NCBI GenBank assembly: GCA_030429735.1
Contig: JAUIET010000001.1
Span: 434,001-498,000 of the forward strand
Length of the DNA stretch: 64,000 bases
DNA from: Gammaproteobacteria bacterium
GTDB lineage: Bacteria > Pseudomonadota > Gammaproteobacteria > Pseudomonadales > JAUIET01
Direction of reading: 5' to 3'
The translations under genes and the position numbers were made by a program. Of this stretch, positions 1 to 64,000 are shown one piece after another. Within the stretch, counting starts at the first letter, position 1, and each line of letters opens with the position of its first letter. The notes beneath the pieces are model-generated. The model saw nothing but the letters and a program-made list of their open reading frames with translations, was not told the DNA's origin and made no database searches.

Positions 1-3000
1 TGTACTCACAACAGTGATCGCCAGCACCTTCCACCACCGCCATGGCGCCTGAATTGCGAACCCCAAAGCGCTCACCGGCACGGCCGGCCGCAAACAGCTG
101 CCCACCAGTGGCACCATACAAACAGGTGTTGCCGATGATAGACGCCTCTTCGCTGTTAAACGCACTGTCCTTGGGCGGGTACAGCACCAATTGGCCGCCC
201 GCCATGCCTTTGCCTACATAGTCGTTCGCATCACCTTCAAGGCGCATACGCAAGCCACCTGCATTCCATGCGCCAAAACTCTGCCCGGCCGTGCCCGTTA
301 GCTGCAGATCAATAGGATTATCAGCCATCCCGTGGTTACCATAGCGGCGGGCGATTTCACCCGACAGGCGAGCACCGATTGAGCGGTCACAGTTGGTTAC
401 CTCAAACTGGTACTTGCCGCCGGTCTTGCTCTCAATGGCCGGCAGACAGGTTGCGACCATACTTTGCGCCAGCAATGCCTTGTCATAAGGCGCATTGGAT
501 TTCGATGTGCAAAACTGAGGCTTGCTACTGTCTATATGATCGTTGAACAACAGTGGCTCAAGATTGATGTTGCGTTGTTTAGGTGTATTGCCCTCCAGGC
601 GCTCCAGCAAATCGGTGCGCCCGATCAAATCCTCCATCTTGCGCACACCGAGTGACGCCATGATTTCGCGAGTTTCCATTGCAACAAACTGGAAAAAGTT
701 CATCACCATGTCAACGGTGCCAATGAAATGTTCATCACGCAATGTGTCGTTTTGTGTGGCCACACCGGTCGCACAATTATTGAGGTGGCAAATACGCAGG
801 TACTTACAACCCATCGCCACCATGGGCGTGGTTCCAAAACCAAAACTCTCTGCGCCTAGAATCGCTGCTTTCACCACATCAAGGCCGGTTTTAAGGCCGC
901 CGTCGGTTTGCACACGCACCTTGTCGCGCAAATCATTGCTGCGCAGCGCCTGATGCGTTTCACTCAAACCCAATTCCCAAGGGGAACCCGCATAACGTAT
1001 TGACGTCAACGGACTGGCCGCCGTGCCGCCATCGTAGCCTGAGATAGTGATCAGGTCAGCATAGGCTTTGGCAACGCCAGCAGCAATGGTGCCCACGCCG
1101 GGCTCTGAGACCAGCTTAACCGATACCAATGCATCGGGATTTACCTGCTTTAAGTCGAAGATCAACTGTGCAAGATCTTCGATTGAGTAAATATCATGGT
1201 GCGGCGGCGGCGATATCAGCGTTACGCCAGGAACTGAATAGCGCAGCCGCGCGATCAGGTTATTTACCTTGCCACCAGGAAGCTGACCGCCTTCACCTGG
1301 TTTCGCGCCTTGCGCAATCTTTATCTGCAATACTTCGGCGTTCACCAGATAATGTGGTGTCACGCCGAATCGCCCCGAAGCAATCTGCTTGATTTTGGAG
1401 TTTCGCTCCGTGCCGTAGCGCGCCGGGTCTTCACCACCCTCTCCCGAATTGGAGCGGCCACCCAAACGATTCATGGCCGTTGCCAGTGACTCATGGGCCT
1501 CGGGCGACAAAGCACCCAGTGACATGCCGGCGCTGTCGAATCGCAGCAAGATATTCTCTATCGATTCCACATGGTCGACGGGTATGGCCTGCGCCGCGGG
1601 TTTTAACGCCAACAAATCGCGCAGCATCGCGTGTGGGCGATCATTCACCAGGCCCGCATAATCTCTATATGCGGCATAGTCGCCGGTTTTCACGGCGTGC
1701 TGCAACGACGTAACGACATCGGGGTTGAACGCGTGATACTCCGCGTCATGCACGTATTTGAGTAAGCCGCCATGATCGATGGGCTGCCTGGGTCGCCAGG
1801 CAAGCTTACTCAGCGCTCGAATATCGTCATCGAAGTCGCTGAATCTCGCGCCTTGAATGCGACTGGCTACACCCCGGAAACAGGTATCGACTATTTCATC
1901 ATCCAGACCAACTGCTTCGAACAGCTGCGCGCCACGATAAGAGGCAATGGTCGAGATGCCCATTTTAGACAATATTTTCAGTAGCCCTTTGTTGATACCA
2001 CGACGATAGTTTTTAAACGCGTCGTCGGCATCGCCCAGTAACTCACCACTGTCAACCAAATCGGAGATCAGGTTGTACGCCAAATAGGGGTAGATGGCGG
2101 TAGCACCGAAGCCTAGCAATGTTGCAAAGTGATGCGAGTCTCTCGCACTTGCGGTTTCGACAATAATATTCGCATCGCAACGCAAGCCTTTTTGAATGAG
2201 GTGATGATGTACAGCCCCGGTTGCCAGCAAACTGTGCACAGGCAAAGCATTGGCACTTACGCCCCGATCTGACAACACCAACAATGTTTTGCCATTGCGG
2301 GCAGCCTGCTCTGCTGCAGCGCATACATCACTGATCGCCTGTTGCAGGGTGGTTTCTTCGGCGTTGAACAGCAAACTGATCCTGGCTGCTTCAAAGCCTT
2401 TGCGATCCAGGGTAAGCAAGCGATTGAATTTCGCGGGTGACAACAGCGGCGAACTCAAAATAACCCTGTTGGCGTGTTCGGGTGTTTCAGTAAAAATATT
2501 CAGTTCGGCGCCAATACATGTCTCCAACGACATGACAACGGTTTCCCTGAGCGGGTCTATCGGTGGGTTGGTTACCTGCGCAAATTGCTGGCGAAAATAA
2601 TCGAACGGTGAACGGATTTTTTCCGACATCACAGCCATGGGCGTGTCATCACCCATCGAACCAGTGGCTTCCTGGCCGGCCTCAGCCAATGGCCGAATAA
2701 CCTGGTCTCGCTCTTCAAAAGAAACCTGGAACTGCTTCATATACACTTCAAGTTCGTCGGCCGGCAAGCCGTCGAAGTGTTCTTTATCCAATGAGCCTGC
2801 GATTCGTAGCGCATTTTCACGAAGCCAGCGTCGATACGGATGCGCTTTTTTCAGCGTGTTATCGATTTCATCAGAAAACAGCAGCTCGCCTTTTTCGGTA
2901 TCAACCGCCAGGATCTCTCCGGGCCCAACCCTGCCTTTGGCAACAACGTCGGCTGGCGAGTAGGAGTAAGTACCCACTTCCGACGCAACCGTTATAAAAT

Positions 3001-4108
3001 CGTCCTTGGTGATGACGTAACGGGCAGGTCTCAGACCATTGCGATCCAACATACACACCGCGTAACGGCCATCGGTAAGCACCAGCCCGGCAGGGCCATC
3101 CCAGGGTTCCATATGCATGGAGTTGTATTCATAGAACGCCTTCATATCAGCGTCCATGGTTTCAACATTTTGCCAGGCGGGCGGCACCATGGTGCGCACC
3201 GCCCGGAACAAGTTCATGCCACCAGTTAATAACACCTCCAGCATATTGTCCATGCTGGACGAATCAGAACCCGATCGGTTCACCAACGGCGCAATACTCT
3301 GAATGTCGGGCAGCAATTCGGTTTCGAATTTATTGGTGCGTGCCTCAGACCAGTTGCGGTTACCACAGATAGTATTTATTTCGCCGTTATGTGCCAATAA
3401 GCGAAACGGTTGCGCTAGTGGCCACTTTGGCAAGGTGTTCGTTGAAAAGCGCTGGTGAAACACGCAGATGGCCGTTTCAAGACGTGGATCTCCCAGATCG
3501 GCATAAAAAGTGGGTAAATCGGCTGGCATCATCAGGCCTTTGTAGGCAATTACGTTGGTCGACATGGACGCAATGTAAAAACCTTCGTCGTCACTGGTGG
3601 CCTTTTCAATCTTTCGGCGGGCAGTGAACAACAAATTGTTCAGCGCTTGCTTATCAAGGTCGGGACCATCGACAAACACCTGCTCAATAAGTGGCAAGCT
3701 CTGCAGCGCTATTTCACCGCAGCAGGATGGGTCTGTTGGTACCGTGCGCCAGCCGGCAACCCGCAGGCCGAGCGCTTCGCATTCTGCGTTGACCGCACTT
3801 CTGGCTTTTGCCGCCAGGGCTTCATCGGTGCTGAGGAAACACATACCAACACCAAACGCGGGTGCTAATTCTGCCTTGAATACTTCACGCGCTACAGTGC
3901 GCAGAAACGCTTCCGGCAGCTGAAACAGCAGACCGCAGCCGTCTCCCGTTTTGCCATCAGCGGCAATTCCGCCTCGATGGGTCATACAGGTAAGCGACTC
4001 AACCGCTGTTTCCAGCAATCGATGGCTGGCTTGGCCCTTCATATGGGCGATCAAACCAAATCCGCAGTTGTCCCTGAACTCGCCAGGGTTATACAGGCCT
4101 TCTCTCAA
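1..4108 (-). CDS. gltB: Glutamate synthase (NADPH) large subunit, 3' end beyond window
   Basis: Large subunit of glutamate synthase, which makes two glutamates from glutamine and 2-oxoglutarate; the GltD partner would lie beyond the window. About 1,369 codons are present; family members run near 1,480, so roughly 110 C-terminal residues are missing. The class II amidotransferase domain comes first, with the nucleophile Cys at residue 15 (DNCGFGL). A FMN-binding synthase domain follows, with 3Fe-4S cysteines in [12 protein letters not shown], then the start of the GXGXG helix ([11 protein letters not shown] at the window edge). The only sensible start is TTG at 4108: the frame is closed by a TGA 11 codons upstream, and this start gives the 14-residue propeptide seen in Pseudomonas. 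Confidence 0.95.
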
Positions 4109-4198
4109 AGCATCACTCTGAAAAGATATGAAATTTCAATGACTTACAAACGCAAGCCAAATGATATTGCACCAGCTGAGCGGCGCAAAAGGGGCGCT

Positions 4199-4227
4199 AT
4201 TCTACACGTTAAGCGTTTTTGCGACAA
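4199..4227 (-). promoter_or_regulatory. Predicted sigma-70 promoter of gltB
   Basis: Read on the minus strand, TTGTCG (4227-4222, 4/6 match to the -35 consensus) and TAGAAT (4204-4199, 5/6 match to the -10) are separated by exactly 17 bases. This places transcription start about 85 bases upstream of the TTG start of gltB, in the 145-base gap after the damX-like gene. It suggests gltB has its own promoter and is not only read through from the pil-aro operon. Confidence 0.5.
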
Positions 4228-4253
4228 TTAGTCTCTCTGTCCGAAATAGACTT

Positions 4254-5723
<1,470 letters not shown>

Positions 5724-5728
5724 CGCAT

Positions 5729-6805
5729 TCAGAACACTGTTGCCAGTGTTTCCTCCAATAACATCTGCGAAAAGTCGCTTTCCAGCTTGGCCGCGCCAAT
5801 GGATTCCAGCAGCACTAGGCGCAGACTACCTGCTGTTACTTTTTTATCAAGTAACATTGCTGATTTTATGTCCTCCCGGTCCAGCGCGCGTGGTGGGCTG
5901 GTTGGCAAATTGCAAGCCCGCAGTAGTACTTTTACACGCCGCACCTCTTCATTTTGCAGATCACCCGCCAAGGCCGACATATGCGCCGCCAATAGCATGC
6001 CAATGGCTACCGCCTCACCATGCAAAATGCCACGATACTGCATGACGGTTTCAATAGCGTGGCCGAAGGTGTGACCCAAATTCAGCAGCGCGCGTACGTT
6101 CTGCTCAGTTTCATCACGAGCGACTATGTCTGCTTTTATTTCGCACGACCGCTCTATAGCATAACTTAATGCATCCGTATCGAGTTGCATCAATGAATCC
6201 GCATTGTCTTCCAGCCAACTAAAAAAATCAGCATCAGCCAGCAATCCGTATTTAATGACCTCGGCCATACCAGCGGAGAATTCCCGCGCGGGCAAAGTGC
6301 GCAGTACATCCGTATCGGCAATAACCGCTTGCGGCTGATAAAAAGCTCCAATCATGTTTTTACCCAGCGCGTGATTCACCGCCGTCTTGCCTCCGACAGA
6401 GGAATCCACCTGAGACAACAACGTTGTTGGTACTTGGATGAACGCAACACCTCGCTGGTAACAGGCTGCAGCAAAGCCAGTCATATCGCCCACTACGCCA
6501 CCACCCAGGGCAATAAGTGTCGTTTTACGACTGTGCCTGTTACGCAGTAGGGAATCGAAAATACTGTTTAAGGTCTGCAAGCTTTTATGCTGCTCGCCAT
6601 CGGGCAATTCGCACACGGTGACCTTTTCAACGGCCAGGGCATCCAGCACCTGCTGCAGATAAAGAGGTGCGACAGTCTCATTGGTAACTACCAGCACCTC
6701 ACTACCCACGATGTGCGTTGCCAGAATATTTGATTGTCGCAAAGCTGAGGATCCGATGTAAATCGGATAGCTTCGATCGCCCAGTTCGACGCGAAGTTCT
6801 TTCAT
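5729..6805 (-). CDS. aroB: 3-dehydroquinate synthase
   Basis: Second step of the shikimate pathway: DAHP to 3-dehydroquinate, NAD- and metal-dependent, cytoplasmic. At 358 residues it is standard length. Diagnostic stretches are [14 protein letters not shown] (dinucleotide binding), [19 protein letters not shown] (substrate site) and [12 protein letters not shown] (metal-binding histidines). It sits between aroK (65 bases upstream) and the damX-like gene (5 bases downstream), the classic gammaproteobacterial order. Confidence 0.97.
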
Positions 6806-6870
6806 TGAATGTATTTTCAGACACTAAACCGATAATCGGCCATGATAACGCGGCCGACGGGTTTGTGTCG

Positions 6871-7386
6871 TCAGGAAGCGTCGATGGCGTTAACGATTTC
6901 TATGGCTACTTTCTTGGCTGTACGACGGTCGGTGCTGACAACCAGGTCGGCCAGATCGCGATACATTGGTTCGCGCTCCTGCATTAGAGCCTCAATCACT
7001 TCTCTGGGCTCATCTACCTGCAATAGTGGGCGCTTTCGATCGCGCGCAGTGCGCTCCACCTGCTGCTCTATGGTCGTGTGGAGGTAAACCACGAAACCAC
7101 TGCCCTGTAATATCTGGCGATTACGGTCCTGGGTGACAATTCCACCACCGGTTGCAATCACGCACTGAGAACGCGATGACAATTCTTCAAGAACCTGGGT
7201 TTCCCTAAGCCGAAAGCCCTGTTCGCCTTCAACATCAAAAATCCAGGGAATATCAGCACCACAACGGCTTTCAATTTCCGCATCAGTGTCAACAAAGTCC
7301 AGCTTCAACTCCGACGCCAATTGACGGCCAATTGTCGACTTACCAGCCCCCATGGGGCCGATCAAATAAATACGCTGCGGCTTCAT
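6871..7386 (-). CDS. aroK: Shikimate kinase
   Basis: Phosphorylates shikimate with ATP. The 171-residue protein has the P-loop GPMGAGKST at about 11-19, the shikimate-binding DTDAEIE region at about 33-39, the GFR motif in EGEQGFRLRE, ATGGGIV, and the lid region RDRKRPLL. It lies 37 bases after pilQ and 65 before aroB in one operon with the pilus genes. Confidence 0.97.
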   Translation of the reverse strand: MKPQRIYLIGPMGAGKSTIGRQLASELKLDFVDTDAEIESRCGADIPWIFDVEGEQGFRLRETQVLEELSSRSQCVIATGGGIVTQDRNRQILQGSGFVVYLHTTIEQQVERTARDRKRPLLQVDEPREVIEALMQEREPMYRDLADLVVSTDRRTAKKVAIEIVNAIDAS

Positions 7387-7423
7387 TCAGTGCAAGGCAC
7401 TCTGTATCACTGGACTCGCGTAC

Positions 7424-9604
7424 CTAATCAACCAGTGTGTCGGCGAGTATTCGCGGCGTGATGAATATCAGCGTTTCCGTTTTCAACTGGCGATCATTAG
7501 ACCGTCGAAACAGTCGACCCAGGTATGGAATGTCACCAAGAAATGGGGTTTTCACTTCTGAGCGCACGTCTTCAGTACGGTACACACCACCCAGCACCAC
7601 GGTCTCACCATTACCGACCAATACCTCGGTCACCAATTCGGTCACGTCAATAAGTGGTATTTGGGAGTTGTTTTCACCCGCGATAAAACCACCAACCGAG
7701 TCCTGGTTGATCACCAGCCGCATCAGAATGCGATCATCTGGTGTGATATTGGGGGTAACGTCCAGTTTCAACACGGCGTCTTTGAACTTCACGGTCGTTC
7801 GACCACTGGAAGAAGACTCCAGAAACGGAACCTCGGTACCTGATTTAATGGTTGCCTGCTGCTTGTCACCCGTGATGACTTTTGGCTGCGATACCACCTC
7901 TCCGTGACCTGCTGATTCAAACGCTGACAATTCAAGATCAAGCAGGAATCCGTCGCCGCTAAAACCGATCGCCACCGAAGAGGTACCAATTTCTGTCACG
8001 CCCAGGTCCACGTTTAAGGCGTCAGGGAAGGTAATCGTCGTCGGGTTATTCTGAACAACCGAGTTGTTTACTTCGGTGGTTGTTGTCGAACTGCCGCCAA
8101 AGGTAAAGAAGTCATCATTTGCATTATCAGGGAAGCCATTGACGAAGCCACCGCCACCCCAGCGAATACCTAATTGCTCGGAATGATCGGAATCAGCGAC
8201 CACAATACGGGCCTCAATCAGCACTTGTCGAACCGGCACATCGATCAGCTTAACCAGTCTGCGGAACTCATCCAGCTTGGCAGCTGTTTCGGTAACCAGC
8301 AATGAATTGGTGCGCTCGTCAACAATGACCCGGCCACGCGCAGAGAGCATGCTGCCGGTTGCAGCGCCCTCGTTTTCCTCATCTTCTTCTGGATCAAACA
8401 GCTTAAATATTTCAGCCGCATTGGCGTACCGAATTCGAATGAATTCCGTCTGTAAGGGCGCCAATTCTTCCAGTTGCTTGGTTGTTTCAATTTCCTGCCG
8501 CTCACGCTCAGCAATCTCGGCGGCGGGCGCCACCATCAGTACATTACCGGTCTGGCGCTTATCCAGACCTTTGGTTTTCAACACCAGGTCCAACGCCTGA
8601 TCCCAAGGTACGTTCTGCAAACGCAGGGTAATTTTTCCTTCAACCGTGTCACTTGCTACCAGATTCAGGTCAGTAAAATCTGCAATCAACTGGAGCACAG
8701 AGCGCACATCAATATCCTGAAAGTTCAGCGACAACTTTTCGCCAACAAACTGGAATTCGCGCTCTTTTGCCGCAACTTCTTCATCAGTAAGCGGCTTGAC
8801 ACTCAGCACATACTCATTGTCTACCTGATAAGCGAGATAATCATACTGACCGGTTGCCGATATAGAAACCTGAGCCTGGCCAGCAGCAGACGATGCCACC
8901 ATCGATCGCACTGGTGTTGCAAAATCACTAACGTCATACTTGTGTCGCAGCTCAAAAGGCAATCCAGTGTCTTCAAAAAGCACACGTATCTTGCTGCCTT
9001 CACGCGTGATATCGATATTCGTTTTAGGATCGCTCAGACGAACAATCAGCTTGCCTTCGCCGTCTTCACCGCGCTGAAAATCAATCGCCTCAATATTCTT
9101 CTGCTGCGCGGTACCAGACGGGGTAAAATCAAGATTGGATTTTGTGTCTTTAAGATAACTTTTGCTGCCAACGCCGCCCACTTCCACATACAGGCTGCTG
9201 CCTTCAATGCGTGTGTTGTAGTTTGTCAGTTCGGTCAAGTTCAATATAACGCGGGTTCGACCATTGGCATCCAATACCAAAGCGCTCTTCGCTGTGCCTA
9301 TGTCCAATGCGTGCTTTTTCTTGTCGAGCGCGCTGGACACGCCATCCAGATCCAGGGCAATTCGAGCCGGTTGTTCGATGGTGTAGCCTTGCGGCTCAGG
9401 CGGCGTACCGTCGAAATCCATGCGAACTTCAAGCTTGCCACCCGGCAAGGCGCTGAACTCAATGTTTTGCATGCTGACCGCGCTGGCCAGTTGCGTCGCG
9501 AACCCGAGTACGCTCATCAGAAACAGACGCATAAGGCCAAAGCGCGTGACCGCAAAGGGTCCGGGCCTGCCACCCGTGAATCTTCTAAGCCGCATAGTGT
9601 CCAT
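7424..9604 (-). CDS. pilQ: Type IV pilus outer-membrane secretin PilQ
   Basis: Forms the outer-membrane ring through which the type IV pilus passes. Order: signal segment, two AMIN-like peptidoglycan-binding regions, a secretin N (STN/N0) domain starting near LSLNFQDIDVRSVLQLIADFT, an N1 domain, and a C-terminal secretin barrel with the VPxLxxIPxLGxLF-type signature (TPFLGDIPYLGRLF). Several in-frame ATGs exist from 9631 down. The one at 9604 is preferred because GGAG lies 6 bases upstream and the others lack a ribosome site; the upstream ones would overlap pilP. This gives 726 residues. Confidence 0.95.
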   Translation of the reverse strand: MDTMRLRRFTGGRPGPFAVTRFGLMRLFLMSVLGFATQLASAVSMQNIEFSALPGGKLEVRMDFDGTPPEPQGYTIEQPARIALDLDGVSSALDKKKHALDIGTAKSALVLDANGRTRVILNLTELTNYNTRIEGSSLYVEVGGVGSKSYLKDTKSNLDFTPSGTAQQKNIEAIDFQRGEDGEGKLIVRLSDPKTNIDITREGSKIRVLFEDTGLPFELRHKYDVSDFATPVRSMVASSAAGQAQVSISATGQYDYLAYQVDNEYVLSVKPLTDEEVAAKEREFQFVGEKLSLNFQDIDVRSVLQLIADFTDLNLVASDTVEGKITLRLQNVPWDQALDLVLKTKGLDKRQTGNVLMVAPAAEIAERERQEIETTKQLEELAPLQTEFIRIRYANAAEIFKLFDPEEDEENEGAATGSMLSARGRVIVDERTNSLLVTETAAKLDEFRRLVKLIDVPVRQVLIEARIVVADSDHSEQLGIRWGGGGFVNGFPDNANDDFFTFGGSSTTTTEVNNSVVQNNPTTITFPDALNVDLGVTEIGTSSVAIGFSGDGFLLDLELSAFESAGHGEVVSQPKVITGDKQQATIKSGTEVPFLESSSSGRTTVKFKDAVLKLDVTPNITPDDRILMRLVINQDSVGGFIAGENNSQIPLIDVTELVTEVLVGNGETVVLGGVYRTEDVRSEVKTPFLGDIPYLGRLFRRSNDRQLKTETLIFITPRILADTLVD

Positions 9605-9620
9605 TGAAATCTCCACCATC

Positions 9621-10187
9621 TTAACCATCATCTACTTCTGGTTCTCGTAATTTGATTGTTCTGGGCCGCTCAATCCAGGTGCTTTCACCACTGGATACTA
9701 TTTCGATCACGGATACCTGAGATTCAGATACTTCAACAATTCGGCCGTGATTTCGACCCATGTAGTTACCCACGGTAACCCGATGAACCAAACCGTTCTG
9801 GTCGTCCATCAGCACCCAAAGCTGGCCGCGCTGCTCAAGGCTGCCAACCATTTGCAGACCCTCAAGATTAAAGCGTTCGAGGTATTCTTTCGTGCGATTC
9901 TCATCGGGCTTCACATCGCTACTGGGCCCGTTCATGCTCAGCAGTTCTTTGACATCAATAGGAATATCAAACGGCGCACGCATGGCCGTAGCTGAATAGG
10001 AAAAGGCCTGATAAGGTCGAAACGCCGGAATGGGGTCGATCGAACCGCGAGTGGCTGCCTCCTGTTTGGCCTGTGCCATGTAATTATCCAAATCGGCGTA
10101 CTGCCCACCGGAGCCACAGGCTTGCAGCAGGCTCAGCACAAGCAAGCCAGCAAGCGTCTGAATAGAGCGACTAAAGGAATGGCTCAT
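9621..10187 (-). CDS. pilP: Type IV pilus assembly lipoprotein PilP
   Basis: Inner-membrane lipoprotein linking the PilNO complex to the PilQ secretin. The 188-residue sequence has a signal peptide ending in the lipobox LLQAC (Cys at about 24), followed by a low-complexity linker and a beta-rich C-terminal domain around RGQLWVLMDDQNGLVHRVTVGNYMG, typical of PilP. Start has GAGG 7 bases upstream and overlaps pilO by 4 bases, indicating translational coupling. Confidence 0.95.
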   Translation of the reverse strand: MSHSFSRSIQTLAGLLVLSLLQACGSGGQYADLDNYMAQAKQEAATRGSIDPIPAFRPYQAFSYSATAMRAPFDIPIDVKELLSMNGPSSDVKPDENRTKEYLERFNLEGLQMVGSLEQRGQLWVLMDDQNGLVHRVTVGNYMGRNHGRIVEVSESQVSVIEIVSSGESTWIERPRTIKLREPEVDDG

Positions 10188-10822
10188 GATGCAGCCTCCT
10201 CATCCGGCTCGAAATCCTCGTCTTTATAACGATAGGTTTTCGCGGTGATGGTCAGTATCAAGGACCCGTCATTGTCATCACCGCGCTCGATATTGAAATC
10301 ATGCAGGGTCACAATTCTTGGCAGTCCGGCAACGCCACTAACAAAAGAACCGAGGTCGTGATACGTACCCTTAACGATGATCTCTATCGGTAATTCAACA
10401 TAAAATTCGGCCGCTTGCTCATCTTTCAGGCCAATGCTTAGCACTTCCAGGCCTGTGGATACCGCCTTGTTGTCAAGGTCTTCAAGTAAGCCCGGAACAT
10501 CGGTTTCGCTCGGCAATTGTCTCACCAAGGCACCAAAGGTCTCCTCCATCTCGCTCATTTGGTCGCGATAGGCATCGAGGTTGGCCGCTTTGTCCGCCTT
10601 GTCGGCGAAGTCACTCTTCAGCTTAACTTCCTTGGCCTGTTCCGTTTCCAGGCTAATGTTCAAGTCGCTGATATAGAGCTTATAGCCAATAAAACTCATC
10701 AATAAAAACACCAAAGCCCAGATAACCACTTTGACCGCTTGCGGCCAACTGCCGATGTTTTCAAAGTCGAGATCGCTTAGATCAAAGTCCTGTAGCGACT
10801 GTATGGAATCCTGCAGCGCCAT
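10184..10822 (-). CDS. pilO: Type IV pilus inner-membrane protein PilO
   Basis: Bitopic alignment-complex protein that pairs with PilN in the periplasm. The 212 residues begin with a cytoplasmic tail, then a membrane helix (VVIWALVFLLMSFIGYKLYI, about 32-51), a coiled-coil region rich in Glu and Lys, and a ferredoxin-like C-terminal domain ending in an acidic tail. Its start shares one base with the pilN stop and its stop overlaps pilP by 4 bases. Confidence 0.94.
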   Translation of the reverse strand: MALQDSIQSLQDFDLSDLDFENIGSWPQAVKVVIWALVFLLMSFIGYKLYISDLNISLETEQAKEVKLKSDFADKADKAANLDAYRDQMSEMEETFGALVRQLPSETDVPGLLEDLDNKAVSTGLEVLSIGLKDEQAAEFYVELPIEIIVKGTYHDLGSFVSGVAGLPRIVTLHDFNIERGDDNDGSLILTITAKTYRYKDEDFEPDEEAAS

Positions 10823-11408
10823 TATTTGCTGCCCTCCGCATCGGCCTGATCATCATCGCTGATGGTATCGGGGGTCTCTATCTCTACCGTGAGCTCGAAA
10901 TCATTGCCTTGCTCACCGTAACTGGGGTTATTCTTCACACCGGTCAAATTCGGGTTTGTAAACCACTCAGAGCCATCTAAACGTCGCATCAGGCTGGAAA
11001 CTCGATTGCTCGACTCGGCAACCCCTTCAACGCGAATTGAGTTGGCAGATCGCTGCAGATGGGTGTAGTACAAACCATCTGGCACCGTACGTACCATTTC
11101 ATCGAATACTCGCACAATGATCGGGCGGTTGCCTTGCAACGCCTGAATGATTTTCATGCGATCCAGCAAATCTTCCCGGCGTTGCTCCAGCTCGCTGATT
11201 TCCGACACCTGCTGGGTAAGCTCAGTAATGCTCTGGCTGATATACGCATTGCGCGACTGTTGATCTTCGATGCGCTGTTTTACGAAGTAGCCGTACAGAA
11301 ACACTAACAACACTGCAACAACAGCCACGGCTGCCAATACAGTCAGAAATTCTTTCTTTAGTTCTTCGCGCCGCTCTTCGCGCCATGGCAGTAAGTTAAT
11401 TTGTGCCA

Positions 11409-11409
<1 letters not shown>
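10822..11409 (-). CDS. pilN: Type IV pilus inner-membrane protein PilN
   Basis: Bitopic partner of PilO. The conserved N-terminal INLLPWREERRE motif, which binds PilM, occupies residues 4-15, followed by a membrane helix at about 22-46, a coiled coil, and a ferredoxin-like periplasmic domain. Length 195. The start and stop codons each share one base with pilM and pilO, so the complex subunits are translationally coupled. Confidence 0.95.
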
Positions 11410-12560
<1,151 letters not shown>

Positions 12561-12584
12561 TTAGATAAAAAGTCGATAGAGTAA

Positions 12585-12592
12585 ATTATAAT
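12585..12592. promoter_or_regulatory. Palindromic -10 box (ATTATAAT) shared by divergent pilM and ponA
   Basis: The 173-base gap between divergent pilM and ponA contains ATTATAAT, a palindrome holding a perfect TATAAT on both strands, about 52 bases from the ponA ATG. No strong -35 box lies at 16-18 bases on either side, so activators may be needed. A 17-base inverted repeat (AACTAAA-AAC-TTTAGTT, 12608-12624) in the predicted ponA leader could be an operator. ponA itself has no clear ribosome site. Confidence 0.4.
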
Positions 12593-12643
12593 GTTCAGCG
12601 CTTGATCAACTAAAAACTTTAGTTAGCCTGCTGGCTATTCATT

Positions 12644-15379
12644 ATGCAAAAACAAATTCGACGCTTCTCCTACCTACTATTCTGGTTACTATTTACGCTA
12701 GTTTCCGGCACAGCTGTAACTGCAGCCGGCGTCTACTTATACCTTAGTCCGAATTTGCCAGATGTCGACGACCTATACGAGGTAAAATTACAGATACCGT
12801 TGCGCATTTACTCTTACGAGGGAGAACTCATTGGCGAATTTGGTGAGAAACGTCGCACACCGGTTACTTACGATCAGGTTCCCGATCAATTCGTTCGCGC
12901 AATTCTCGCGGCGGAAGATTCTCATTTCGAAACTCACAGCGGGGTAGCCATTCGCGGCTTACTGCGCGCCACAATAGAATTAATACTGACCGGTGAAAAA
13001 CAAACCGGTGGCAGCACCATCACCATGCAGGTTGCGCGCAACTTCTTTTTGACGAGAGAACAGACCTTTACCAGAAAGTTCAACGAGATTTTGTTGGCGC
13101 TTGAAATCGAGCGAAGGCTAACAAAAGAACAGATTTTCGAACTGTACGTCAACAAGATCTTTTGGGGTAACCGAGCGTACGGTGTTGAAGCCGCAGCACA
13201 AGTGTATTACGGAAAAAGTGTAGGCCAACTGAATCTGGCGCAAATGGCCATGATTGCGGGTTTGCCTAAAGCACCTTCAAGCTTTAATCCGATAGTGAAC
13301 CCGGAGCGTGCCATCACCCGGCGAAACTGGATCCTGCGACGCATGCTCGACCTCCAGTACATTAACGAGACTGACTATAAACTCGCAGTGGATGCGCCTA
13401 TTACCGCCGAGCTGCATGGCTCCAAAGCCGAAATAGACGCACCTTACGCCGCTGAGCTTGCACGTTTAGAACTATTGGAGCTGTTTGGACGGGAAGCTTA
13501 TGACAGCGGACTGAACGTCTACACCAGCATACGGGGTAAGTTACAGATTGCCGCAAATAATGCCGTTCGCTCGGGCATTCTCGATTATGACCAGCGCCAT
13601 GGCTATCGCGGCCCTGAGGCGCATAGCTTTGATGCAGACAATCCCGAATTGAATATGGCGAACTGGCTTGCCATCTTAAAAGATAAACGAATCATTAACG
13701 GTTTGATGCCCGCGGTTGTTGTGGACGTTCAAGACCAATATGTCGACATACTGTTGGCAGAGAATATGACCGCTCGCATAGAATTCGAAAACGGCTTGCA
13801 GCAGGCGAGAAGGTTCATAGACGAAAACACGCTTGGTGCTGAAATTGAGTCTGCAACATCGGTTGCCCAGGTTGGCGATCTGATCAGGGTTTACGCCACT
13901 GATGATCAAGGTCGTTTTCTGACTGAACTACCACGCCCGCCATCTGAATTGGCAAGCGACGATCTGGCAGGCACTGATTCCGACAGCACGGAGCCCGACA
14001 GCACAGAACCCGACGGCGCGAATTCTGCAGACGAATCATTCGCCTCAGCACAAGCCAGTAAGTACATCTGGCACTTTAGCCAATTACCGAAAGTGCAATC
14101 GTCGCTGATCTCGGTAAACCCGAATAATGGCGCGATACAGGCAGTGGTTGGCGGATTTGATTTTTACAGCAGCAAATTCAACCGTGCCACTCAAGGTGAA
14201 CGACAGCCTGGATCCAACTTCAAACCTTTCATTTATGCGGCTGCGTTGGACAAGGGTTTTACCGCAGCCAGCCTGTTTAATGACGCACCCGTTGTGATGC
14301 GCGACGCTGAACTCGAAAATACCTGGCGACCTGAAAATGCCAGCGGTAAATTCTACGGTCCAACCCGCCTTCGTAAAGCACTGTATTTATCTCGAAACCT
14401 GGTGTCTGTGCGACTGCTACGGACCATCACACCGGAGTCTGCAATCAATTACGTGCAAGCATTTGGTTTTGACGCTGAGCGCTTGCCAAAGGACTTGTCA
14501 TTATCGTTGGGCAGTCACGCCGTGACACCACTCGAAATTGCCAGGGGATACGCTGTATTCGCCAATGGCGGGTTTTTGGTAGATCCGCACATCATTCAGC
14601 GAATTGAAGACGACGATGGCAGAGTCCTGTTCCGAGCCAATCCAAAAATAGCCAATTGCGAACAGTGCCAGGATGACAATGAACAAACAGCCGATGAGCC
14701 GGCCCTGACGAACGAGCAGGTCGCTGCAGACACTCAGGACGACCATGCCGCACACAACAGCGAGACGAGCACAGCCGATGTAACCCCGCTTGAGCAACTG
14801 TTGCGAAATGATCTCGGCGACGAGCTACCAGAACCTGTTCCGGCCCCTCAGGTAATAGAAGAGCGTATTGCTTACATAATGGACAATATTCTGCAAGATG
14901 TTATCCGCCGTGGTACTGGCATAAAGGCAAGAGAATTGAATAGAGCTGACATTGCGGGCAAGACCGGCACCACCAATGGTCCCGTGGATGCCTGGTTCTC
15001 AGGGTACAACCCGGATCTCATCACCACGGTCTGGCTCGGCTTTGACCAAAACCAGTTCCTGGGTAAGCGCGAGTATGGTGGCTCGGCAGCATTGCCGATA
15101 TGGATCGATTACATGCGCATCGCTTTGGAAGGCACACCGGAAGTACTCAGGCGCAGGCCCAATGGCTTGACCAGTGTCAGAATTGACCCCGAGACAGGTT
15201 TACTGGCCTCGCCCTTGCAGGACAACGCCATCTTTGAGATGTTTCGTATCGAAAATGCACCGCTGGAACGTGCGCCGGATCCCGTTGGCTACGATCTGGA
15301 CAGCAACGTGGACGGCGAAGATGGTGAACCTATCCCCTACCGCGCATCTGAGAGCGACTCGCTGGAAGAATTGTTCTAG
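12644..15379 (+). CDS. ponA: Penicillin-binding protein 1A (bifunctional class A PBP)
   Basis: Polymerises and cross-links peptidoglycan. The 911 residues contain an N-terminal membrane anchor (about 9-33), a glycosyltransferase domain with EDSHFE (Glu91) and GGSTITMQ (122-129), an OB-like insert, and a transpeptidase domain with Ser524 in SNFK, SRN at 583-585 and KTGTT at 773-777. Two acidic low-complexity insertions stand out: a DSTEP-repeat stretch at about 443-466 just before the transpeptidase domain, and a Gln/Asp/Glu-rich stretch at about 670-740 containing NCEQC. They make it longer than the usual roughly 820 residues. Position next to pilM matches Pseudomonas. Confidence 0.96.
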   Translation: MQKQIRRFSYLLFWLLFTLVSGTAVTAAGVYLYLSPNLPDVDDLYEVKLQIPLRIYSYEGELIGEFGEKRRTPVTYDQVPDQFVRAILAAEDSHFETHSGVAIRGLLRATIELILTGEKQTGGSTITMQVARNFFLTREQTFTRKFNEILLALEIERRLTKEQIFELYVNKIFWGNRAYGVEAAAQVYYGKSVGQLNLAQMAMIAGLPKAPSSFNPIVNPERAITRRNWILRRMLDLQYINETDYKLAVDAPITAELHGSKAEIDAPYAAELARLELLELFGREAYDSGLNVYTSIRGKLQIAANNAVRSGILDYDQRHGYRGPEAHSFDADNPELNMANWLAILKDKRIINGLMPAVVVDVQDQYVDILLAENMTARIEFENGLQQARRFIDENTLGAEIESATSVAQVGDLIRVYATDDQGRFLTELPRPPSELASDDLAGTDSDSTEPDSTEPDGANSADESFASAQASKYIWHFSQLPKVQSSLISVNPNNGAIQAVVGGFDFYSSKFNRATQGERQPGSNFKPFIYAAALDKGFTAASLFNDAPVVMRDAELENTWRPENASGKFYGPTRLRKALYLSRNLVSVRLLRTITPESAINYVQAFGFDAERLPKDLSLSLGSHAVTPLEIARGYAVFANGGFLVDPHIIQRIEDDDGRVLFRANPKIANCEQCQDDNEQTADEPALTNEQVAADTQDDHAAHNSETSTADVTPLEQLLRNDLGDELPEPVPAPQVIEERIAYIMDNILQDVIRRGTGIKARELNRADIAGKTGTTNGPVDAWFSGYNPDLITTVWLGFDQNQFLGKREYGGSAALPIWIDYMRIALEGTPEVLRRRPNGLTSVRIDPETGLLASPLQDNAIFEMFRIENAPLERAPDPVGYDLDSNVDGEDGEPIPYRASESDSLEELF

Positions 15380-15405
15380 TCAAATAGCCAACCCTTAAGG
15401 GCCGG

Positions 15406-16650
15406 TTATAAAGGGTAATGCGAAGGGTAAGCCTGCTGTGCCACACCACTGTCCACGGCGGCCTTGGCCACGGCGGCTGACACTTTGCTCAACAAGCGGC
15501 TATCCATTGGCTTGGGGATGATGTAGTCGCGGCCAAACTCCAGTCTGTCCACACCTACGGCTTGCAGCACCTCATCAGTCACCGGTTCGCGTGCCAACCC
15601 TTTGATGGCATGTACGGCGGCTACCTTCATGGCTTCATTTATCTCCGATGCGCGAACATCCAGTGCGCCGCGAAAAATATAAGGGAAGCCCAGAACATTG
15701 TTCACCTGATTGGCGTAATCAGAACGACCAGTTGCCATGATGACGTCATCGCGAGTGGCGTGGGCAACATCTGGAGATATTTCCGGGTCCGGATTGGAGC
15801 AGGCAAACACAAGAGGGTTGGCAGCCATGCTGGCAAGATTTTCTGCTGACAGCAGGTTCGCACCGCTCAGGCCGATGAACACATCGGCATCTTTGCAGGC
15901 GTCAGACAGTGTGCGAAGCTCAGTCGCGATAGCAAATTCCTGCTTGTATTGATTCAGATCTGTGCGTTCATCGTGAATCACGCCATTGCGATCCAACATG
16001 ATGATGTTATCGGGGTTTGCACCTACATTTTTGAGCAGGCGCATGCCCGCAATTGCCGCAGAGCCAGCACCCAGGCACACAATGCGCACGTCCTTCAATC
16101 GCTTACCGGCGATGTCCAGACCATTCAGTACACCAGCTGCCGTCACAATGGCGGTGCCATGCTGGTCGTCGTGAAACACCGGCACGTTGCAGTCCTGTAT
16201 CAAACGACGCTCAATTTCAAAACACTCTGGCGCTTTGATATCTTCCAGATTGATGCCGCCAAATGTGTCCGCTATTGAGCGAACAACCGTCACAAAAGTA
16301 TCAATTTCGGTCACATCAACTTCAATATCAACCGAGTTAATCTGTGCGAAGCGCTTAAACAACAAGCTTTTGCCTTCCATCACCGGCTTACTGGCCAGCG
16401 AGCCCAAATTGCCAAGCCCAAGAATCGCCGTGCCATTTGAGATCACTGCCACGAGATTACCCTTACCCGTGTAACGGTAAGCATTTTGGGGGTCGCGCTG
16501 TATTTCGCGCACGGGCTCGGCCACGCCAGGGCTATAGGCCAAAGCGAGATCATCTTGCGTGTTAGCTGAAGTGGTGAGCTCTGTGCTCATTTTGCCGGGG
16601 GTTGGATGCTCGTGATAAGCGAGCGCCCGGCTTTTCAAATCGTCTGGCAT
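15406..16650 (-). CDS. maeB: Malic enzyme (NADP-type, short form)
   Basis: Oxidatively decarboxylates malate to pyruvate. At 414 residues it lacks the phosphotransacetylase extension of enterobacterial MaeB. Visible are the malic N-terminal motif LAYSPGVAEPVREI, the metal-binding stretch EVDVTEID with DIKAPECFEIE, HDDQHGTAIV, and a Rossmann site VCLGAGSAAIAGMRLL. The same short form sits between ponA and rpmE in Pseudomonas. It converges on ponA with 26 bases between the stops and no clear terminator. Confidence 0.92.
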   Translation of the reverse strand: MPDDLKSRALAYHEHPTPGKMSTELTTSANTQDDLALAYSPGVAEPVREIQRDPQNAYRYTGKGNLVAVISNGTAILGLGNLGSLASKPVMEGKSLLFKRFAQINSVDIEVDVTEIDTFVTVVRSIADTFGGINLEDIKAPECFEIERRLIQDCNVPVFHDDQHGTAIVTAAGVLNGLDIAGKRLKDVRIVCLGAGSAAIAGMRLLKNVGANPDNIIMLDRNGVIHDERTDLNQYKQEFAIATELRTLSDACKDADVFIGLSGANLLSAENLASMAANPLVFACSNPDPEISPDVAHATRDDVIMATGRSDYANQVNNVLGFPYIFRGALDVRASEINEAMKVAAVHAIKGLAREPVTDEVLQAVGVDRLEFGRDYIIPKPMDSRLLSKVSAAVAKAAVDSGVAQQAYPSHYPL

Positions 16651-16697
16651 TTAATGGCACCCTTGTGATTGCCTGGTCTCAGACAATCGCGGCGCAA

Positions 16698-16913
16698 TTA
16701 CTTGGCCAGTTTGCGATTACCGAAACGCTTGTTGAACCGATCCACCCGGCCGCCAGTATCCAGTACTTTTTGCTTGCCGGTGTAAAACGGGTGGCAATTG
16801 GAACACACTTCCACATGGATGTCTTTGGCCAGCGTGGATCGAGTTTCGATAACATTACCGCAACTGCAGGTGACTTTCATGTCGCCGTAGTTTGGATGAA
16901 TGTCTGCTTTCAT
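16698..16913 (-). CDS. rpmE: 50S ribosomal protein bL31 (zinc-binding type)
   Basis: Ribosomal large-subunit protein of 71 residues. Four cysteines in CSC (16-18 region) and CSNC (about 37-40) mark the zinc-containing C+ form, not the zinc-independent paralogue. The conserved end [23 protein letters not shown] is complete. Divergent from priA. Confidence 0.97.
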
Positions 16914-16994
16914 TGAATCACCTATCTGTGTGGCACCGCCACGCTGTGGTATTCAGCGCACCGTACCGGAGGTATTGCTGTAAACGGGCGCGAG

Positions 16995-17022
16995 ATAATA
17001 CCAGACAATCTGCGTTTGACAA
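16995..17022 (-). promoter_or_regulatory. Predicted strong sigma-70 promoter of rpmE
   Basis: On the minus strand TTGTCA (17022-17017, 5/6) and TATTAT (17000-16995, 5/6) are spaced by 16 bases. The predicted start near 16988 gives a leader of about 75 bases before the rpmE ATG. That leader contains a short inverted repeat (CGCTG ... CAGCG) and could be an autoregulatory target, which is inference. Facing priA, a TAGAAT at 17058-17063 is a possible -10 without a convincing -35. Confidence 0.6.
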
Positions 17023-17092
17023 GCCACCTCCCGGCGGTGCTGTTGGCTGGAAAAGGATAGAATAGCGGATTAATACCGATTACTGCCTTCCA

Positions 17093-19345
17093 ATGCACCA
17101 ATACCCCAGTGTTTATCGTTGTGCCATCCAGAGCCCGCTAAACCGCCTGTTTGACTACCTGCCCCCGCCGGCCTCAGCTGAGGTATTAAGCCGGGCTCGG
17201 CCAGGCATGCGCCTGTGGGTACCTTTTGGTCGACGCCGCATCGTTGCTATCGTGTTGGAAATCACGCAAAGCAGCGAGATCGCCCCGAACAAAATGCGCA
17301 GTGCCGAACGATTTATTGATGAACACCCCTTGCTGGACAGCCACTATTTTCAGTTTTTTCAATGGGTGGCCGACTATTACCACCACCCCGTGGGCGATAC
17401 CGTGTTCGGCTTTCTTCCCAGTTTACTGCGCAAAGGGCGTAGCACGGACAAAACCATTGCACCCTCAGAGCGCGCCTGGCAATTAAGCCGGCATGGGCAA
17501 GGCTTGATCAGTGAAAGCAACGAGCTTGTATTGAAACGCGCGCCCAAACAGGCTCAGTTGCTTAAGATGCTCTTTGAACAAGGCCCGCTAAGCCAGGGCC
17601 ACCTGACGACCGCAGGAATTTCCGCGTCTATTATCAGAGCCTTGAGCGATAAAGGCTTGATTGAGCCGATAAGTACCCCGGCAGATAGCGCGCCGGATGC
17701 AACGAATGTCGTCAAGCACCCTGCATTGCAGGCCAATACGGAGCAGGCAGCCGCAATTGATGCCGTTGCCGACAAGTTGGGTAGCTACCATTGCTTCCTG
17801 CTGCACGGCATTACCGGCAGCGGTAAAACAGAAGTCTACCTGCAGCTGATTGAGCGCTGCCTGCGCGCCGACCAGCAAGCCCTGATTCTGGTGCCGGAAA
17901 TTGGTCTCACACCACAAATGCTGGAACGCTTTCAACGACGGTTTGGGGCGGATATTCTGGCACTGCACAGTGGCATGACTGACGTACAGCGCCTGAATGC
18001 GTGGCTGACCGCGCGCGACGGTGGTGCTCGCATTGTTATTGGCACGCGTTCGGCCTTGTTGGCGCCTTTACCCGCCTTGGGCCTGATCATTGTTGACGAA
18101 GAGCATGATAGTTCATTCAAGCAGCAAGACGGTCTGCGGTATTCGGCTCGCGACCTGGCGATCAAGCGTGCGCAGCTGAGCGATATACCGGTGCTGCTGG
18201 GCTCTGCGACACCCTCTCTTGAAAGTCTTGCAAACGCCGGGCAGGGCAAATCCACCCTGCTTACCCTGACAGAGCGAGCCGGTAATGCTCGCCCTCCGCT
18301 GATTCGCTTAACGGACTGCAACGAACCGTTTGCGGTCGATGGGCTGGCCTTCACTGTTATTGAAGCGGCGCGGCGTCACTTGCAGGACGGCGCCCAGGTA
18401 TTGATCTTTATCAACCGGCGCGGTTTTGCCCCATCACTTCTGTGTCCACAGTGCGGCTGGATCGCAAAATGCTCGGCGTGTGACGTGCGCATGACCGCCC
18501 ACCTTATTGGCAACCAGTTAATTTGCCATCATTGTGAACGGCGCGAAACGTGGTCAAAAAAGTGCCCAAGTTGCCATCACCAGCCACTACAAACTCTGGG
18601 CAGCGGCACGCAAAAATTGGAGCAGACGCTGGAGCAGCATTTTCCAGATGTTCCGGTGATCCGAGTGGACCGTGATTCCACCCAACGCAAGGGTTCATTG
18701 CACAGTAAGCTGGCCATGGCCCAGACTGGCGAGCCCTGCATATTGCTTGGTACCCAGATGCTGGCCAAGGGCCATCATTTCCCTCGCCTGTCCATGGTGG
18801 CCATTCTGGATGCTGACACTGCGTTATACAGCTCAGATTACCGGGGTCCGGAAAGAATGGCGCAAACCATCACCCAGGTGGCCGGTCGTGCTGGCCGTGG
18901 CGAGCGCGCTGGGGAGGTGTTTGTCCAAAGTCAGTTGCCAAACCACCCGTTGATGGTCCAGATTACCCAGGAAAGTTATGCCGATTTTGCAGGCCAATTG
19001 CTGCAGGAGCGAGCCGCATTAGCACTTCCTCCTTTCAGCAAGTCGGCCGCACTGTTTGGCGAGCATCGAACACTGAATGAACTGCTGGACTGCATGCGAA
19101 TGTTGCGTCAAGCCGTAGAGCGTTCAATAGGTCAGCGCGGCCTGGGCGACCTGCTCACCGTTGGCCCGGTGCCTGCACCCCTGCCACGAAAGTCGAATCG
19201 ATTCCGCGCACAAATGATCTTGTACAGTCAACAATCCAGCACTTTGCACCGCTACCTGGCCTCATTGCGAGCCGTTATAGATAACACCCCACCGCCCAGA
19301 GGCATGCGCTTGGCGATTGATGTTGACCCAATTGATACAAATTAG
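17093..19345 (+). CDS. priA: Primosomal protein N' (replication restart helicase PriA)
   Basis: 3'-to-5' helicase that reloads the replisome at stalled forks. The 750 residues show an N-terminal 3'BD domain (RLFDYLPP, LWVPFGRR), a Walker A GITGSGKTE at about 239-247, a DEEH box (IIVDEEHDSSFKQQDG), a zinc-binding insert with CPQCGWIAKCSAC and CHHCERRETWSKKCPSC, and helicase motifs V-VI (GTQMLAKGHHFPRL, QVAGRAGRG). The first ATG fits the family start. Confidence 0.97.
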   Translation: MHQYPSVYRCAIQSPLNRLFDYLPPPASAEVLSRARPGMRLWVPFGRRRIVAIVLEITQSSEIAPNKMRSAERFIDEHPLLDSHYFQFFQWVADYYHHPVGDTVFGFLPSLLRKGRSTDKTIAPSERAWQLSRHGQGLISESNELVLKRAPKQAQLLKMLFEQGPLSQGHLTTAGISASIIRALSDKGLIEPISTPADSAPDATNVVKHPALQANTEQAAAIDAVADKLGSYHCFLLHGITGSGKTEVYLQLIERCLRADQQALILVPEIGLTPQMLERFQRRFGADILALHSGMTDVQRLNAWLTARDGGARIVIGTRSALLAPLPALGLIIVDEEHDSSFKQQDGLRYSARDLAIKRAQLSDIPVLLGSATPSLESLANAGQGKSTLLTLTERAGNARPPLIRLTDCNEPFAVDGLAFTVIEAARRHLQDGAQVLIFINRRGFAPSLLCPQCGWIAKCSACDVRMTAHLIGNQLICHHCERRETWSKKCPSCHHQPLQTLGSGTQKLEQTLEQHFPDVPVIRVDRDSTQRKGSLHSKLAMAQTGEPCILLGTQMLAKGHHFPRLSMVAILDADTALYSSDYRGPERMAQTITQVAGRAGRGERAGEVFVQSQLPNHPLMVQITQESYADFAGQLLQERAALALPPFSKSAALFGEHRTLNELLDCMRMLRQAVERSIGQRGLGDLLTVGPVPAPLPRKSNRFRAQMILYSQQSSTLHRYLASLRAVIDNTPPPRGMRLAIDVDPIDTN

Positions 19346-19366
19346 ACCATTCTTCCCTCTGCTCGA

Positions 19367-19393
19367 TTGGCAAGGCGATACGGTTTGCATAAT
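19367..19393 (+). promoter_or_regulatory. Possible promoter of the SPOR-domain gene
   Basis: TTGGCA (19367-19372) and CATAAT (19388-19393) are separated by 15 bases, shorter than ideal. They sit in the 92-base gap after priA and would start transcription about 37 bases before the next ATG. Confidence 0.3.
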
Positions 19394-19437
19394 ACTCCCG
19401 CCTCCACTTTGTTGACCACTCCCATCTAATTCTCGCC

Positions 19438-20043
19438 ATGGCCTACGATTTCGCCAAACGCAAAAAAAAACGCAAGCGCTCCTCGAAAAAGCAGGAGCTC
19501 AGTTCGCGGCCGGTCTGGTTTGGCACCGGCCTGGCCTGCGGCTTGTTTATCGCCTACTTATTGCACTTGTCCGAGTGGCTTCCCCACAAGGCCCCAGCCG
19601 CTGTGGCTGAAAAGCAGGAGGCAACCGCACCACCCCCCCAGAAAGTAGCCGCAGAGGAAAAAACGCAACCCCCAAGCCGTGAGAAGCCAAGTCGTGGAAA
19701 TAAGCCGGCCCGATTTGAGTTTTACGACATGCTGCCCGAGCGTCAATCAGAAGTGAGCCAAAGCAGTAAAGGAGCGTATAAAACCCGCGAAGAATTAAAC
19801 CAGCCAGCGGTCTCTTATCTATTGCAAGCAGGGTCATTTGCGCTGGCTAAAGATGCGGAAAACCACCGCGCTGTCATCACGCTGCTGGGCTTAACCCCAA
19901 AAGTGGAAACGAAAACCTTGCCGTCGGGTACTACGGCACACCGGGTGTTTGTTGGGCCTTTTGATTCGCAGGGTGAAATGGAGCACGCGCGCGCAACACT
20001 GCACGCAGAAGGAATTGAGACTCTGCTACTTGAGAAACGTTGA
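19438..20043 (+). CDS. FtsN-like SPOR-domain cell division protein
   Basis: Bitopic protein of 201 residues: a highly basic cytoplasmic tail (KKKRKRSSKKQ at about 9-19), one membrane helix (about 27-44), a Pro/Lys-rich periplasmic linker, and a C-terminal SPOR domain from about 127 (VSYLLQAGSFALAKDAENHRA) to the end. The layout and its position before hslV match the FtsN-type protein of Pseudomonas, expected to bind septal peptidoglycan and help trigger constriction. Sequence outside SPOR is poorly conserved in the family, so the FtsN assignment rests mainly on layout and synteny. Confidence 0.8.
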   Translation: MAYDFAKRKKKRKRSSKKQELSSRPVWFGTGLACGLFIAYLLHLSEWLPHKAPAAVAEKQEATAPPPQKVAAEEKTQPPSREKPSRGNKPARFEFYDMLPERQSEVSQSSKGAYKTREELNQPAVSYLLQAGSFALAKDAENHRAVITLLGLTPKVETKTLPSGTTAHRVFVGPFDSQGEMEHARATLHAEGIETLLLEKR

Positions 20044-20096
20044 GCGCGCCCCCATAGAGTCAGATTGAGTCAATAGTTCACGCTTCGGAGACCATA

Positions 20097-20639
20097 ATGG
20101 AGCAATTTCGCGGCACAACCATCGTGTCGGTAAGGCGCAACGGCCATGTTGTGATCGGCGGAGACGGCCAGGTCAGCCAGGGCAATACCATCATGAAAGG
20201 CAATGCACGCAAGGTACGCCGCCTGCACAACAATCAGGTGCTGGCCGGGTTTGCGGGCGGCACGGCTGATGCATTTACGTTGTTTGAGTTGTTCGAAGCC
20301 CAGCTGGACAAATACCAGGGCAAGCTGATGCGTGCCGCTGTTGAATTAGCCAAAGCGTGGCGCACTGAACGCTCCCTGCGGCGCCTCGAGGCCCTGCTCG
20401 CCGTGGCCGACAAAGACACCTCATTGATCATTACCGGCAATGGCGACGTAATAGAACCCGAAGACAGCCTGATCGCTATTGGCTCAGGTGGCCCGTATGC
20501 GCAATCTGCAGCCCGCGCGTTATTGGACAACACTGACCTCAGCGCGCGCGATATCACCGAGAAAGCGTTAGGCATTGCGGGCGACATTTGCATCTACACC
20601 AACCACAACCACACGATCGAAGAACTGACAGAACAATGA
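20097..20639 (+). CDS. hslV: ATP-dependent protease peptidase subunit HslV
   Basis: Threonine peptidase that forms a double ring capped by HslU. The 180 residues contain the catalytic threonine in [14 protein letters not shown], but it is preceded by six residues (MEQFRG) not present in E. coli, implying a cleaved propeptide. No start codon lies directly before the threonine, and GGAG sits 7 bases before the ATG, supporting this start. [16 protein letters not shown] and [16 protein letters not shown] are family signatures. Overlaps hslU by 4 bases. Confidence 0.97.
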
Positions 20640-21955
20640 GTACTATGACGCCACGTGAAATTGTTCACGAACTGGATCGCCACATCGTTGGTCAGTCGGA
20701 CGCCAAACGCGCCGTTGCCATTGCCCTGCGAAATCGATGGCGCAGGATGCAGCTAGACGAGCAAATGCGTGAAGAAATCACACCCAAAAACATTCTTATG
20801 ATTGGCCCTACAGGTGTTGGCAAAACGGAGATTGCGCGACGGTTAGCCAAGCTGGCTAACGCACCGTTCATAAAGGTAGAGGCGACCAAGTTCACGGAAG
20901 TCGGCTATGTGGGCCGCGACGTTGAATCGATCATACGCGACCTGGTTGACGGCTCTATTAAAAAATTACGCGAAGAAGAGCACGCCAAGGTAGAGCACCG
21001 TGCGATGGATGCGGCCGAAGAGCGCGTACTGGATGCATTGCTGCCGCCACCACGGGATGCTGACGCCAACGAAAAGGAAACCAGCACGCGACAGATTTTC
21101 CGAAAAAAGTTGCGCGAGGGCGAGCTGGACGACAAGGAGATAGAAATCGACGTAAGCGCCTCCCCGATGGTCGCCCAGATAATGGCGCCACCCGGCATGG
21201 AGGAAATGACTGATCAGCTGCAATCCATGTTCTCCAGCATCGGCAGCGGTAAAAAAAGCACCCGAAAACTCACAGTTAAGGCGGCATTAGCGAGCTTACG
21301 AGACGAAGAGGCCGCCAAACTCATCAATGAAGACGACCTGAAACTGCGAGCGGTGGAAGAGGCCGAGCAAAACGGCATCGTCTTCATAGACGAACTGGAC
21401 AAAGTAGCCAAACGCAGCGAAGGCGCCGGGGCCGATGTGTCGCGAGAGGGCGTGCAACGCGATTTACTGCCCTTGATTGAAGGCTGTACGGTGACCACGA
21501 AATACGGCATGGTAAAAACCGATCACATACTTTTCATTGCATCCGGTGCGTTTCACCTGGCCAAACCCAGCGACCTGATTCCGGAATTGCAAGGCAGGCT
21601 GCCGATCAGAGTGGAGCTCAGTGCGCTCAGCCCGGACGATTTCCGCCGTATTCTGACCGAGCCCAAAGCGTCATTAACCGAACAATACCGCGCGCTGCTG
21701 GCCACAGAAAATCTTGCGGTCGAATTCACTGACGATGGCATACTGAAAATTGCGGAAATAGCCTGGGAAGTCAACGAACGCACTGAAAACATCGGCGCCC
21801 GGCGGCTGCACACGGTATTGGAGCGCTTACTGGAAAAAGCGTCTTTTGACGCGGCCGACAACGGCGACAGCACACTGAGCATAGACAGTGCCTATGTTGA
21901 GGAACAGGTAGGCGAGCTGGCGCAAGATGAAGACCTGAGCCGATTCATTCTCTAA
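20636..21955 (+). CDS. hslU: ATP-dependent protease ATPase subunit HslU
   Basis: AAA+ unfoldase (439 residues) feeding substrates to HslV. Walker [10 protein letters not shown] at about 57-65, Walker [11 protein letters not shown], pore loop [11 protein letters not shown], sensor region [18 protein letters not shown], and the HslV-activating C-terminus ending DLSRFIL. The start [14 protein letters not shown] is chosen because it overlaps the hslV stop (ATGA) and matches the family; an earlier in-frame ATG at 20588 lies inside hslV. Confidence 0.97.
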
Positions 21956-21980
21956 GCTGCCACTGGTGTCCAAGCCGATC

Positions 21981-22370
21981 ATGTCCAACGCGCCAATACC
22001 CAGCAACATCCATTTGCACAAGCACTCAGCGGAGCTGGAGCTTGGCTACGGCGGTGATGAGACGTACCGCTTAAGTTGCGAGTATCTGCGGGTGTATTCC
22101 CCTTCGGCTGAAGTGCGTGGCCACGGGCAAGGTCAGGAAGTACTGCAAACAGGGAAAAAATACGTCAACATTGATGCGATAGAAGCAACCGGCAACTACG
22201 CTATTCAGATCACCTTCAATGACGGCCATGACACAGGCATCTACTCCTGGGACTATCTGTACGATTTGTGCACAAATCAGCAATCCAGGTGGCAGGACTA
22301 CCTGGCCAGACTTGAGGCCGAAGGTTCAAGTCGAGAGCCTAATTCGGATCCAATTATCTTTAAATCCTAG
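21981..22370 (+). CDS. DUF971 protein (gamma-butyrobetaine hydroxylase-like N-terminal domain)
   Basis: Small protein of 129 residues from ATG 21981, or 134 from an in-frame GTG at 21966; neither start has a convincing ribosome site. The DUF971 core is visible as [27 protein letters not shown] ... [34 protein letters not shown]. Stand-alone members are linked to iron-sulfur metabolism in some reports, but the function here is not established. It follows hslVU as in Pseudomonas. Confidence 0.85.
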
Positions 22371-22471
22371 TGTCCCTTACCATAAGTTCGTGCCATTTAG
22401 AGCCAGTCGTAAGGCCCGTGCACCCAGGCGGGTTTCGGGATCAGAACCCGATACACCACCCCAACAAGCGG

Positions 22472-22477
22472 TACAAT
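22472..22477 (+). promoter_or_regulatory. Possible -10 box giving a leaderless ubiE transcript
   Basis: TACAAT lies 6 bases before the ubiE ATG at 22484, so initiation about 7 bases downstream would start at the A of the ATG. No ribosome-binding site precedes this ATG. No good -35 box is seen at 16-18 bases. Confidence 0.35.
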
Positions 22478-22483
22478 ACCCCC

Positions 22484-23233
22484 ATGAACAATCAAGACAA
22501 AACCCACTTCGGCTATCAAGAGGTCGATACCGATAAAAAACAAGGCATGGTTGCCGACGTGTTTCATTCTGTTGCCAGCCAATACGACCTGATGAATGAC
22601 CTCATGTCCGCCGGCATACACCGCATCTGGAAACGCTTCACCATTGAGGTCAGCGCCGTCCGGTCCGGCCACAAAGTACTCGACATTGCCGGCGGCACTG
22701 GTGACCTCGCGGCAAAGTTTCACGACCTGGTCGGCAGTGAGGGTCATGTTGTGCTGGCCGATATTAACGAATCCATGTTAACCATGGGGCGAGATCGACT
22801 GACAGACGCTGGTATTTGCGGACATATTGACTATGTGCAGGCCAATGCCGAGGATTTACCCTTTGAATCGGACAGCTTTGACTGCGTCACAATATCTTTT
22901 GGGCTCAGAAATGTGACCGACAAAGACGCCGCACTACGATCGATGTTTCGGGTACTGAAACCTGGCGGCAAATTATTGATACTCGAATTTTCCAAACCCA
23001 AAAACGAATTGATGAGCAAAGCCTACGACGCCTACTCGTTCAACGTATTGCCCGCGCTTGGCAAATTGATTACCAACGACAGTGACAGCTATCGTTATCT
23101 GGCGGAATCCATACGCAAGCACCCGGATCAGGAAACCCTCAAAAATATGGTCTACGATGCCGGCTTTGAAAACGTCGAATATCACGATATGACCGGTGGC
23201 GTGGTGGCATTACACACCGGAGTGAAACCCTGA
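22484..23233 (+). CDS. ubiE: Ubiquinone/menaquinone C-methyltransferase UbiE
   Basis: SAM-dependent C-methylation in ubiquinone (and menaquinone) biosynthesis. The 249 residues match E. coli UbiE (251). Signatures: [40 protein letters not shown] (SAM motif I) and [18 protein letters not shown]. The start [14 protein letters not shown] fits the family; a longer in-frame reading from 22370 adds 38 non-conserved residues and is rejected. The stop shares one base with the ubiJ start. Confidence 0.96.
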
Positions 23234-23871
23234 TGGCCGACCCGGCGCTGCAAACTGCCGCGCTAGCGGGCCTGGAATTTTTGGTCAACAAGGCGTTGCA
23301 GCTGGACCCGGCCACAATGAACCGACTGGCCGAGCTTGATGGCAGGGTTTTACTGGTTCATTGTCACAGTCCTCACATCAAGGTGTATTGCTTGCCGGGC
23401 ATCAAGGGCATGCAATTCAAGTCCTGGCATGACGACGCAGAGGTTGACAGTACACTGAGCGGCAAGCTATCCCAATTCGTACAGCTGTTGCAGGCCGATG
23501 ACAAAGCGGCTGCTCTGATTAATGGCGAACTGAGTGTGCATGGCAACAGCCAGGACTTTGTCGCGTTGCAATCGATTCTTGCACAGCTTGATGTTGACTG
23601 GGAACAACCCATTGCCAGGGTGTTCGGTGATGTTGGCGGTCACCAACTGGGGCGCTTGATTCGCGGCGGTTTGGCATTTGGTCAGCAGGCCCAGGAAAAC
23701 CTGCAGACGCAATTGGAGCAATTTGTACACCAGGAGGCAGGTGTACTCCCCGCTCGCGAAGAGCTGGAGAGCTTCTACCAGGATGTCAGCGATTTGAATT
23801 TACGAGTGGACAGACTGCAAGCCAGGGTTGCCCGTGTCAGGCAACGTTTAGACAATCAGAATCCGGCATAG
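23233..23871 (+). CDS. ubiJ: Ubiquinone biosynthesis accessory factor UbiJ (SCP2 domain)
   Basis: Lipid-binding scaffold of the aerobic ubiquinone synthesis complex. The 212 residues comprise an SCP2-like domain (about 15-115, with ALINGELSVHGNSQDFVALQSILAQLDVDWE) and a C-terminal coiled coil (about 165-208, VSDLNLRVDRLQARVARVRQRL), the layout of E. coli UbiJ. Position between ubiE and ubiB settles the identity. Confidence 0.93.
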   Translation: MADPALQTAALAGLEFLVNKALQLDPATMNRLAELDGRVLLVHCHSPHIKVYCLPGIKGMQFKSWHDDAEVDSTLSGKLSQFVQLLQADDKAAALINGELSVHGNSQDFVALQSILAQLDVDWEQPIARVFGDVGGHQLGRLIRGGLAFGQQAQENLQTQLEQFVHQEAGVLPAREELESFYQDVSDLNLRVDRLQARVARVRQRLDNQNPA

Positions 23872-23875
23872 CCAG

Positions 23876-25531
23876 ATGGCGTTGATACAAAACTGCAAAC
23901 GAACGGCACGCATACTGCGAGTGGCTGCGCGTTATCGTTTGGACGCACTGATTGACAAGCAACGACTGCCATGGGGCTTTCGAGTATTGCTCGCACCTCT
24001 TGCGCTGCTGCCAAATCACAAAGCGGCCAGGGGCGAGCGCATCCGACTGGCATTGCAAGACCTTGGCCCGGTATTTATTAAGCTTGGGCAAATGTTGTCG
24101 ACTCGGCCAGACCTGCTGGCAGATGATATTGCTGCTTCGCTGAATCAACTGCAGGATCAGGTAGAACCGTTTGCCAGCGACCAGGCTGTCGCTATTGTTG
24201 AACGGGCTTTTGGGCGACCTGTTACTGATTTATTCACGCGATTTGATAGCGTGCCATTGGCCTCTGCCTCCATCGCCCAGGTGCACTCCGCCGAACTGCG
24301 TTTGACGGGTCAGGACCAGCCGCTGGACGTAGTTGTCAAAATTGTGCGGCCCGGCATAGAACGCCTGATAGAGCAGGACACAGACCTTATGTTCAGCCTG
24401 GCGCGCATGATCAAGCGCTATGCGCCCGATGGCGAACGCCTTAAGCCGGTCGAGGTGGTCAGCGATTACCGCGACGTTATTTATGACGAGCTTAATATGC
24501 AGCTGGAGGCGGCAAATACCAGCCAGTTACGCCGGAACTTTCTGGATTCCGACTTGCTCTACGTACCCGAGGTGTACTGGGACTATGTGCGCAGCAATGT
24601 GTTGGTAATGGAGCGCATTTACGGGGTACCGATATGCAATATCGATGAATTGCATGCGGCCAAAGTGAACATGAAAGAACTGGCAGAACGCGGCGTAGAG
24701 ATCTTTTTCTCGCAGGTTTTCCGCGACAGTTTCTTCCATGCCGATATGCACCCGGGCAATATTTTTGTCAACGTCAGCAACCCGGACAAACCGCAATACA
24801 TTGGTATTGATTGCGCCATCATTGGCAGCCTGGACGACGATGATCTGTACTATCTTGCGCGGAATTTACTGGCGATTTTTCAGCGTGACTATCGCACAGT
24901 GGCCGAGATGCACGTTGAAAGTGGCTGGGTACCGGAGCACGTTCGAGCGGGTGATTTCGAATCGGCGATTCGCAGTGTGTGTGAACCAATATTCGAAAAG
25001 CCTTTGGCAGAAATTTCCTTCGGTCAGATTCTGCTGTATTTGTTTACCGTGGCGCGCCGCTTTGAAATGAGTGTGCAGCCAAATCTGGTGTTGCTGGAAA
25101 AAACACTGCTTGCGGTGGAAGGCCTTGGTCGTCAGCTGTACCCGCAACTCGATCTGTGGCAAACAGCGCAACCCTTCCTGGAGGACTGGATGGCTAAACG
25201 GTATGCGCCGGCGCAGGTGCTACAACGTATGCAGAAGCAGGCACCCACCTTATTGCAACACCTGCCACAGCTGCCTGAATTATTGATTGATAATCTGAAG
25301 TCATCGGCGGCACTGCGGGAGTCTGCCCAGCAGCAACAGCGCCAGCTGCAACTTATCGAAGAACAGGGCCGCCGCCGCGAGCGCCGGCAGAAACTGGCAG
25401 CAGGTATGCTGCTGGTGGCCGGTGCTTTGTTATTGTTTGGGCCACAAATGCCGGTGTTTGCGGACGTCGATTTACGTACCTCGGCTGCCATCGTTGGCGG
25501 CCTGGGCGTTGCCTGGCTGTTGCTGGGTTGA
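23876..25531 (+). CDS. ubiB: Ubiquinone biosynthesis regulatory ATPase/kinase-like UbiB
   Basis: ABC1/ADCK atypical kinase-like protein needed for ubiquinone synthesis. The 551 residues carry KLGQMLSTRPD (the KxGQ motif), the Ala-rich loop LASASIAQVHSAEL, VVVKIVRPGI, FHADMHPGNIF and IGIDCAIIGSL, plus two C-terminal membrane helices (about 505-524 and 530-551) that anchor it. In the Pseudomonas protein the metal motif reads DFGIVG; here it reads DCAIIG, so the D is kept. Four bases after ubiJ. Confidence 0.96.
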   Translation: MALIQNCKRTARILRVAARYRLDALIDKQRLPWGFRVLLAPLALLPNHKAARGERIRLALQDLGPVFIKLGQMLSTRPDLLADDIAASLNQLQDQVEPFASDQAVAIVERAFGRPVTDLFTRFDSVPLASASIAQVHSAELRLTGQDQPLDVVVKIVRPGIERLIEQDTDLMFSLARMIKRYAPDGERLKPVEVVSDYRDVIYDELNMQLEAANTSQLRRNFLDSDLLYVPEVYWDYVRSNVLVMERIYGVPICNIDELHAAKVNMKELAERGVEIFFSQVFRDSFFHADMHPGNIFVNVSNPDKPQYIGIDCAIIGSLDDDDLYYLARNLLAIFQRDYRTVAEMHVESGWVPEHVRAGDFESAIRSVCEPIFEKPLAEISFGQILLYLFTVARRFEMSVQPNLVLLEKTLLAVEGLGRQLYPQLDLWQTAQPFLEDWMAKRYAPAQVLQRMQKQAPTLLQHLPQLPELLIDNLKSSAALRESAQQQQRQLQLIEEQGRRRERRQKLAAGMLLVAGALLLFGPQMPVFADVDLRTSAAIVGGLGVAWLLLG

Positions 25532-25549
25532 GCACGAGCACAACAGCTT

Positions 25550-25942
25550 ATGATTACTGACATTCTTGATACGGTTGCCTGGAACGAAGAGGGTCTGGTA
25601 CCTGCCATTGCACAAGACCGGGAAAGCCGCGACGTGCTGATGATGGCCTGGATGAACCGCGAGGCATTGCAACAAACCATTGATTCTCAAACAGCGGTGT
25701 ACTGGTCCCGTTCCCGCGCTCAGTTGTGGCATAAAGGCGAGCAGTCAGGGCACCAGCAACAGGTACATGAAATAAGGCTGGACTGCGACAACGATGTCAT
25801 TATATTGTTGGTCGAACAGGTCGGCGGCATTGCCTGCCACACGGGGCGAAAATCATGTTTCTACCGTCGTTTGGAGAACGGACAATGGCAAACTGTTGAC
25901 CCCGTGTTGAAAGACCCGGCCGACATTTACGCAACGCGCTAA
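25550..25942 (+). CDS. hisI: Phosphoribosyl-AMP cyclohydrolase
   Basis: Third step of histidine synthesis: opens the adenine ring of PR-AMP. A stand-alone 130-residue enzyme, not the bifunctional HisIE of enterobacteria. [30 protein letters not shown], metal ligands DCDND and the zinc Cys/His set [14 protein letters not shown] are all present. hisE follows 18 bases later. Confidence 0.96.
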
Positions 25943-25960
25943 CAGGTAAGACACTCATAA

Positions 25961-26302
25961 ATGGATGACGTACTTCAGGAACTAACTGACATCATCGAGG
26001 AGCGCCTTCAGTCTTCCGATGAACAAAATTCATACGTAGCAAAGCTGGGTAATGCCGGACTGGACAAAATCCTCGAAAAAGTGGGCGAAGAGGCGATTGA
26101 GGTCATTCTGGCTGCCAAGCATGCAGAGCAATTTAATAATAATGAGAAGTTGATACACGAGTCAGCTGACTTGTTGTTCCATACTCTAGTGATGCTTGCC
26201 TCACTGGGAGCAGACATCAATCAGGTGCTGGGCGAGCTTGAAACCCGGTTTGGCACTTCCGGGCTGGAAGAAAAGAAGCGGCGGCGCAGCCTGAGCCAGT
26301 AA
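25961..26302 (+). CDS. hisE: Phosphoribosyl-ATP pyrophosphatase
   Basis: Second step of histidine synthesis, hydrolysing PR-ATP to PR-AMP. The 113-residue MazG-like all-alpha protein has EKVGEEAIEVILAAK and ESADLLFHTLVML, the metal-binding ExxE ... ExxD pattern. Paired with hisI and followed by tatA, as in Pseudomonas. Confidence 0.96.
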   Translation: MDDVLQELTDIIEERLQSSDEQNSYVAKLGNAGLDKILEKVGEEAIEVILAAKHAEQFNNNEKLIHESADLLFHTLVMLASLGADINQVLGELETRFGTSGLEEKKRRRSLSQ

Positions 26303-26327
26303 ACGGTATTGAGAGGAATATAGAATC

Positions 26328-26549
26328 ATGGGTATTAGCGGAATCAGTATTTGGCAGTTACTTATAATTCTGGCGATCGTGGTGATGCTATTCGGTACCA
26401 AACGGCTTCGCAATATGGGCAGCGATCTTGGTGAAGCCATCAAGGGATTTAGAAACTCCATCAGCGACAAGGAAGACGACGCTCTGGACGACCAGGCCAA
26501 GGGTGATGTCATTGACGCCAAAGCGGAAAAAGTGGAAGACAGCAAGTAA
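26328..26549 (+). CDS. tatA: Twin-arginine translocase subunit TatA
   Basis: Pore-forming subunit of the Tat system for exporting folded proteins. The 73 residues show an N-terminal membrane helix ([16 protein letters not shown]), the [20 protein letters not shown] hinge and amphipathic helix, and an acidic tail. Preceded by AGAGGA. Confidence 0.95.
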
Positions 26550-26575
26550 GCTGATTATTCCCCGGACTCAACTCC

Positions 26576-26908
26576 ATGTTTGATATCGGATTCGCCGAAT
26601 TACTGGCTATTGCTGTCGTTGGCTTGCTGGTTATTGGCCCTGAACAGCTGCCAGGCACGGTACGCACCATTATGCTCTGGCTTGGCAGGTTACGATCGAG
26701 CTTTAGCGAAGTGCGTCGCGATATAGAACGTGAAATTGGCGCGGAAGATATTCGTCGCCAGTTACACAATGAATCTGTTATGCGGGAACTTGAAAAAACC
26801 CGCAACGAAATCAACAGCATCGCCGATGATACCCGGCAAACCATCGAAGACAGCAAAGCGTCTATTGAAGCGGATGTAAAAGCTGGTACACAATCGAAAG
26901 ATGACTGA
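26576..26908 (+). CDS. tatB: Twin-arginine translocase subunit TatB
   Basis: Substrate-receptor subunit working with TatC. The 110 residues begin MFDIGFAELLAIAVVGLLVIGPEQLPGTVR, the TatB signature with Glu in the membrane helix and the GPE(Q/R)LP hinge, followed by a long charged amphipathic helix. Overlaps tatC by 8 bases. Confidence 0.95.
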   Translation: MFDIGFAELLAIAVVGLLVIGPEQLPGTVRTIMLWLGRLRSSFSEVRRDIEREIGAEDIRRQLHNESVMRELEKTRNEINSIADDTRQTIEDSKASIEADVKAGTQSKDD

Positions 26909-27662
26909 GGAAGACAAAGCACTGCCCTTGGTAGAACACCTTACCGAGCTGCGCGATCGTTTGCTGCGATGCTTGCTGGCAATATTAATCGTGTTTGTTG
27001 CCCTTTACGCGTTCGCCAATGAAATCTACGGCTTTGTGTCCGAACCGTTGCGCAAATTTTTGCCTGAAGGGGCGACCATGATTGCAACGGATGTGGCCTC
27101 TCCGTTCCTAACCCCGTTCAAGCTTACCCTGGTGCTTGCGGTATTCGCTGCTGTGCCGTATTTATTGTTCCAAATGTGGTCATTTGTTGCACCAGGCATG
27201 TATCGCCATGAGAAGCGCTTTGCTATTCCTTTGCTGATCTCCAGCGTATTGCTGTTCTATGCGGGAATAGCCTTTGCGTATTTTGTCGTGTTCCCTCTCG
27301 TGTTTGGCTTTTTCACCAGTATCGGGCCCACTGAAATGACAGTGATGACCGACATCAACAGTTACCTGAATTTTATTCTAAAGTTATTTTTTGCGTTCGG
27401 GATTGCCTTTGAAATTCCAATCGCTACCGTGTTATTGGTCTGGGCCGGCATATCGACACCCGATGCGTTGGCCAGTAAACGACGCTATATTGTCGTTGGT
27501 TGCTTCGTGCTTGGTATGCTACTGACACCTCCCGACGTTATTTCACAAGCCCTGCTTGCTTTTCCGATGTGGCTGCTTTTTGAAGTAGGCGTTGTCATGA
27601 GCCGTTGGATAGAGAAAGACCGAAGCGAAGCGACAGAGCAGGGCAAAAACAGCAATGCCTGA
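26901..27662 (+). CDS. tatC: Twin-arginine translocase subunit TatC
   Basis: Signal-peptide receptor of the Tat system with six membrane helices in 253 residues. Conserved cytoplasmic N-terminus LVEHLTELRDRLLR, first-loop residues around FVSEPLRKFLPEGATMIATDVASPFLTPFKL, and FEIPIATVLLVWAG. The last 8 bases overlap the next gene, so tatABC and the GlpD-like gene probably share a message. Confidence 0.96.
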   Translation: MTEEDKALPLVEHLTELRDRLLRCLLAILIVFVALYAFANEIYGFVSEPLRKFLPEGATMIATDVASPFLTPFKLTLVLAVFAAVPYLLFQMWSFVAPGMYRHEKRFAIPLLISSVLLFYAGIAFAYFVVFPLVFGFFTSIGPTEMTVMTDINSYLNFILKLFFAFGIAFEIPIATVLLVWAGISTPDALASKRRYIVVGCFVLGMLLTPPDVISQALLAFPMWLLFEVGVVMSRWIEKDRSEATEQGKNSNA

Positions 27663-28887
27663 GTTTGCTACGGGCACATCAGACTATTTCGATTTGCTGG
27701 TGGTCGGGGGTGGTATTAATGGTGTTGCTGTCGCTCAGGCCGCGGCTGCAAAAGGCCATTCAGTGTTGTTGCTTGAAAAATCAGAACTGGCTGCAGGTAC
27801 CTCCAGAGCTTCCAGTAAACTGATTCACGGTGGTTTGCGCTATCTTGAGAGTTACGAGTTTTCTTTAGTCTACGAGGCATTGCGCGAGCGTGCATTGATG
27901 TTGCGTAACGCACCTGATCTGGTCGCACTTAAGAAATTCTACATCCCGGTCTATCGGCACACCCGCCGAGCACCCTGGCTCATATTTGCAGGCTTGAGTT
28001 TGTACGCCTTATGCGATCGCTTACGCTCTTCCAGTCGATTTCGTATCGTTCCGAAGTCTGAATGGAATACGCTTGACGGCATTGCAACCAAGGACCTGCG
28101 CGCTGTGTTTCAATATCAAGACGCGCAAACCGATGATGTGGAGCTAACCCGCGCTGTGATGAACTCCGCCATTGATCTGGGTGCAGTGTTAAAAGAGCAT
28201 TCTCGCCTGATCAGTGCACACTGGCACGAAGATCACTTCAGCGTGCTGGTAGAGCACCTGGACTCACGAATCAACTACCGTTGCGGGGCGATGGTTAACG
28301 CCGGCGGGCCATGGGTAAATCGCATTAACGAGTGCATAGAACCAGCCCCCCGAACACTAGGTATTGACCTGATACAAGGAACACACGTGGAACTCGAAGG
28401 ACAGATGAGCGACCGCTTCTACTATGTTGAATCACCTCGCGACGGGCGCGCTGTGTTCGTCATGCCTTGGTACGAAAACACCCTGATTGGCACAACGGAA
28501 GCCAGGTTCAGTGGTAACCCTGACGACATCAAAGCCCTGGATTCATCTGTACGTTACTTACTGGGCGTATTCCGTCATTACTTCCCGAACTTCAATGGCG
28601 GGAGCAATGCAAGAATTGTAAATCGTATGGCCGGAGCACGCGTACTACCAGAGGCTAAAACCAGCGCATTCAAGCGTTCGCGAGAGACCATTTTGTACTG
28701 GCAGCCGGAGTTCACGCCAGGCGGCCCCGCCATTTGTACAATTTATGGTGGCAAGTTAACAGCCTGGCGGGCAACCGCCGACAAGGTTCTTAAAACCATC
28801 CGCACGGCGCTGCCTGCCCCGAAACGCGATATTGATACCAAAACACTGCGCTTGCAGCGCGCGACCCACAGGAAAAGCACAGCATGA
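27655..28887 (+). CDS. GlpD-like FAD-dependent oxidoreductase, short form
   Basis: FAD-dependent DAO-superfamily protein related to glycerol-3-phosphate dehydrogenase. The Rossmann motif VVGGGINGVAVAQAAAAKGHSVLLLEK starts near residue 16, followed by GTSRASSKLIHGGLRYL, a GlpD hallmark, and a C-terminal FAD site CTIYGGKLTAWRATADKVL. At 410 residues it lacks the helical C-terminal domain of E. coli GlpD (501 residues). It overlaps tatC by 8 bases and prlC by 4. Substrate could be glycerol-3-phosphate or another hydroxy acid; the truncation makes this uncertain. Confidence 0.82.
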   Translation: MPEFATGTSDYFDLLVVGGGINGVAVAQAAAAKGHSVLLLEKSELAAGTSRASSKLIHGGLRYLESYEFSLVYEALRERALMLRNAPDLVALKKFYIPVYRHTRRAPWLIFAGLSLYALCDRLRSSSRFRIVPKSEWNTLDGIATKDLRAVFQYQDAQTDDVELTRAVMNSAIDLGAVLKEHSRLISAHWHEDHFSVLVEHLDSRINYRCGAMVNAGGPWVNRINECIEPAPRTLGIDLIQGTHVELEGQMSDRFYYVESPRDGRAVFVMPWYENTLIGTTEARFSGNPDDIKALDSSVRYLLGVFRHYFPNFNGGSNARIVNRMAGARVLPEAKTSAFKRSRETILYWQPEFTPGGPAICTIYGGKLTAWRATADKVLKTIRTALPAPKRDIDTKTLRLQRATHRKSTA

Positions 28888-30923
28888 GCAACCCTCTTCT
28901 CGAAGCCCATCAGTTACCACCTTTTGAGCGTATTGAGGCATCGCATATAGAGCCTGCTGTACAAACGATCATTGAAGAGAACCTGCGAGCTATCGACAAA
29001 CTGGTTGAAAACCAGACACACGCCAACTGGAATACTCTTTATGAGCCACTGGAAGATCTGAATGATCGGCTTGAACAGGCCTGGTCACCCGTCAGTCACC
29101 TGAACGGTGTTTTGCAAACCGAGGAATTACGCGAAGCGTATGAAACCTGTTTACCTTTGCTGTCAAAGTACAACACACAATTGGGCCAGAACGAAGGTCT
29201 GTTCAAAGCCTATCAGACGTTAAAGAACAGCGACGCTTTCAACCAGCTGGAACCGGCGCAACAACAAATCGTCCACAATAACCTGCGTGACTTCAAACTC
29301 TCCGGGATTGATCTTAACGAGAGCGCTAGACAGCGCTATGGTGAGCTGAAACAACGCCTGTCCGAAGCAAGCAATACATTTTCGAACAACGTTCTGGATG
29401 CCACCCAGGCCTGGACCCGTCATATAACAGACCCTGCTGAACTGTCTGGTCTGCCGGACGCCGCTATTACCGCAGCGAAAGCTGCAGCGCAGGCAAAACA
29501 ACTGGAAGGGTATCTGCTAACCCTGGACGCACCCTGTTACATCGCAGTGGTCAGTTACGCTGATGATCCCGCGCTTCGAAAGGAGATTTACACAGCCTAC
29601 ACAACACGTGCCTCAGACAAGGGGCCTAACGCCGGTGAGTTCGACAACAGCGACTTGATGGTGGAAATCACTCAACTTCGCCATGAGCTTGCGACCCTGT
29701 TAGGGTTTGGCAGTTACGCTGAATATTCTTTGGCAAAAAAAATGGCTGAGAGCCCCGAACAGGTCATCGACTTCCTGGAGCAACTCTCCGAGCGTACCCG
29801 GGCAGTTGCCAAATCGGAACTGGAGGCGTTGCAAAATTACGCACTTAGCGAGCACCAGCACAAGGAATTGAATGCCTGGGACATAAGCTATTTCTCTGAA
29901 AAACTCAGAAAGCAGCAGTATGATATTGACCAGGAAGAGCTGCGCCCTTACTTCCCGGCAGGTACCGTGACCCAAGGTTTATTTTCTGTCGCGTGCCGTC
30001 TGTTTGATATTGAGATTGCGCCGGACACCAGTATGTCAACCTGGCATCCAGACGTTGGTGCATTCCAGATCAGCCGGCAAGGTGAGGTTATTGCGCGGTT
30101 TTATCTTGATTTGTATGCTCGTGAGCACAAACGCGGAGGTGCCTGGATGGCGGACTGTCGCGTGCGGCGACGTTTGCGCGATGGTAGTACTCAAATTCCG
30201 GTCGCCTTTCTAACGTGCAACTTTATGGCCCCCGCAGGTGATCAGCCCAGCCTGCTGACGTTCAACGACGTAACGACTCTGTTTCATGAATTTGGCCATG
30301 GCCTCCATCATATGCTCAGCCAGATTGATTACGCAGAAGTATCGGGAATCAACGGCGTTGCCTGGGACGCTGTTGAGCTACCCTCTCAGTTTCTGGAAAA
30401 CTGGTGCTGGCAAGCTGAGGTCATTGCACAAATATCATCTCACTACCTAAGCGGGGAAAGTTTGCCACAACAGCTGCTTGAAAGGCTGCTGGCCGCGAAG
30501 AACTTTCAGGCTGGAATGCAAATGTTAAGGCAGATTGAGTTTGCTCTGTTCGATTTTCGTATGCACAAGCAAGCCGGTATGCGCTCGGCTGGCGACATAC
30601 AAGACCTGCTGGACAAAGTGCGCTCCGATGTGGCCGTACTTATGCCACCGGCAGACAATCGTTTTCAACATGGCTTCAGCCACATTTTTGCCGGGGGCTA
30701 TGCCGCAGGGTATTACAGTTACAAATGGGCGGAAGTACTGTCAGCAGATGCGTTCTCCCTGTTTGAAGAACATGGCATTTATCACGAAGCGACACGCAGG
30801 CGCTATTTGCAGGAAATACTTGAAAAAGGCGGGTCAGCGCCCGCAATGAAATTGTTCAAGAATTTTATGGGGCGCGAGCCCAAGGTCGATGCCCTGCTCA
30901 GACAATCAGGTATAGCGGCTTAG
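28884..30923 (+). CDS. prlC: Oligopeptidase A (M3 metallopeptidase)
   Basis: Zinc peptidase that degrades small peptides, including cleaved signal peptides. The 679 residues have the standard length and the zinc-binding HEFGHGLHH motif at about 471-479 with the downstream glutamate in the ISGINGVAWDAVELPSQFLE segment. ATGA overlap with the GlpD-like gene; tail-to-tail 4-base overlap with the Smr-domain gene on the other strand. Confidence 0.95.
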   Translation: MSNPLLEAHQLPPFERIEASHIEPAVQTIIEENLRAIDKLVENQTHANWNTLYEPLEDLNDRLEQAWSPVSHLNGVLQTEELREAYETCLPLLSKYNTQLGQNEGLFKAYQTLKNSDAFNQLEPAQQQIVHNNLRDFKLSGIDLNESARQRYGELKQRLSEASNTFSNNVLDATQAWTRHITDPAELSGLPDAAITAAKAAAQAKQLEGYLLTLDAPCYIAVVSYADDPALRKEIYTAYTTRASDKGPNAGEFDNSDLMVEITQLRHELATLLGFGSYAEYSLAKKMAESPEQVIDFLEQLSERTRAVAKSELEALQNYALSEHQHKELNAWDISYFSEKLRKQQYDIDQEELRPYFPAGTVTQGLFSVACRLFDIEIAPDTSMSTWHPDVGAFQISRQGEVIARFYLDLYAREHKRGGAWMADCRVRRRLRDGSTQIPVAFLTCNFMAPAGDQPSLLTFNDVTTLFHEFGHGLHHMLSQIDYAEVSGINGVAWDAVELPSQFLENWCWQAEVIAQISSHYLSGESLPQQLLERLLAAKNFQAGMQMLRQIEFALFDFRMHKQAGMRSAGDIQDLLDKVRSDVAVLMPPADNRFQHGFSHIFAGGYAAGYYSYKWAEVLSADAFSLFEEHGIYHEATRRRYLQEILEKGGSAPAMKLFKNFMGREPKVDALLRQSGIAA

Positions 30924-31489
30924 AATTTAGTGTGCTTGGACTTGGTCGCCAACTTCTGCGCGTCGCTTTTTCGAAACAGAACATAAACCGCGCCGGAACC
31001 ACCGTGATGTTTTTGCGCAGTATGAAACGCCAAAACATCCGGCAAGTCCTTAAGCCAATGGTTAACGCAGCTCTTGATAGTGGCCTGCTTGCCTTTACCG
31101 TGTACGATAAGCGCCGTACGTACATCGTATTGCAAGCAGTCTTTGCAAAATTGATACACCGCCGTGCGCGCTTGCTCAACCGTGTGTTTGTGTAAATCAA
31201 GCCTGGCATCCACCGCGTACTTACCAAGCCGCATTTTCTTCAGCACGCCATGTTGAACACCAGGGCGTGCAAATTCCAACACCGCGTCCGGGCTTACTTC
31301 AGGAATAAAATTATCAGCCAGAGGATTGTCATCATTCAGCAATTCTTCGGCGGCCGCACTGCGCGCTCGACTGAGCGTGGGGTCAAGCGCCTTGCGACCC
31401 TGCTCACGCGGGACGCGATTACTGGTAATCGGCTTAACCCCCGACATCTGCTCCTTAAATAGATTGTCGTCGTTATCAGAACCAGACAT
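30920..31489 (-). CDS. Smr-domain protein
   Basis: A 189-residue SmrA/B-type protein. The C-terminal Smr domain (about 95-180) includes RLDLHKHTVEQARTAVYQF (the DLHG-like motif reads DLHK), ALIVHGKGKQ (HGxG motif) and the end GGSGAVYVLFR. Smr domains are nucleic-acid endonucleases; SmrB in E. coli acts in rescue of collided ribosomes, but membership of that subgroup is not shown here. The start codon shares one base with the dtd stop. Confidence 0.88.
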   Translation of the reverse strand: MSGSDNDDNLFKEQMSGVKPITSNRVPREQGRKALDPTLSRARSAAAEELLNDDNPLADNFIPEVSPDAVLEFARPGVQHGVLKKMRLGKYAVDARLDLHKHTVEQARTAVYQFCKDCLQYDVRTALIVHGKGKQATIKSCVNHWLKDLPDVLAFHTAQKHHGGSGAVYVLFRKSDAQKLATKSKHTKF

Positions 31490-31938
31490 CAGCTTTCCAA
31501 TAAGAAGGTTACCGGACCATCGTTGACAAGATGCACCTGCATGTTGGCGCCAAATTCGCCCGTGGCCACGGAACCCAGCTTGGCACGCACATAATCAGCC
31601 GCCTGATTGTACAAGTTTTCAGCCAGCGCAGGTGGGGCTGCCTTGCTAAAACTCGGGCGCAAGCCGCGGCCGGTATCGGCACATAAGGTGAACTGAGACA
31701 CCAGTAACAAGTCGCCACCGGAGGTCTCTAGATTGTGATTCATTTTTCCAAGGTGGTCTGCGAAAATTCGATAGTCAAGACACTTCTGCATTAGCTTTTG
31801 CATCGTTTCGCTGGAATCGTTCGCCTCCACGCCTAGCAACACCAGCATGCCGGCGCTGATCTGACCCACCGTGCGCACGTGCCCGGCGTCAACTACGTCA
31901 ACTCGCGCTTCCTGCACACGTTGGACCAAGGCCTTCAT
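31489..31938 (-). CDS. dtd: D-aminoacyl-tRNA deacylase
   Basis: Removes D-amino acids and glycine mischarged on tRNA. The 149 residues contain the two active-site motifs SQFTLCADTGRGLRPSF and NDGPVTFLLES (the Gly-cisPro pair). Operon with the Smr-domain gene (1-base overlap) and 28 bases from the upstream proline iminopeptidase gene, a pairing also seen in Pseudomonas. Confidence 0.96.
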   Translation of the reverse strand: MKALVQRVQEARVDVVDAGHVRTVGQISAGMLVLLGVEANDSSETMQKLMQKCLDYRIFADHLGKMNHNLETSGGDLLLVSQFTLCADTGRGLRPSFSKAAPPALAENLYNQAADYVRAKLGSVATGEFGANMQVHLVNDGPVTFLLES

Positions 31939-31966
31939 AGACTACGCTCGTAAGCAAATCGCTGGA

Positions 31967-32932
31967 TTACACCGAAAACTCATCTGCGTAACGCATGGAC
32001 ATATCTCGCGTTGCACGAATCAAGGCGTCAACAGTGCCCGGTTCCATTGCAGAGTGCCCTGCATCACGCACAATGTTAAGTGATGCATCGTGCCAAATCT
32101 TGCTCAGTTCAAACGCGTTGTCCAACGGACAAATCATATCGTAACGACCATGCACAATCGTGCCAGGTATCCCTTTCAGACGATTCGCCTCGCGCAATAT
32201 CTGATTGGGCTCAAGAAACCCGTGGTGCGAGAAAAAATGCACTTCAATACGCGCCATTGCCAGAGCAATGTGCGGCTGCGAGAAGAACTCTACCGAACTG
32301 GCGCTAGGTCGTAGCGTTGAACACCTTGCTTCCCACAAACTCCAAGCCTTGGCCGCCGCCATGCGCGCCAGCTCATTATTGCTCACAAGGCGCTTGTAAT
32401 ACGCCGCAAGCAAGTCCTCGCGTTCATCCACTGGAATAGGGGCAATGAAGTCTTCCCAGTAATCCGGGAACACCAGGCTTGCACCATGGCGATACAACCA
32501 GTCGATATCACTCTTTCGGCATAAAAAGATGCCACGCAAAATCATGCCAAGTACATGTTCGGGGTACTTCTCAGCGTACAGCAATGACAGGGTTGACCCC
32601 CAGCTGCCACCGAATAGCACCCAGCTCTTGACTTTCAACGCGCGCCGAATGGTTTCGATGTCGTCCAGCAACGACTGCGTATCATTGTTCATCAACTCCG
32701 CATGTGGCGTGGACTTACCCGCCCCGCGTTGATCAAACAGAATGATTCGGTACTTTTGCGGGTCGAAGAAACGACGATACTGAGGGGTACATCCACCACC
32801 GGGGCCGCCGTGTATAAACAACACCGGAATACCACGCGGGTTGCCGGATTCTTCCACGTAAATTTCATGCGGCGGCGACACCTTAAGGTGTTGCCGATGG
32901 TATGGCTTGATGTCAGGGTAAAGTACCAGCAT
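31967..32932 (-). CDS. pip: Proline iminopeptidase (alpha/beta hydrolase, S33)
   Basis: Releases N-terminal proline from peptides. The 321 residues show the oxyanion region HGGPGGGCTPQYRRFFDP, the nucleophile elbow GGSWGSTLSL (Ser at about 110), the catalytic Asp in HGRYDMICP and His in DAGHSA. Length and these motifs match the S33 prolyl aminopeptidases. Upstream of dtd. Confidence 0.94.
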   Translation of the reverse strand: MLVLYPDIKPYHRQHLKVSPPHEIYVEESGNPRGIPVLFIHGGPGGGCTPQYRRFFDPQKYRIILFDQRGAGKSTPHAELMNNDTQSLLDDIETIRRALKVKSWVLFGGSWGSTLSLLYAEKYPEHVLGMILRGIFLCRKSDIDWLYRHGASLVFPDYWEDFIAPIPVDEREDLLAAYYKRLVSNNELARMAAAKAWSLWEARCSTLRPSASSVEFFSQPHIALAMARIEVHFFSHHGFLEPNQILREANRLKGIPGTIVHGRYDMICPLDNAFELSKIWHDASLNIVRDAGHSAMEPGTVDALIRATRDMSMRYADEFSV

Positions 32933-33000
32933 GGGTCAACAATAAGCGAAGGACTGCTTGTTTGCTACCAGTGATCGCGCTACAAATCCCAAACAGCGAA

Positions 33001-33891
33001 TCAATCCGCTAATACTTGTAACATACGATCAGGATAATCAGTAATTATACCTGTCACGCCCAGCGTTAAGATGTGTTGCATCTGTTGCTGATCATTAATC
33101 GTCCATGGCAATACATGCATGCCCTGCGCTGCGGCGTCTTCCACTCTTGAGCGAGTGAGCAATTCAAACCCATGGCTGCTTGGCGGAATCTCCAGGGCAT
33201 AGGCCCGAGGGTGATAGAAACCAAGCAAGCCAACTGACTGGTTCAGCAAGAAGCCCACAGTTTCCGAGTAACTGGTTGCTGTTGGCGTACTGGGGCAGGC
33301 CTCACGAAAGGCACGGATTACGGAACCATGCTCCGATGCAAGCAATACACGCTGTTCTGATCCAGCGGTGACCAGCAAGGTACACACTTCCCTGGCTGTC
33401 AACACGCTGTCTTCTTTCAATTCAATATTCAATCGAAGGTCTGGAAATTCTTGCAACACCTCGGCAAGTCTGGGCGGCCTGATGCCATCTCCGCGGTACG
33501 GCGGAATACTGCCTTCAATATCCTGTTCGTTAGCTGTCCAGTAGTACGCCGCGTCCAGTTTGGCTATGTCCTCGTAGCGCATTGTGGAGACTGCCCCGCG
33601 GCCATCGGTAGTACGGTCCACTGTTTCATCGTGCATTAACACCAGTTCGCCATCAAGTGTTCGGCGTACGTCCATTTCAAGCACATCCACACCCAGTCGT
33701 TGCGCATGGCGAAACGCCATTAAAGTGTTTTCCGGGCGCAAGCCTGCTCCGCCACGGTGCGCGATCACAAGTGGGCGCTCGCGCTCAAAATACTCATGTG
33801 CTGGCAGAGCTTGTTTGCTGGTGGCCCGCAAAGTCAGAATCACCACCACCATCAAGATGACCAATAACCAGCCGCGAGTTGCTCTGTCCAT
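33001..33891 (-). CDS. Membrane-anchored glycerophosphodiester phosphodiesterase
   Basis: GDPD-family enzyme of 296 residues that should release glycerol-3-phosphate from glycerophosphodiesters. A single N-terminal helix (about 7-22) points to a periplasmic catalytic domain. Motifs HRGGAGLRPENTLMAF, EMDVRRTLDGELVLMHDETVDRTTDG and LNIELKED carry the catalytic His pair and Ca-binding Glu/Asp. Start at ATG 33891, 7 bases after the upstream RND gene stop; a longer reading from 33963 would overlap that gene and add unrelated residues. Tight spacing implies co-transcription with the exporter. Confidence 0.9.
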   Translation of the reverse strand: MDRATRGWLLVILMVVVILTLRATSKQALPAHEYFERERPLVIAHRGGAGLRPENTLMAFRHAQRLGVDVLEMDVRRTLDGELVLMHDETVDRTTDGRGAVSTMRYEDIAKLDAAYYWTANEQDIEGSIPPYRGDGIRPPRLAEVLQEFPDLRLNIELKEDSVLTAREVCTLLVTAGSEQRVLLASEHGSVIRAFREACPSTPTATSYSETVGFLLNQSVGLLGFYHPRAYALEIPPSSHGFELLTRSRVEDAAAQGMHVLPWTINDQQQMQHILTLGVTGIITDYPDRMLQVLAD

Positions 33892-33898
33892 GTTTGTG

Positions 33899-36331
33899 TT
33901 ATGCCAGCGAAGCTGCCCTGTTATCCGTATTAGTGTCTGCCAATAACTCAAATTCCGGACCAAATGCCTGAAACCGGATCAACAATACAGGTAACAAGAA
34001 TAAATCCGCCAACAGCGCCATGCAAATAGCGCTTATTAAAAGGCTGCCAAAACTCGCCATCGTTGCCATCTCGGACGCAAAGTGTGTAGAAAAAGAAGCT
34101 ACCAGAATGAGTGTGGTTATCACCAGCGCATGCCCCACGCCCCCGATAGCCTGTGTTAACGCCTGCTGGTAATTCCCGCAACGAAAGAACTCCTGTCGCA
34201 TCCTGCTGACCAAATGCACGGTATCATCAACGGCGATGCCGATCGCAATTGTGGCGATCATCATCCTGATATAGTCAAGGTTTATACCTGCATAGCCCAT
34301 ATAACCCATTGTTAGCAGAATCGGTGCGAGATTTGGAATCATCGCCAGAGCACCCACTTTCAATGAGCGAAAGATGATACACATCAGCACAAAGATCATG
34401 CTAAACACCAGCAAATAGCCTTTGGTAAAACTCGTGAATATATAGTCAGCAAGCTTTACCCAGAGCAACCCTACCCCGCTCGGTTCTACCGATAAGCCGG
34501 AGCCTTCGACGTTAAACTCACTATCCACATACTCATTCAGGGTATCGAACAATTGACGGACTTTATGAGAACCCACCATGGCCACTCGTAAATCAACAAC
34601 AGCGCGCGAGAAATCACTGGTCATGTATTTTTCAAGCTGATCACCACCCGACAGCTCATACATTAATAAATACTGCGCAATCAGATCCCGATCATCCGGC
34701 AAACGATAATACTCCGGATCATCACCATGGAAGGTTTGATTCAGGTCTTTAAGAACATCAACAATCGACAGAGACTTGTGCACTAAGGGTTGCTGGTCCG
34801 CAAATTGCTGAAAGCGCTCTAGCGCTGCCAGATTCTCCGGTGTCTTCATACCATCTTCATCAGACTCGAACACAAACACCAGACTGAGCATGCCGCCCAT
34901 GGTCTCTTCTGCGTATTCGGTATCCTGGCGAATCTGCATATGCGGCTTGAAATCAGTAACGAAATTGAAGTCAATGCGCAGCTTGCTAAGGCCGAACAGT
35001 GCTGTGAGTATCAACAGCGCCGACAGCAACACAATCAAGCCCGGTCGCCGCAAGTCAACGCTCACCACCCAATCAAGAATCCGACTCAGCCATTGTTGCT
35101 GAAGCGTCCATGGACGCGGTTTATCACTACCAAACGACAGCAGACTCAACAGCAATGTAATGGTTAGAAAAAACGTACACAGCACACCAAAAGCGCCATA
35201 CAAAGACAAATTGGAAATACCTTTCAAATCGGAAACCGCCATAGCCATAAAACCAACTGCGGTTGACAACGCAGCTAGCAGGCATGGGTTGCCAACCAAC
35301 TCCATGGTTTCCCTGAGTGCATCGCGGCGACAAAGACCTGCCGACATGGACAGCTGAAACTCAGATAATAAATGCACCGCTTGCGCAACGCCAATGGCGA
35401 TCAGCAGGTTAGGCATCATGGCAAACAGCATATCGATGTCCCAACCGACAATCGCCATAAAGGCAACCGTCATCATCATTGCTACTAACACGACAAACAA
35501 GGGGCCAAGCAGCGACAAGATACCACCGCGCAGCAATACCAGCCCCAAAATCATGATGATGATGACACTAATGCCCATTTGCGATACTGGTTCTGAAAAG
35601 GCTATTTCGTTGTACACCGTATTGAGTTCAACATCGCCAATATTGTAAAAACGGATGCCCTGGTATTCCGGTCGGCTGAGCAGATTCTCAATGGCGTGGC
35701 CGCTGACCTGCGGATACAAATTCTGCAACCCGTCACCACCGTCCGGGTCATAGCGCACCATATCAGGAGGGTCTGTGGCAGCGCGCGTCATCTCAATAAC
35801 TATCGCTGCATGCTTGCCGTCGGGAGAGACTATATTGTTCAGATAAATATCTTTGCTGAGAATCAGGTCCCGTAGCGCGAGCATACCCTCCTGATTTTCC
35901 GGAAAATCATGCAGTATTTCATGCACCTGAATATCGTCGCCGGCAGATTGCATAAACTCAGCGGAACTTAGACTGAGCACATCACTGACAAACGGTACTT
36001 CTGTTTCCAGCGCCCGGCTGAGTTGCGCAATCGTTCGCATCAGTTCAATGTCGAAAACACCGTGATCCAAGTCTGGCGCGGAATAGAGCAGGAATGCGAT
36101 CTCGTCCGAGCCAAAATCTTCGCGATAGTCGTAATAGTGCTGATAGGTCGGATCATCCGGGTCAAAGAATGCATCCAGCGATGAATCGCTGCCAACACCA
36201 CTGGCCACCCAGGCTGATGCAAGCGCAAGCAGTAAGGAGCTCACCAACACAAGCCAGCGATGATCGTGTACCCAAACGGCAAAATCGCCAAACGCATGCG
36301 ACGAACGTGCGAGATAATCTCTCGGCGCCAT
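33899..36331 (-). CDS. RND/MMPL-family predicted exporter
   Basis: Patched-like RND transporter of 810 residues with two repeats, each one helix followed by a large periplasmic domain and a five-helix bundle. The first bundle starts near GISVIIIMILGLVLLRGG and includes GIGVAQAVHLLSEF; the second contains MIATIAIGIAVDDTVHLVSRMRQEF, the GxxxDD signature of proton-coupled RND proteins. No membrane-fusion or TolC partner is adjacent. Related proteins move lipids or hydrophobic compounds; the substrate is unknown, but the GDPD gene 7 bases downstream hints at phospholipid-related cargo (inference). Confidence 0.85.
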   Translation of the reverse strand: MAPRDYLARSSHAFGDFAVWVHDHRWLVLVSSLLLALASAWVASGVGSDSSLDAFFDPDDPTYQHYYDYREDFGSDEIAFLLYSAPDLDHGVFDIELMRTIAQLSRALETEVPFVSDVLSLSSAEFMQSAGDDIQVHEILHDFPENQEGMLALRDLILSKDIYLNNIVSPDGKHAAIVIEMTRAATDPPDMVRYDPDGGDGLQNLYPQVSGHAIENLLSRPEYQGIRFYNIGDVELNTVYNEIAFSEPVSQMGISVIIIMILGLVLLRGGILSLLGPLFVVLVAMMMTVAFMAIVGWDIDMLFAMMPNLLIAIGVAQAVHLLSEFQLSMSAGLCRRDALRETMELVGNPCLLAALSTAVGFMAMAVSDLKGISNLSLYGAFGVLCTFFLTITLLLSLLSFGSDKPRPWTLQQQWLSRILDWVVSVDLRRPGLIVLLSALLILTALFGLSKLRIDFNFVTDFKPHMQIRQDTEYAEETMGGMLSLVFVFESDEDGMKTPENLAALERFQQFADQQPLVHKSLSIVDVLKDLNQTFHGDDPEYYRLPDDRDLIAQYLLMYELSGGDQLEKYMTSDFSRAVVDLRVAMVGSHKVRQLFDTLNEYVDSEFNVEGSGLSVEPSGVGLLWVKLADYIFTSFTKGYLLVFSMIFVLMCIIFRSLKVGALAMIPNLAPILLTMGYMGYAGINLDYIRMMIATIAIGIAVDDTVHLVSRMRQEFFRCGNYQQALTQAIGGVGHALVITTLILVASFSTHFASEMATMASFGSLLISAICMALLADLFLLPVLLIRFQAFGPEFELLADTNTDNRAASLA

Positions 36332-36389
36332 GATCGAATTCCTTCTTATTAGCTAAGGCAGTGTATCTGTGCGCGGTTCGAAATCAGAC

Positions 36390-36584
36390 TTACAGTGCCT
36401 TCACTTTGACTTTCCCGCAACGGGAACACTTATACCTGGTGACCAGTTTGCCTTTCTTTGAATCGAAGACCTGACCCTGCTCAATCCGCCACTTGTGATG
36501 ACCGTTACCACACAGTGTGTTGCCTTTCGCTTTTTTCGCTTGTGCGTCACTACGCTTTTTATCCAGCGAGATAATATCAGCCAT
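36390..36584 (-). CDS. Small zinc-ribbon protein
   Basis: A 64-residue basic protein with a ribbon-like set of ligands: Cys25 with His29/His30 (CGNGHH) and CSRCGK at about 53-58. Lysine-rich tail ends KVKVKAL. Similar short proteins occur in Pseudomonas relatives with no assigned role. It lies 18 bases downstream of the glycosylase gene, so the two may share a transcript. Confidence 0.7.
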   Translation of the reverse strand: MADIISLDKKRSDAQAKKAKGNTLCGNGHHKWRIEQGQVFDSKKGKLVTRYKCSRCGKVKVKAL

Positions 36585-36602
36585 TGTGCATTTCCAGGCG
36601 CA

Positions 36603-37238
36603 TCAGGCCGGCGCTCCGCGATAGTAGTGCCACAGAAAAACGCTGCCGGCTGTTCTGCGTGGTGACCAGTGTTCCACCAGTTCTCTGGCCTGCTTACCGC
36701 TGGGTTTTTCAGACAAACCCTTCAGCTGCTGCAAGGCTATTTGTAAGGCCAGGTCGTCGGCAGCGAACACATCGGGGCGCTGCAGGGAGAACATCAGATA
36801 TATCTCAGCGCTCCATGGCCCAAACCCGCGTAAACTCACGATCTGCTTGACGACCTCATCGTCGCTCATTTCAGCCAGCTCGTCAGGATTAAACTGGCCG
36901 TCCAGGATCGCTGCGGCCAGCCCCTGCGCGTACTCCACCTTTCGGCCTGACAAACCCGCACTGCGCAGCACATCAGGCTTGCAGCGGGCTACTTTTTTGG
37001 GCGTCATGTCGGGCACAGCGGTCTGAACTCTCTGCCAAATGCTGGCCGCTGCTTCGGTTGACACCTGTTGACTGACGATAATGGATAAAAAGGTCTGAAA
37101 ACCCGTATCTCGCAACCGGGGCTCGGGGTAACCAACGTCGGCAACGGCCCGCGCGACGTCTTTGTCTGATGCGGCAATGGCATCAATATGCCGAATCAGT
37201 TTCCGCTTTCGATTGCGGTAGTCGTTGCTTTGCGCCAT
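36603..37238 (-). CDS. DNA-3-methyladenine glycosylase II-like (HhH-GPD)
   Basis: Base-excision repair glycosylase of 211 residues. The helix-hairpin-helix is SLRGFGPWSAEIYLMFSL, followed by the catalytic Asp in FAADDLALQIAL. SIIVSQQVSTEAAASIW is the family's first helix signature. It lacks the N-terminal domain of E. coli AlkA and the iron-sulfur Cys of EndoIII, so it belongs to the short AlkA/MAG type acting on alkylated purines. Confidence 0.9.
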   Translation of the reverse strand: MAQSNDYRNRKRKLIRHIDAIAASDKDVARAVADVGYPEPRLRDTGFQTFLSIIVSQQVSTEAAASIWQRVQTAVPDMTPKKVARCKPDVLRSAGLSGRKVEYAQGLAAAILDGQFNPDELAEMSDDEVVKQIVSLRGFGPWSAEIYLMFSLQRPDVFAADDLALQIALQQLKGLSEKPSGKQARELVEHWSPRRTAGSVFLWHYYRGAPA

Positions 37239-37399
37239 GGGGTCCTGTTGTCACTGAACTTGAGGGGCCGTTCGTCGGTTTCGCCACCGACAAGTGAACA
37301 AAAAATACGCTGCTCGAAAATTGAACTACACTGGAAAGTAGAACCGAAATTCGACAACCACTGAGAAAACTCAATGGCAATCGTAAATTTTAACCGCTT

Positions 37400-37415
37400 T
37401 GACACCCGGGTGTCA
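37400..37415. promoter_or_regulatory. Perfect 16-bp palindrome upstream of the PAP2 gene
   Basis: TGACACCC-GGGTGTCA is a perfect gapless inverted repeat 24 bases before the PAP2 start codon, within the 200-base gap to the divergent glycosylase gene. Its first half overlaps a perfect TTGACA (37399-37404); no good -10 follows at 16-18 bases. A dimeric repressor site is the simplest reading. Confidence 0.5.
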
Positions 37416-37438
37416 TAAAGCACGGCCATAGTAGTGTT

Positions 37439-37981
37439 ATGGGATTAGCAAACACCACATTATTCAAGACCATTCACGACTGGGATGTGGATATCTTCCA
37501 GCGCTGGCAACGACGTGCCAACCGCGCCCAGATCATGCGGGTTGCGCGCAAGGTATCGCTGACGGCCGATGGCTGGCCCTATCTGCTGTTTGCGTTTGTG
37601 TATTATCTCGCCGACCCGGTGCAAGGTGCCGTATTTGCCACTGCGCTGGCCTGGGCTTTGCTGCTGGAACGCTGCTGTTACTTTGTGATGAAAAACAGCT
37701 TTCGCCGCCGGCGCCCGCCGGCCGCACTCCCACACTTCCGCAGCTTCATCGTTGCCTCTGACGAATTCAGCTTCCCATCTGGCCACACGTCCGGAGCGTT
37801 CTTGTTCGTAAGCTGTCTGGTACTGGTATTCGGCCCGATATTTATGCTTGCCTACGCATGGGCAGGCCTGGTGGCCTTGTCGCGGATCAGCCTGGGCGTC
37901 CATTTTCCCACCGATACTGCGATGGGGGCCTTGATGGGCAGCAGCATTGCCTTGGTCAGTTATTATTACTTTGTGCTCTAA
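37439..37981 (+). CDS. PAP2-family lipid phosphatase
   Basis: Membrane phosphatase of 180 residues. The three acid-phosphatase motifs are complete: KNSFRRRRP at about 81-89, FPSGHTSG (PSGH) and SRISLGVHFPTD, carrying the catalytic histidines. Membrane helices flank them (about 39-58, 66-80, 115-150, 160-178). Family members dephosphorylate phosphatidic acid, phosphatidylglycerol phosphate or undecaprenyl pyrophosphate; which applies here is not evident. Monocistronic, behind a palindromic operator-like site. Confidence 0.88.
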   Translation: MGLANTTLFKTIHDWDVDIFQRWQRRANRAQIMRVARKVSLTADGWPYLLFAFVYYLADPVQGAVFATALAWALLLERCCYFVMKNSFRRRRPPAALPHFRSFIVASDEFSFPSGHTSGAFLFVSCLVLVFGPIFMLAYAWAGLVALSRISLGVHFPTDTAMGALMGSSIALVSYYYFVL

Positions 37982-38135
37982 TTTGTACTCTAGGAAGGGC
38001 AGTCACTGAACAGCGCCTTGTTCGTGGCAAAAAAAACGTAAACAAACGCTAAACGCATGCAGACACGCGAGCTGGCCCGCTTTTCCGTTTATAATTTGAC
38101 GAACGCCAACCCGTAAACGATGCATGGAGACACGC

Positions 38136-39701
38136 GTGCTCATTCTCAAACGTTCTCTCGCAGTACTTATTGTCACTGGCCTGCTGGCTGCCTGCGGTGT
38201 TAATCCGGTCACCGGCGACCGCGAAATTCAGTGGATCTCCACAGCCCAGGAGATCGAGATTGGCAAACAAAACTATCTGCCTGCTCGCCAGGTTCAAGGT
38301 GGTGATTATGTGGTTGATAAAGATGTATCTCGCTACGTTTCAGGGGTTATGCAGCGAGTAGCAGCAGCATCAGAAAAGGTTAATGCTGACCAGAATCGCA
38401 AGCTGCCGTATGAAATAGAGGTGATTAATAACTCGGTACCCAATGCCTGGGCCATGCCCGGCGGCAAGATGGCGATTAATCGCGGTCTGCTGACCGAATT
38501 GAACAGCGAAGCGGAACTGGCCGCGGTGCTTGGCCATGAGTTGGTGCACGCCGCCGCGCGCCATGGCGCAAAAGCCCAGGAACGTGGCATGTTGATGCAA
38601 GGCGGTCTGCTCGCAACCCAGATTGCCGCGTCCGGCAATCGCTATGGCAGTTTGATTGCCGGTGGCGCTATGGTGGGTGCCCAGCTGGTGAGCACCAAGT
38701 ATGGCCGAAACGCCGAATTACAATCCGACCTGTACGGTATGCGCTACATGGTTGAGGCAGGCTACAACCCTCAGGCAGCGGTTGATTTACAACAAACGTT
38801 TGTTCGACTTTCCGAAGGTCGACAGGCAAATTGGCTGGAGGGCCTGTTTGCGTCGCACCCACCATCAACAGAACGTGTGGCCCGCAATAAGGAGACCGCC
38901 GCTGAACTCGGTGGCAGCGACCTGGAGTATGGCCGCGAAAAATACAAGCGCGCTATTGCCACGCTGATTCGCGATCAGGAAGCCTACGCTGCGCATGACG
39001 AGGCACTGAAAGCCGCCGCAAAAGACAAGGACTTCAAGACCGCAAATACGCTGGTTAACAAGGCCATTCGCCTGCAGCCCAGAGAACCCAAATTTTATGG
39101 CCTGAGAGGTGATATCGCACTTAATGAAAAGAAGTTCAAGACTGCGGTTACAAACTATGACAAAGCGATCAACCTGTACCCTGAATACTTCGCGTTTCAC
39201 CTCAACAAGGGCTATGCCAAACAGGAGCTCGGCGACAAGCGCGGCGCGAAACTGGCGTTTGAAAAGAGTAACTCGATAGTACCAACGCCCAATGCGCAGA
39301 AAGCACTCGGTGATCTGGCGCTGGCAGCGGGTGACCAAAGCACCGCATTGAAGTATTTCTCGTCGGCTGCACGATCAAACACGCCGGTTGGCCAACAGGC
39401 GCTGTCATCAATGACACGACTGGAATTGCCGCAAAATCCGGACAAATACATTAAGACCAGGCTGGCGCTGAACAACGATGGGCGCGTTGTTGTTCAGGTT
39501 CAGAACCAGTCGCCAGTAGCGGTTAAAGATGTACAAATCATTACCGCTTATTTTGACGGCGCCGGTAACCAGGTAAGCCGCACGCAGACCCTTTCAGTGC
39601 GAGGAACGCTAGCCGCTGGTGCAGGTACCACTATCACCACCAGAATTACCGATGGCAATGGCCTGCGCGCCCAGGTGAGCAAGGCAAACATAGCCGAATA
39701 G
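38136..39701 (+). CDS. M48-family metalloprotease lipoprotein with TPR repeats
   Basis: Periplasmic BepA/LoiP-type protease. A signal peptide ends in lipobox LLAAC. The zinc motif HELVHAAARH is followed by a downstream Glu in LQSDLYGMRYM, then SHPPSTERV. TPR-like repeats follow (QPREPKFYGLRGDIALNEKKF and the next units), then a beta-rich tail. Such proteins degrade misassembled outer-membrane proteins. GTG at 38136 has GGAG 6 bases upstream and is preferred; an in-frame ATG at 38124 without a ribosome site would add four residues (525 in total). Confidence 0.92.
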   Translation: MLILKRSLAVLIVTGLLAACGVNPVTGDREIQWISTAQEIEIGKQNYLPARQVQGGDYVVDKDVSRYVSGVMQRVAAASEKVNADQNRKLPYEIEVINNSVPNAWAMPGGKMAINRGLLTELNSEAELAAVLGHELVHAAARHGAKAQERGMLMQGGLLATQIAASGNRYGSLIAGGAMVGAQLVSTKYGRNAELQSDLYGMRYMVEAGYNPQAAVDLQQTFVRLSEGRQANWLEGLFASHPPSTERVARNKETAAELGGSDLEYGREKYKRAIATLIRDQEAYAAHDEALKAAAKDKDFKTANTLVNKAIRLQPREPKFYGLRGDIALNEKKFKTAVTNYDKAINLYPEYFAFHLNKGYAKQELGDKRGAKLAFEKSNSIVPTPNAQKALGDLALAAGDQSTALKYFSSAARSNTPVGQQALSSMTRLELPQNPDKYIKTRLALNNDGRVVVQVQNQSPVAVKDVQIITAYFDGAGNQVSRTQTLSVRGTLAAGAGTTITTRITDGNGLRAQVSKANIAE

Positions 39702-39729
39702 AAATTTGTAACAGACTGCCAAATTGTTA

Positions 39730-39753
39730 ACCAGTGCGCGTATGCGCACTGGT
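39730..39753 (+). terminator. Perfect 10-bp stem hairpin after the M48 gene
   Basis: ACCAGTGCGC-GTAT-GCGCACTGGT folds into a perfect stem 28 bases after the protease stop codon. Only a weak T stretch follows (CAGTTTACC), so it may be a terminator or an mRNA 3'-end stabiliser. Farther on, TTGATG (39862-39867) and CATCAA (39877-39882) form a possible operator before the ompA-like gene. Confidence 0.5.
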
Positions 39754-39914
39754 CAGTTTACCGACTGCAGCTACTCTGAAACATTCAGCTTCAATTCAGC
39801 TGTGTGAGCCTACTATTGCATTATGGACTTGGCTGTTGAAGCCCGCTGATTCATGGTGCTATTGATGATCAATTAGCATCAACACGTAACTAATACCCGC
39901 ATAGGGAGCGTACT

Positions 39915-40598
39915 ATGAAGTTTAAAGCCAGCATTGCATTGATATCCGCCATAAGCCTGGCCGGCTGTGCCACACAGCCGGGCGAAGACCGAAACAATAC
40001 GGCGATTGGCGCTGCTATTGGTGCCGTTGCCGGTGCTGTTATCGGTGGCCAAACGGACAATGACGGCAATCGTGACCGTGGTGTGATCGCTGGTGCCTTG
40101 ATTGGTGCGGCAGCAGGCGCGGGTATTGGCCATCACATGGACAAACAAGAAGATGAGTTTCGTGCAGCGCTTGAGGATGAGCAGCGTCGTTCAGAAATTG
40201 AGATCGAGCGTGTACGCGATGATCTACTGAAATTAACGTTCGAAAACGAAGTCACCTTTGATGTCGACAGCGCGGAAGTGAAGCCGCATTCCTACTCCTC
40301 ACTGGAAAAGGTCGCCCAGGTAATGACCAAGTACGGTTCAACCGCCGAGATTGTAGGCCATACCGATTCAACCGGATCTGAAAACTACAACTTGCAGCTT
40401 AGCGAGAAGCGCGCACACAGCGTTAAGAACTTCCTGGTCAGCAGTGGTGTTCCGGGCAGTATGTTGAGTTATCGCGGTCGCGGTGAGTTTGAACCGCGCG
40501 CAGCCAATGACAATGCCGCAGGTCGGCAACTGAATCGACGGGTTGAGTTGTTTGTACAGCCCAGCGATGCGACTCGTAGTAACGTAGTGGGTCGTTAA
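39915..40598 (+). CDS. OmpA-family lipoprotein with glycine-zipper domain
   Basis: Outer-membrane lipoprotein of 227 residues resembling YiaD. Signal peptide with lipobox SLAGC (Cys at about 18), a glycine-zipper segment (GAAIGAVAGAVIGG and GALIGAAAGAGIG, about 31-76), a short coiled coil, and a C-terminal OmpA domain with VTFDVDSAEVKP and the peptidoglycan-binding IVGHTDSTGSENYNLQLSEKRA ... NRRVEL. Start has GGGAG upstream. A strong terminator follows. Confidence 0.93.
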   Translation: MKFKASIALISAISLAGCATQPGEDRNNTAIGAAIGAVAGAVIGGQTDNDGNRDRGVIAGALIGAAAGAGIGHHMDKQEDEFRAALEDEQRRSEIEIERVRDDLLKLTFENEVTFDVDSAEVKPHSYSSLEKVAQVMTKYGSTAEIVGHTDSTGSENYNLQLSEKRAHSVKNFLVSSGVPGSMLSYRGRGEFEPRAANDNAAGRQLNRRVELFVQPSDATRSNVVGR

Positions 40599-40615
40599 GG
40601 CCACCAAGCCTGGAG

Positions 40616-40647
40616 AAAGCCCGCGTTATGCGGGCTTTTCTTTTTTT
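40616..40647 (+). terminator. Rho-independent terminator after the ompA-like gene
   Basis: AAAGCCCGC-GTTAT-GCGGGCTTT is a 9-bp perfect stem with a 5-base loop, running into TCTTTTTTT. It ends the ompA-like transcript 18 bases after the stop codon and separates it from the convergent sulfotransferase gene. Confidence 0.93.
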
Positions 40648-40666
40648 AAGATCTAGGGCAGCTCTC

Positions 40667-41923
40667 TCATGTGTTAAGCGATGGAAAGGCAGCAAAGTAA
40701 AAATCAAATTGTTGCCGCAGCTCTTCTGGCTCAATACCAAACTGACCCTTGAGATCGTAAATTACCCGGCCGTACGAGCCCTGATGCTGATCAACAAAAT
40801 CGCTCAACTGTTGACGTGATTGCGTGGTCATTTCAAGACCGGCCCTGGCATAGATTTTTTCAACCATGCCTACATCATCATTGATCAGCTGATTAAATGG
40901 CACGTCAATCGTTTGTGCATCTGGCAATTTATGCCGGTCGCGCGTGCACGCGCTGAGCAGGTGTTTTATGCGGTCTGTCCAATACTCCAACAATTCAGCG
41001 GTCAGCACTCGGTCCCGGTTTAGGCGTTGACCATACGCGAGCATGGTAATCGCCGACTGAATCACGGCTACCGGGTCGCGGTGGGTGATAGCGATAGTGG
41101 CATCGGGAAACACCTTTTGCAGCACGGGTAACTGTTCCAGATGCTGCGGACATTTCAAAACCCAGCGGCTGGGTCTGTCGGTTTCACGTTGCTGCCAGGT
41201 CAACAACTTTAATACATCGCGCATGTACTCGTACTGGTAGGTTTGATCTTCCGCGTAATAATGATCGCGCCAGCGCGGTGAAAAGCTGAGCCACTCATAA
41301 TTATAAGAACCAAAGTTGGGCCCCATCAGCTCCAGTTCTTCATGAATGTGCTCGGGATTCATCGGGTGCATCGCTGCCAGCAGCGGTACCATCATCTGAC
41401 TTGTTTGCCAGGCTTGTGCACACCGCTGAAAACGCGGGTCGGTACCATCGGCGAGCAACCCTTCGCCAGGCATTGGCACGGGCTCATAGCTTTCCCATAA
41501 TGGCAAAGATCTCAGTCTGGAGTCAGCCGCCATCAGGTTGAGTAAATGCGTTGTGCCCGACCGGGGCAAGCCGGCAACGATAATCGGTTTTTCAATGGCC
41601 ACGTCATGTATGTCGGGGTGCTGATTGAATTCGTTTTGAATCAGCAAACGACTGCAGGCATGTTGCACCAGCTTGTTACGAAGCGACAACCGGCCTATTC
41701 CGTTTAGCCCGCTGTCACTGTTCCACTCATCACAAAGCAGATCCAGCCGTTCCAGAAAATCCATTGGACCCCAGTCAGCAAGACCGGTTTTTTGTTCAGC
41801 CTCGCCTAGAATAGAGTCACGACTCAGATCTACGTTCAGCGTTTTGCCATAATCCACTGCGGCCTGCTGCACCTCACTGAGCACCGGCCGGGCGAGATCT
41901 GTAATATGGATGTTATTGCTCAT
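40667..41923 (-). CDS. PAPS-dependent sulfotransferase family protein
   Basis: A 418-residue Sulfotransfer_3-type enzyme. The 5'-phosphosulfate loop is PIIVAGLPRSGTTHLLNL at about 113-130; the 3'-phosphate region is ITHRDPVAVIQSAITML at about 279-295. Such enzymes move sulfate from PAPS to hydroxyls of lipids, sterols or small molecules. It starts 14 bases after the metallo-beta-lactamase gene and was probably co-transcribed with it. The acceptor is unknown. Confidence 0.85.
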   Translation of the reverse strand: MSNNIHITDLARPVLSEVQQAAVDYGKTLNVDLSRDSILGEAEQKTGLADWGPMDFLERLDLLCDEWNSDSGLNGIGRLSLRNKLVQHACSRLLIQNEFNQHPDIHDVAIEKPIIVAGLPRSGTTHLLNLMAADSRLRSLPLWESYEPVPMPGEGLLADGTDPRFQRCAQAWQTSQMMVPLLAAMHPMNPEHIHEELELMGPNFGSYNYEWLSFSPRWRDHYYAEDQTYQYEYMRDVLKLLTWQQRETDRPSRWVLKCPQHLEQLPVLQKVFPDATIAITHRDPVAVIQSAITMLAYGQRLNRDRVLTAELLEYWTDRIKHLLSACTRDRHKLPDAQTIDVPFNQLINDDVGMVEKIYARAGLEMTTQSRQQLSDFVDQHQGSYGRVIYDLKGQFGIEPEELRQQFDFYFAAFPSLNT

Positions 41924-41937
41924 CGTAAGGCACGCAC

Positions 41938-43215
41938 TTACTTGAAGGACAAGGCTGCTGTTTTGCCACCCTGAAGTAACTTAATCTGGTTTCCCAACCA
42001 GCCTTCAAGCCAGAAATTGTCTGCTTCAGTGAGCAGCAGGCTGTGCACCTCGATAGCCAATGCTACAGCAACTTCATGTCGGGGATGTTCAGCGAATACT
42101 ATATCGAGCAAATGCAAACATTGTTCAAGCTCGCCATCGTTCCTTTTTTGTTGCGCACGCTCAAGCAGGCCATCAACGCCCGCCAGTTCAATCAGGTCTT
42201 TGTATATGCTGGAAGGCGGTACTGAGTACAACTCAGTTGTAGACTGATGATGAAACCAGCCCGCATAGTGTTCCCAAATAGCGCGGATACTCCATGACAC
42301 CTTGCCGTAGCCCTGCCCCAGTTCAAGCTCAGGCGGCAGCTGGATTTCTTGCATCAACGTATAAAGGTTCTTACCTTCGTTCATACCTTTGACAGTTTCG
42401 TCGTGCACATACATAACCGCGTCACGAAACACCGTGAGTTCGGTTTCAATAAGCTCAGCGCCAATCACTGGTGCGTGATGGCCGTATAGAATAGTTTCTG
42501 CGCCCAGCTCCAACACGGTTTGCGCAGCAGCAGCACACACCAGCGCATCACGATAGCGGTCACCACGTATGGTGACCAGATTGGGGAAATGACCAAATGG
42601 GCAGCCAAACAAATTGCCCGTCAGACAGATTTTGTGTTGCGGTAACCAGACCACCAGTGAGTCATTTGTTTCAGCCCCTTGCGCTGCAATCAACACGAAA
42701 TCAACACCACCCAATGAAAATTCGTATCTGTCTTCAAAGCTAATGTCTGCGGTTGGACGATCTTGTGGGTTGATGTCGGTATAGCCTTGCTCGGCGTAGT
42801 AGGCGAAGTCCTGAACAAATGCGTCCTTGAATCGAAACGCAGAACGCGCCGCACGAAATGCCTGCAGCCTGGCATCATAGCTTTGATGCTCTTCATTATT
42901 TGCCTGAGCAATGTATTGCATGCCCGGGTTGCGGTCTCGAAAAAACTGTACACCGCCAACGTGATCTACATGACCTTGTGTGGTGATCACGTACTTTATG
43001 CAATTGCTTGCCGAGCTGTGTTTTTCGTAATTGCTGAAATGCACAGGGGCTTCATACCCCATGCCGGTATTCACCAGCACATTGCCATCATTCGTTTCAA
43101 TCAGGTAGGTATTGGAATTACCCTCTGACATAACAATGAATTCGTTAATACGCTCGGCATCAAACCGGGCCGAATGCGGGCCATAGGGTCGGGACTTATA
43201 GATAGGTGTTCTCAT
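41938..43215 (-). CDS. Metallo-beta-lactamase fold, alkylsulfatase-like protein
   Basis: A 425-residue protein with an N-terminal metallo-beta-lactamase domain and a C-terminal region like the alkylsulfatase dimerisation domain (MYVHDETVKGMNEGKN ... IRAIWEHYAGWFHH) of SdsA1/Pdss-type enzymes, then a helical tail. The metal motif reads TTQGHVDHVGG where the family has HxHxDH, so the first His is Gln; the second-shell stretch GNLFG also lacks the usual Glu, while GHHAP keeps the last His. Start at ATG 43215 has AAGG 7 bases upstream; an in-frame GTG at 43221 is less likely. Catalysis is therefore uncertain. Confidence 0.78.
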   Translation of the reverse strand: MRTPIYKSRPYGPHSARFDAERINEFIVMSEGNSNTYLIETNDGNVLVNTGMGYEAPVHFSNYEKHSSASNCIKYVITTQGHVDHVGGVQFFRDRNPGMQYIAQANNEEHQSYDARLQAFRAARSAFRFKDAFVQDFAYYAEQGYTDINPQDRPTADISFEDRYEFSLGGVDFVLIAAQGAETNDSLVVWLPQHKICLTGNLFGCPFGHFPNLVTIRGDRYRDALVCAAAAQTVLELGAETILYGHHAPVIGAELIETELTVFRDAVMYVHDETVKGMNEGKNLYTLMQEIQLPPELELGQGYGKVSWSIRAIWEHYAGWFHHQSTTELYSVPPSSIYKDLIELAGVDGLLERAQQKRNDGELEQCLHLLDIVFAEHPRHEVAVALAIEVHSLLLTEADNFWLEGWLGNQIKLLQGGKTAALSFK

Positions 43216-43262
43216 TCCCACACCTTACTGCAAAACGCATTCAGCGCCAGCTTAAATCGAGT

Positions 43263-44723
43263 TTAGAACTTCGTGCGAACCGTATAACTCAATGTTTTGC
43301 TACTTTCGCCGGGCACTTTAATTCGCCATTCAGCGGTACCCGAAGCTACTTTTTTATGACTTTCGCTCTGCTTCAGCATTTCCCAATCACCCGGAATGGG
43401 CTCTCGAACAACCACAGTCACGGCTTCGTCTTTGGCATTTTTCAGTTTGATCTCAAAACTGGTGTCGTACACATTGCGCGACATAATTCGCTCTACAACT
43501 TTAAAATTGGTTTGCTTTTTATCTGCAGTAACATCAAACGCTTCGCCAAGCTTCAGACGAATATTTTCTTTCTTTGCCGTATGATCAATACGATCCTCGC
43601 CAACAAATTGCGCATTCCCATTGGAATCGCGTTTGTAAACTCGCACAACACCTTTTGGTAACGGCATACCGAGGCCATCTTTTTTCTCATTATTAAAGTG
43701 CACGTACACACCCAGCTTCATCTTTTGTCCAATATCGCCATAGCTTGACTGGTAGTAATAATTGTTTCCCTGCAACACCAACTCTTTCTTGACCGGAATA
43801 TTTTCCGCACTCAGCAAAGAAACCTGTTTTTTCTGTTTATCATTGATGGTCGTAGGTCGATTCAATGTATAGAGATGGTATTCAAACAGACTCTCTTCAC
43901 TCATACTCTGCTGTACACTATCAGCAGAAAACTCAGCCATTCCTTTGATCATACGGTTACGTTGCATTTGCGGTCTGACCTGATTAACGTCACCTGCAAC
44001 AAGTTGCATCTTTGCGTTGTTATAGGAAGCGCCGCTGGTATTGTCTAACGTAACCCAGCCCAATAAGTCCAGACGATTATCGTCCTTGTTTAATTCTGCA
44101 ACGTAGTCCGCCTGCCAGGACAATCCACCAGTCAGGTAGCTGAGCTCCACGTTCTGCTTGCCAGCAGTTTTGTTATCTAGCTGGATTGAAAGCGTGGGTT
44201 GATCCCTGAGGTTGCTTGGTACATCGGCAAAAATAATTCGCCCACCTGGATTGGTTTCAATACGATCACCAATGCGAACCACCACACCATTTTGTGTGCT
44301 GAGCACGGTTGCTTCTTCAATGGTTTCTTTGCCGGTCGCCGGATTCATTCGCGCAATCTGCACGGTGCGACCGGTATATTTCTCCAATAATTTCTGCGGA
44401 GTCAGCAGATCAAAGTCAAAATTCTGCTCAATGACGTGCAAGCTACGATCAACGCTTGTATTACGCAACATGGCAGTTTCCGGACGCATTCGCGCGCTTA
44501 CACCACGAAACGCCAGCGCATTATCACCTTTGGGCAGCACAATAGAGCGCTTGTCTTTTACCAGTGCCAGATTTTCGTTATAAATTGTGACTGCAACAGA
44601 CTGCTGATCATCCAGCGAGCTTGTGATTTCATCGGCTGACAACGCACTCTGCGATGCACCCACCATAAGCGCACCGGCCACACTGGCCGCAACGGAACGT
44701 TTCTTTGCTGAATTAAAAACCAT
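43263..44723 (-). CDS. DUF4139 domain protein, secreted
   Basis: A 486-residue exported protein with a signal peptide (about 1-29, cleavage after SALSA). The body is a DUF4139/DUF4140-type beta-rich protein: VTIYNENLALVKDKRSIVLPKGDNALAFRGVSA near the start, LSYLTGGLSWQADYVAEL in the middle, and REPIPGDWEMLKQS near the end. Function is unknown. Strong ribosome site (AAGGAG, 6 bases before ATG). It precedes the metallo-beta-lactamase gene by 47 bases. Confidence 0.8.
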   Translation of the reverse strand: MVFNSAKKRSVAASVAGALMVGASQSALSADEITSSLDDQQSVAVTIYNENLALVKDKRSIVLPKGDNALAFRGVSARMRPETAMLRNTSVDRSLHVIEQNFDFDLLTPQKLLEKYTGRTVQIARMNPATGKETIEEATVLSTQNGVVVRIGDRIETNPGGRIIFADVPSNLRDQPTLSIQLDNKTAGKQNVELSYLTGGLSWQADYVAELNKDDNRLDLLGWVTLDNTSGASYNNAKMQLVAGDVNQVRPQMQRNRMIKGMAEFSADSVQQSMSEESLFEYHLYTLNRPTTINDKQKKQVSLLSAENIPVKKELVLQGNNYYYQSSYGDIGQKMKLGVYVHFNNEKKDGLGMPLPKGVVRVYKRDSNGNAQFVGEDRIDHTAKKENIRLKLGEAFDVTADKKQTNFKVVERIMSRNVYDTSFEIKLKNAKDEAVTVVVREPIPGDWEMLKQSESHKKVASGTAEWRIKVPGESSKTLSYTVRTKF

Positions 44724-44828
44724 GGATATCTCCTTGTTGAGGTTCTATCTAGCTTTAACGCAGCATATCCAATTAAGGGGTTAACGGCTATGCAAAAAAT
44801 ATTATGGACACGCGTGAACCCATATCAT

Positions 44829-45701
44829 TCAGGAAAACCGGGAAATAGTTTCATCCCCAAATTGCTTGATACTATCCAGCTTTTGCTCAAGCGTTGCCTC
44901 AGGCCCTGCACTGAACATCCACGGCATGGTCGTCAGCGTGCTCAAGCCCTCATCAGCCAACATCGTGTAGTCGTCAATGCCAAACGCATCCATTGGACCA
45001 AAGCTTAGAATTTTGAAATCGTCGAGACTGCCGCCAGCCTCTACCCTATATTTCTTCGCTTTATGCATCAGATCAATAAGCTCTTGCTTGGTATGCAAAT
45101 CGGCGATCCAGCCGTCGTTGCGTGCCGCTCGACGCATCGCTGGCTCTGAGAAACCGCCCACGTAGATCGGAATGTATTGCTTAGGGTAGGGGTTCATTCG
45201 TACGCCCGGCAAATCATAGAATTCACCTTTGTGCTCTATCATCTCACCGGTCCACAACTTACGCATCACTTCAATCATCTCATCTGCCCGTTTACCGCGG
45301 CGCGCAAATGGCTGCTCTCCAGCAGCGAATTCTTCCGGCATCCAACCCATGCCGATACCGAGGGCCAGGCGGTAGTCACTCATCACCGCAGCCGTGGCCA
45401 AAATCTTGGCGACATGAACCGGGTTTCGAGCCGGTAATACATACACATTGGTGTAGAACTTTAACGTCTGAGTAACAGCCGCCATCGATGCCACGGCTAC
45501 CCATGGATCCGGAAAGTCATCTGTTTCGCTGAAGCGAGGCACGCCATCTTCGGTGTAGGGATAGGGTTTCGACAAGGTTTTCGGATAGATCAGGTGGTCT
45601 GACAGAGTTGCATACGTGAAGCCCGCATCGTCTGCGGCTTTGGCAAGCGCCTGATACTCACACGGCGCGCAAAAACTAATTGATAAACCAAATTCCAACA
45701 T
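44829..45701 (-). CDS. LLM-class (luciferase-like) flavin-dependent oxidoreductase
   Basis: TIM-barrel monooxygenase/reductase of 290 residues, of the F420/FMN-dependent TIGR03619-like type. Diagnostic segments: DAGFTYATLSDHL, YTNVYVLPARNPVHVAKILAT, LALGIGMGWMPEEFAA, IPIYVGGFSEPAMRRAARNDGWIAD. Start at ATG 45701 with AAGG upstream; an in-frame TTG 30 bases earlier is less likely. Whether the cofactor is F420 or FMN cannot be read from the sequence. Confidence 0.85.
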   Translation of the reverse strand: MLEFGLSISFCAPCEYQALAKAADDAGFTYATLSDHLIYPKTLSKPYPYTEDGVPRFSETDDFPDPWVAVASMAAVTQTLKFYTNVYVLPARNPVHVAKILATAAVMSDYRLALGIGMGWMPEEFAAGEQPFARRGKRADEMIEVMRKLWTGEMIEHKGEFYDLPGVRMNPYPKQYIPIYVGGFSEPAMRRAARNDGWIADLHTKQELIDLMHKAKKYRVEAGGSLDDFKILSFGPMDAFGIDDYTMLADEGLSTLTTMPWMFSAGPEATLEQKLDSIKQFGDETISRFS

Positions 45702-45839
45702 AGCGAGGCCTTTTTTCCAGTCGAATAGCAATGGTACTCAATCCATCAGGGCAACGCCGCAATCGTTGCCAATTGGAAATAACCTGGTGTTTACTGCCTG
45801 CTCTGTTTACTCTGCCTGCTCGGCAGCGGAGCAATCCCA

Positions 45840-46336
45840 GTGAGCGCAATCGATATAACAATAATTGCAGTCTACTTTCTGTTGATGCTGATATTGGGCT
45901 GGTACGCCAGTCAACGGCAGATATTTGCATATTGACTGCCTCGGCCAACATCACCCGGGATGTTTACCAGCGGTATCTTAATCCGCAAGTATCTCCCGAA
46001 CGACTGCTGCGTATGAGTGTACTGACCTCACTGGCAGTGGGTGCGCTGGCGGCACTGATGGCATGGCAACTGCAAGACGTAATTGGAATTCTTCTGCTTG
46101 GCTTCACTGTAAATTCAGCCGCGCTGTTTATACCCAGTTTAGCGATGGTTTATTTCAGTCGCTGGAATGCCGATGCTGCCTTCTGGAGCATCAGTTGCTC
46201 TTTACTGACAGTCATTGCGTGGACTATTGCAGCCCGGCTTGATGGCTTCCCGTTCGCCCAGCTCGATGCACTTTGGCCGGGCTTACTGGTTTCCATGTTG
46301 GTGTTTGTTAGCTTGAGCCGGCTCAAAGCACCTTGA
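45840..46336 (+). pseudogene. Sodium:solute symporter remnant with large internal deletion
   Basis: The GTG at 45840, with GGAG 8 bases upstream, begins a typical SSS N-terminus (VSAIDITIIAVYFLLMLILG, first helix and GWYAS) but stops at TGA 45933-45935. From about 45905 a different frame encodes the C-terminal half of the same family (STADICILTASANITRDVYQ, then three to four membrane helices) to the stop at 46336. Intact symporters have 450 or more residues, so some 250-300 central codons and the frame are lost at a junction near 45905-45925. An open frame from 45731 covering only the C-terminal part is not a functional transporter. Confidence 0.85.
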
Positions 46337-46367
46337 ACCGACCCAGCTTACGTCGAGCTACCACACT

Positions 46368-48512
46368 TTATTCGCTTGGTGTAGCTTGCGCCGCCGCGCC
46401 GACTTGTTTTTCCTCATAAAGACGACTCGCTTCTGCCAGAACATATTGGCGAACAGCTTCCGCGTCGTCAGCGCTGATATAGTCTTTAAAGCCGACCATT
46501 CCGACCTGACTGAGCACACCTCCAATAACGATATCCTGCCAGATGGCATGTATACCTTCACCGGAGTAGCGCAGATCAGGCGTGATGCCACCCGTGCGCA
46601 AACCGTCGCCATGGCAATACGCACAATGGCGCTGATAGATCACTTGGCCGTGCTTGACAGTTGCTGCGTCGGCTGTAACTGCCGCGGGCTTGGGCAATTC
46701 ACGCTCGGCAACATCCTCGGGGTCGGGCAAAACATGCTCGCCACCCAATTTGTACACCAACACACGAGACCGATTCGGAATTTTCCAATGGTGGGCAATA
46801 GCACCCCCTTGCGCCGCAAACCCGCCACCAAATCCAACGGCAACCGCGATGTATTGCACGCCATCCACGGCGTAGCTAATGGGTGCCGCCATCGCACCTG
46901 TCTGGGTGTAGTGTGCCCATAATTCGGCGCCGGTTTCGGCGTCATGCGCGGTCAGGTTGCCATGCTTGCCCGGTTGAAAAACCAGCATACCCGCCGTGCT
47001 CAGGGTACCACCCAGGCTGGGCCTACCCGGTTCCTGCACCCATACCTGCTGCTGTTTGATCGGGTCCCAGGCAAGCAACTGGCCGTTGAACTGTTGGTCC
47101 AGTATGGCGTCTACGTCTTTGGCGGGTATTGGCGGTGGCGCCATGCCCATGTTGTTAAAACCCAGATTCCACAAGCCCTGTCCAGGCTTGGTATCAATGT
47201 CATCAGTAGGTTCCAGATACGCCGATGGGAAACGCAAGGTCGGTATATAAACGAGGCCAGTCGCCGGGTTATACGACATGGGTGGCCAATTATGTCCACC
47301 ACCCATGGAAGGCACTACCTGCTTTTTCCCGTCGAATACACGCGCGCCTTCGGTTTCTACAGGCCGACCGGTTTCCATATCAACATGACTTGCCCAGTTA
47401 ACCTCAGTGAACTTTTCAGCCGATATCAATTCACCGGTAACCCGGTCGAGCACATAGAAAAACCCGTTTTTGGGTGCTTGCATCAGCACTTTGCGCAGCT
47501 CGCCGTCAATCTCCAGGTCAGCAAGCATGATGTGCTGGGTAGCCGTGAAGTCCCAGGTTTCGCCTGGCGTGGTCTGATAATGCCAAACGTATTCACCACT
47601 GTCGGCACTGAGCGCCACTATTGAGGCCAGAAACAAATTATCGCCACCTTCGGGACTGCGCAAGCGCTGGTTCCACGGCGAACCATTGCCAACGCCAATG
47701 TACACAAGATTTAGTTCTGGCTCGTAGACGATCGCGTCCCACACTGTGCCGCCGCCACCCCATTTCCACCACTCGCCATTCCAGGTCTTCGCGGCTTGTT
47801 CCATGGTTTCGTTTTCAAATCCATCGGCGGGGTTTCCTGGCACCGTGTAGAAGCGCCAAACCTGCTTACCCGTTTCAATGTCATACGCTGTCACATAGCC
47901 GCGTACACCCAGTTCGGCACCACCGTTCCCAATTATGACTTTGTCACCAGCAATTCGCGGTGCACCGGTGATGGTATAGGACTGCTCTCGATCGGTTGTT
48001 TGAACGTCCCAGGCAACACTGCCGTCGCTTGCGTTCAACGCAATGAGGCGCCCATCGTACGCGCCAACAATTACTTTACCGTTCGCAAATGCAACACCAC
48101 GGTTGACGGCGTCGCAACACCCTTTTGCCAAGAAAGCCCTGTCAACTTTTGGGTCGAATGACCACTTCAACGAGCCATTGGTTGCGTCAAGCGCGTAGAC
48201 TATGGACCAGCTACTCGTGACGTACATCGTGCCGTCAATTACTAAAGGAGTTGCCTCAACACCTCGGCGGGTGAACATATCAAATGACCAGTGCAGGCCC
48301 AGTTCCTTAACATTGTCTCTGTTGATCTGATCCAGCTTTGAATGCCGTTGTTCGCCCCAGTCGTTACCGTGCAAAGCCCAGTCAACACTGGATTTCGCTT
48401 CAGCAATTGACGTTGATGCCAACCTGGATTCGCTGCTTGTTGTCTGTTCGTCTTTACTGCCTCCGCAAGCGCAAAGCACTACAAGAAGCATAAAAACAGT
48501 TAGTTGCCGCAT
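46368..48512 (-). CDS. PQQ-dependent quinohaemoprotein alcohol dehydrogenase
   Basis: Periplasmic dehydrogenase of 714 residues. The signal sequence ends in a lipobox-like VLCAC. An eight-bladed PQQ propeller follows, with the vicinal disulfide GCCDAVNRG and tryptophan-docking repeats (GSLKWSFD, GSVAWDVQ, GAELWAHY). A C-terminal cytochrome c domain has CAYCHGD and a distal Met in VGMVGF. Electrons would pass from an alcohol through PQQ and haem c to the respiratory chain. Strong ribosome site AGGAGG. The PQQ synthesis genes are not in the window. Confidence 0.92.
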   Translation of the reverse strand: MRQLTVFMLLVVLCACGGSKDEQTTSSESRLASTSIAEAKSSVDWALHGNDWGEQRHSKLDQINRDNVKELGLHWSFDMFTRRGVEATPLVIDGTMYVTSSWSIVYALDATNGSLKWSFDPKVDRAFLAKGCCDAVNRGVAFANGKVIVGAYDGRLIALNASDGSVAWDVQTTDREQSYTITGAPRIAGDKVIIGNGGAELGVRGYVTAYDIETGKQVWRFYTVPGNPADGFENETMEQAAKTWNGEWWKWGGGGTVWDAIVYEPELNLVYIGVGNGSPWNQRLRSPEGGDNLFLASIVALSADSGEYVWHYQTTPGETWDFTATQHIMLADLEIDGELRKVLMQAPKNGFFYVLDRVTGELISAEKFTEVNWASHVDMETGRPVETEGARVFDGKKQVVPSMGGGHNWPPMSYNPATGLVYIPTLRFPSAYLEPTDDIDTKPGQGLWNLGFNNMGMAPPPIPAKDVDAILDQQFNGQLLAWDPIKQQQVWVQEPGRPSLGGTLSTAGMLVFQPGKHGNLTAHDAETGAELWAHYTQTGAMAAPISYAVDGVQYIAVAVGFGGGFAAQGGAIAHHWKIPNRSRVLVYKLGGEHVLPDPEDVAERELPKPAAVTADAATVKHGQVIYQRHCAYCHGDGLRTGGITPDLRYSGEGIHAIWQDIVIGGVLSQVGMVGFKDYISADDAEAVRQYVLAEASRLYEEKQVGAAAQATPSE

Positions 48513-48612
48513 TACCGGCCTCCTTTTTTATTTGTTCATTAATTTATCTGTGGAACCCTGAGTTCAGGTTTGCCGGTAACTGATTTTTGCAGCGAACTTA
48601 CTTAAACAACGG

Positions 48613-49026
48613 CTAGTTTTGCCGCCCGGAATATTCAAGAATTGCCCACAAAATATTACGGCAGCTCAATTGGCCTACTAGTTTACCGTTTTTTATCACA
48701 GGTCGTCGACGATGCCGTGCCGCCAGCATCGACTGGGCTACCGCAACAATGTCATCATCAGGGCTACAAGACTCCACTTCACTGGTCATGTAATCGGCGA
48801 CCAGGCCACCGGCGGCCGTGCCCTCGTTATAGACGTCGCCAAGCACCGCTTTAAGGCAATCCAGTTCTGAGATTACACCCACAACACAACGCTCCTCATC
48901 AATCACGGTAAGCCCGGTGATACGATGCGCCTGGATTAACTGGATTGCCTCATACACAGTCGCATCCGCTCTCACCGTTGCCGGATTAGTGTGCATGCAG
49001 TTTTCAATAAGATAGGGGTTGGACAT
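48613..49026 (-). CDS. CBS-domain pair protein
   Basis: Stand-alone tandem CBS (Bateman) module of 137 residues: first CBS about 9-60 (VYEAIQLIQAHRITGLTVIDEERCVVGVISELDCLK), second about 78-130. Such modules bind adenine nucleotides and regulate partners. The gene lies 100 bases upstream of the PQQ dehydrogenase gene on the same strand. The partner is not evident. Confidence 0.88.
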   Translation of the reverse strand: MSNPYLIENCMHTNPATVRADATVYEAIQLIQAHRITGLTVIDEERCVVGVISELDCLKAVLGDVYNEGTAAGGLVADYMTSEVESCSPDDDIVAVAQSMLAARHRRRPVIKNGKLVGQLSCRNILWAILEYSGRQN

Positions 49027-49087
49027 GGTTTCTCTCCCTGGTTATGGGCACCCATTCAGTGCCATTCGCCCTGAATATGACATTGAC

Positions 49088-49110
49088 GACAGGTGCTTGC
49101 AACACCTGTC
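49088..49110. promoter_or_regulatory. 8-bp inverted repeat between divergent CBS and SnoaL-like genes
   Basis: GACAGGTG-CTTGCAA-CACCTGTC, perfect 8-base arms with a 7-base spacer, lies in the 165-base divergent gap, 61 bases from the CBS start and 81 from the SnoaL-like start. No T tract follows on either strand, so an operator is likelier than a terminator. Confidence 0.45.
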
Positions 49111-49191
49111 TACTTCGGAATGGACGTGCGGTACACTTCTCGAACGATTGCCCATCATCAGAAACACTCAAATAAAGTCTGGAGCACGATT

Positions 49192-49776
49192 ATGTCCAAC
49201 CATGCGCAACGACAGGTCTTAAACAAAGCCAATCTGGGTATTGTCGACGGATTACCCCTGCAGGCCTCGGACGGCGGCCTGGATGAATTGCGAAAGAATA
49301 TTCAGCACCTGATGGACATTGAGGCCATCAAGCAACTGAAACACGCCTACTTTCGTTGTATTGACACAGCGAACCTTGACGAACTGGGCACCTTGTTTCA
49401 TGCCGACGTTGATGTGCATTTTGTCGGCGGTACATACGAGTGGAAACTCACTGGTCGCGACCAATACGTAGCGTCCATAGGGCAAAGTTTTAATAGGCGT
49501 TCCGTTGGCCACCATAACGGCCACCAGCCGGAAATACAGGTTCTCAGTGACAGTGAAGCCACGGGCATTTGGTACCTAACTGATAATATGTGGGTAATGG
49601 CGCACAATGCGTTTACCACTGGAACCGCCATTTACTGGGACCGCTATGTCAAACAGGATGGCCGCTGGCTGATCAGGGAAACCTGCTACGAGCGCCTTTA
49701 TGAACTGAACGAACAACTGGATCAAGACCCTGCGTTCAGCTCGCACTATCTGGCCGTGCATGGCGCCGATGTATAA
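49192..49776 (+). CDS. SnoaL/NTF2-like protein
   Basis: A 194-residue protein with a SnoaL_4-type fold (about 45-180): IEAIKQLKHAYFRCIDTANLDELGTLFHADVDVHFVGG, then GHHNGHQPEIQVLSDSEATGIWYL and YWDRYVKQDGRWLIRETCYERLYE. Relatives include polyketide cyclases, dehydratases and small subunits of ring-hydroxylating oxygenases; the exact activity is unknown. Start at ATG 49192 has GGAG 7 bases upstream; a longer reading from 49093 adds residues overlapping the regulatory palindrome and is rejected. Confidence 0.82.
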   Translation: MSNHAQRQVLNKANLGIVDGLPLQASDGGLDELRKNIQHLMDIEAIKQLKHAYFRCIDTANLDELGTLFHADVDVHFVGGTYEWKLTGRDQYVASIGQSFNRRSVGHHNGHQPEIQVLSDSEATGIWYLTDNMWVMAHNAFTTGTAIYWDRYVKQDGRWLIRETCYERLYELNEQLDQDPAFSSHYLAVHGADV

Positions 49777-49799
49777 GCTTATCGCAACATGATCTAGCC

Positions 49800-49813
49800 G
49801 GCGTTATAACGCC
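49800..49813. promoter_or_regulatory. Perfect 14-bp palindrome before the CysH-like gene
   Basis: GGCGTTA-TAACGCC is a perfect gapless palindrome, 24 bases after the SnoaL-like stop and 61 before the CysH-like start. It could be an operator or a small hairpin; no T tract follows. Confidence 0.35.
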
Positions 49814-49873
49814 TGTTTACTAGCCCGCTATGCCAGCCTATTCTTGCCATCATCAAGAAGGCATGGGCTGGGT

Positions 49874-50536
49874 ATGGAGTTTCTGAATCGCACACGCGGT
49901 TACAATCTGAATGAAATCATGGCGAACAAATCCGCGCTCACGCGGATCAATCGCATTGTAACAGTGGCCACCGGCCCGGTCATCATGACCACCAGCGGCG
50001 GCGAGTTCTCGGCATTGATGCCGCATTTGGTGCGGCGCGCCAGTGGTAAAGACATACCGCTGATTTTCATAGATACCCGCCATTACAGCAAACCTACGTA
50101 CGACATGATCGACTATCTCAAAGCAGAGAACTTTGATGTTAGAACGTATTCCGCCGAGTTCAGTCAGGAAGAAATTCAGGAACAATACCCTGACTGGTGG
50201 AGTGAGACCGACCCGAACTTTTCACAGGCAGTATTTGACGAAGTGGTCAGAAAGATCAAACATGAGCCTCTGGAGCGCGCCATCGATGAGCTGCGCCCAC
50301 AAATGTGGTTAAGCGGTTTGACAGGGTTTAAAACAGCAACGCGTGCCAGCAAATCCATTATCGAATACAACGCGCGCGAAATCGTGAAACTTCACCCGAT
50401 AATTGACTGGGATAAAGACGATGTTGAGGAATATCTTACCTGGCACTCCCTTCCCAGAAATTCACACCACTTCGATATTACCAAAGGGCTTGATCAGAAA
50501 AAAGAATGCGGTATTCACACCACCTTCGGCGAATAG
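49874..50536 (+). CDS. Divergent PAPS-reductase (CysH-like) family protein
   Basis: A 220-residue adenine-nucleotide alpha-hydrolase-fold protein collinear with E. coli CysH: a TTSGGEFSALMPHLV loop, FIDTRHYSKPTYDMIDYL, EPLERAIDELRPQMWLSGL, LHPIIDWDKDDVEEYL and a C-terminal KKECGIH. The redox Cys is kept, but the arginines of the AGLRREQSGSR region read SGLTGFKTATR, and the segment before the C-terminal motif is altered. No paired cysteines of APS reductases are seen. A moonlighting or altered specificity is possible. Start at ATG 49874; an in-frame TTG at 49844 is an alternative. Not flanked by other cysteine genes. Confidence 0.75.
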   Translation: MEFLNRTRGYNLNEIMANKSALTRINRIVTVATGPVIMTTSGGEFSALMPHLVRRASGKDIPLIFIDTRHYSKPTYDMIDYLKAENFDVRTYSAEFSQEEIQEQYPDWWSETDPNFSQAVFDEVVRKIKHEPLERAIDELRPQMWLSGLTGFKTATRASKSIIEYNAREIVKLHPIIDWDKDDVEEYLTWHSLPRNSHHFDITKGLDQKKECGIHTTFGE

Positions 50537-50556
50537 CCTGTTTACTGGAACACGTA

Positions 50557-51054
50557 TCAGTTCATGCCCGGCAGGTCTTTGGGCACAATAAAATCAAGCA
50601 GCTCGCCAGTAGACGTATCAATGTCTGACCAGGCATCCATATCAAAACGGATACGCGCAAAACCACAGGTTGGTACGTTATCGATTCGAGCATTGCTCTT
50701 ATGATTACAGAACTCCGTGATGGCCGGATTGTGCCCCACAATGAGCGCCTCCTGATAACTGTCGGCTAATTGCGACACGCACGCCTGCAGTGCACGCCAG
50801 TCAAAGGTATACATTGATTCTTCAGTAAACCAGTCGCCAAAATCAATCACATTGGCCACCCCCTGAATAGTTTGCTGCGCTCTAAGCGCAGGGCTAACAA
50901 CTACGTAATCAAAGCGACAACCGGCTTGTTCAATGGCTGCTGCCATTTGTACGCTGGCCTTTTCACCACGTGCATTTAAAGGCCGGTCGATATCTTCCAG
51001 GCCACCACTTGCCCAGCTTGATTTTGCATGGCGCAACAGATTTAGGGTTTTCAT
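50557..51054 (-). CDS. Phosphohistidine phosphatase SixA-like
   Basis: Histidine phosphatase superfamily protein of 165 residues. LRHAKSSWA (residues 7-15) holds the RHG-type catalytic His, then NARGEK, VVVSPALRAQQT, and the second catalytic region LIVGHNPAITEF. SixA in E. coli dephosphorylates phosphohistidine of phosphotransfer proteins. Converges on the CysH-like gene. Confidence 0.9.
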   Translation of the reverse strand: MKTLNLLRHAKSSWASGGLEDIDRPLNARGEKASVQMAAAIEQAGCRFDYVVVSPALRAQQTIQGVANVIDFGDWFTEESMYTFDWRALQACVSQLADSYQEALIVGHNPAITEFCNHKSNARIDNVPTCGFARIRFDMDAWSDIDTSTGELLDFIVPKDLPGMN

Positions 51055-51094
51055 CGTTATGGAAGGCAGTCAATATTTGGAGTAAGAGCCCTAA

Positions 51095-51103
51095 TGCTAT
51101 CAT
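51095..51103 (+). promoter_or_regulatory. Possible extended -10 promoter of the MFS gene
   Basis: TGCTATCAT has the extended TGn motif plus a 5/6 match to TATAAT (51098-51103), 32 bases before the GTG start. No strong -35 is visible, which suits an extended -10 promoter. Confidence 0.35.
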
Positions 51104-51135
51104 TGCGCTCCTTGGCACGATAGCTCTACTCATCC

Positions 51136-52359
51136 GTGAACCCCACCGATCATCCCATTTCAAACAAAACGGTTGCCGTCCTGGCGCTGCTGATAATGAT
51201 GGGTGCTGCAGCCTCGGATGCCATTATTCCGATTATCCCGGCCATTGCAGAAAGCGCCAGCGTAGACATTGGGCATGCCCAGTTGATGATCACCTTGTTT
51301 ATTGGCGGTTACTCTGTGGGCCAGATTCCCAGTGGTTATCTTGGTGACCGTTACGGTCGTTTGCCAACACTGTACGCTGGCATGGTGTTGTTTTGCATCG
51401 CCAGTCTGCTGTGTCTGTTAGCGGATGACTTTAACCAACTTCTGGCGGCGCGGTTCCTGCAGGGGATTGGGGCGTCAACCGGGGCCGTATTGTCTCGCGG
51501 CATCTCAAGAGACCTCAGAGGTGGCATAGAACTGGCCCGGCTGCTGGCCATTCTGGGTGTCGCGCTCAGCACAACCACCGTTCTCGCGCCTTTGTTAGGG
51601 GCCTTGGTTGCCAGCTATATGCATTGGTCGTGGTTGTTTGCTTTCTATGTTGTTCAGGGCCTGACCACAATCGTGCTTTGTTACCTGTGGCTGGAAGAAA
51701 CCCATCCGCGCATTAAAGCCGAAAAAGCAGGTACCAGCCCAAACCTGGCGCCATGCATGTTGCCCTTGAAGGATTGCGCGCGCATTTACTTTGCCAGCCA
51801 CCAATCGCTGTGGGCAACCGGCATGATGGCGTTTGGATTTTTTGGCATGATGACCATTCTTTGCTCGTTTGGCACAATCGTCATTCAGTATCACGGCGTG
51901 CCCATGAAATACGCTGGCCCACTGCTGAGTGCCGGTATTCTGTTTTTTGTTGCGGGCAACGTGTTTAGCCATCGACTGGTGGCCAGTATGGGCAGCTTAA
52001 AGCTGGTCCGTTTTTCCGTCATGCTGTTTTGCAGCTCAGCTGTGGCCTTCACGCTGAGCTGGTATCTGCAAAGCTCGCTGCTGAGTACATTCTGGTTTGC
52101 CTGCATTCTGTACTTTTTCGGCGTCGGGCTGCTGTTTCCTAATATTTCCAGCATCGCGTTGAATCCCTTACCGGGCGTTGCCGGGTTTGCGTCGTCGATA
52201 CTGGGCACTATCCAGACATTTTTTGCTTTTATTGCTGCCTTACTGGGCGGCATACTGTACTCAGGCGATTTCAGCAATGTGACGTTTGGTGTATTGGCCA
52301 CTGCAGTGGCCTCGCTACTGCTGTACCAAATACGCCCATCCATCGCCGAGCATTCCTGA
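51136..52359 (+). CDS. MFS drug-resistance transporter, Bcr/CflA type
   Basis: Proton-driven exporter of 407 residues with 12 predicted membrane helices. The loop 2-3 motif GYLGDRYGRLPTLY matches GxLaDrxGrkxxL, and LLAARFLQGIGASTGAVLSRGISRDL with TTTVLAPLLGALVASYMHWSWLFAFYVVQGL is typical of the Bcr/CflA group exporting antibiotics or small metabolites. GTG start. Divergent from sixA. Confidence 0.88.
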   Translation: MNPTDHPISNKTVAVLALLIMMGAAASDAIIPIIPAIAESASVDIGHAQLMITLFIGGYSVGQIPSGYLGDRYGRLPTLYAGMVLFCIASLLCLLADDFNQLLAARFLQGIGASTGAVLSRGISRDLRGGIELARLLAILGVALSTTTVLAPLLGALVASYMHWSWLFAFYVVQGLTTIVLCYLWLEETHPRIKAEKAGTSPNLAPCMLPLKDCARIYFASHQSLWATGMMAFGFFGMMTILCSFGTIVIQYHGVPMKYAGPLLSAGILFFVAGNVFSHRLVASMGSLKLVRFSVMLFCSSAVAFTLSWYLQSSLLSTFWFACILYFFGVGLLFPNISSIALNPLPGVAGFASSILGTIQTFFAFIAALLGGILYSGDFSNVTFGVLATAVASLLLYQIRPSIAEHS

Positions 52360-52388
52360 CGGCAGCGCAATACCAGTACAATATAGCG

Positions 52389-53537
52389 ATGACTGACACC
52401 AACCCTATTCTGGATCAATTGCAAGACTTGCTAGACCTTGCAACAGGCCGCGTAAACGGCCCTGAGCCCTGCCTACACCGTATTGCGGTAGACCTGTATG
52501 CAAGTCAGCAACACTTTGAAAGAGAATGGGAAACGATTTTCGCGCGCCGGCCGCTGGTACTTTGCCACAGTAGCGAACTACCGCACGCGGGCAGCACCCT
52601 GGTGCATGACGAGTTCGGTCTGCCAATGCTGACCAGCCGTGACCAGGCTGGCCATGTTCGCACATTTCTGAATGTATGCCGGCACCGCAATATGCGGCTT
52701 GTCGAGACTCAAGGGTTTCACCAGCTCAAGTCGCTTGTGTGCCCCTACCATCAATGGACCTATGGCGTTGATGGCCAGCTGCGCAATATACCGCGTGAAG
52801 CCGACTTTTGTGACATCGATAAGTCTGAGCTGGGTTTGGTGGAGTTGCCCACTGAAGAGCGCGATGGCCTGGTGTGGCTAAAACTCACCCCCAGAGGGCA
52901 CATGGATTTGGACGACACGCTTGGCACTATTGGTGCTGACCTGGCTGCCTTCGGCATACCAGATGCAGTCGTTTACGCCAACAATACACGTGAGCTGGAG
53001 TGCAACTGGAAGCTAATACATGATGCCTTTCTGGATGGCTACCATGTTGTTCGTTTGCATAAAAATACCGTCGGCGCGTTTTTCCCTGACTGTATTTCCA
53101 CGTCGCAGCAATGCGGCCTGCATATTCGCTCGTCTGTTGCCCGAAACGAAATCCTTGAGGCCAAGACCCAGCAGCGGAGCAAATGGAACCCAAGAACGCT
53201 ATGCACCTTTGCATATACTTTGTTTCCCAATGCAATTGTGATTATGCACCCAGACTACACCAGCCTGATTCGATTGGTGCCGCTGTCTGCAGATCGAACA
53301 TTGTTTTCCCACAGCATGTTGGTAGATGAAATGCCCGGCACTGAAAAAGCTCGGGCTCACTTCGATAAATCCTTTGAATTGATCGACCAGGGCGTGTTTC
53401 AGGCCGAGGACATTTTTGTATGCGAGGGCGCACAAAAAGGCATTCGCTCTGGCGCCAATCAAGACCTGCTACTCGGTGCCAATGAAATCGCTGTAAAGCA
53501 ATTTCATGATCTGGTAGAACGCGAAGTAAACCGATAA
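52389..53537 (+). CDS. Rieske non-haem iron oxygenase, large subunit
   Basis: Aromatic-ring-hydroxylating-type oxygenase alpha subunit of 382 residues. The Rieske cluster ligands are NVCRHRNMRL and CPYHQWTYG (Cys/His pairs, about 96-121); the mononuclear iron site is NWKLIHDAFLDGYHVVRLH with two His and a later Asp in FQAEDIFVCEGAQ. No beta subunit, ferredoxin or reductase gene is adjacent, although the SnoaL-like protein 3 kb upstream has a fold shared with beta subunits. Substrate unknown. Confidence 0.9.
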   Translation: MTDTNPILDQLQDLLDLATGRVNGPEPCLHRIAVDLYASQQHFEREWETIFARRPLVLCHSSELPHAGSTLVHDEFGLPMLTSRDQAGHVRTFLNVCRHRNMRLVETQGFHQLKSLVCPYHQWTYGVDGQLRNIPREADFCDIDKSELGLVELPTEERDGLVWLKLTPRGHMDLDDTLGTIGADLAAFGIPDAVVYANNTRELECNWKLIHDAFLDGYHVVRLHKNTVGAFFPDCISTSQQCGLHIRSSVARNEILEAKTQQRSKWNPRTLCTFAYTLFPNAIVIMHPDYTSLIRLVPLSADRTLFSHSMLVDEMPGTEKARAHFDKSFELIDQGVFQAEDIFVCEGAQKGIRSGANQDLLLGANEIAVKQFHDLVEREVNR

Positions 53538-53702
53538 CAGAGACTTTCCGGACACTGTAAACTTGCGTAAAGCGTGCGGATTACTTCGCTGGATTCATTG
53601 TTGAGCAGGCTTTATCATCGTGACTCATTCGGGCCATGGAACTTACACGATGGGTAAGGTTCTAATAATGACCGGGTTCTCGCTCGACTCACGCAAGTTA
53701 AA

Positions 53703-54335
53703 ATGATGCTCAAGCCAGGCCGCCTCCTTTTTTTACTGTTTGTTGTTTTTATCTCGCCTTTTTTGAGTACGACCTTGAGTGCGAGCGAGACAGCGCCGAG
53801 TGAACCACAAACAAACACCGCCAAAGCACGCACAGCGATTGAGCAATTCCATGCTGTGCTGATCGACGTTATGAAAATTGATGCCGATTTTGATCAACGT
53901 TATGCGCTATTGCAACCAGCCGTTGACGCGACATTCGATATGAACGCGATTGCCCGAATGAGCCTGGGCACACCCTGGCGCGCACTGGAAACCGCCTCAA
54001 AGCAGGAATTCATGCAGCTGATGCGTGAGCTGATCACTGCCACTTATGCCGATCGTTTTGATAGTTACAATGAACAACGCTTTACCATTACCAACGTGAC
54101 AGAGCCTCGCCCTGGTCGGTGGCTGGTTCGAACCCAGCTGATTCGCAAAAGCGGAAAGCCTGTATCACTTGACTACTATTTCAAAGGCCAGCGCGTATTC
54201 AATGTTGTGGCCGACGGTGTATCAGACCTGGCAGTGCGCCGAGCAGACTACAATGCCGTAGTGGCATCTGATGGATTTCAAGGACTGTTAGACAGCGTCC
54301 GCGCCAATATCGCCGGACTGCGGAATGATTCCTGA
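53703..54335 (+). CDS. mlaC: MlaC/Ttg2D/HpnM-family periplasmic lipid carrier
   Basis: Periplasmic phospholipid-binding protein of 210 residues with a signal peptide (about 1-27). The MlaC core is recognisable in ATFDMNAIARMSLGTPWRALETASKQEFMQLMRELITATYADRFDSY and VSLDYYFKGQRVFNVVADGVSDLAVRRADYNAVV. First gene of a four-gene unit, with no MlaB, D, E or F gene. The 165 bases before it show no clear promoter. Confidence 0.88.
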   Translation: MMLKPGRLLFLLFVVFISPFLSTTLSASETAPSEPQTNTAKARTAIEQFHAVLIDVMKIDADFDQRYALLQPAVDATFDMNAIARMSLGTPWRALETASKQEFMQLMRELITATYADRFDSYNEQRFTITNVTEPRPGRWLVRTQLIRKSGKPVSLDYYFKGQRVFNVVADGVSDLAVRRADYNAVVASDGFQGLLDSVRANIAGLRNDS

Positions 54336-55107
54336 TGCATTCAAGAAAACCTTCGTTCTTAGTGCGCTCGTTGCCTGTTTGAGCTCATGCAGCGCTTTAC
54401 AGGGCCCTGAACTGGGCGTGTATGACCAGCACGAATCGATCAATCGAGGCAGCTTTCGCATTATGGAAGGCTTTGATACGGTGGTGGGCAAGCCGGTAGC
54501 AAGAGCCTATCAGGCAGTTCTTCCAGACTGGGCTGAGCGGGGCATCAGTCATTTTTTTCTAAACCTTAGAACTGTAGACAGCGCTCTGAATGCCTACTTG
54601 CAGGGGAACTTCCGTGCAGGGTCAAAAAATCTCGGTCGGGTATTGATTAACTCTAGTCTTGGTGTTGCCGGCCTGTTCGATGTTGCATCAGAAATGGGCA
54701 TTGAGTACCAACAGGAAGACTTTGGGCAAACACTGGCGCACTGGGGCTATACGCGTTCACGCTATGTTTATTTTCCAGTGATTGGCCCAACCACGGCTCG
54801 CGATCTGCCAGGCGATCTTTTTCATCTGATCATGTCTCCGCGCCTGCTGCTTGGCAACGCGTACGATGTGTGGGTGGGTTCAGTGGATACCTTATCGCGA
54901 CGATCGGATGCACTGCTGCTGACAGATGCGCGCGATGATGCAGCGCTGGACAAGTACATTTTTACCCGCGAAGCGTTCAATCAGAAACGCCGGTTTGACA
55001 TACTTAACGGCGAAGTGCCGGTCGATGATTCGATGTTTGATGCTCTGGATGACTGGGACGATCTTGAACAAGCCCCTAATGTGCCTGCACGCGACCCATC
55101 TGAATGA
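54325..55107 (+). CDS. mlaA: MlaA/VacJ-family outer-membrane lipoprotein
   Basis: Outer-membrane lipoprotein that extracts or inserts phospholipids. The 260 residues have a lipobox LSSC, and the VacJ core NRGSFRIMEGFDTVVGKPVARAYQAVLPDWAERGISHFFLNLRTV ... LINSSLGVAGLFDVASEMGIEYQQEDFGQTLAHWG (the GVAG pore signature). The start overlaps mlaC by 11 bases and the stop overlaps the RND gene by 4 bases. Confidence 0.93.
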   Translation: MIPDAFKKTFVLSALVACLSSCSALQGPELGVYDQHESINRGSFRIMEGFDTVVGKPVARAYQAVLPDWAERGISHFFLNLRTVDSALNAYLQGNFRAGSKNLGRVLINSSLGVAGLFDVASEMGIEYQQEDFGQTLAHWGYTRSRYVYFPVIGPTTARDLPGDLFHLIMSPRLLLGNAYDVWVGSVDTLSRRSDALLLTDARDDAALDKYIFTREAFNQKRRFDILNGEVPVDDSMFDALDDWDDLEQAPNVPARDPSE

Positions 55108-57689
55108 ATGACAGTAAGCCCAAGCAGCTGTTAATCAACTGGGTAGCCCTGTGCTGGCAGCACGGTCAGCTGGTTTTGTTTACCTTACTTTTAACCACGG
55201 TTTTGGCGGGCGCCTACGCCGCAACCGAGTTTCGCATGTACTCCAAACTGGGTGAACTGATTCGCCAGGAAGGCGATTGGAAAACGCAGTGGGACGACTA
55301 CAAGGCCCAGTTTCCGGCCTTAATAGAAACCGTAATAGTGGTGATCTCTGCTGATTCACCCGCGCAGGTAGACTATGCGGCAAGCCAGCTCAATGACGCT
55401 TTCATCAGCAAGCCACAGAAGTTCTCCGATGTTTTTTCACCCACAGCAGAACCCTTCATGCGCGACCGGGCTTTGTTGTACCTCCCGATTGAAGACCTTG
55501 AACAGGTTAGCGCACGATTGATTGAAGCCCAGCCCATGCTCACCCGATTCGCCGAAGACCCAAGTATTCGCGGTGTACTGGAACTTATTATCGATGGCGC
55601 GAACAACGAGGCCCCGCAAGGCTTTCAACGCATACTGTCTTCGATAGCAAACGCCTCACAACAGGCCTTGAACTCGCCTGCAAGTTACCTGTGGGGCGAT
55701 GAATTTCTGACCAACAGCGATGCTGGCCCACACTATGCGATGGTGTTTTTGAAAGGCCCACAGAGTTTCAATGAACAACTGCCCAATTCTGCGCTGTTGC
55801 AGAATGTGCGCGATGAGATTGCGGCACTTAACTTGCCAGACAGCACCAGCGTACGGCTAACCGGCGAAGTTGCCTTGTCGCATGAAGAAATTTCAGCAGC
55901 TATGCAAGGTGTCAAAATTGCCGGCGTAGTCAGCGCCATCGCATTGATGATTATTCTGGGGTTTGGTGTTCGGTCTATTCATATAGTACTGGCGTGTGCG
56001 TCGATGCTGCTCATAGGGGTGGTTTGGACAGCGGCGCTAGCGCTGCTGACTGTCGGCAGCTTCAACACAATTTCATTGATCTTTCTGGTTATGTTCCTGG
56101 GGCTTGGCGTCGACTTCGCTTTGCATTTCTGCCTGCGCTTTAGTGAAGCACTGCATGGTCACGAAAAGCCCGCTGTGGCGATTAAACACTCCACCCGCAG
56201 CGTTGGTGGCGCGATCAGTTTATGCACCTTTACAACTGCAGTAGGTTTTATGGGTTTCTTGCCAACAGATTATCTTGGGCTAGCTGAGCTGGGCATTATT
56301 TCCGCTGCCGGCATGGTCGTGGCTGGCGTACTGACCTTTAGCTTTTTGCCGGCTTTTTTCAGCGTTGCTGGAACACCGTCGCCTGATCGCTCGGTGAACT
56401 TGCCGCTGTCAGAACGTTTCCTCGCCGTACTCAGGCCGCGTAAGCGCGGTGTATTCCTTACCTTGTCTGCCTTAACCGTTGCTGCGCTTATTCTCGACAG
56501 TCGCATGTATTTCGATTACAGCGTACTGGCCATGCGAGACAACAATGCCGAGTCCATGCAGGCGATGTCGGAACTGGCCGACGCAGGGGAGATAACAGAT
56601 TACAGCATGGCATTACTAACAAGCGAACTTGCCCTAGACCCGGAACTGGAGAGCACGATGGAAGCATTGCCCGAGGTGGACAGCGTTCGTTCGGCAAACG
56701 CAATAGTGCCTGACTACAGCGAGGACCGGGAGTTCATTCTTGAGGAATTGCGCGATATTTTATGGAGTGCGATCGAACCACCCGAACAAAAAGCCGCGCC
56801 CACGCCCGATGAGTTGAAGTCACTCATCAAAGAGGCAATTGTGGCGCTGCGCAACGGTAAGCTATCAGATAGGCACAATGAGGATGCCTTGCGACTTGCC
56901 GACACACTGGAAAACGCGCTGGCCTCCGCTGACGTTCTGCATTGGCAGCAAGCCTTGCTCGGCGACATGCCCGAACAGTTACGGTGGCTGCAGCAAGCCC
57001 TGACCGTACAGCCACCGGCGTATGAGCAATTACCAGACAGCGTACGATTGCGCTTGCAAGGCTTGGACGGACGCTTTCAACACACCATTTTGCCGGCCAA
57101 CGATATAGTTGATGTTCGCTCGCTTGGAGCCTACGTTGACAGTGTGCGGGAAGTCGCACCTGGCGCTACTGGCAGACCGGTGGTTGAGCAGGGCGTAGGC
57201 AGAGTGGTTGTAGAGTCTTTTAAGCAAGCTTTGCTGTTTGCATTTGTCGCCGTCACCACCATACTTCTGCTGGCTCTTCGCAGCATTAAGTACACTTTGA
57301 TGGTATTGTTGCCGTTGGTGCTCACAGCGGTATTCACGGTTGCCATTGCCGTGCTGATCGATATGCCTTTTAACATGGCCAATATACTGGTACTGCCCTT
57401 GATTTTTGGTCTGGGCGTAGACAATGGAATACATGTGGTGCATCGCTTCAGAAATGAAGGCAATGTCGACCAGCTTGTGCATTCCAGCACTCCAAGAGCG
57501 GTATTGTTAAGCACGCTCACCACCATCGGTACCTTTGCCTCGCTGTCATTGTCGCCGCATGTTGGTACCGCGTCGATCGGGCTGTTGTTAAGTATTGCTG
57601 TAGGGTTTATTTTGTTATTCAGTGTTTTTCTGCTGCCGCTTCTATTGGAAAGCGTATCGTTGAATAATGTGGGCGCTAGCGAGCCATGA
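55104..57689 (+). CDS. RND/MMPL lipid transporter (HpnN-like)
   Basis: An 861-residue RND protein. Each half has one helix, a large periplasmic domain and five helices. GLGVDFALHFCLRFSEALHG (first half) and GLGVDNGIHVVHRFRNEG (second half) are the RND helix-4 signatures with Asp for proton coupling. Resembles HpnN hopanoid transporters and the MmpL group. Co-translation with mlaA (ATGA overlap) suggests that it energises lipid transfer between inner membrane, carrier and outer-membrane lipoprotein. The cargo is inferred. Confidence 0.87.
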   Translation: MNDSKPKQLLINWVALCWQHGQLVLFTLLLTTVLAGAYAATEFRMYSKLGELIRQEGDWKTQWDDYKAQFPALIETVIVVISADSPAQVDYAASQLNDAFISKPQKFSDVFSPTAEPFMRDRALLYLPIEDLEQVSARLIEAQPMLTRFAEDPSIRGVLELIIDGANNEAPQGFQRILSSIANASQQALNSPASYLWGDEFLTNSDAGPHYAMVFLKGPQSFNEQLPNSALLQNVRDEIAALNLPDSTSVRLTGEVALSHEEISAAMQGVKIAGVVSAIALMIILGFGVRSIHIVLACASMLLIGVVWTAALALLTVGSFNTISLIFLVMFLGLGVDFALHFCLRFSEALHGHEKPAVAIKHSTRSVGGAISLCTFTTAVGFMGFLPTDYLGLAELGIISAAGMVVAGVLTFSFLPAFFSVAGTPSPDRSVNLPLSERFLAVLRPRKRGVFLTLSALTVAALILDSRMYFDYSVLAMRDNNAESMQAMSELADAGEITDYSMALLTSELALDPELESTMEALPEVDSVRSANAIVPDYSEDREFILEELRDILWSAIEPPEQKAAPTPDELKSLIKEAIVALRNGKLSDRHNEDALRLADTLENALASADVLHWQQALLGDMPEQLRWLQQALTVQPPAYEQLPDSVRLRLQGLDGRFQHTILPANDIVDVRSLGAYVDSVREVAPGATGRPVVEQGVGRVVVESFKQALLFAFVAVTTILLLALRSIKYTLMVLLPLVLTAVFTVAIAVLIDMPFNMANILVLPLIFGLGVDNGIHVVHRFRNEGNVDQLVHSSTPRAVLLSTLTTIGTFASLSLSPHVGTASIGLLLSIAVGFILLFSVFLLPLLLESVSLNNVGASEP

Positions 57690-59575
57690 ATGCAGTGCGC
57701 GGCCCAATACGCTGGCTACTCTGTTTTTTGTTCGCCGGCCTGCTGATGCGTGTCTGGATGTGGTGGTTCGAAAGACCCAGCGGCGTGTTTGCCGACAATG
57801 CTGAGCTTGTTCTCGCAATTGTCATTGGCCTGCTCAATGACAGCATGTTGTTTGTTAGCTTACTTGCACTGCTAATACTCACAGCATTGACGAAACCCCT
57901 GATAGCACGGCTGTTCCTGGCAATCAGTATTTTACTGTGGATTCTGTTTGTTATCGTTGACGTTTTTTTCTGGATCGATTTTGACGGACGCGCCGACCGG
58001 CTGGTGTTTCACTATCTCGCCTTTCCTGTTGAAGTGCTGGTTTTTCTGGAAGATCAATTTGCGCTGAGCCTGCTTATTGTGCCGCTGTTGCTGCTGGTAT
58101 ATCTGATTTACAAACAAATGCTACCGGGTTTGAATGCGCTGCAATCATCAATTACCGGCAGCACGCGTGCCTGGGCCCTGGCAGCAGTGTGCATACTGGG
58201 CGGGCTTATTCAGTGGCAACTGGAACCCATAATGCCCTGGCCCTCCAGGCACCTAAACGATTTGGGTAGCAATGGCATGCAGAAGGTTTTTCATGCAAGC
58301 CTTATTGATGAAACCCAATGGGAAGGCGTGTACGTCAGCCCCTCGCCAGCAGACCGTCACCAGTCTAGCGCCGGTCTGATTGCAAGTAACACTGCGCACA
58401 AACCAATAGCACCGGCAAAACACGTACTGTTGATTATTGAGGAATCCCTGGCCGGCCCCAACTGGTGGGACCCACAGCGGCGCGCGAAATACATGCCAAA
58501 TTTTGATCGCTGGCGTAAGAAGGGGGTGTATTTCAGCTATATGATGGCCACGGGAACACGTACCACACGCGGCGTTGAAGCTATGTTGCACGGCGTTCCG
58601 CCGCTGCCCGGTATTGCACTTAATCAACGCGACGGCTACGAAAAACTGAGCTCATTACCGCGCGAGCTGCAAAATGCCGGGTTTGAAACCAGTTTTGTAT
58701 ACGGCGGTTGGCCAGGGTTTTCAAACTTCAAACCGTATTGGTCTGCTATCGGCTTTGATACGGTGTATACCCGCGATGATTTCAAAGACAAGTGGTTCGA
58801 AACTTCCTGGGGTGTTGCGGATGAAATTCTGTTTGACCGCGTGCTGCAGGAAATGGACGAGAAAACCCGTCAACATGAACGCGTGTTTGTATCAACATTG
58901 ACGGTAAGCAATCACCGGCCTTACGACTTTCCTGAAGGTAGAATTGATTATCCGGCCGACCAGCGCAAACAGGAATACGCCGTGGCCTACGCGGACTGGG
59001 CGCTGGGTCAATTTCTCGATAAGGCCGAACAGAAACCCTGGTTTAAAGACACTTTAGTCATCGTCACCCCCGATCACGGTCCCAACCCGTCCGGCGATAC
59101 GCTGATCCCCATTGATGGTTATCGCCTGCCGGCGATTATGCTTGTGCCGGGCCAGCCCCCTGCCGAGCGACAAGGTGTCGGCTCACTGATGGATATACCG
59201 ATGACGGTGGTGAGCACCCTGGGATTAAAAAATACCGAGGGGTTTATCGGCAGAAATCTGCTTGAGAAAAACGTCAGCGGTGTGGCTCCGGTGGAGCATG
59301 ATTACCTGCTGGGTCTTTACAATGGCCACTCCTTGACAGTGTTGAGACGCAATGAAAGTATCGCAGCCTGGCAGCGCGGTGCACAGGGCAAGCTGCTGCC
59401 GGCACAACCGCAGCAGCAGATGAGTGACGCTGCCTTGTCGCTGTTTCGCTACGCGCACGACCGCTACGTGCAACCCACTACGGGTACAGCACAAGAAGTA
59501 CAACTGGGCGCTGCCCTGCCGGTGTATTCCCTGCAGTATTTGCTCAAACGCACTAACGCACGCGTTCAACATTAA
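57686..59575 (+). CDS. LTA-synthase-like membrane sulfatase-fold enzyme
   Basis: A 629-residue protein with about five N-terminal membrane helices (residues 10-165) and a periplasmic alkaline-phosphatase/sulfatase-fold domain. Metal and nucleophile region: LLIIEESLAGPNWW and MATGTRTTRGVEAML (candidate Thr nucleophile); later TPDHGPNPSGD. Like LtaS and phosphoglycerol transferases, it should move a phosphoglycerol or similar head-group. Four-base overlap with the RND gene. Confidence 0.85.
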   Translation: MNAVRGPIRWLLCFLFAGLLMRVWMWWFERPSGVFADNAELVLAIVIGLLNDSMLFVSLLALLILTALTKPLIARLFLAISILLWILFVIVDVFFWIDFDGRADRLVFHYLAFPVEVLVFLEDQFALSLLIVPLLLLVYLIYKQMLPGLNALQSSITGSTRAWALAAVCILGGLIQWQLEPIMPWPSRHLNDLGSNGMQKVFHASLIDETQWEGVYVSPSPADRHQSSAGLIASNTAHKPIAPAKHVLLIIEESLAGPNWWDPQRRAKYMPNFDRWRKKGVYFSYMMATGTRTTRGVEAMLHGVPPLPGIALNQRDGYEKLSSLPRELQNAGFETSFVYGGWPGFSNFKPYWSAIGFDTVYTRDDFKDKWFETSWGVADEILFDRVLQEMDEKTRQHERVFVSTLTVSNHRPYDFPEGRIDYPADQRKQEYAVAYADWALGQFLDKAEQKPWFKDTLVIVTPDHGPNPSGDTLIPIDGYRLPAIMLVPGQPPAERQGVGSLMDIPMTVVSTLGLKNTEGFIGRNLLEKNVSGVAPVEHDYLLGLYNGHSLTVLRRNESIAAWQRGAQGKLLPAQPQQQMSDAALSLFRYAHDRYVQPTTGTAQEVQLGAALPVYSLQYLLKRTNARVQH

Positions 59576-59599
59576 TGGATAGCTAAAAGGAGGCAACGC

Positions 59600-60058
59600 G
59601 TGAAGATCTGGATTGACGGCGACGCCTGTCCGGTAGTGATCAAGGAAATTTTATTCCGGGCAGCTGACAAGCGCGAAGTACACACCATTCTGGTGGCCAA
59701 TCACCTGGTACGCACACCACCGTCGAAGTTCATTCGCAGCATGCAGGTAGCCTCAGGTTTTGACGCCGCCGACAATGAGATTGTGCGTTTACTCGAAGCC
59801 GGAGATCTGGTGATCACCAGCGATATTCCGCTGGCCGCTGAAGTGATGGAAAAAGGCGGCTTGGCCCTAAGCCCCCGCGGAAGCCTGCACACAGAAGAGA
59901 ACATTCGCCAGCGCCTGAACATGCGTGACTTCAATGAAACCTTGCGCGCCAGCGGTATCAACAGCGGCGGGCCACCACCCATCAACCAGACCAACAAGCA
60001 GGATTTTGCCAACCATCTTGACCGGATAATTACCCGCGCGCAGCGCACTGGCACCTAA
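59600..60058 (+). CDS. yaiI: YaiI/YqxD family (DUF188) protein
   Basis: PIN-like DUF188 protein of 152 residues, typical motifs [15 protein letters not shown] near the start, [13 protein letters not shown] and [24 protein letters not shown]. Function unknown, likely nuclease-like. GTG start preceded by a perfect AGGAGG 6 bases upstream. Confidence 0.93.
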
Positions 60059-60086
60059 CATACCGGCTGAGCTATCAGGAGGAAGA

Positions 60087-60551
60087 ATGACGAAGACGAC
60101 CATTGATGTGCACGCCATCACCCTCAACGACAATCTGACCAGCCTGGCAGAACAGATCAACACGGCCAGCTGGACGGCAGAAAACGAAATAGAAGACGGC
60201 GAATACAGCGCTGATAGCTTAGCCCGCTATCTGCAGCAGTCAGGCCATGTTTTTCTAAGCGCCACTGTTAACGGTGAATTTGCCGGTATGGCCGCCGCCG
60301 CGATTCTTGACAAAGCGTATGCCAACAGCCGTTGGCTGTACGTTGACGAGCTGGATGTTACCGCTAACTTCAGGCGTCGCGGTGTCGGTGCCGCCATCAT
60401 GTGCCAGCTACTGACTCTGGCCAGGGAAAATCAATGCATTGAGTTATGGCTGGGTACCGAAACTGACAATCACGCTGCACGGGCCCTGTACGAATCTCTG
60501 GAGCCCAGCGAGGTGGAGCCTTTTGTTGGTTTTAGCTACAGTCTTTCGTAG
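60087..60551 (+). CDS. GNAT-family N-acetyltransferase
   Basis: A 154-residue acetyltransferase. Motif A reads LDVTANFRRRGVGAAIMCQLL, including the RxxGxG acetyl-CoA loop, followed by CIELWLGTETDNHAARALYESL. The overall layout recalls AAC(3)-I aminoglycoside acetyltransferases, but substrate cannot be assigned. AGGAGG lies before the ATG; a strong terminator follows. Confidence 0.88.
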   Translation: MTKTTIDVHAITLNDNLTSLAEQINTASWTAENEIEDGEYSADSLARYLQQSGHVFLSATVNGEFAGMAAAAILDKAYANSRWLYVDELDVTANFRRRGVGAAIMCQLLTLARENQCIELWLGTETDNHAARALYESLEPSEVEPFVGFSYSLS

Positions 60552-60584
60552 TGGAGAAAACAGATCAGTCGCTACCGCTATTTT

Positions 60585-60610
60585 GCCGCCGGACTATCCG
60601 GCGGCTTTTT
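60585..60610 (+). terminator. Rho-independent terminator after the GNAT gene
   Basis: GCCGCCGG-ACTAT-CCGGCGGC forms a perfect 8-bp stem followed by TTTTT, 34 bases after the GNAT stop. It closes the chromosomal-type block before the Fic and toxin-antitoxin region. The 60611-60798 stretch beyond it shows no gene. Confidence 0.92.
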
Positions 60611-60798
60611 CTACAGTTTCGGTCAGTGACTCCAGAAAACGTGCACCTCATCGTAACCATCATTTTTCATGAATTTGATGGGGTGCAATACCCCTCTTTC
60701 TGCTTAAATACAGCGGGCGTAGCTTCAATGTTTATTTCGTCATGGAACCGGCCAATAAAGCGGCCATTTGTACCGCTTATTTTGTATTATGAAAATCC

Positions 60799-60813
60799 AT
60801 AACTATATGTTAT
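60799..60813. promoter_or_regulatory. Inverted repeat in the AT-rich fic promoter
   Basis: ATAAC-TATAT-GTTAT, 5-base arms around a TATAT centre, lies 10 bases before the fic start codon in a strongly AT-rich stretch (60775-60823) unlike the flanks. The location fits an operator, perhaps for the C-terminal winged-helix domain of the Fic protein itself, which is inference. Confidence 0.4.
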
Positions 60814-60823
60814 ATATAGAATT

Positions 60824-62053
60824 ATGGAAAAAATGAATCAGGACAAAAAACCGGCCAAAAATACCCCCATCAATCGCGACGAACATACCGATGAGATGGA
60901 GCCCATGCTAGTGCGCGAAGGGTCGAAAGGGCGCACGGAGCTTTCTGATCTTGCGCTTGAATTAACCGCAAAATCTACCGGATTAAGCAAAAGTCTGCCC
61001 CCGGCAATTCTCAAAGCGCTTGCCAATCTTGTGCGCTCTATGAACTGTTATTACAGCAACCTGATCGAAGGGCACGATACCCATCCGGTTGATATTGAGC
61101 GGGCGCTTGTTGAGGATTTCAGTGACGATCCAGAAAAACGCGACCTACAACTCGAAGCCAAAGCCCATATCTCGGTGCAGCAATGGATCGATGAAGGCGG
61201 TTTACAAGATCGCGCTACGACGCAAGAAGGAATACTGGATGCCCATCGGCGCTTTTGCGAATTACTGCCGGATGATCTTCTCTGGATAGAAAATCCTGAC
61301 ACCGGTGAGAAGATCAGGGTTATTCCTGGAAAATTTAGAACGCGAGATGTAAAGGTGGGCAAACACGTACCCATCAGCCCCGGCGCTATCTCTAAATTCA
61401 TGGATCGTTTCGAAAATGCGTATAGGCACTTAGGCAAAGTCGATCAGATCGTCGCAGCCGCCTATGCGCATCATCGTCTACTTTGGATACATCCCTTCTT
61501 AGATGGCAATGGTCGTGTCGCGCGCCTGATGTCTTATGCCATGTTGTGCGACTCTTTGCAGACGGAAGGCGTATGGTCGATTGCAAGAGGCCTGGCTCGA
61601 AACGTCGAACAATACAAACAACTCTTGAGCAACTGCGATTTACCCCGCCGCAATGACCTTGATGGTCGCGGCAATCTAAGCGAAGAAGCGCTCGTAGAAT
61701 TTGCACGGTTCTTTTTGCAAGCCTGCATTGACCAGGTTGAATTCATGGAAGACTTAGTACAGCCGGAAAAACTGCGCGCCCGTATTATGATCTGGGCGGA
61801 AGAAGAAATTCGGCTGGACGCACTTCCTCCTAAATCCGATCTTGTCCTTGATGCCTTACTTCACAGTGGCGAACTTTCACGAGCCAAAGTGCCTGATATT
61901 ATCAATCTAAGCAATCGGAGTGCGCGGCGAATAACCTCCGCATTGATAAAAAACGGTGTTGTCACATCAGAATCTACTCGCGCACCGCTCCATATTTCCA
62001 TTCCGGCCAAGCTTGGAGCGCGTTGGATGCCTGGATTATTCCCAGAAAAATGA
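60824..62053 (+). CDS. Fic-domain protein with winged-helix C-terminus
   Basis: A 409-residue Fic protein, probably AMPylating target hydroxyls. The Fic motif HPFLDGNGRVARL (about 225-237) is complete. An N-terminal inhibitory helix motif SNLIEGHDT (S-x-x-x-E-G, about 78-86) is of the class II autoinhibited type. The C-terminus (about 320-400) is a winged-helix with LSRAKVPDIINLSNRSARRITSALIKNGVVTSE. No separate antitoxin is needed in this class. The ATG has a weak ribosome site. Confidence 0.9.
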   Translation: MEKMNQDKKPAKNTPINRDEHTDEMEPMLVREGSKGRTELSDLALELTAKSTGLSKSLPPAILKALANLVRSMNCYYSNLIEGHDTHPVDIERALVEDFSDDPEKRDLQLEAKAHISVQQWIDEGGLQDRATTQEGILDAHRRFCELLPDDLLWIENPDTGEKIRVIPGKFRTRDVKVGKHVPISPGAISKFMDRFENAYRHLGKVDQIVAAAYAHHRLLWIHPFLDGNGRVARLMSYAMLCDSLQTEGVWSIARGLARNVEQYKQLLSNCDLPRRNDLDGRGNLSEEALVEFARFFLQACIDQVEFMEDLVQPEKLRARIMIWAEEEIRLDALPPKSDLVLDALLHSGELSRAKVPDIINLSNRSARRITSALIKNGVVTSESTRAPLHISIPAKLGARWMPGLFPEK

Positions 62054-62236
62054 CTAATCGCTCCTGCCCCGGTTTATTTACAACAATATTCACGGCAGCG
62101 TGGCATCCAATATCATCTGCAGCATAAATTCGATAAAGGGCGAAGATGTTGAATTGCAGCTAAAACACGACCAGCGCTGCAAGGTCGTTAAATGCGTGAG
62201 ATAGCCGATTGATGGACATTCGGCAGGATTCTGACG

Positions 62237-62518
62237 TTAACCGTTGTTTTCGTGCAATCTGCCCTCTACATACTTATGCAGAATACTAGCCACTAATGTC
62301 TGATATGGAATTCCTTCCGCTAGGGCTCGTTTTTGCAATCCTCGCAAATCTTTCGAGGAAAGTCTGATATTAATGCGAGCATCTTTACGGAACATGGCTT
62401 CTGCATATTCTTGATGTTGCTTCTGCGTTCTTTTTGCATTCCTGGACCGTTTTAGCTCGCCCTTCTCAAACGCTTCCAGAACTTCGTTCTCTTCACTTGA
62501 TAATTTACTCATCTTCAT
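62237..62518 (-). CDS. brnA: BrnA-type antitoxin (ribbon-helix-helix)
   Basis: A 93-residue antitoxin. Charged N-terminal half rich in Glu and Lys; the RHH DNA-binding segment is ARINIRLSSKDLRGLQKRALAEGIPYQTLVASILHKY (about 47-83). Start overlaps the brnT stop by 4 bases, giving toxin-first order. Members of this family repress their own promoter together with the toxin. Confidence 0.85.
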   Translation of the reverse strand: MKMSKLSSEENEVLEAFEKGELKRSRNAKRTQKQHQEYAEAMFRKDARINIRLSSKDLRGLQKRALAEGIPYQTLVASILHKYVEGRLHENNG

Positions 62519-62787
62519 TTTCCCACGTAAATCTTCGTCGCCTTTCGGCTGGGGATCACCGTTTTCAAAAATACCTCTTCCTCAGATTCCACGAATGGAA
62601 CCAGATACACATATTCCTCAATGGCAATGGCATGAACTTTCTGTCCAGGATAGCGTTCCTGTTTGGGGTGGTCGAAGGTATCCAGAATATCGCCAGCCAT
62701 AATATGAAACACCACATCCTCGAAAGACACGCCTCTTTCACGCTTCAATGAGGTATTTTTTTTTGCATTCCATGAAATGGGTTTCAT
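62515..62787 (-). CDS. brnT: BrnT-family toxin
   Basis: A 90-residue RelE-like ribonuclease toxin. The family pattern is visible as SWNAKKNTSLKRERGVSFEDVVFHIMAGDIL and VFLKTVIPSRKATKIY near the end. Start ATG is 6 bases from the predicted -10 box, so the message is nearly leaderless. Whether it still inhibits growth cannot be read from the sequence, but the frame and catalytic segments look intact. Confidence 0.85.
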   Translation of the reverse strand: MKPISWNAKKNTSLKRERGVSFEDVVFHIMAGDILDTFDHPKQERYPGQKVHAIAIEEYVYLVPFVESEEEVFLKTVIPSRKATKIYVGK

Positions 62788-62793
62788 AGCCCA

Positions 62794-62822
62794 ATTTTAG
62801 CACAATGTGTGCCTTTTGTCAT
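62794..62822 (-). promoter_or_regulatory. brnTA promoter with embedded operator
   Basis: On the minus strand ATGACA (62822-62817, 5/6) and TAAAAT (62799-62794, 5/6) are exactly 17 bases apart. The spacer contains the inverted repeat GCACA-CAT-TGTGC (62812-62800), an ideal site for RHH autorepression. Start of transcription would fall at or next to the brnT ATG. Confidence 0.65.
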
Positions 62823-63151
62823 TCCCCAAAATTTGCCCTATATACAGGGTGAGATACGAGACGGGAAACTATAGTATCTTATCGATGACACCGAATACTG
62901 GATGTTTACCAGTATCTAGTCCCGCAGGATGCACCGAATAACGGTCCGGCGGATCAGTCCGCAATTCTGCAGTAGTAGCGGAGTCATGCGGTCTCACTAA
63001 AACCTCCATCAAACTTAATGAGTTTGATTGATAGTTAAACGTGTTCAATGACCATTTGGCCGTATGCTGACTTCGCGACAGCGCCAAATCATGATTCGAC
63101 GACTGAAGGGTTTTATTGGACCAATGCCAATTCTATATCGATAGTAAACAT

Positions 63152-63180
63152 CCCCCGGCAAAGCCGGGGGCTTTGGTTTT
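63152..63180 (+). terminator. Strong GC hairpin with T-rich tail
   Basis: CCCCCGGC-AAA-GCCGGGGG is an 8-bp perfect stem followed by CTTTGGTTTT. It resembles a Rho-independent terminator for plus-strand transcription; no gene ends just before it, so it may insulate the downstream mobilization genes. Confidence 0.6.
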
Positions 63181-63228
63181 GTGAGCCGCTCAAAGCGGCA
63201 ATTACGGTGTCTTCCTCGGAGTCATACC

Positions 63229-63299
63229 CTCATCATGACCCAAGGACTCACCATCCATAAAAAAGGCCCCTTACGGGACCTTTTGTATGGATGGCGCGC
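63229..63299. repeat. 71-bp direct repeat, copy 1
   Basis: 68 of 71 bases match copy 2, whose start is 175 bases further on. It contains an imperfect 44-base hairpin (63251-63294): CCATCCATA ... TATGGATGG as outer arms, AAAAGGCCCC/GGGACCTTTT as inner arms, loop TTAC, with two mismatches. The minus-strand reading ends in TTTTTT, a terminator-like tail. An ATG at 63291 opens only an 11-codon frame. Confidence 0.9.
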
Positions 63300-63403
63300 C
63301 CTGAGAGATTGATTCGATCGGCCTAAGGGCCGCTCTCACCCCTTCGGGGCGTAGTCGCTTTGCTCCTACGTCCAAATTGCTAGCGCAATTTGTCGAAGGA
63401 GTT

Positions 63404-63474
63404 CTCATCATAACCCGAGGACTTACCATCCATAAAAAAGGCCCCTTACGGGACCTTTTGTATGGATGGCGCGC
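63404..63474. repeat. 71-bp direct repeat, copy 2, overlapping an ORF start
   Basis: Near-identical to copy 1 (three substitutions, at repeat positions 9, 14 and 21). The same 44-base hairpin spans 63426-63469. Here the 3' arm contains the ATG (63466) of the following 88-codon gene, so folding would bury the start codon. Copy 1 carries the same ATG but a truncated reading frame. Confidence 0.9.
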
Positions 63475-63732
63475 AAGGATAAATTTTGTTCAAACGAAGT
63501 TTATCAGCAGCTAAAACGTTGGGAAAGCGTGCTCACAGCGGAGAACATTGATATTCCGCTCTTCCTAAAACGTGCCGGAATTGAAGATCGGGATCGGTCT
63601 GAAACACATCCAGAATCTACTGATTGCATGCCGACGACTAAGGGGCGCGGTAGGTCCATCGACCCGCCAATAGACTCCAATACTGCACCGTCCAGCCATC
63701 GCGATCCGAAACTGCGAGGGCCATCAAGATGA
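63466..63732 (+). CDS. Small ORF of unknown function upstream of mobC-like gene
   Basis: An 88-residue frame beginning MARKDKFCSNEVYQQL, charged and without recognisable domain, ending in a low-complexity Pro/Ser-rich tail. It overlaps the mobC-like start by 4 bases (ATGA), which supports real translation as the first gene of an operon. Its start codon lies in the 3' arm of the repeat hairpin and no ribosome site is visible. Confidence 0.5.
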   Translation: MARKDKFCSNEVYQQLKRWESVLTAENIDIPLFLKRAGIEDRDRSETHPESTDCMPTTKGRGRSIDPPIDSNTAPSSHRDPKLRGPSR

Positions 63733-64000
63733 ATAAGACAAATTCTATTCAAGCATTTAATGATGTAGGGCTAGTTGAAGGTAAGCCGCCAAATTCCAAC
63801 CCTCCAAGCCATTCAGCGTCACCTCGCGTAACGCTGCGCCTAACACCTGATGAGCTTACCCAGCTCAAATATATGTCAGCGGGCGTATCCATGAGTGCCT
63901 ACATAAGAGAGTGCGTGTTCGGTGACGGTGCCGCTAAAAGAAAACGTCGCTCACATGTACCGGTGAAGGATCAGCAAGCGTTAGCATCCGCGCTCGCGCT
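63729..64000 (+). CDS. MobC-like plasmid mobilization (relaxosome) protein, partial
   Basis: The first 90 codons are in the window. After a low-complexity N-terminus, a ribbon-helix-helix appears, VTLRLTPDELTQLKYMSAGVSMSAYIRECVFG (about 34-65), followed by a basic KRKRRS segment and VKDQQALASALA. This matches small relaxosome accessory proteins encoded next to relaxases on mobilizable plasmids and integrative elements. A relaxase would be expected beyond the window. Confidence 0.75.
   Translation, partial: MNKTNSIQAFNDVGLVEGKPPNSNPPSHSASPRVTLRLTPDELTQLKYMSAGVSMSAYIRECVFGDGAAKRKRRSHVPVKDQQALASALA

Follow-up and report, generated by a model that had tools for sequence, protein, structure and literature searches.

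One of the central open questions in outer-membrane biology is by what means lipids traverse the periplasm and which way they travel. In the Mla pathway, the lipoprotein MlaA and the periplasmic carrier MlaC act in retrieval. For hopanoids, outward movement has been described, and is carried out by the characterised RND transporter HpnN (PMC6394551). An HpnN-like RND transporter, BstA, is encoded together with BstC, a member of the TatT family that has been reported to bind sterols (PMC10942540). TatT-type TRAP transporters have been proposed as importers of hydrophobic molecules (PMC5812351), and a carboxylate-binding arginine has been described for the DctP component (PMC4646407).

Here, we describe a locus in which genes for an HpnM-type carrier, an MlaA-type lipoprotein, an HpnN-type transporter and an LtaS-like enzyme adjoin one another. 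It lies in a 64,000-nucleotide stretch of a gammaproteobacterial genome (hereafter the window; positions 434,001 to 498,000 of contig JAUIET010000001.1, assembly GCA_030429735.1). A search of titles and abstracts in the open-licence literature found no description of this gene combination.

The four genes and their genomic setting

Table 1. Genes of the unit, with positions counted from the first nucleotide of the window
Gene	Predicted product	Position	Strand	Remarks
1	HpnM-type periplasmic carrier (MlaC fold)	53703..54335	+	210 aa; N-terminus signal-peptide-like
2	MlaA-type outer-membrane lipoprotein	54325..55107	+	260 aa; lipobox-like LSSC (read by eye)
3	HpnN-type RND transporter	55104..57689	+	861 aa
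4	LtaS-superfamily enzyme	57686..59575	+	629 aa

The four reading frames (Table 1) overlap consecutively by 11, 4 and 4 bases, confirming the 4 to 11 bases of the original prediction. Gene 1 matches the MlaC-fold family PF05494 above its cut-off (119 bits) and gives weak matches to solved MlaC chains. Its best NCBIfam model is HpnM (TIGR03481), which it passes by a narrow margin (162.6 bits against 160.1), whereas it falls far short of the canonical MlaC model (25.6 of 195). Judged by these profiles, gene 1 is HpnM-like and not a canonical MlaC, so that its earlier naming as MlaC holds for the fold only. Gene 2 matches PF04333 (MlaA) above the cut-off at 191 bits, does not reach the canonical MlaA model (84 of 375), and aligns with the solved MlaA 5nuo at an E-value of 6e-20. 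Gene 3 is an RND/MMPL protein whose best model is HpnN (TIGR03480; 706.1 bits, under the cut-off of 751.85); it aligns with the solved HpnN 6wu0 at an E-value of 4e-89 and scores 517 of 1100 against the "hopanoid transporter HpnN" model NF052374 and 150 of 1400 against the BstA model. The proposal that HpnM/HpnN is the nearest analogy was borne out.

Within the GxGVD motifs of the unit HpnN proteins, D337 is present in 20 of 20 and D773 in 19 of 20, and we take these to be the proton-relay aspartates of RND transporters. The relay of gene 3 is presumably retained, and it is from these residues that a proton drive may be proposed. The HpnM proteins of three other copies of the unit score 137–154 bits, below the HpnM cut-off, leaving the window's as the one of four tested that passes; the HpnN copies of G993 and L170 (734 and 503), like that of the window, lie below the curated cut-offs (three of three tested). 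The GC content of the unit, 0.525 against 0.518 for the window, gives no sign of a recent horizontal gain of this copy. Sigma-70-like sites number 4 in the region against 5.8 expected, so the one before gene 1 (53642-53669) does not exceed chance.

The MlaFEDB ABC transporter is not among the open reading frames neighbouring the unit, and in this sense the RND transporter does take its place within the operon, as had been predicted. The replacement does not extend to the genome, where a full mlaFEDCB set, a second MlaC and another mlaA are found besides the unit, with the sole MlaE lying on contig C2 inside mlaFEDCB. A full mla set elsewhere had been named in advance as counting against the prediction. 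Since mlaFEDCB and another mlaA are present, the unit is regarded as an extra route, and the view that it is the cell's replacement for Mla was rejected.

Gene 4, the LtaS-like enzyme

Gene 4 matches PF00884 and consists of long N-terminal helices, presumed to be membrane helices, followed by an alkaline-phosphatase-fold domain (about residues 232-598). Its scores against phosphoglycerol-transferase and LtaS models are far below the cut-offs (59 of 574, 56 of 572 and 33 of 970, the last being the LtaS equivalog at 32.8). The structure model (m98e6935c51a9) has a mean pLDDT of 67.7, and in a fold search that covered only about residues 232–598 the nearest solved folds were 3lxq (Z 42.7), LtaP 4uop (37.1), LtaS (34.6-35.3) and YejM/PbgA (29.8). 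By alignment, T293 is the presumed nucleophile and E253, D463 and H464 the presumed metal ligands; together with H410, these residues are invariant in 19 of 19 proteins of the gene 4 clade. Trp354 and Arg356 of LtaS are taken to be its glycerol-phosphate contacts; the matching columns hold S/T346 and F/L348 in all 19 proteins. Because these contacts are not conserved, the phosphoglycerol-like head group originally predicted is unsupported, even with the presumed catalytic residues kept. Gene 4 may transfer a head group.

Alternatively, gene 4 might not be a transferase and, like YejM/PbgA, might sense lipids or regulate the transporter instead. Such a role would suit the fold search, in which YejM/PbgA structures are the next matches (Z about 29-30) after 3lxq and the LtaS-type enzymes. 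It sits poorly, however, with the invariance of E253, T293, D463 and H464 throughout the clade and with a sequence and fold nearer to 3lxq, LtaP and LtaS, and we consider it unlikely.

In a tree whose outside LtaS-like rows include long branches, the gene 4 proteins form one clade of 19 with support 100, made up of 18 unit loci, the window included, and a lone gene at locus L304. A single-protein scan of the genome contigs with gene 4 returned no match; a second scan used an HpnN alignment as the query and kept the best 80 of at least 596 candidate stretches. In a plasmid search with gene 4, the 22 records returned were all below 60% identity, and none covered 80% of the protein.

Conservation of the unit and its TRAP neighbours

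The order HpnM–MlaA–HpnN–LtaS-like was found at 17 or more distinct loci, counting the window, with the other 16 at 39-53% protein identity to it, and is common to several genera of one related family. Among the matches listed, gene 4 directly follows HpnN at 18 of 21 loci of the unit kind (window included). The expectation that it would be conserved with the other three genes was thus largely upheld, the exceptions being its absence from L172, L175 and L184 and its occurrence without the other three in L304. The 21 loci comprise the 20 rows of the HpnN clade and L184, which has a cut HpnN outside the tree and was counted because of its 46% identity and shared flanks; L302, L303 and L316 were counted once with L170, L171 and L173, being taken as the same contigs (equal sizes of 17879, 47923 and 95631). 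A 4-base overlap joins HpnN and gene 4 at 16 of 18 loci (window included), with gaps at this junction biased towards small values because the chosen start was the one nearest the preceding stop. The loci are not independent events, since 10 of the 17 gene-4 genomes belong to two genera (six to g614 and four to g610); counted by genus, 9 of 97 have a match. Stop codons occur inside the matches of G1113 (L304), G1166 and G1168.

Control loci were compared by tblastn. Among the matches listed, a gene-4-like gene lies near one of 117 non-unit HpnN loci, where it is a distant member in L132 with 22% identity, and HpnM, MlaA or HpnN lies near none of 29 non-unit LtaS-like genes. HpnM and MlaA occur in the same stretch as HpnN at 20 of the 117 loci, again among the matches listed, some of the 117 being one contig counted twice (e.g. 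L071 and L182). Earlier counts by picking open reading frames (1 of 111 and 18 of 111, respectively) were set aside for those from tblastn because the former missed genes, such as HpnN in L116, L118, L142, L147 and L239. The controls rule out a chance neighbourhood of the four genes and agree with the prediction that the LTA-synthase-like gene is the distinctive part. In FastTree trees, which give local support only and in which many rows were flagged for odd letter composition, the unit HpnN proteins form a clade of 20 (support 99). For HpnM and for MlaA, the unit proteins form a clade of 19 with support 100 in each case, from which the genome's three other MlaC and its other MlaA, respectively, are separate. 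Taken together, these sequence comparisons support the four genes as a conserved unit, with gene 4 as its distinctive part.

A TRAP transporter frequently precedes the unit. DctM or its visible end lies directly upstream at 16 of the 19 loci with a visible upstream side, a count that omits L315 and L184, where the contig begins within HpnN. The complete TatT-DctPQM set was seen upstream at 12 loci; at L172 the end of DctM alone is visible, and at L310, L312 and L317 TatT lies beyond the fetched stretch. A 4-base overlap between DctM and HpnM is available at six of the eight loci with candidate starts (16 tried), and an acyl-CoA dehydrogenase gene is found within the stretch at 12 of the 16 TRAP-preceded loci (Pfam check of one copy). 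In the window's genome, the TatT, DctP, DctQ and DctM genes stand together at a separate locus, G000:C20, outside the window. TatT-DctPQM and the unit can therefore exist apart: the window, G993 and L306 have the unit but no TRAP genes beside it, and G001, of the same genus as the window's genome, has TatT-DctPQM but no unit. In TatT-linked DctP, 18 of 18 proteins compared have tryptophan at a column where three solved DctP shown have arginine, presumably the carboxylate-binding residue. Among solved structures, 8g52 best matches the relatives' TatT; its identification as BstC was dropped because the structures given for BstB and BstC are 7T1M and 7T1S (PMC10942540).

Possible substrates, direction and known systems

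Given the HpnM and HpnN models, the unit might be a displaced hopanoid exporter whose cargo, whether synthesised or imported by the cell, is still hopanoids or other triterpenoids; the window's HpnM narrowly passes its model and its HpnN nearly does. However, no match to the squalene-hopene/sterol cyclase family (PF13243) was found in the window's genome (G000, 97% complete), with two control genomes positive. The same test, which spanned G000 and seven further unit genomes, gave none in five of the seven and weak partial matches in two (34.7 and 23.8 bits); the stronger, in the genome of L170, covers 122 residues against a cut-off of 26.1 and would favour the exporter. Of the 45 tree rows labelled hopanoid, 44 belong to one large clade of 93, and the unit HpnN proteins lie outside it; the row labels ("hop", "GT", "HpnA", "oth") rest on short motifs. 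Moreover, the genomes of L174 and L176, which have strong cyclase matches, carry a related HpnN with no adjacent gene 4 and no TatT. With the cyclase missing and the position of HpnN separate, hopanoid export is judged highly unlikely. By gene content, the unit is not a hopanoid exporter, for no cyclase was found, and does not replace Mla, as mlaFEDCB and a second mlaA are present.

The reading that we favour, and to which we give roughly even credence, is a dedicated, proton-driven envelope route that serves a lipid other than a hopanoid and includes an enzyme acting on head groups in the periplasm. Powered by the proton gradient, gene 3 would take its cargo, a lipid or another hydrophobic molecule, from the inner membrane's outer face and load it onto the gene 1 carrier, which would bring it across the periplasm to the gene 2 lipoprotein for insertion into the outer membrane. 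Gene 4 would transfer a phosphate-linked head group to or from the lipid on the periplasmic side of the inner membrane, and TatT-DctPQM might take up a hydrophobic precursor or return lipid to the cell. The substrate, the outward direction, the proton drive, the head-group transfer and the cooperation with TatT-TRAP are the parts of this route that we infer. A tentative extension, which we rate as doubtful, joins all eight genes in an ATP-independent lipid-exchange machine beside Mla, in which TatT-DctPQM would import and HpnM-MlaA-HpnN export a lipid for which no trafficking is known so far, with gene 4 swapping the head group between the two directions. In such a machine, import would be driven by an ion gradient, with tryptophan replacing the carboxylate-binding arginine of DctP, and export by protons.

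The role of MlaA in Mla, where it and MlaC retrieve lipids, would suggest the opposite, inward direction for the unit. The MlaA-type lipoprotein might then strip the outer membrane of lipids or foreign hydrophobic molecules, with HpnM carrying them inward, gene 4 removing or changing the head group, TatT-DctPQM importing the product, and the RND transporter returning or sorting what is unwanted. In keeping with this, TatT-TRAP transporters are proposed importers of hydrophobic molecules (PMC5812351), and TRAP genes precede the unit at 16 of 19 loci, with an acyl-CoA dehydrogenase gene at 12 of those 16. Retrieval would, however, have the RND transporter run against the stream, as the characterised HpnN moves hopanoids outward (PMC6394551), and at three loci (the window, G993 and L306) the unit stands with no TRAP genes next to it. 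We hold this scavenging role to be possible but not probable.

A role in expelling harmful hydrophobic compounds, like that proposed for AmeABCD of Castellaniella, would also employ such a pump: AmeD is an HAE3-type RND transporter that has partners in the periplasm and the outer membrane, and monoterpene tolerance falls when ameABCD is deleted (PMC6394551). For such a pump, gene 4 would serve no evident purpose. Furthermore, the partners in the unit belong to the MlaA family and the MlaC fold, proteins that handle membrane lipids in the systems known, and efflux appears improbable.

As a route for lipid, the unit would be a self-contained linked set: a carrier, an outer-membrane acceptor, a proton-driven pump, a modifying enzyme and, in relatives, a presumed importer of hydrophobic molecules. 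Lipid trafficking by RND transporters beyond hopanoids could be tested on it, in a genome with no cyclase found and an intact Mla pathway, and a distinct clade of LtaS-like enzymes from Gram-negative bacteria might thereby gain a function. The unit also links TatT-TRAP and MlaA/HpnM/HpnN, transporter families treated separately in the portions of the literature consulted.

Compared with known systems, gene 4 shares its fold, presumed nucleophile and metal ligands with LtaS/LtaP and VP1736 (3lxq), but has Ser/Thr and Phe/Leu at the columns of Trp354 and Arg356 and adjoins a lipid carrier system. With YejM/PbgA it shares the alkaline-phosphatase fold (Z 29.8), with its own presumed catalytic set intact. 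The Mla pathway has a lipoprotein and a periplasmic carrier of the same Pfam families; in the unit, an RND transporter stands in place of the ABC transporter, and the proteins form their own clades. Hopanoid HpnM/HpnN loci, some with MlaA, likewise pair an HpnM-like carrier with an HpnN-like transporter, whereas the unit has a separate HpnN clade, an LtaS-like gene next to it and no cyclase found in the window's genome. The Bst system of Methylococcus (the RND transporter BstA, BstB and BstC) similarly combines an HpnN-like transporter with a TatT-family protein (PMC10942540); the unit has MlaA/HpnM and, in relatives, a complete DctPQM instead of BstB, with no sterol cyclase found. AmeABCD of Castellaniella defragrans also places an HAE3-type transporter and periplasmic and outer-membrane partners in one cassette, but these are an outer-membrane channel and two chaperone-like proteins, and the passages on the cassette mention no lipid-modifying enzyme (PMC6394551). 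The TPAT system of Treponema keeps the TatT, DctP, DctQ and DctM genes together, as do the unit's relatives upstream and the window's genome elsewhere; a joining to an HpnM-MlaA-HpnN-LtaS-like unit is not described for Treponema in the sections consulted (PMC5812351).

Gene content and conservation of the four-gene unit

Profile models assign the products of the four genes, in order, to an MlaC-fold carrier with its top score for HpnM, an MlaA-type lipoprotein, an HpnN-type RND pump and a PF00884 member of the LtaS superfamily (gene 4). The predicted overlapping arrangement was confirmed, with successive overlaps of 11, 4 and 4 bases, and the 64-kb window holds no MlaA or MlaC-fold matches besides those of the unit. 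A YaiI/YqxD gene begins 24 bases past the unit; in G993, another unit-bearing genome, a copy 63% identical to it is found some 4 kb from the unit. The window also holds a second RND gene, of 810 aa and with a weak HpnN match, about 17 kb off the unit.

Coordinates of the unit and other features (G000, the window's genome; L, fetched stretches)
Feature	Location	Coordinates	Strand
Four-gene unit	window	53703-59575	+
YaiI/YqxD gene	window	59600-60058	
Second RND gene	window	33899-36331	-
YaiI/YqxD copy	G993	L276:5109-5582	
mlaF-E-D-C-B	G000, contig C2	L036:8296-12084	
Lone MlaC	G000, contig C10	L035:6818-7549	
HpnN with LtaS-superfamily gene	class relative G317	L132:1613-6032	

Once three contigs seen twice were merged (L170/L302, L171/L303, L173/L316), 21 loci of this kind were available: these three, the window, L276 (G993), L172, L175, L177, L184, L305-L315 and L317. 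Gene 4 lies directly 3' of HpnN in 18 of the 21 and is absent from L172, L175 and L184; HpnN and gene 4 overlap by 4 bases in 16 of the 18, window counted. The full order was seen in 17 loci, L315 being interrupted by a contig end. Thus, gene 4 is mostly conserved with the other three genes, as the original prediction required, and the unit is a real, conserved arrangement.

Within the order, strong matches to both HpnN (E below 1e-60) and gene 4 (E below 1e-50) occurred together only in the window's genome among 56 surveyed, itself counted. In G001, the one other genome of the genus examined, nothing matched gene 4 and the RND matches were weak. At the level of the class, HpnN matches at E ≤ 1e-30 turned up in 43 of 369 genomes, counting the window's, and none besides the window itself exceeded 35% identity over most of the length. 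Gene-4-like enzymes are common per se (52 of 398 phylum genomes at E ≤ 1e-30), the best match outside the window reaching 35% identity. A profile search of genome contigs with an HpnN alignment returned loci at 41-47% identity among the best 80 of at least 596 stretches. Searching with gene 4 identified G993 as one of five genomes, window's counted, among 390 of the order (E ≤ 1e-62). Among 194 relatives of G993, itself counted, 17 carried a gene 4 match at E ≤ 1e-75, all in family f39; 15 have the full order, G1166 (L315) is cut, and G1113 (L304) shows gene 4 alone within its 15-kb stretch. The gene 4 matches of G1113, G1166 and G1168 contain stop codons.

Phylogeny and co-clustering controls

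In FastTree phylogenies, which give local support only, each gene of the unit forms a single clade: HpnN (20 rows, support 99), gene 4 (19 rows including the lone L304 gene, support 100), HpnM and MlaA (19 rows and support 100 each). Trees of gene 4, HpnM and MlaA place the window beside L302 and/or L276; that of HpnN has it branching first within the unit clade, with its shortest path to L276. Unit HpnN groups with L174/L176 and a glycosyltransferase-linked set, apart from a 93-row clade containing 44 of the 45 rows that neighbour motifs label as hopanoid. The sister pumps (L070, L071/L182, L072/L223, L178, L188, L203, L224) have a glycosyltransferase-like gene directly upstream where neighbours were read, an assignment based on motifs and Pfam-checked only in L070; this suggests another lipid-specific HpnN system.

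By tblastn across fetched stretches, HpnM and MlaA occur together near 20 of 117 non-unit HpnN genes, so the HpnM/MlaA/HpnN triad has precedent. A gene-4-like gene was found near one of the 117 (L132, 22% identity, next gene after HpnN), and neither HpnM, MlaA nor HpnN near any of 29 LtaS-like genes that fall outside the gene 4 clade.

Residues of gene 4 and the associated TatT-TRAP transporter

Gene 4 residues E253, T293, H410, D463 and H464 are kept in 19/19 proteins and T294 in only 12/19; T293 is thus the presumed nucleophile. The columns aligned to the LtaS phosphoglycerol contacts Trp354 and Arg356 hold Ser/Thr and Phe/Leu, so the phosphoglycerol-like head group originally predicted is not supported. 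An AlphaFold model built from five sequences (mean pLDDT 67.7) matched 3lxq (Z 42.7), LtaP (37.1), LtaS (34.6-35.3) and then YejM/PbgA (about 29-30), the matches spanning residues ~232-598. In the RND pump, D337 is kept in 20/20 and D773 in 19/20.

TRAP DctM lies directly upstream of HpnM in 16 of 19 loci with a visible upstream side. TatT, DctP, DctQ and DctM were all seen in 12 loci, with TatT cut by the stretch end in two; Pfam names were assigned in one locus. Candidate starts were sought in 16 loci and obtained in eight; six of these allow DctM and HpnM to overlap by 4 bases, and one has a 1-base overlap. Adjoining TRAP genes are absent in the window, G993 and L306; the first two genomes carry TatT-DctPQM at separate loci (L318, L319). 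TatT was found in 9/9 unit genomes tested, and not in the genomes of L174 and L176, both with strong cyclase matches. G001 keeps TatT-DctPQM (L320) despite lacking the unit and a match to MlaE (PF02405), the latter missing from it alone among three rated genomes.

The carboxylate-tying arginine is present in 98% of DctP (PMC4646407). The TatT-linked DctP align Trp in 18/18 compared (15 adjoining the unit, three at separate loci: L175, L177, L302, L303, L305, L307-L314, L316-L320), in a column that is Arg in the three solved DctP shown. If this column is, as we assume, the position of SiaP Arg147, these systems are probably not ordinary importers of carboxylates. Published work proposes uptake of hydrophobic molecules by TatT-TRAP systems (PMC5812351) and reports sterol binding for BstC, a TatT-family protein encoded with HpnN-like BstA (PMC10942540).

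Other lipid routes and the proposed function

Counting those of the unit, the G000 assembly (5.03 Mb, 97% complete) has four MlaC-fold genes and two MlaA genes. An RND pump takes the place of MlaFEDB within the unit itself and not in the whole cell: a full mlaFEDCB set elsewhere, named beforehand as evidence against the prediction, is present on contig C2, with MlaE confirmed by PF02405 and a second, divergent MlaC after mlaB. Contig C4 carries the other MlaA; the remaining MlaC stands alone close to lptAB and apart from mlaFED. MlaE is present in 8/9 unit genomes tested (partial match in that of L184) and was not found in that of L175. PF13243, which was positive in 2/14 control genomes, detected no squalene-hopene or oxidosqualene cyclase in G000, and none of eight unit genomes tested gave a strong match. 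G000 and the genomes of L171, L173, L175, L177 and L184 had no match of any strength; those of L170 and L172 gave weak partial matches of 34.7 and 23.8 bits, above and under the 26.1 cut-off. Since G000 lacks a cyclase match and has mlaFEDCB, gene content indicates that the unit does not export hopanoids and is not the only Mla route in the cell.

Most likely, the unit moves a putative lipid by RND-driven transfer through HpnM to the MlaA-type lipoprotein, and gene 4 changes its head group. Running on protons, the pump would take the lipid out of the inner membrane and load it onto HpnM for delivery to the lipoprotein; gene 4 would alter the head group en route, and the TatT-TRAP transporter may supply or recover a hydrophobic molecule. 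Inward retrieval is a serious, if rather improbable, rival; the outward direction is favoured since HpnN, where characterised, exports hopanoids (PMC6394551).

L132 is an independent pairing of the HpnN and LtaS-superfamily families: its distinct gene (595 aa, ~21-22% identity to gene 4, FWRRN motif) starts 22 bases past an HpnN belonging to the large clade of mainly hopanoid-type pumps. Searches of an open-licence library found no description of the four-gene arrangement. RND-linked lipid trafficking is already known as a kind, and this arrangement would be a variant of it.
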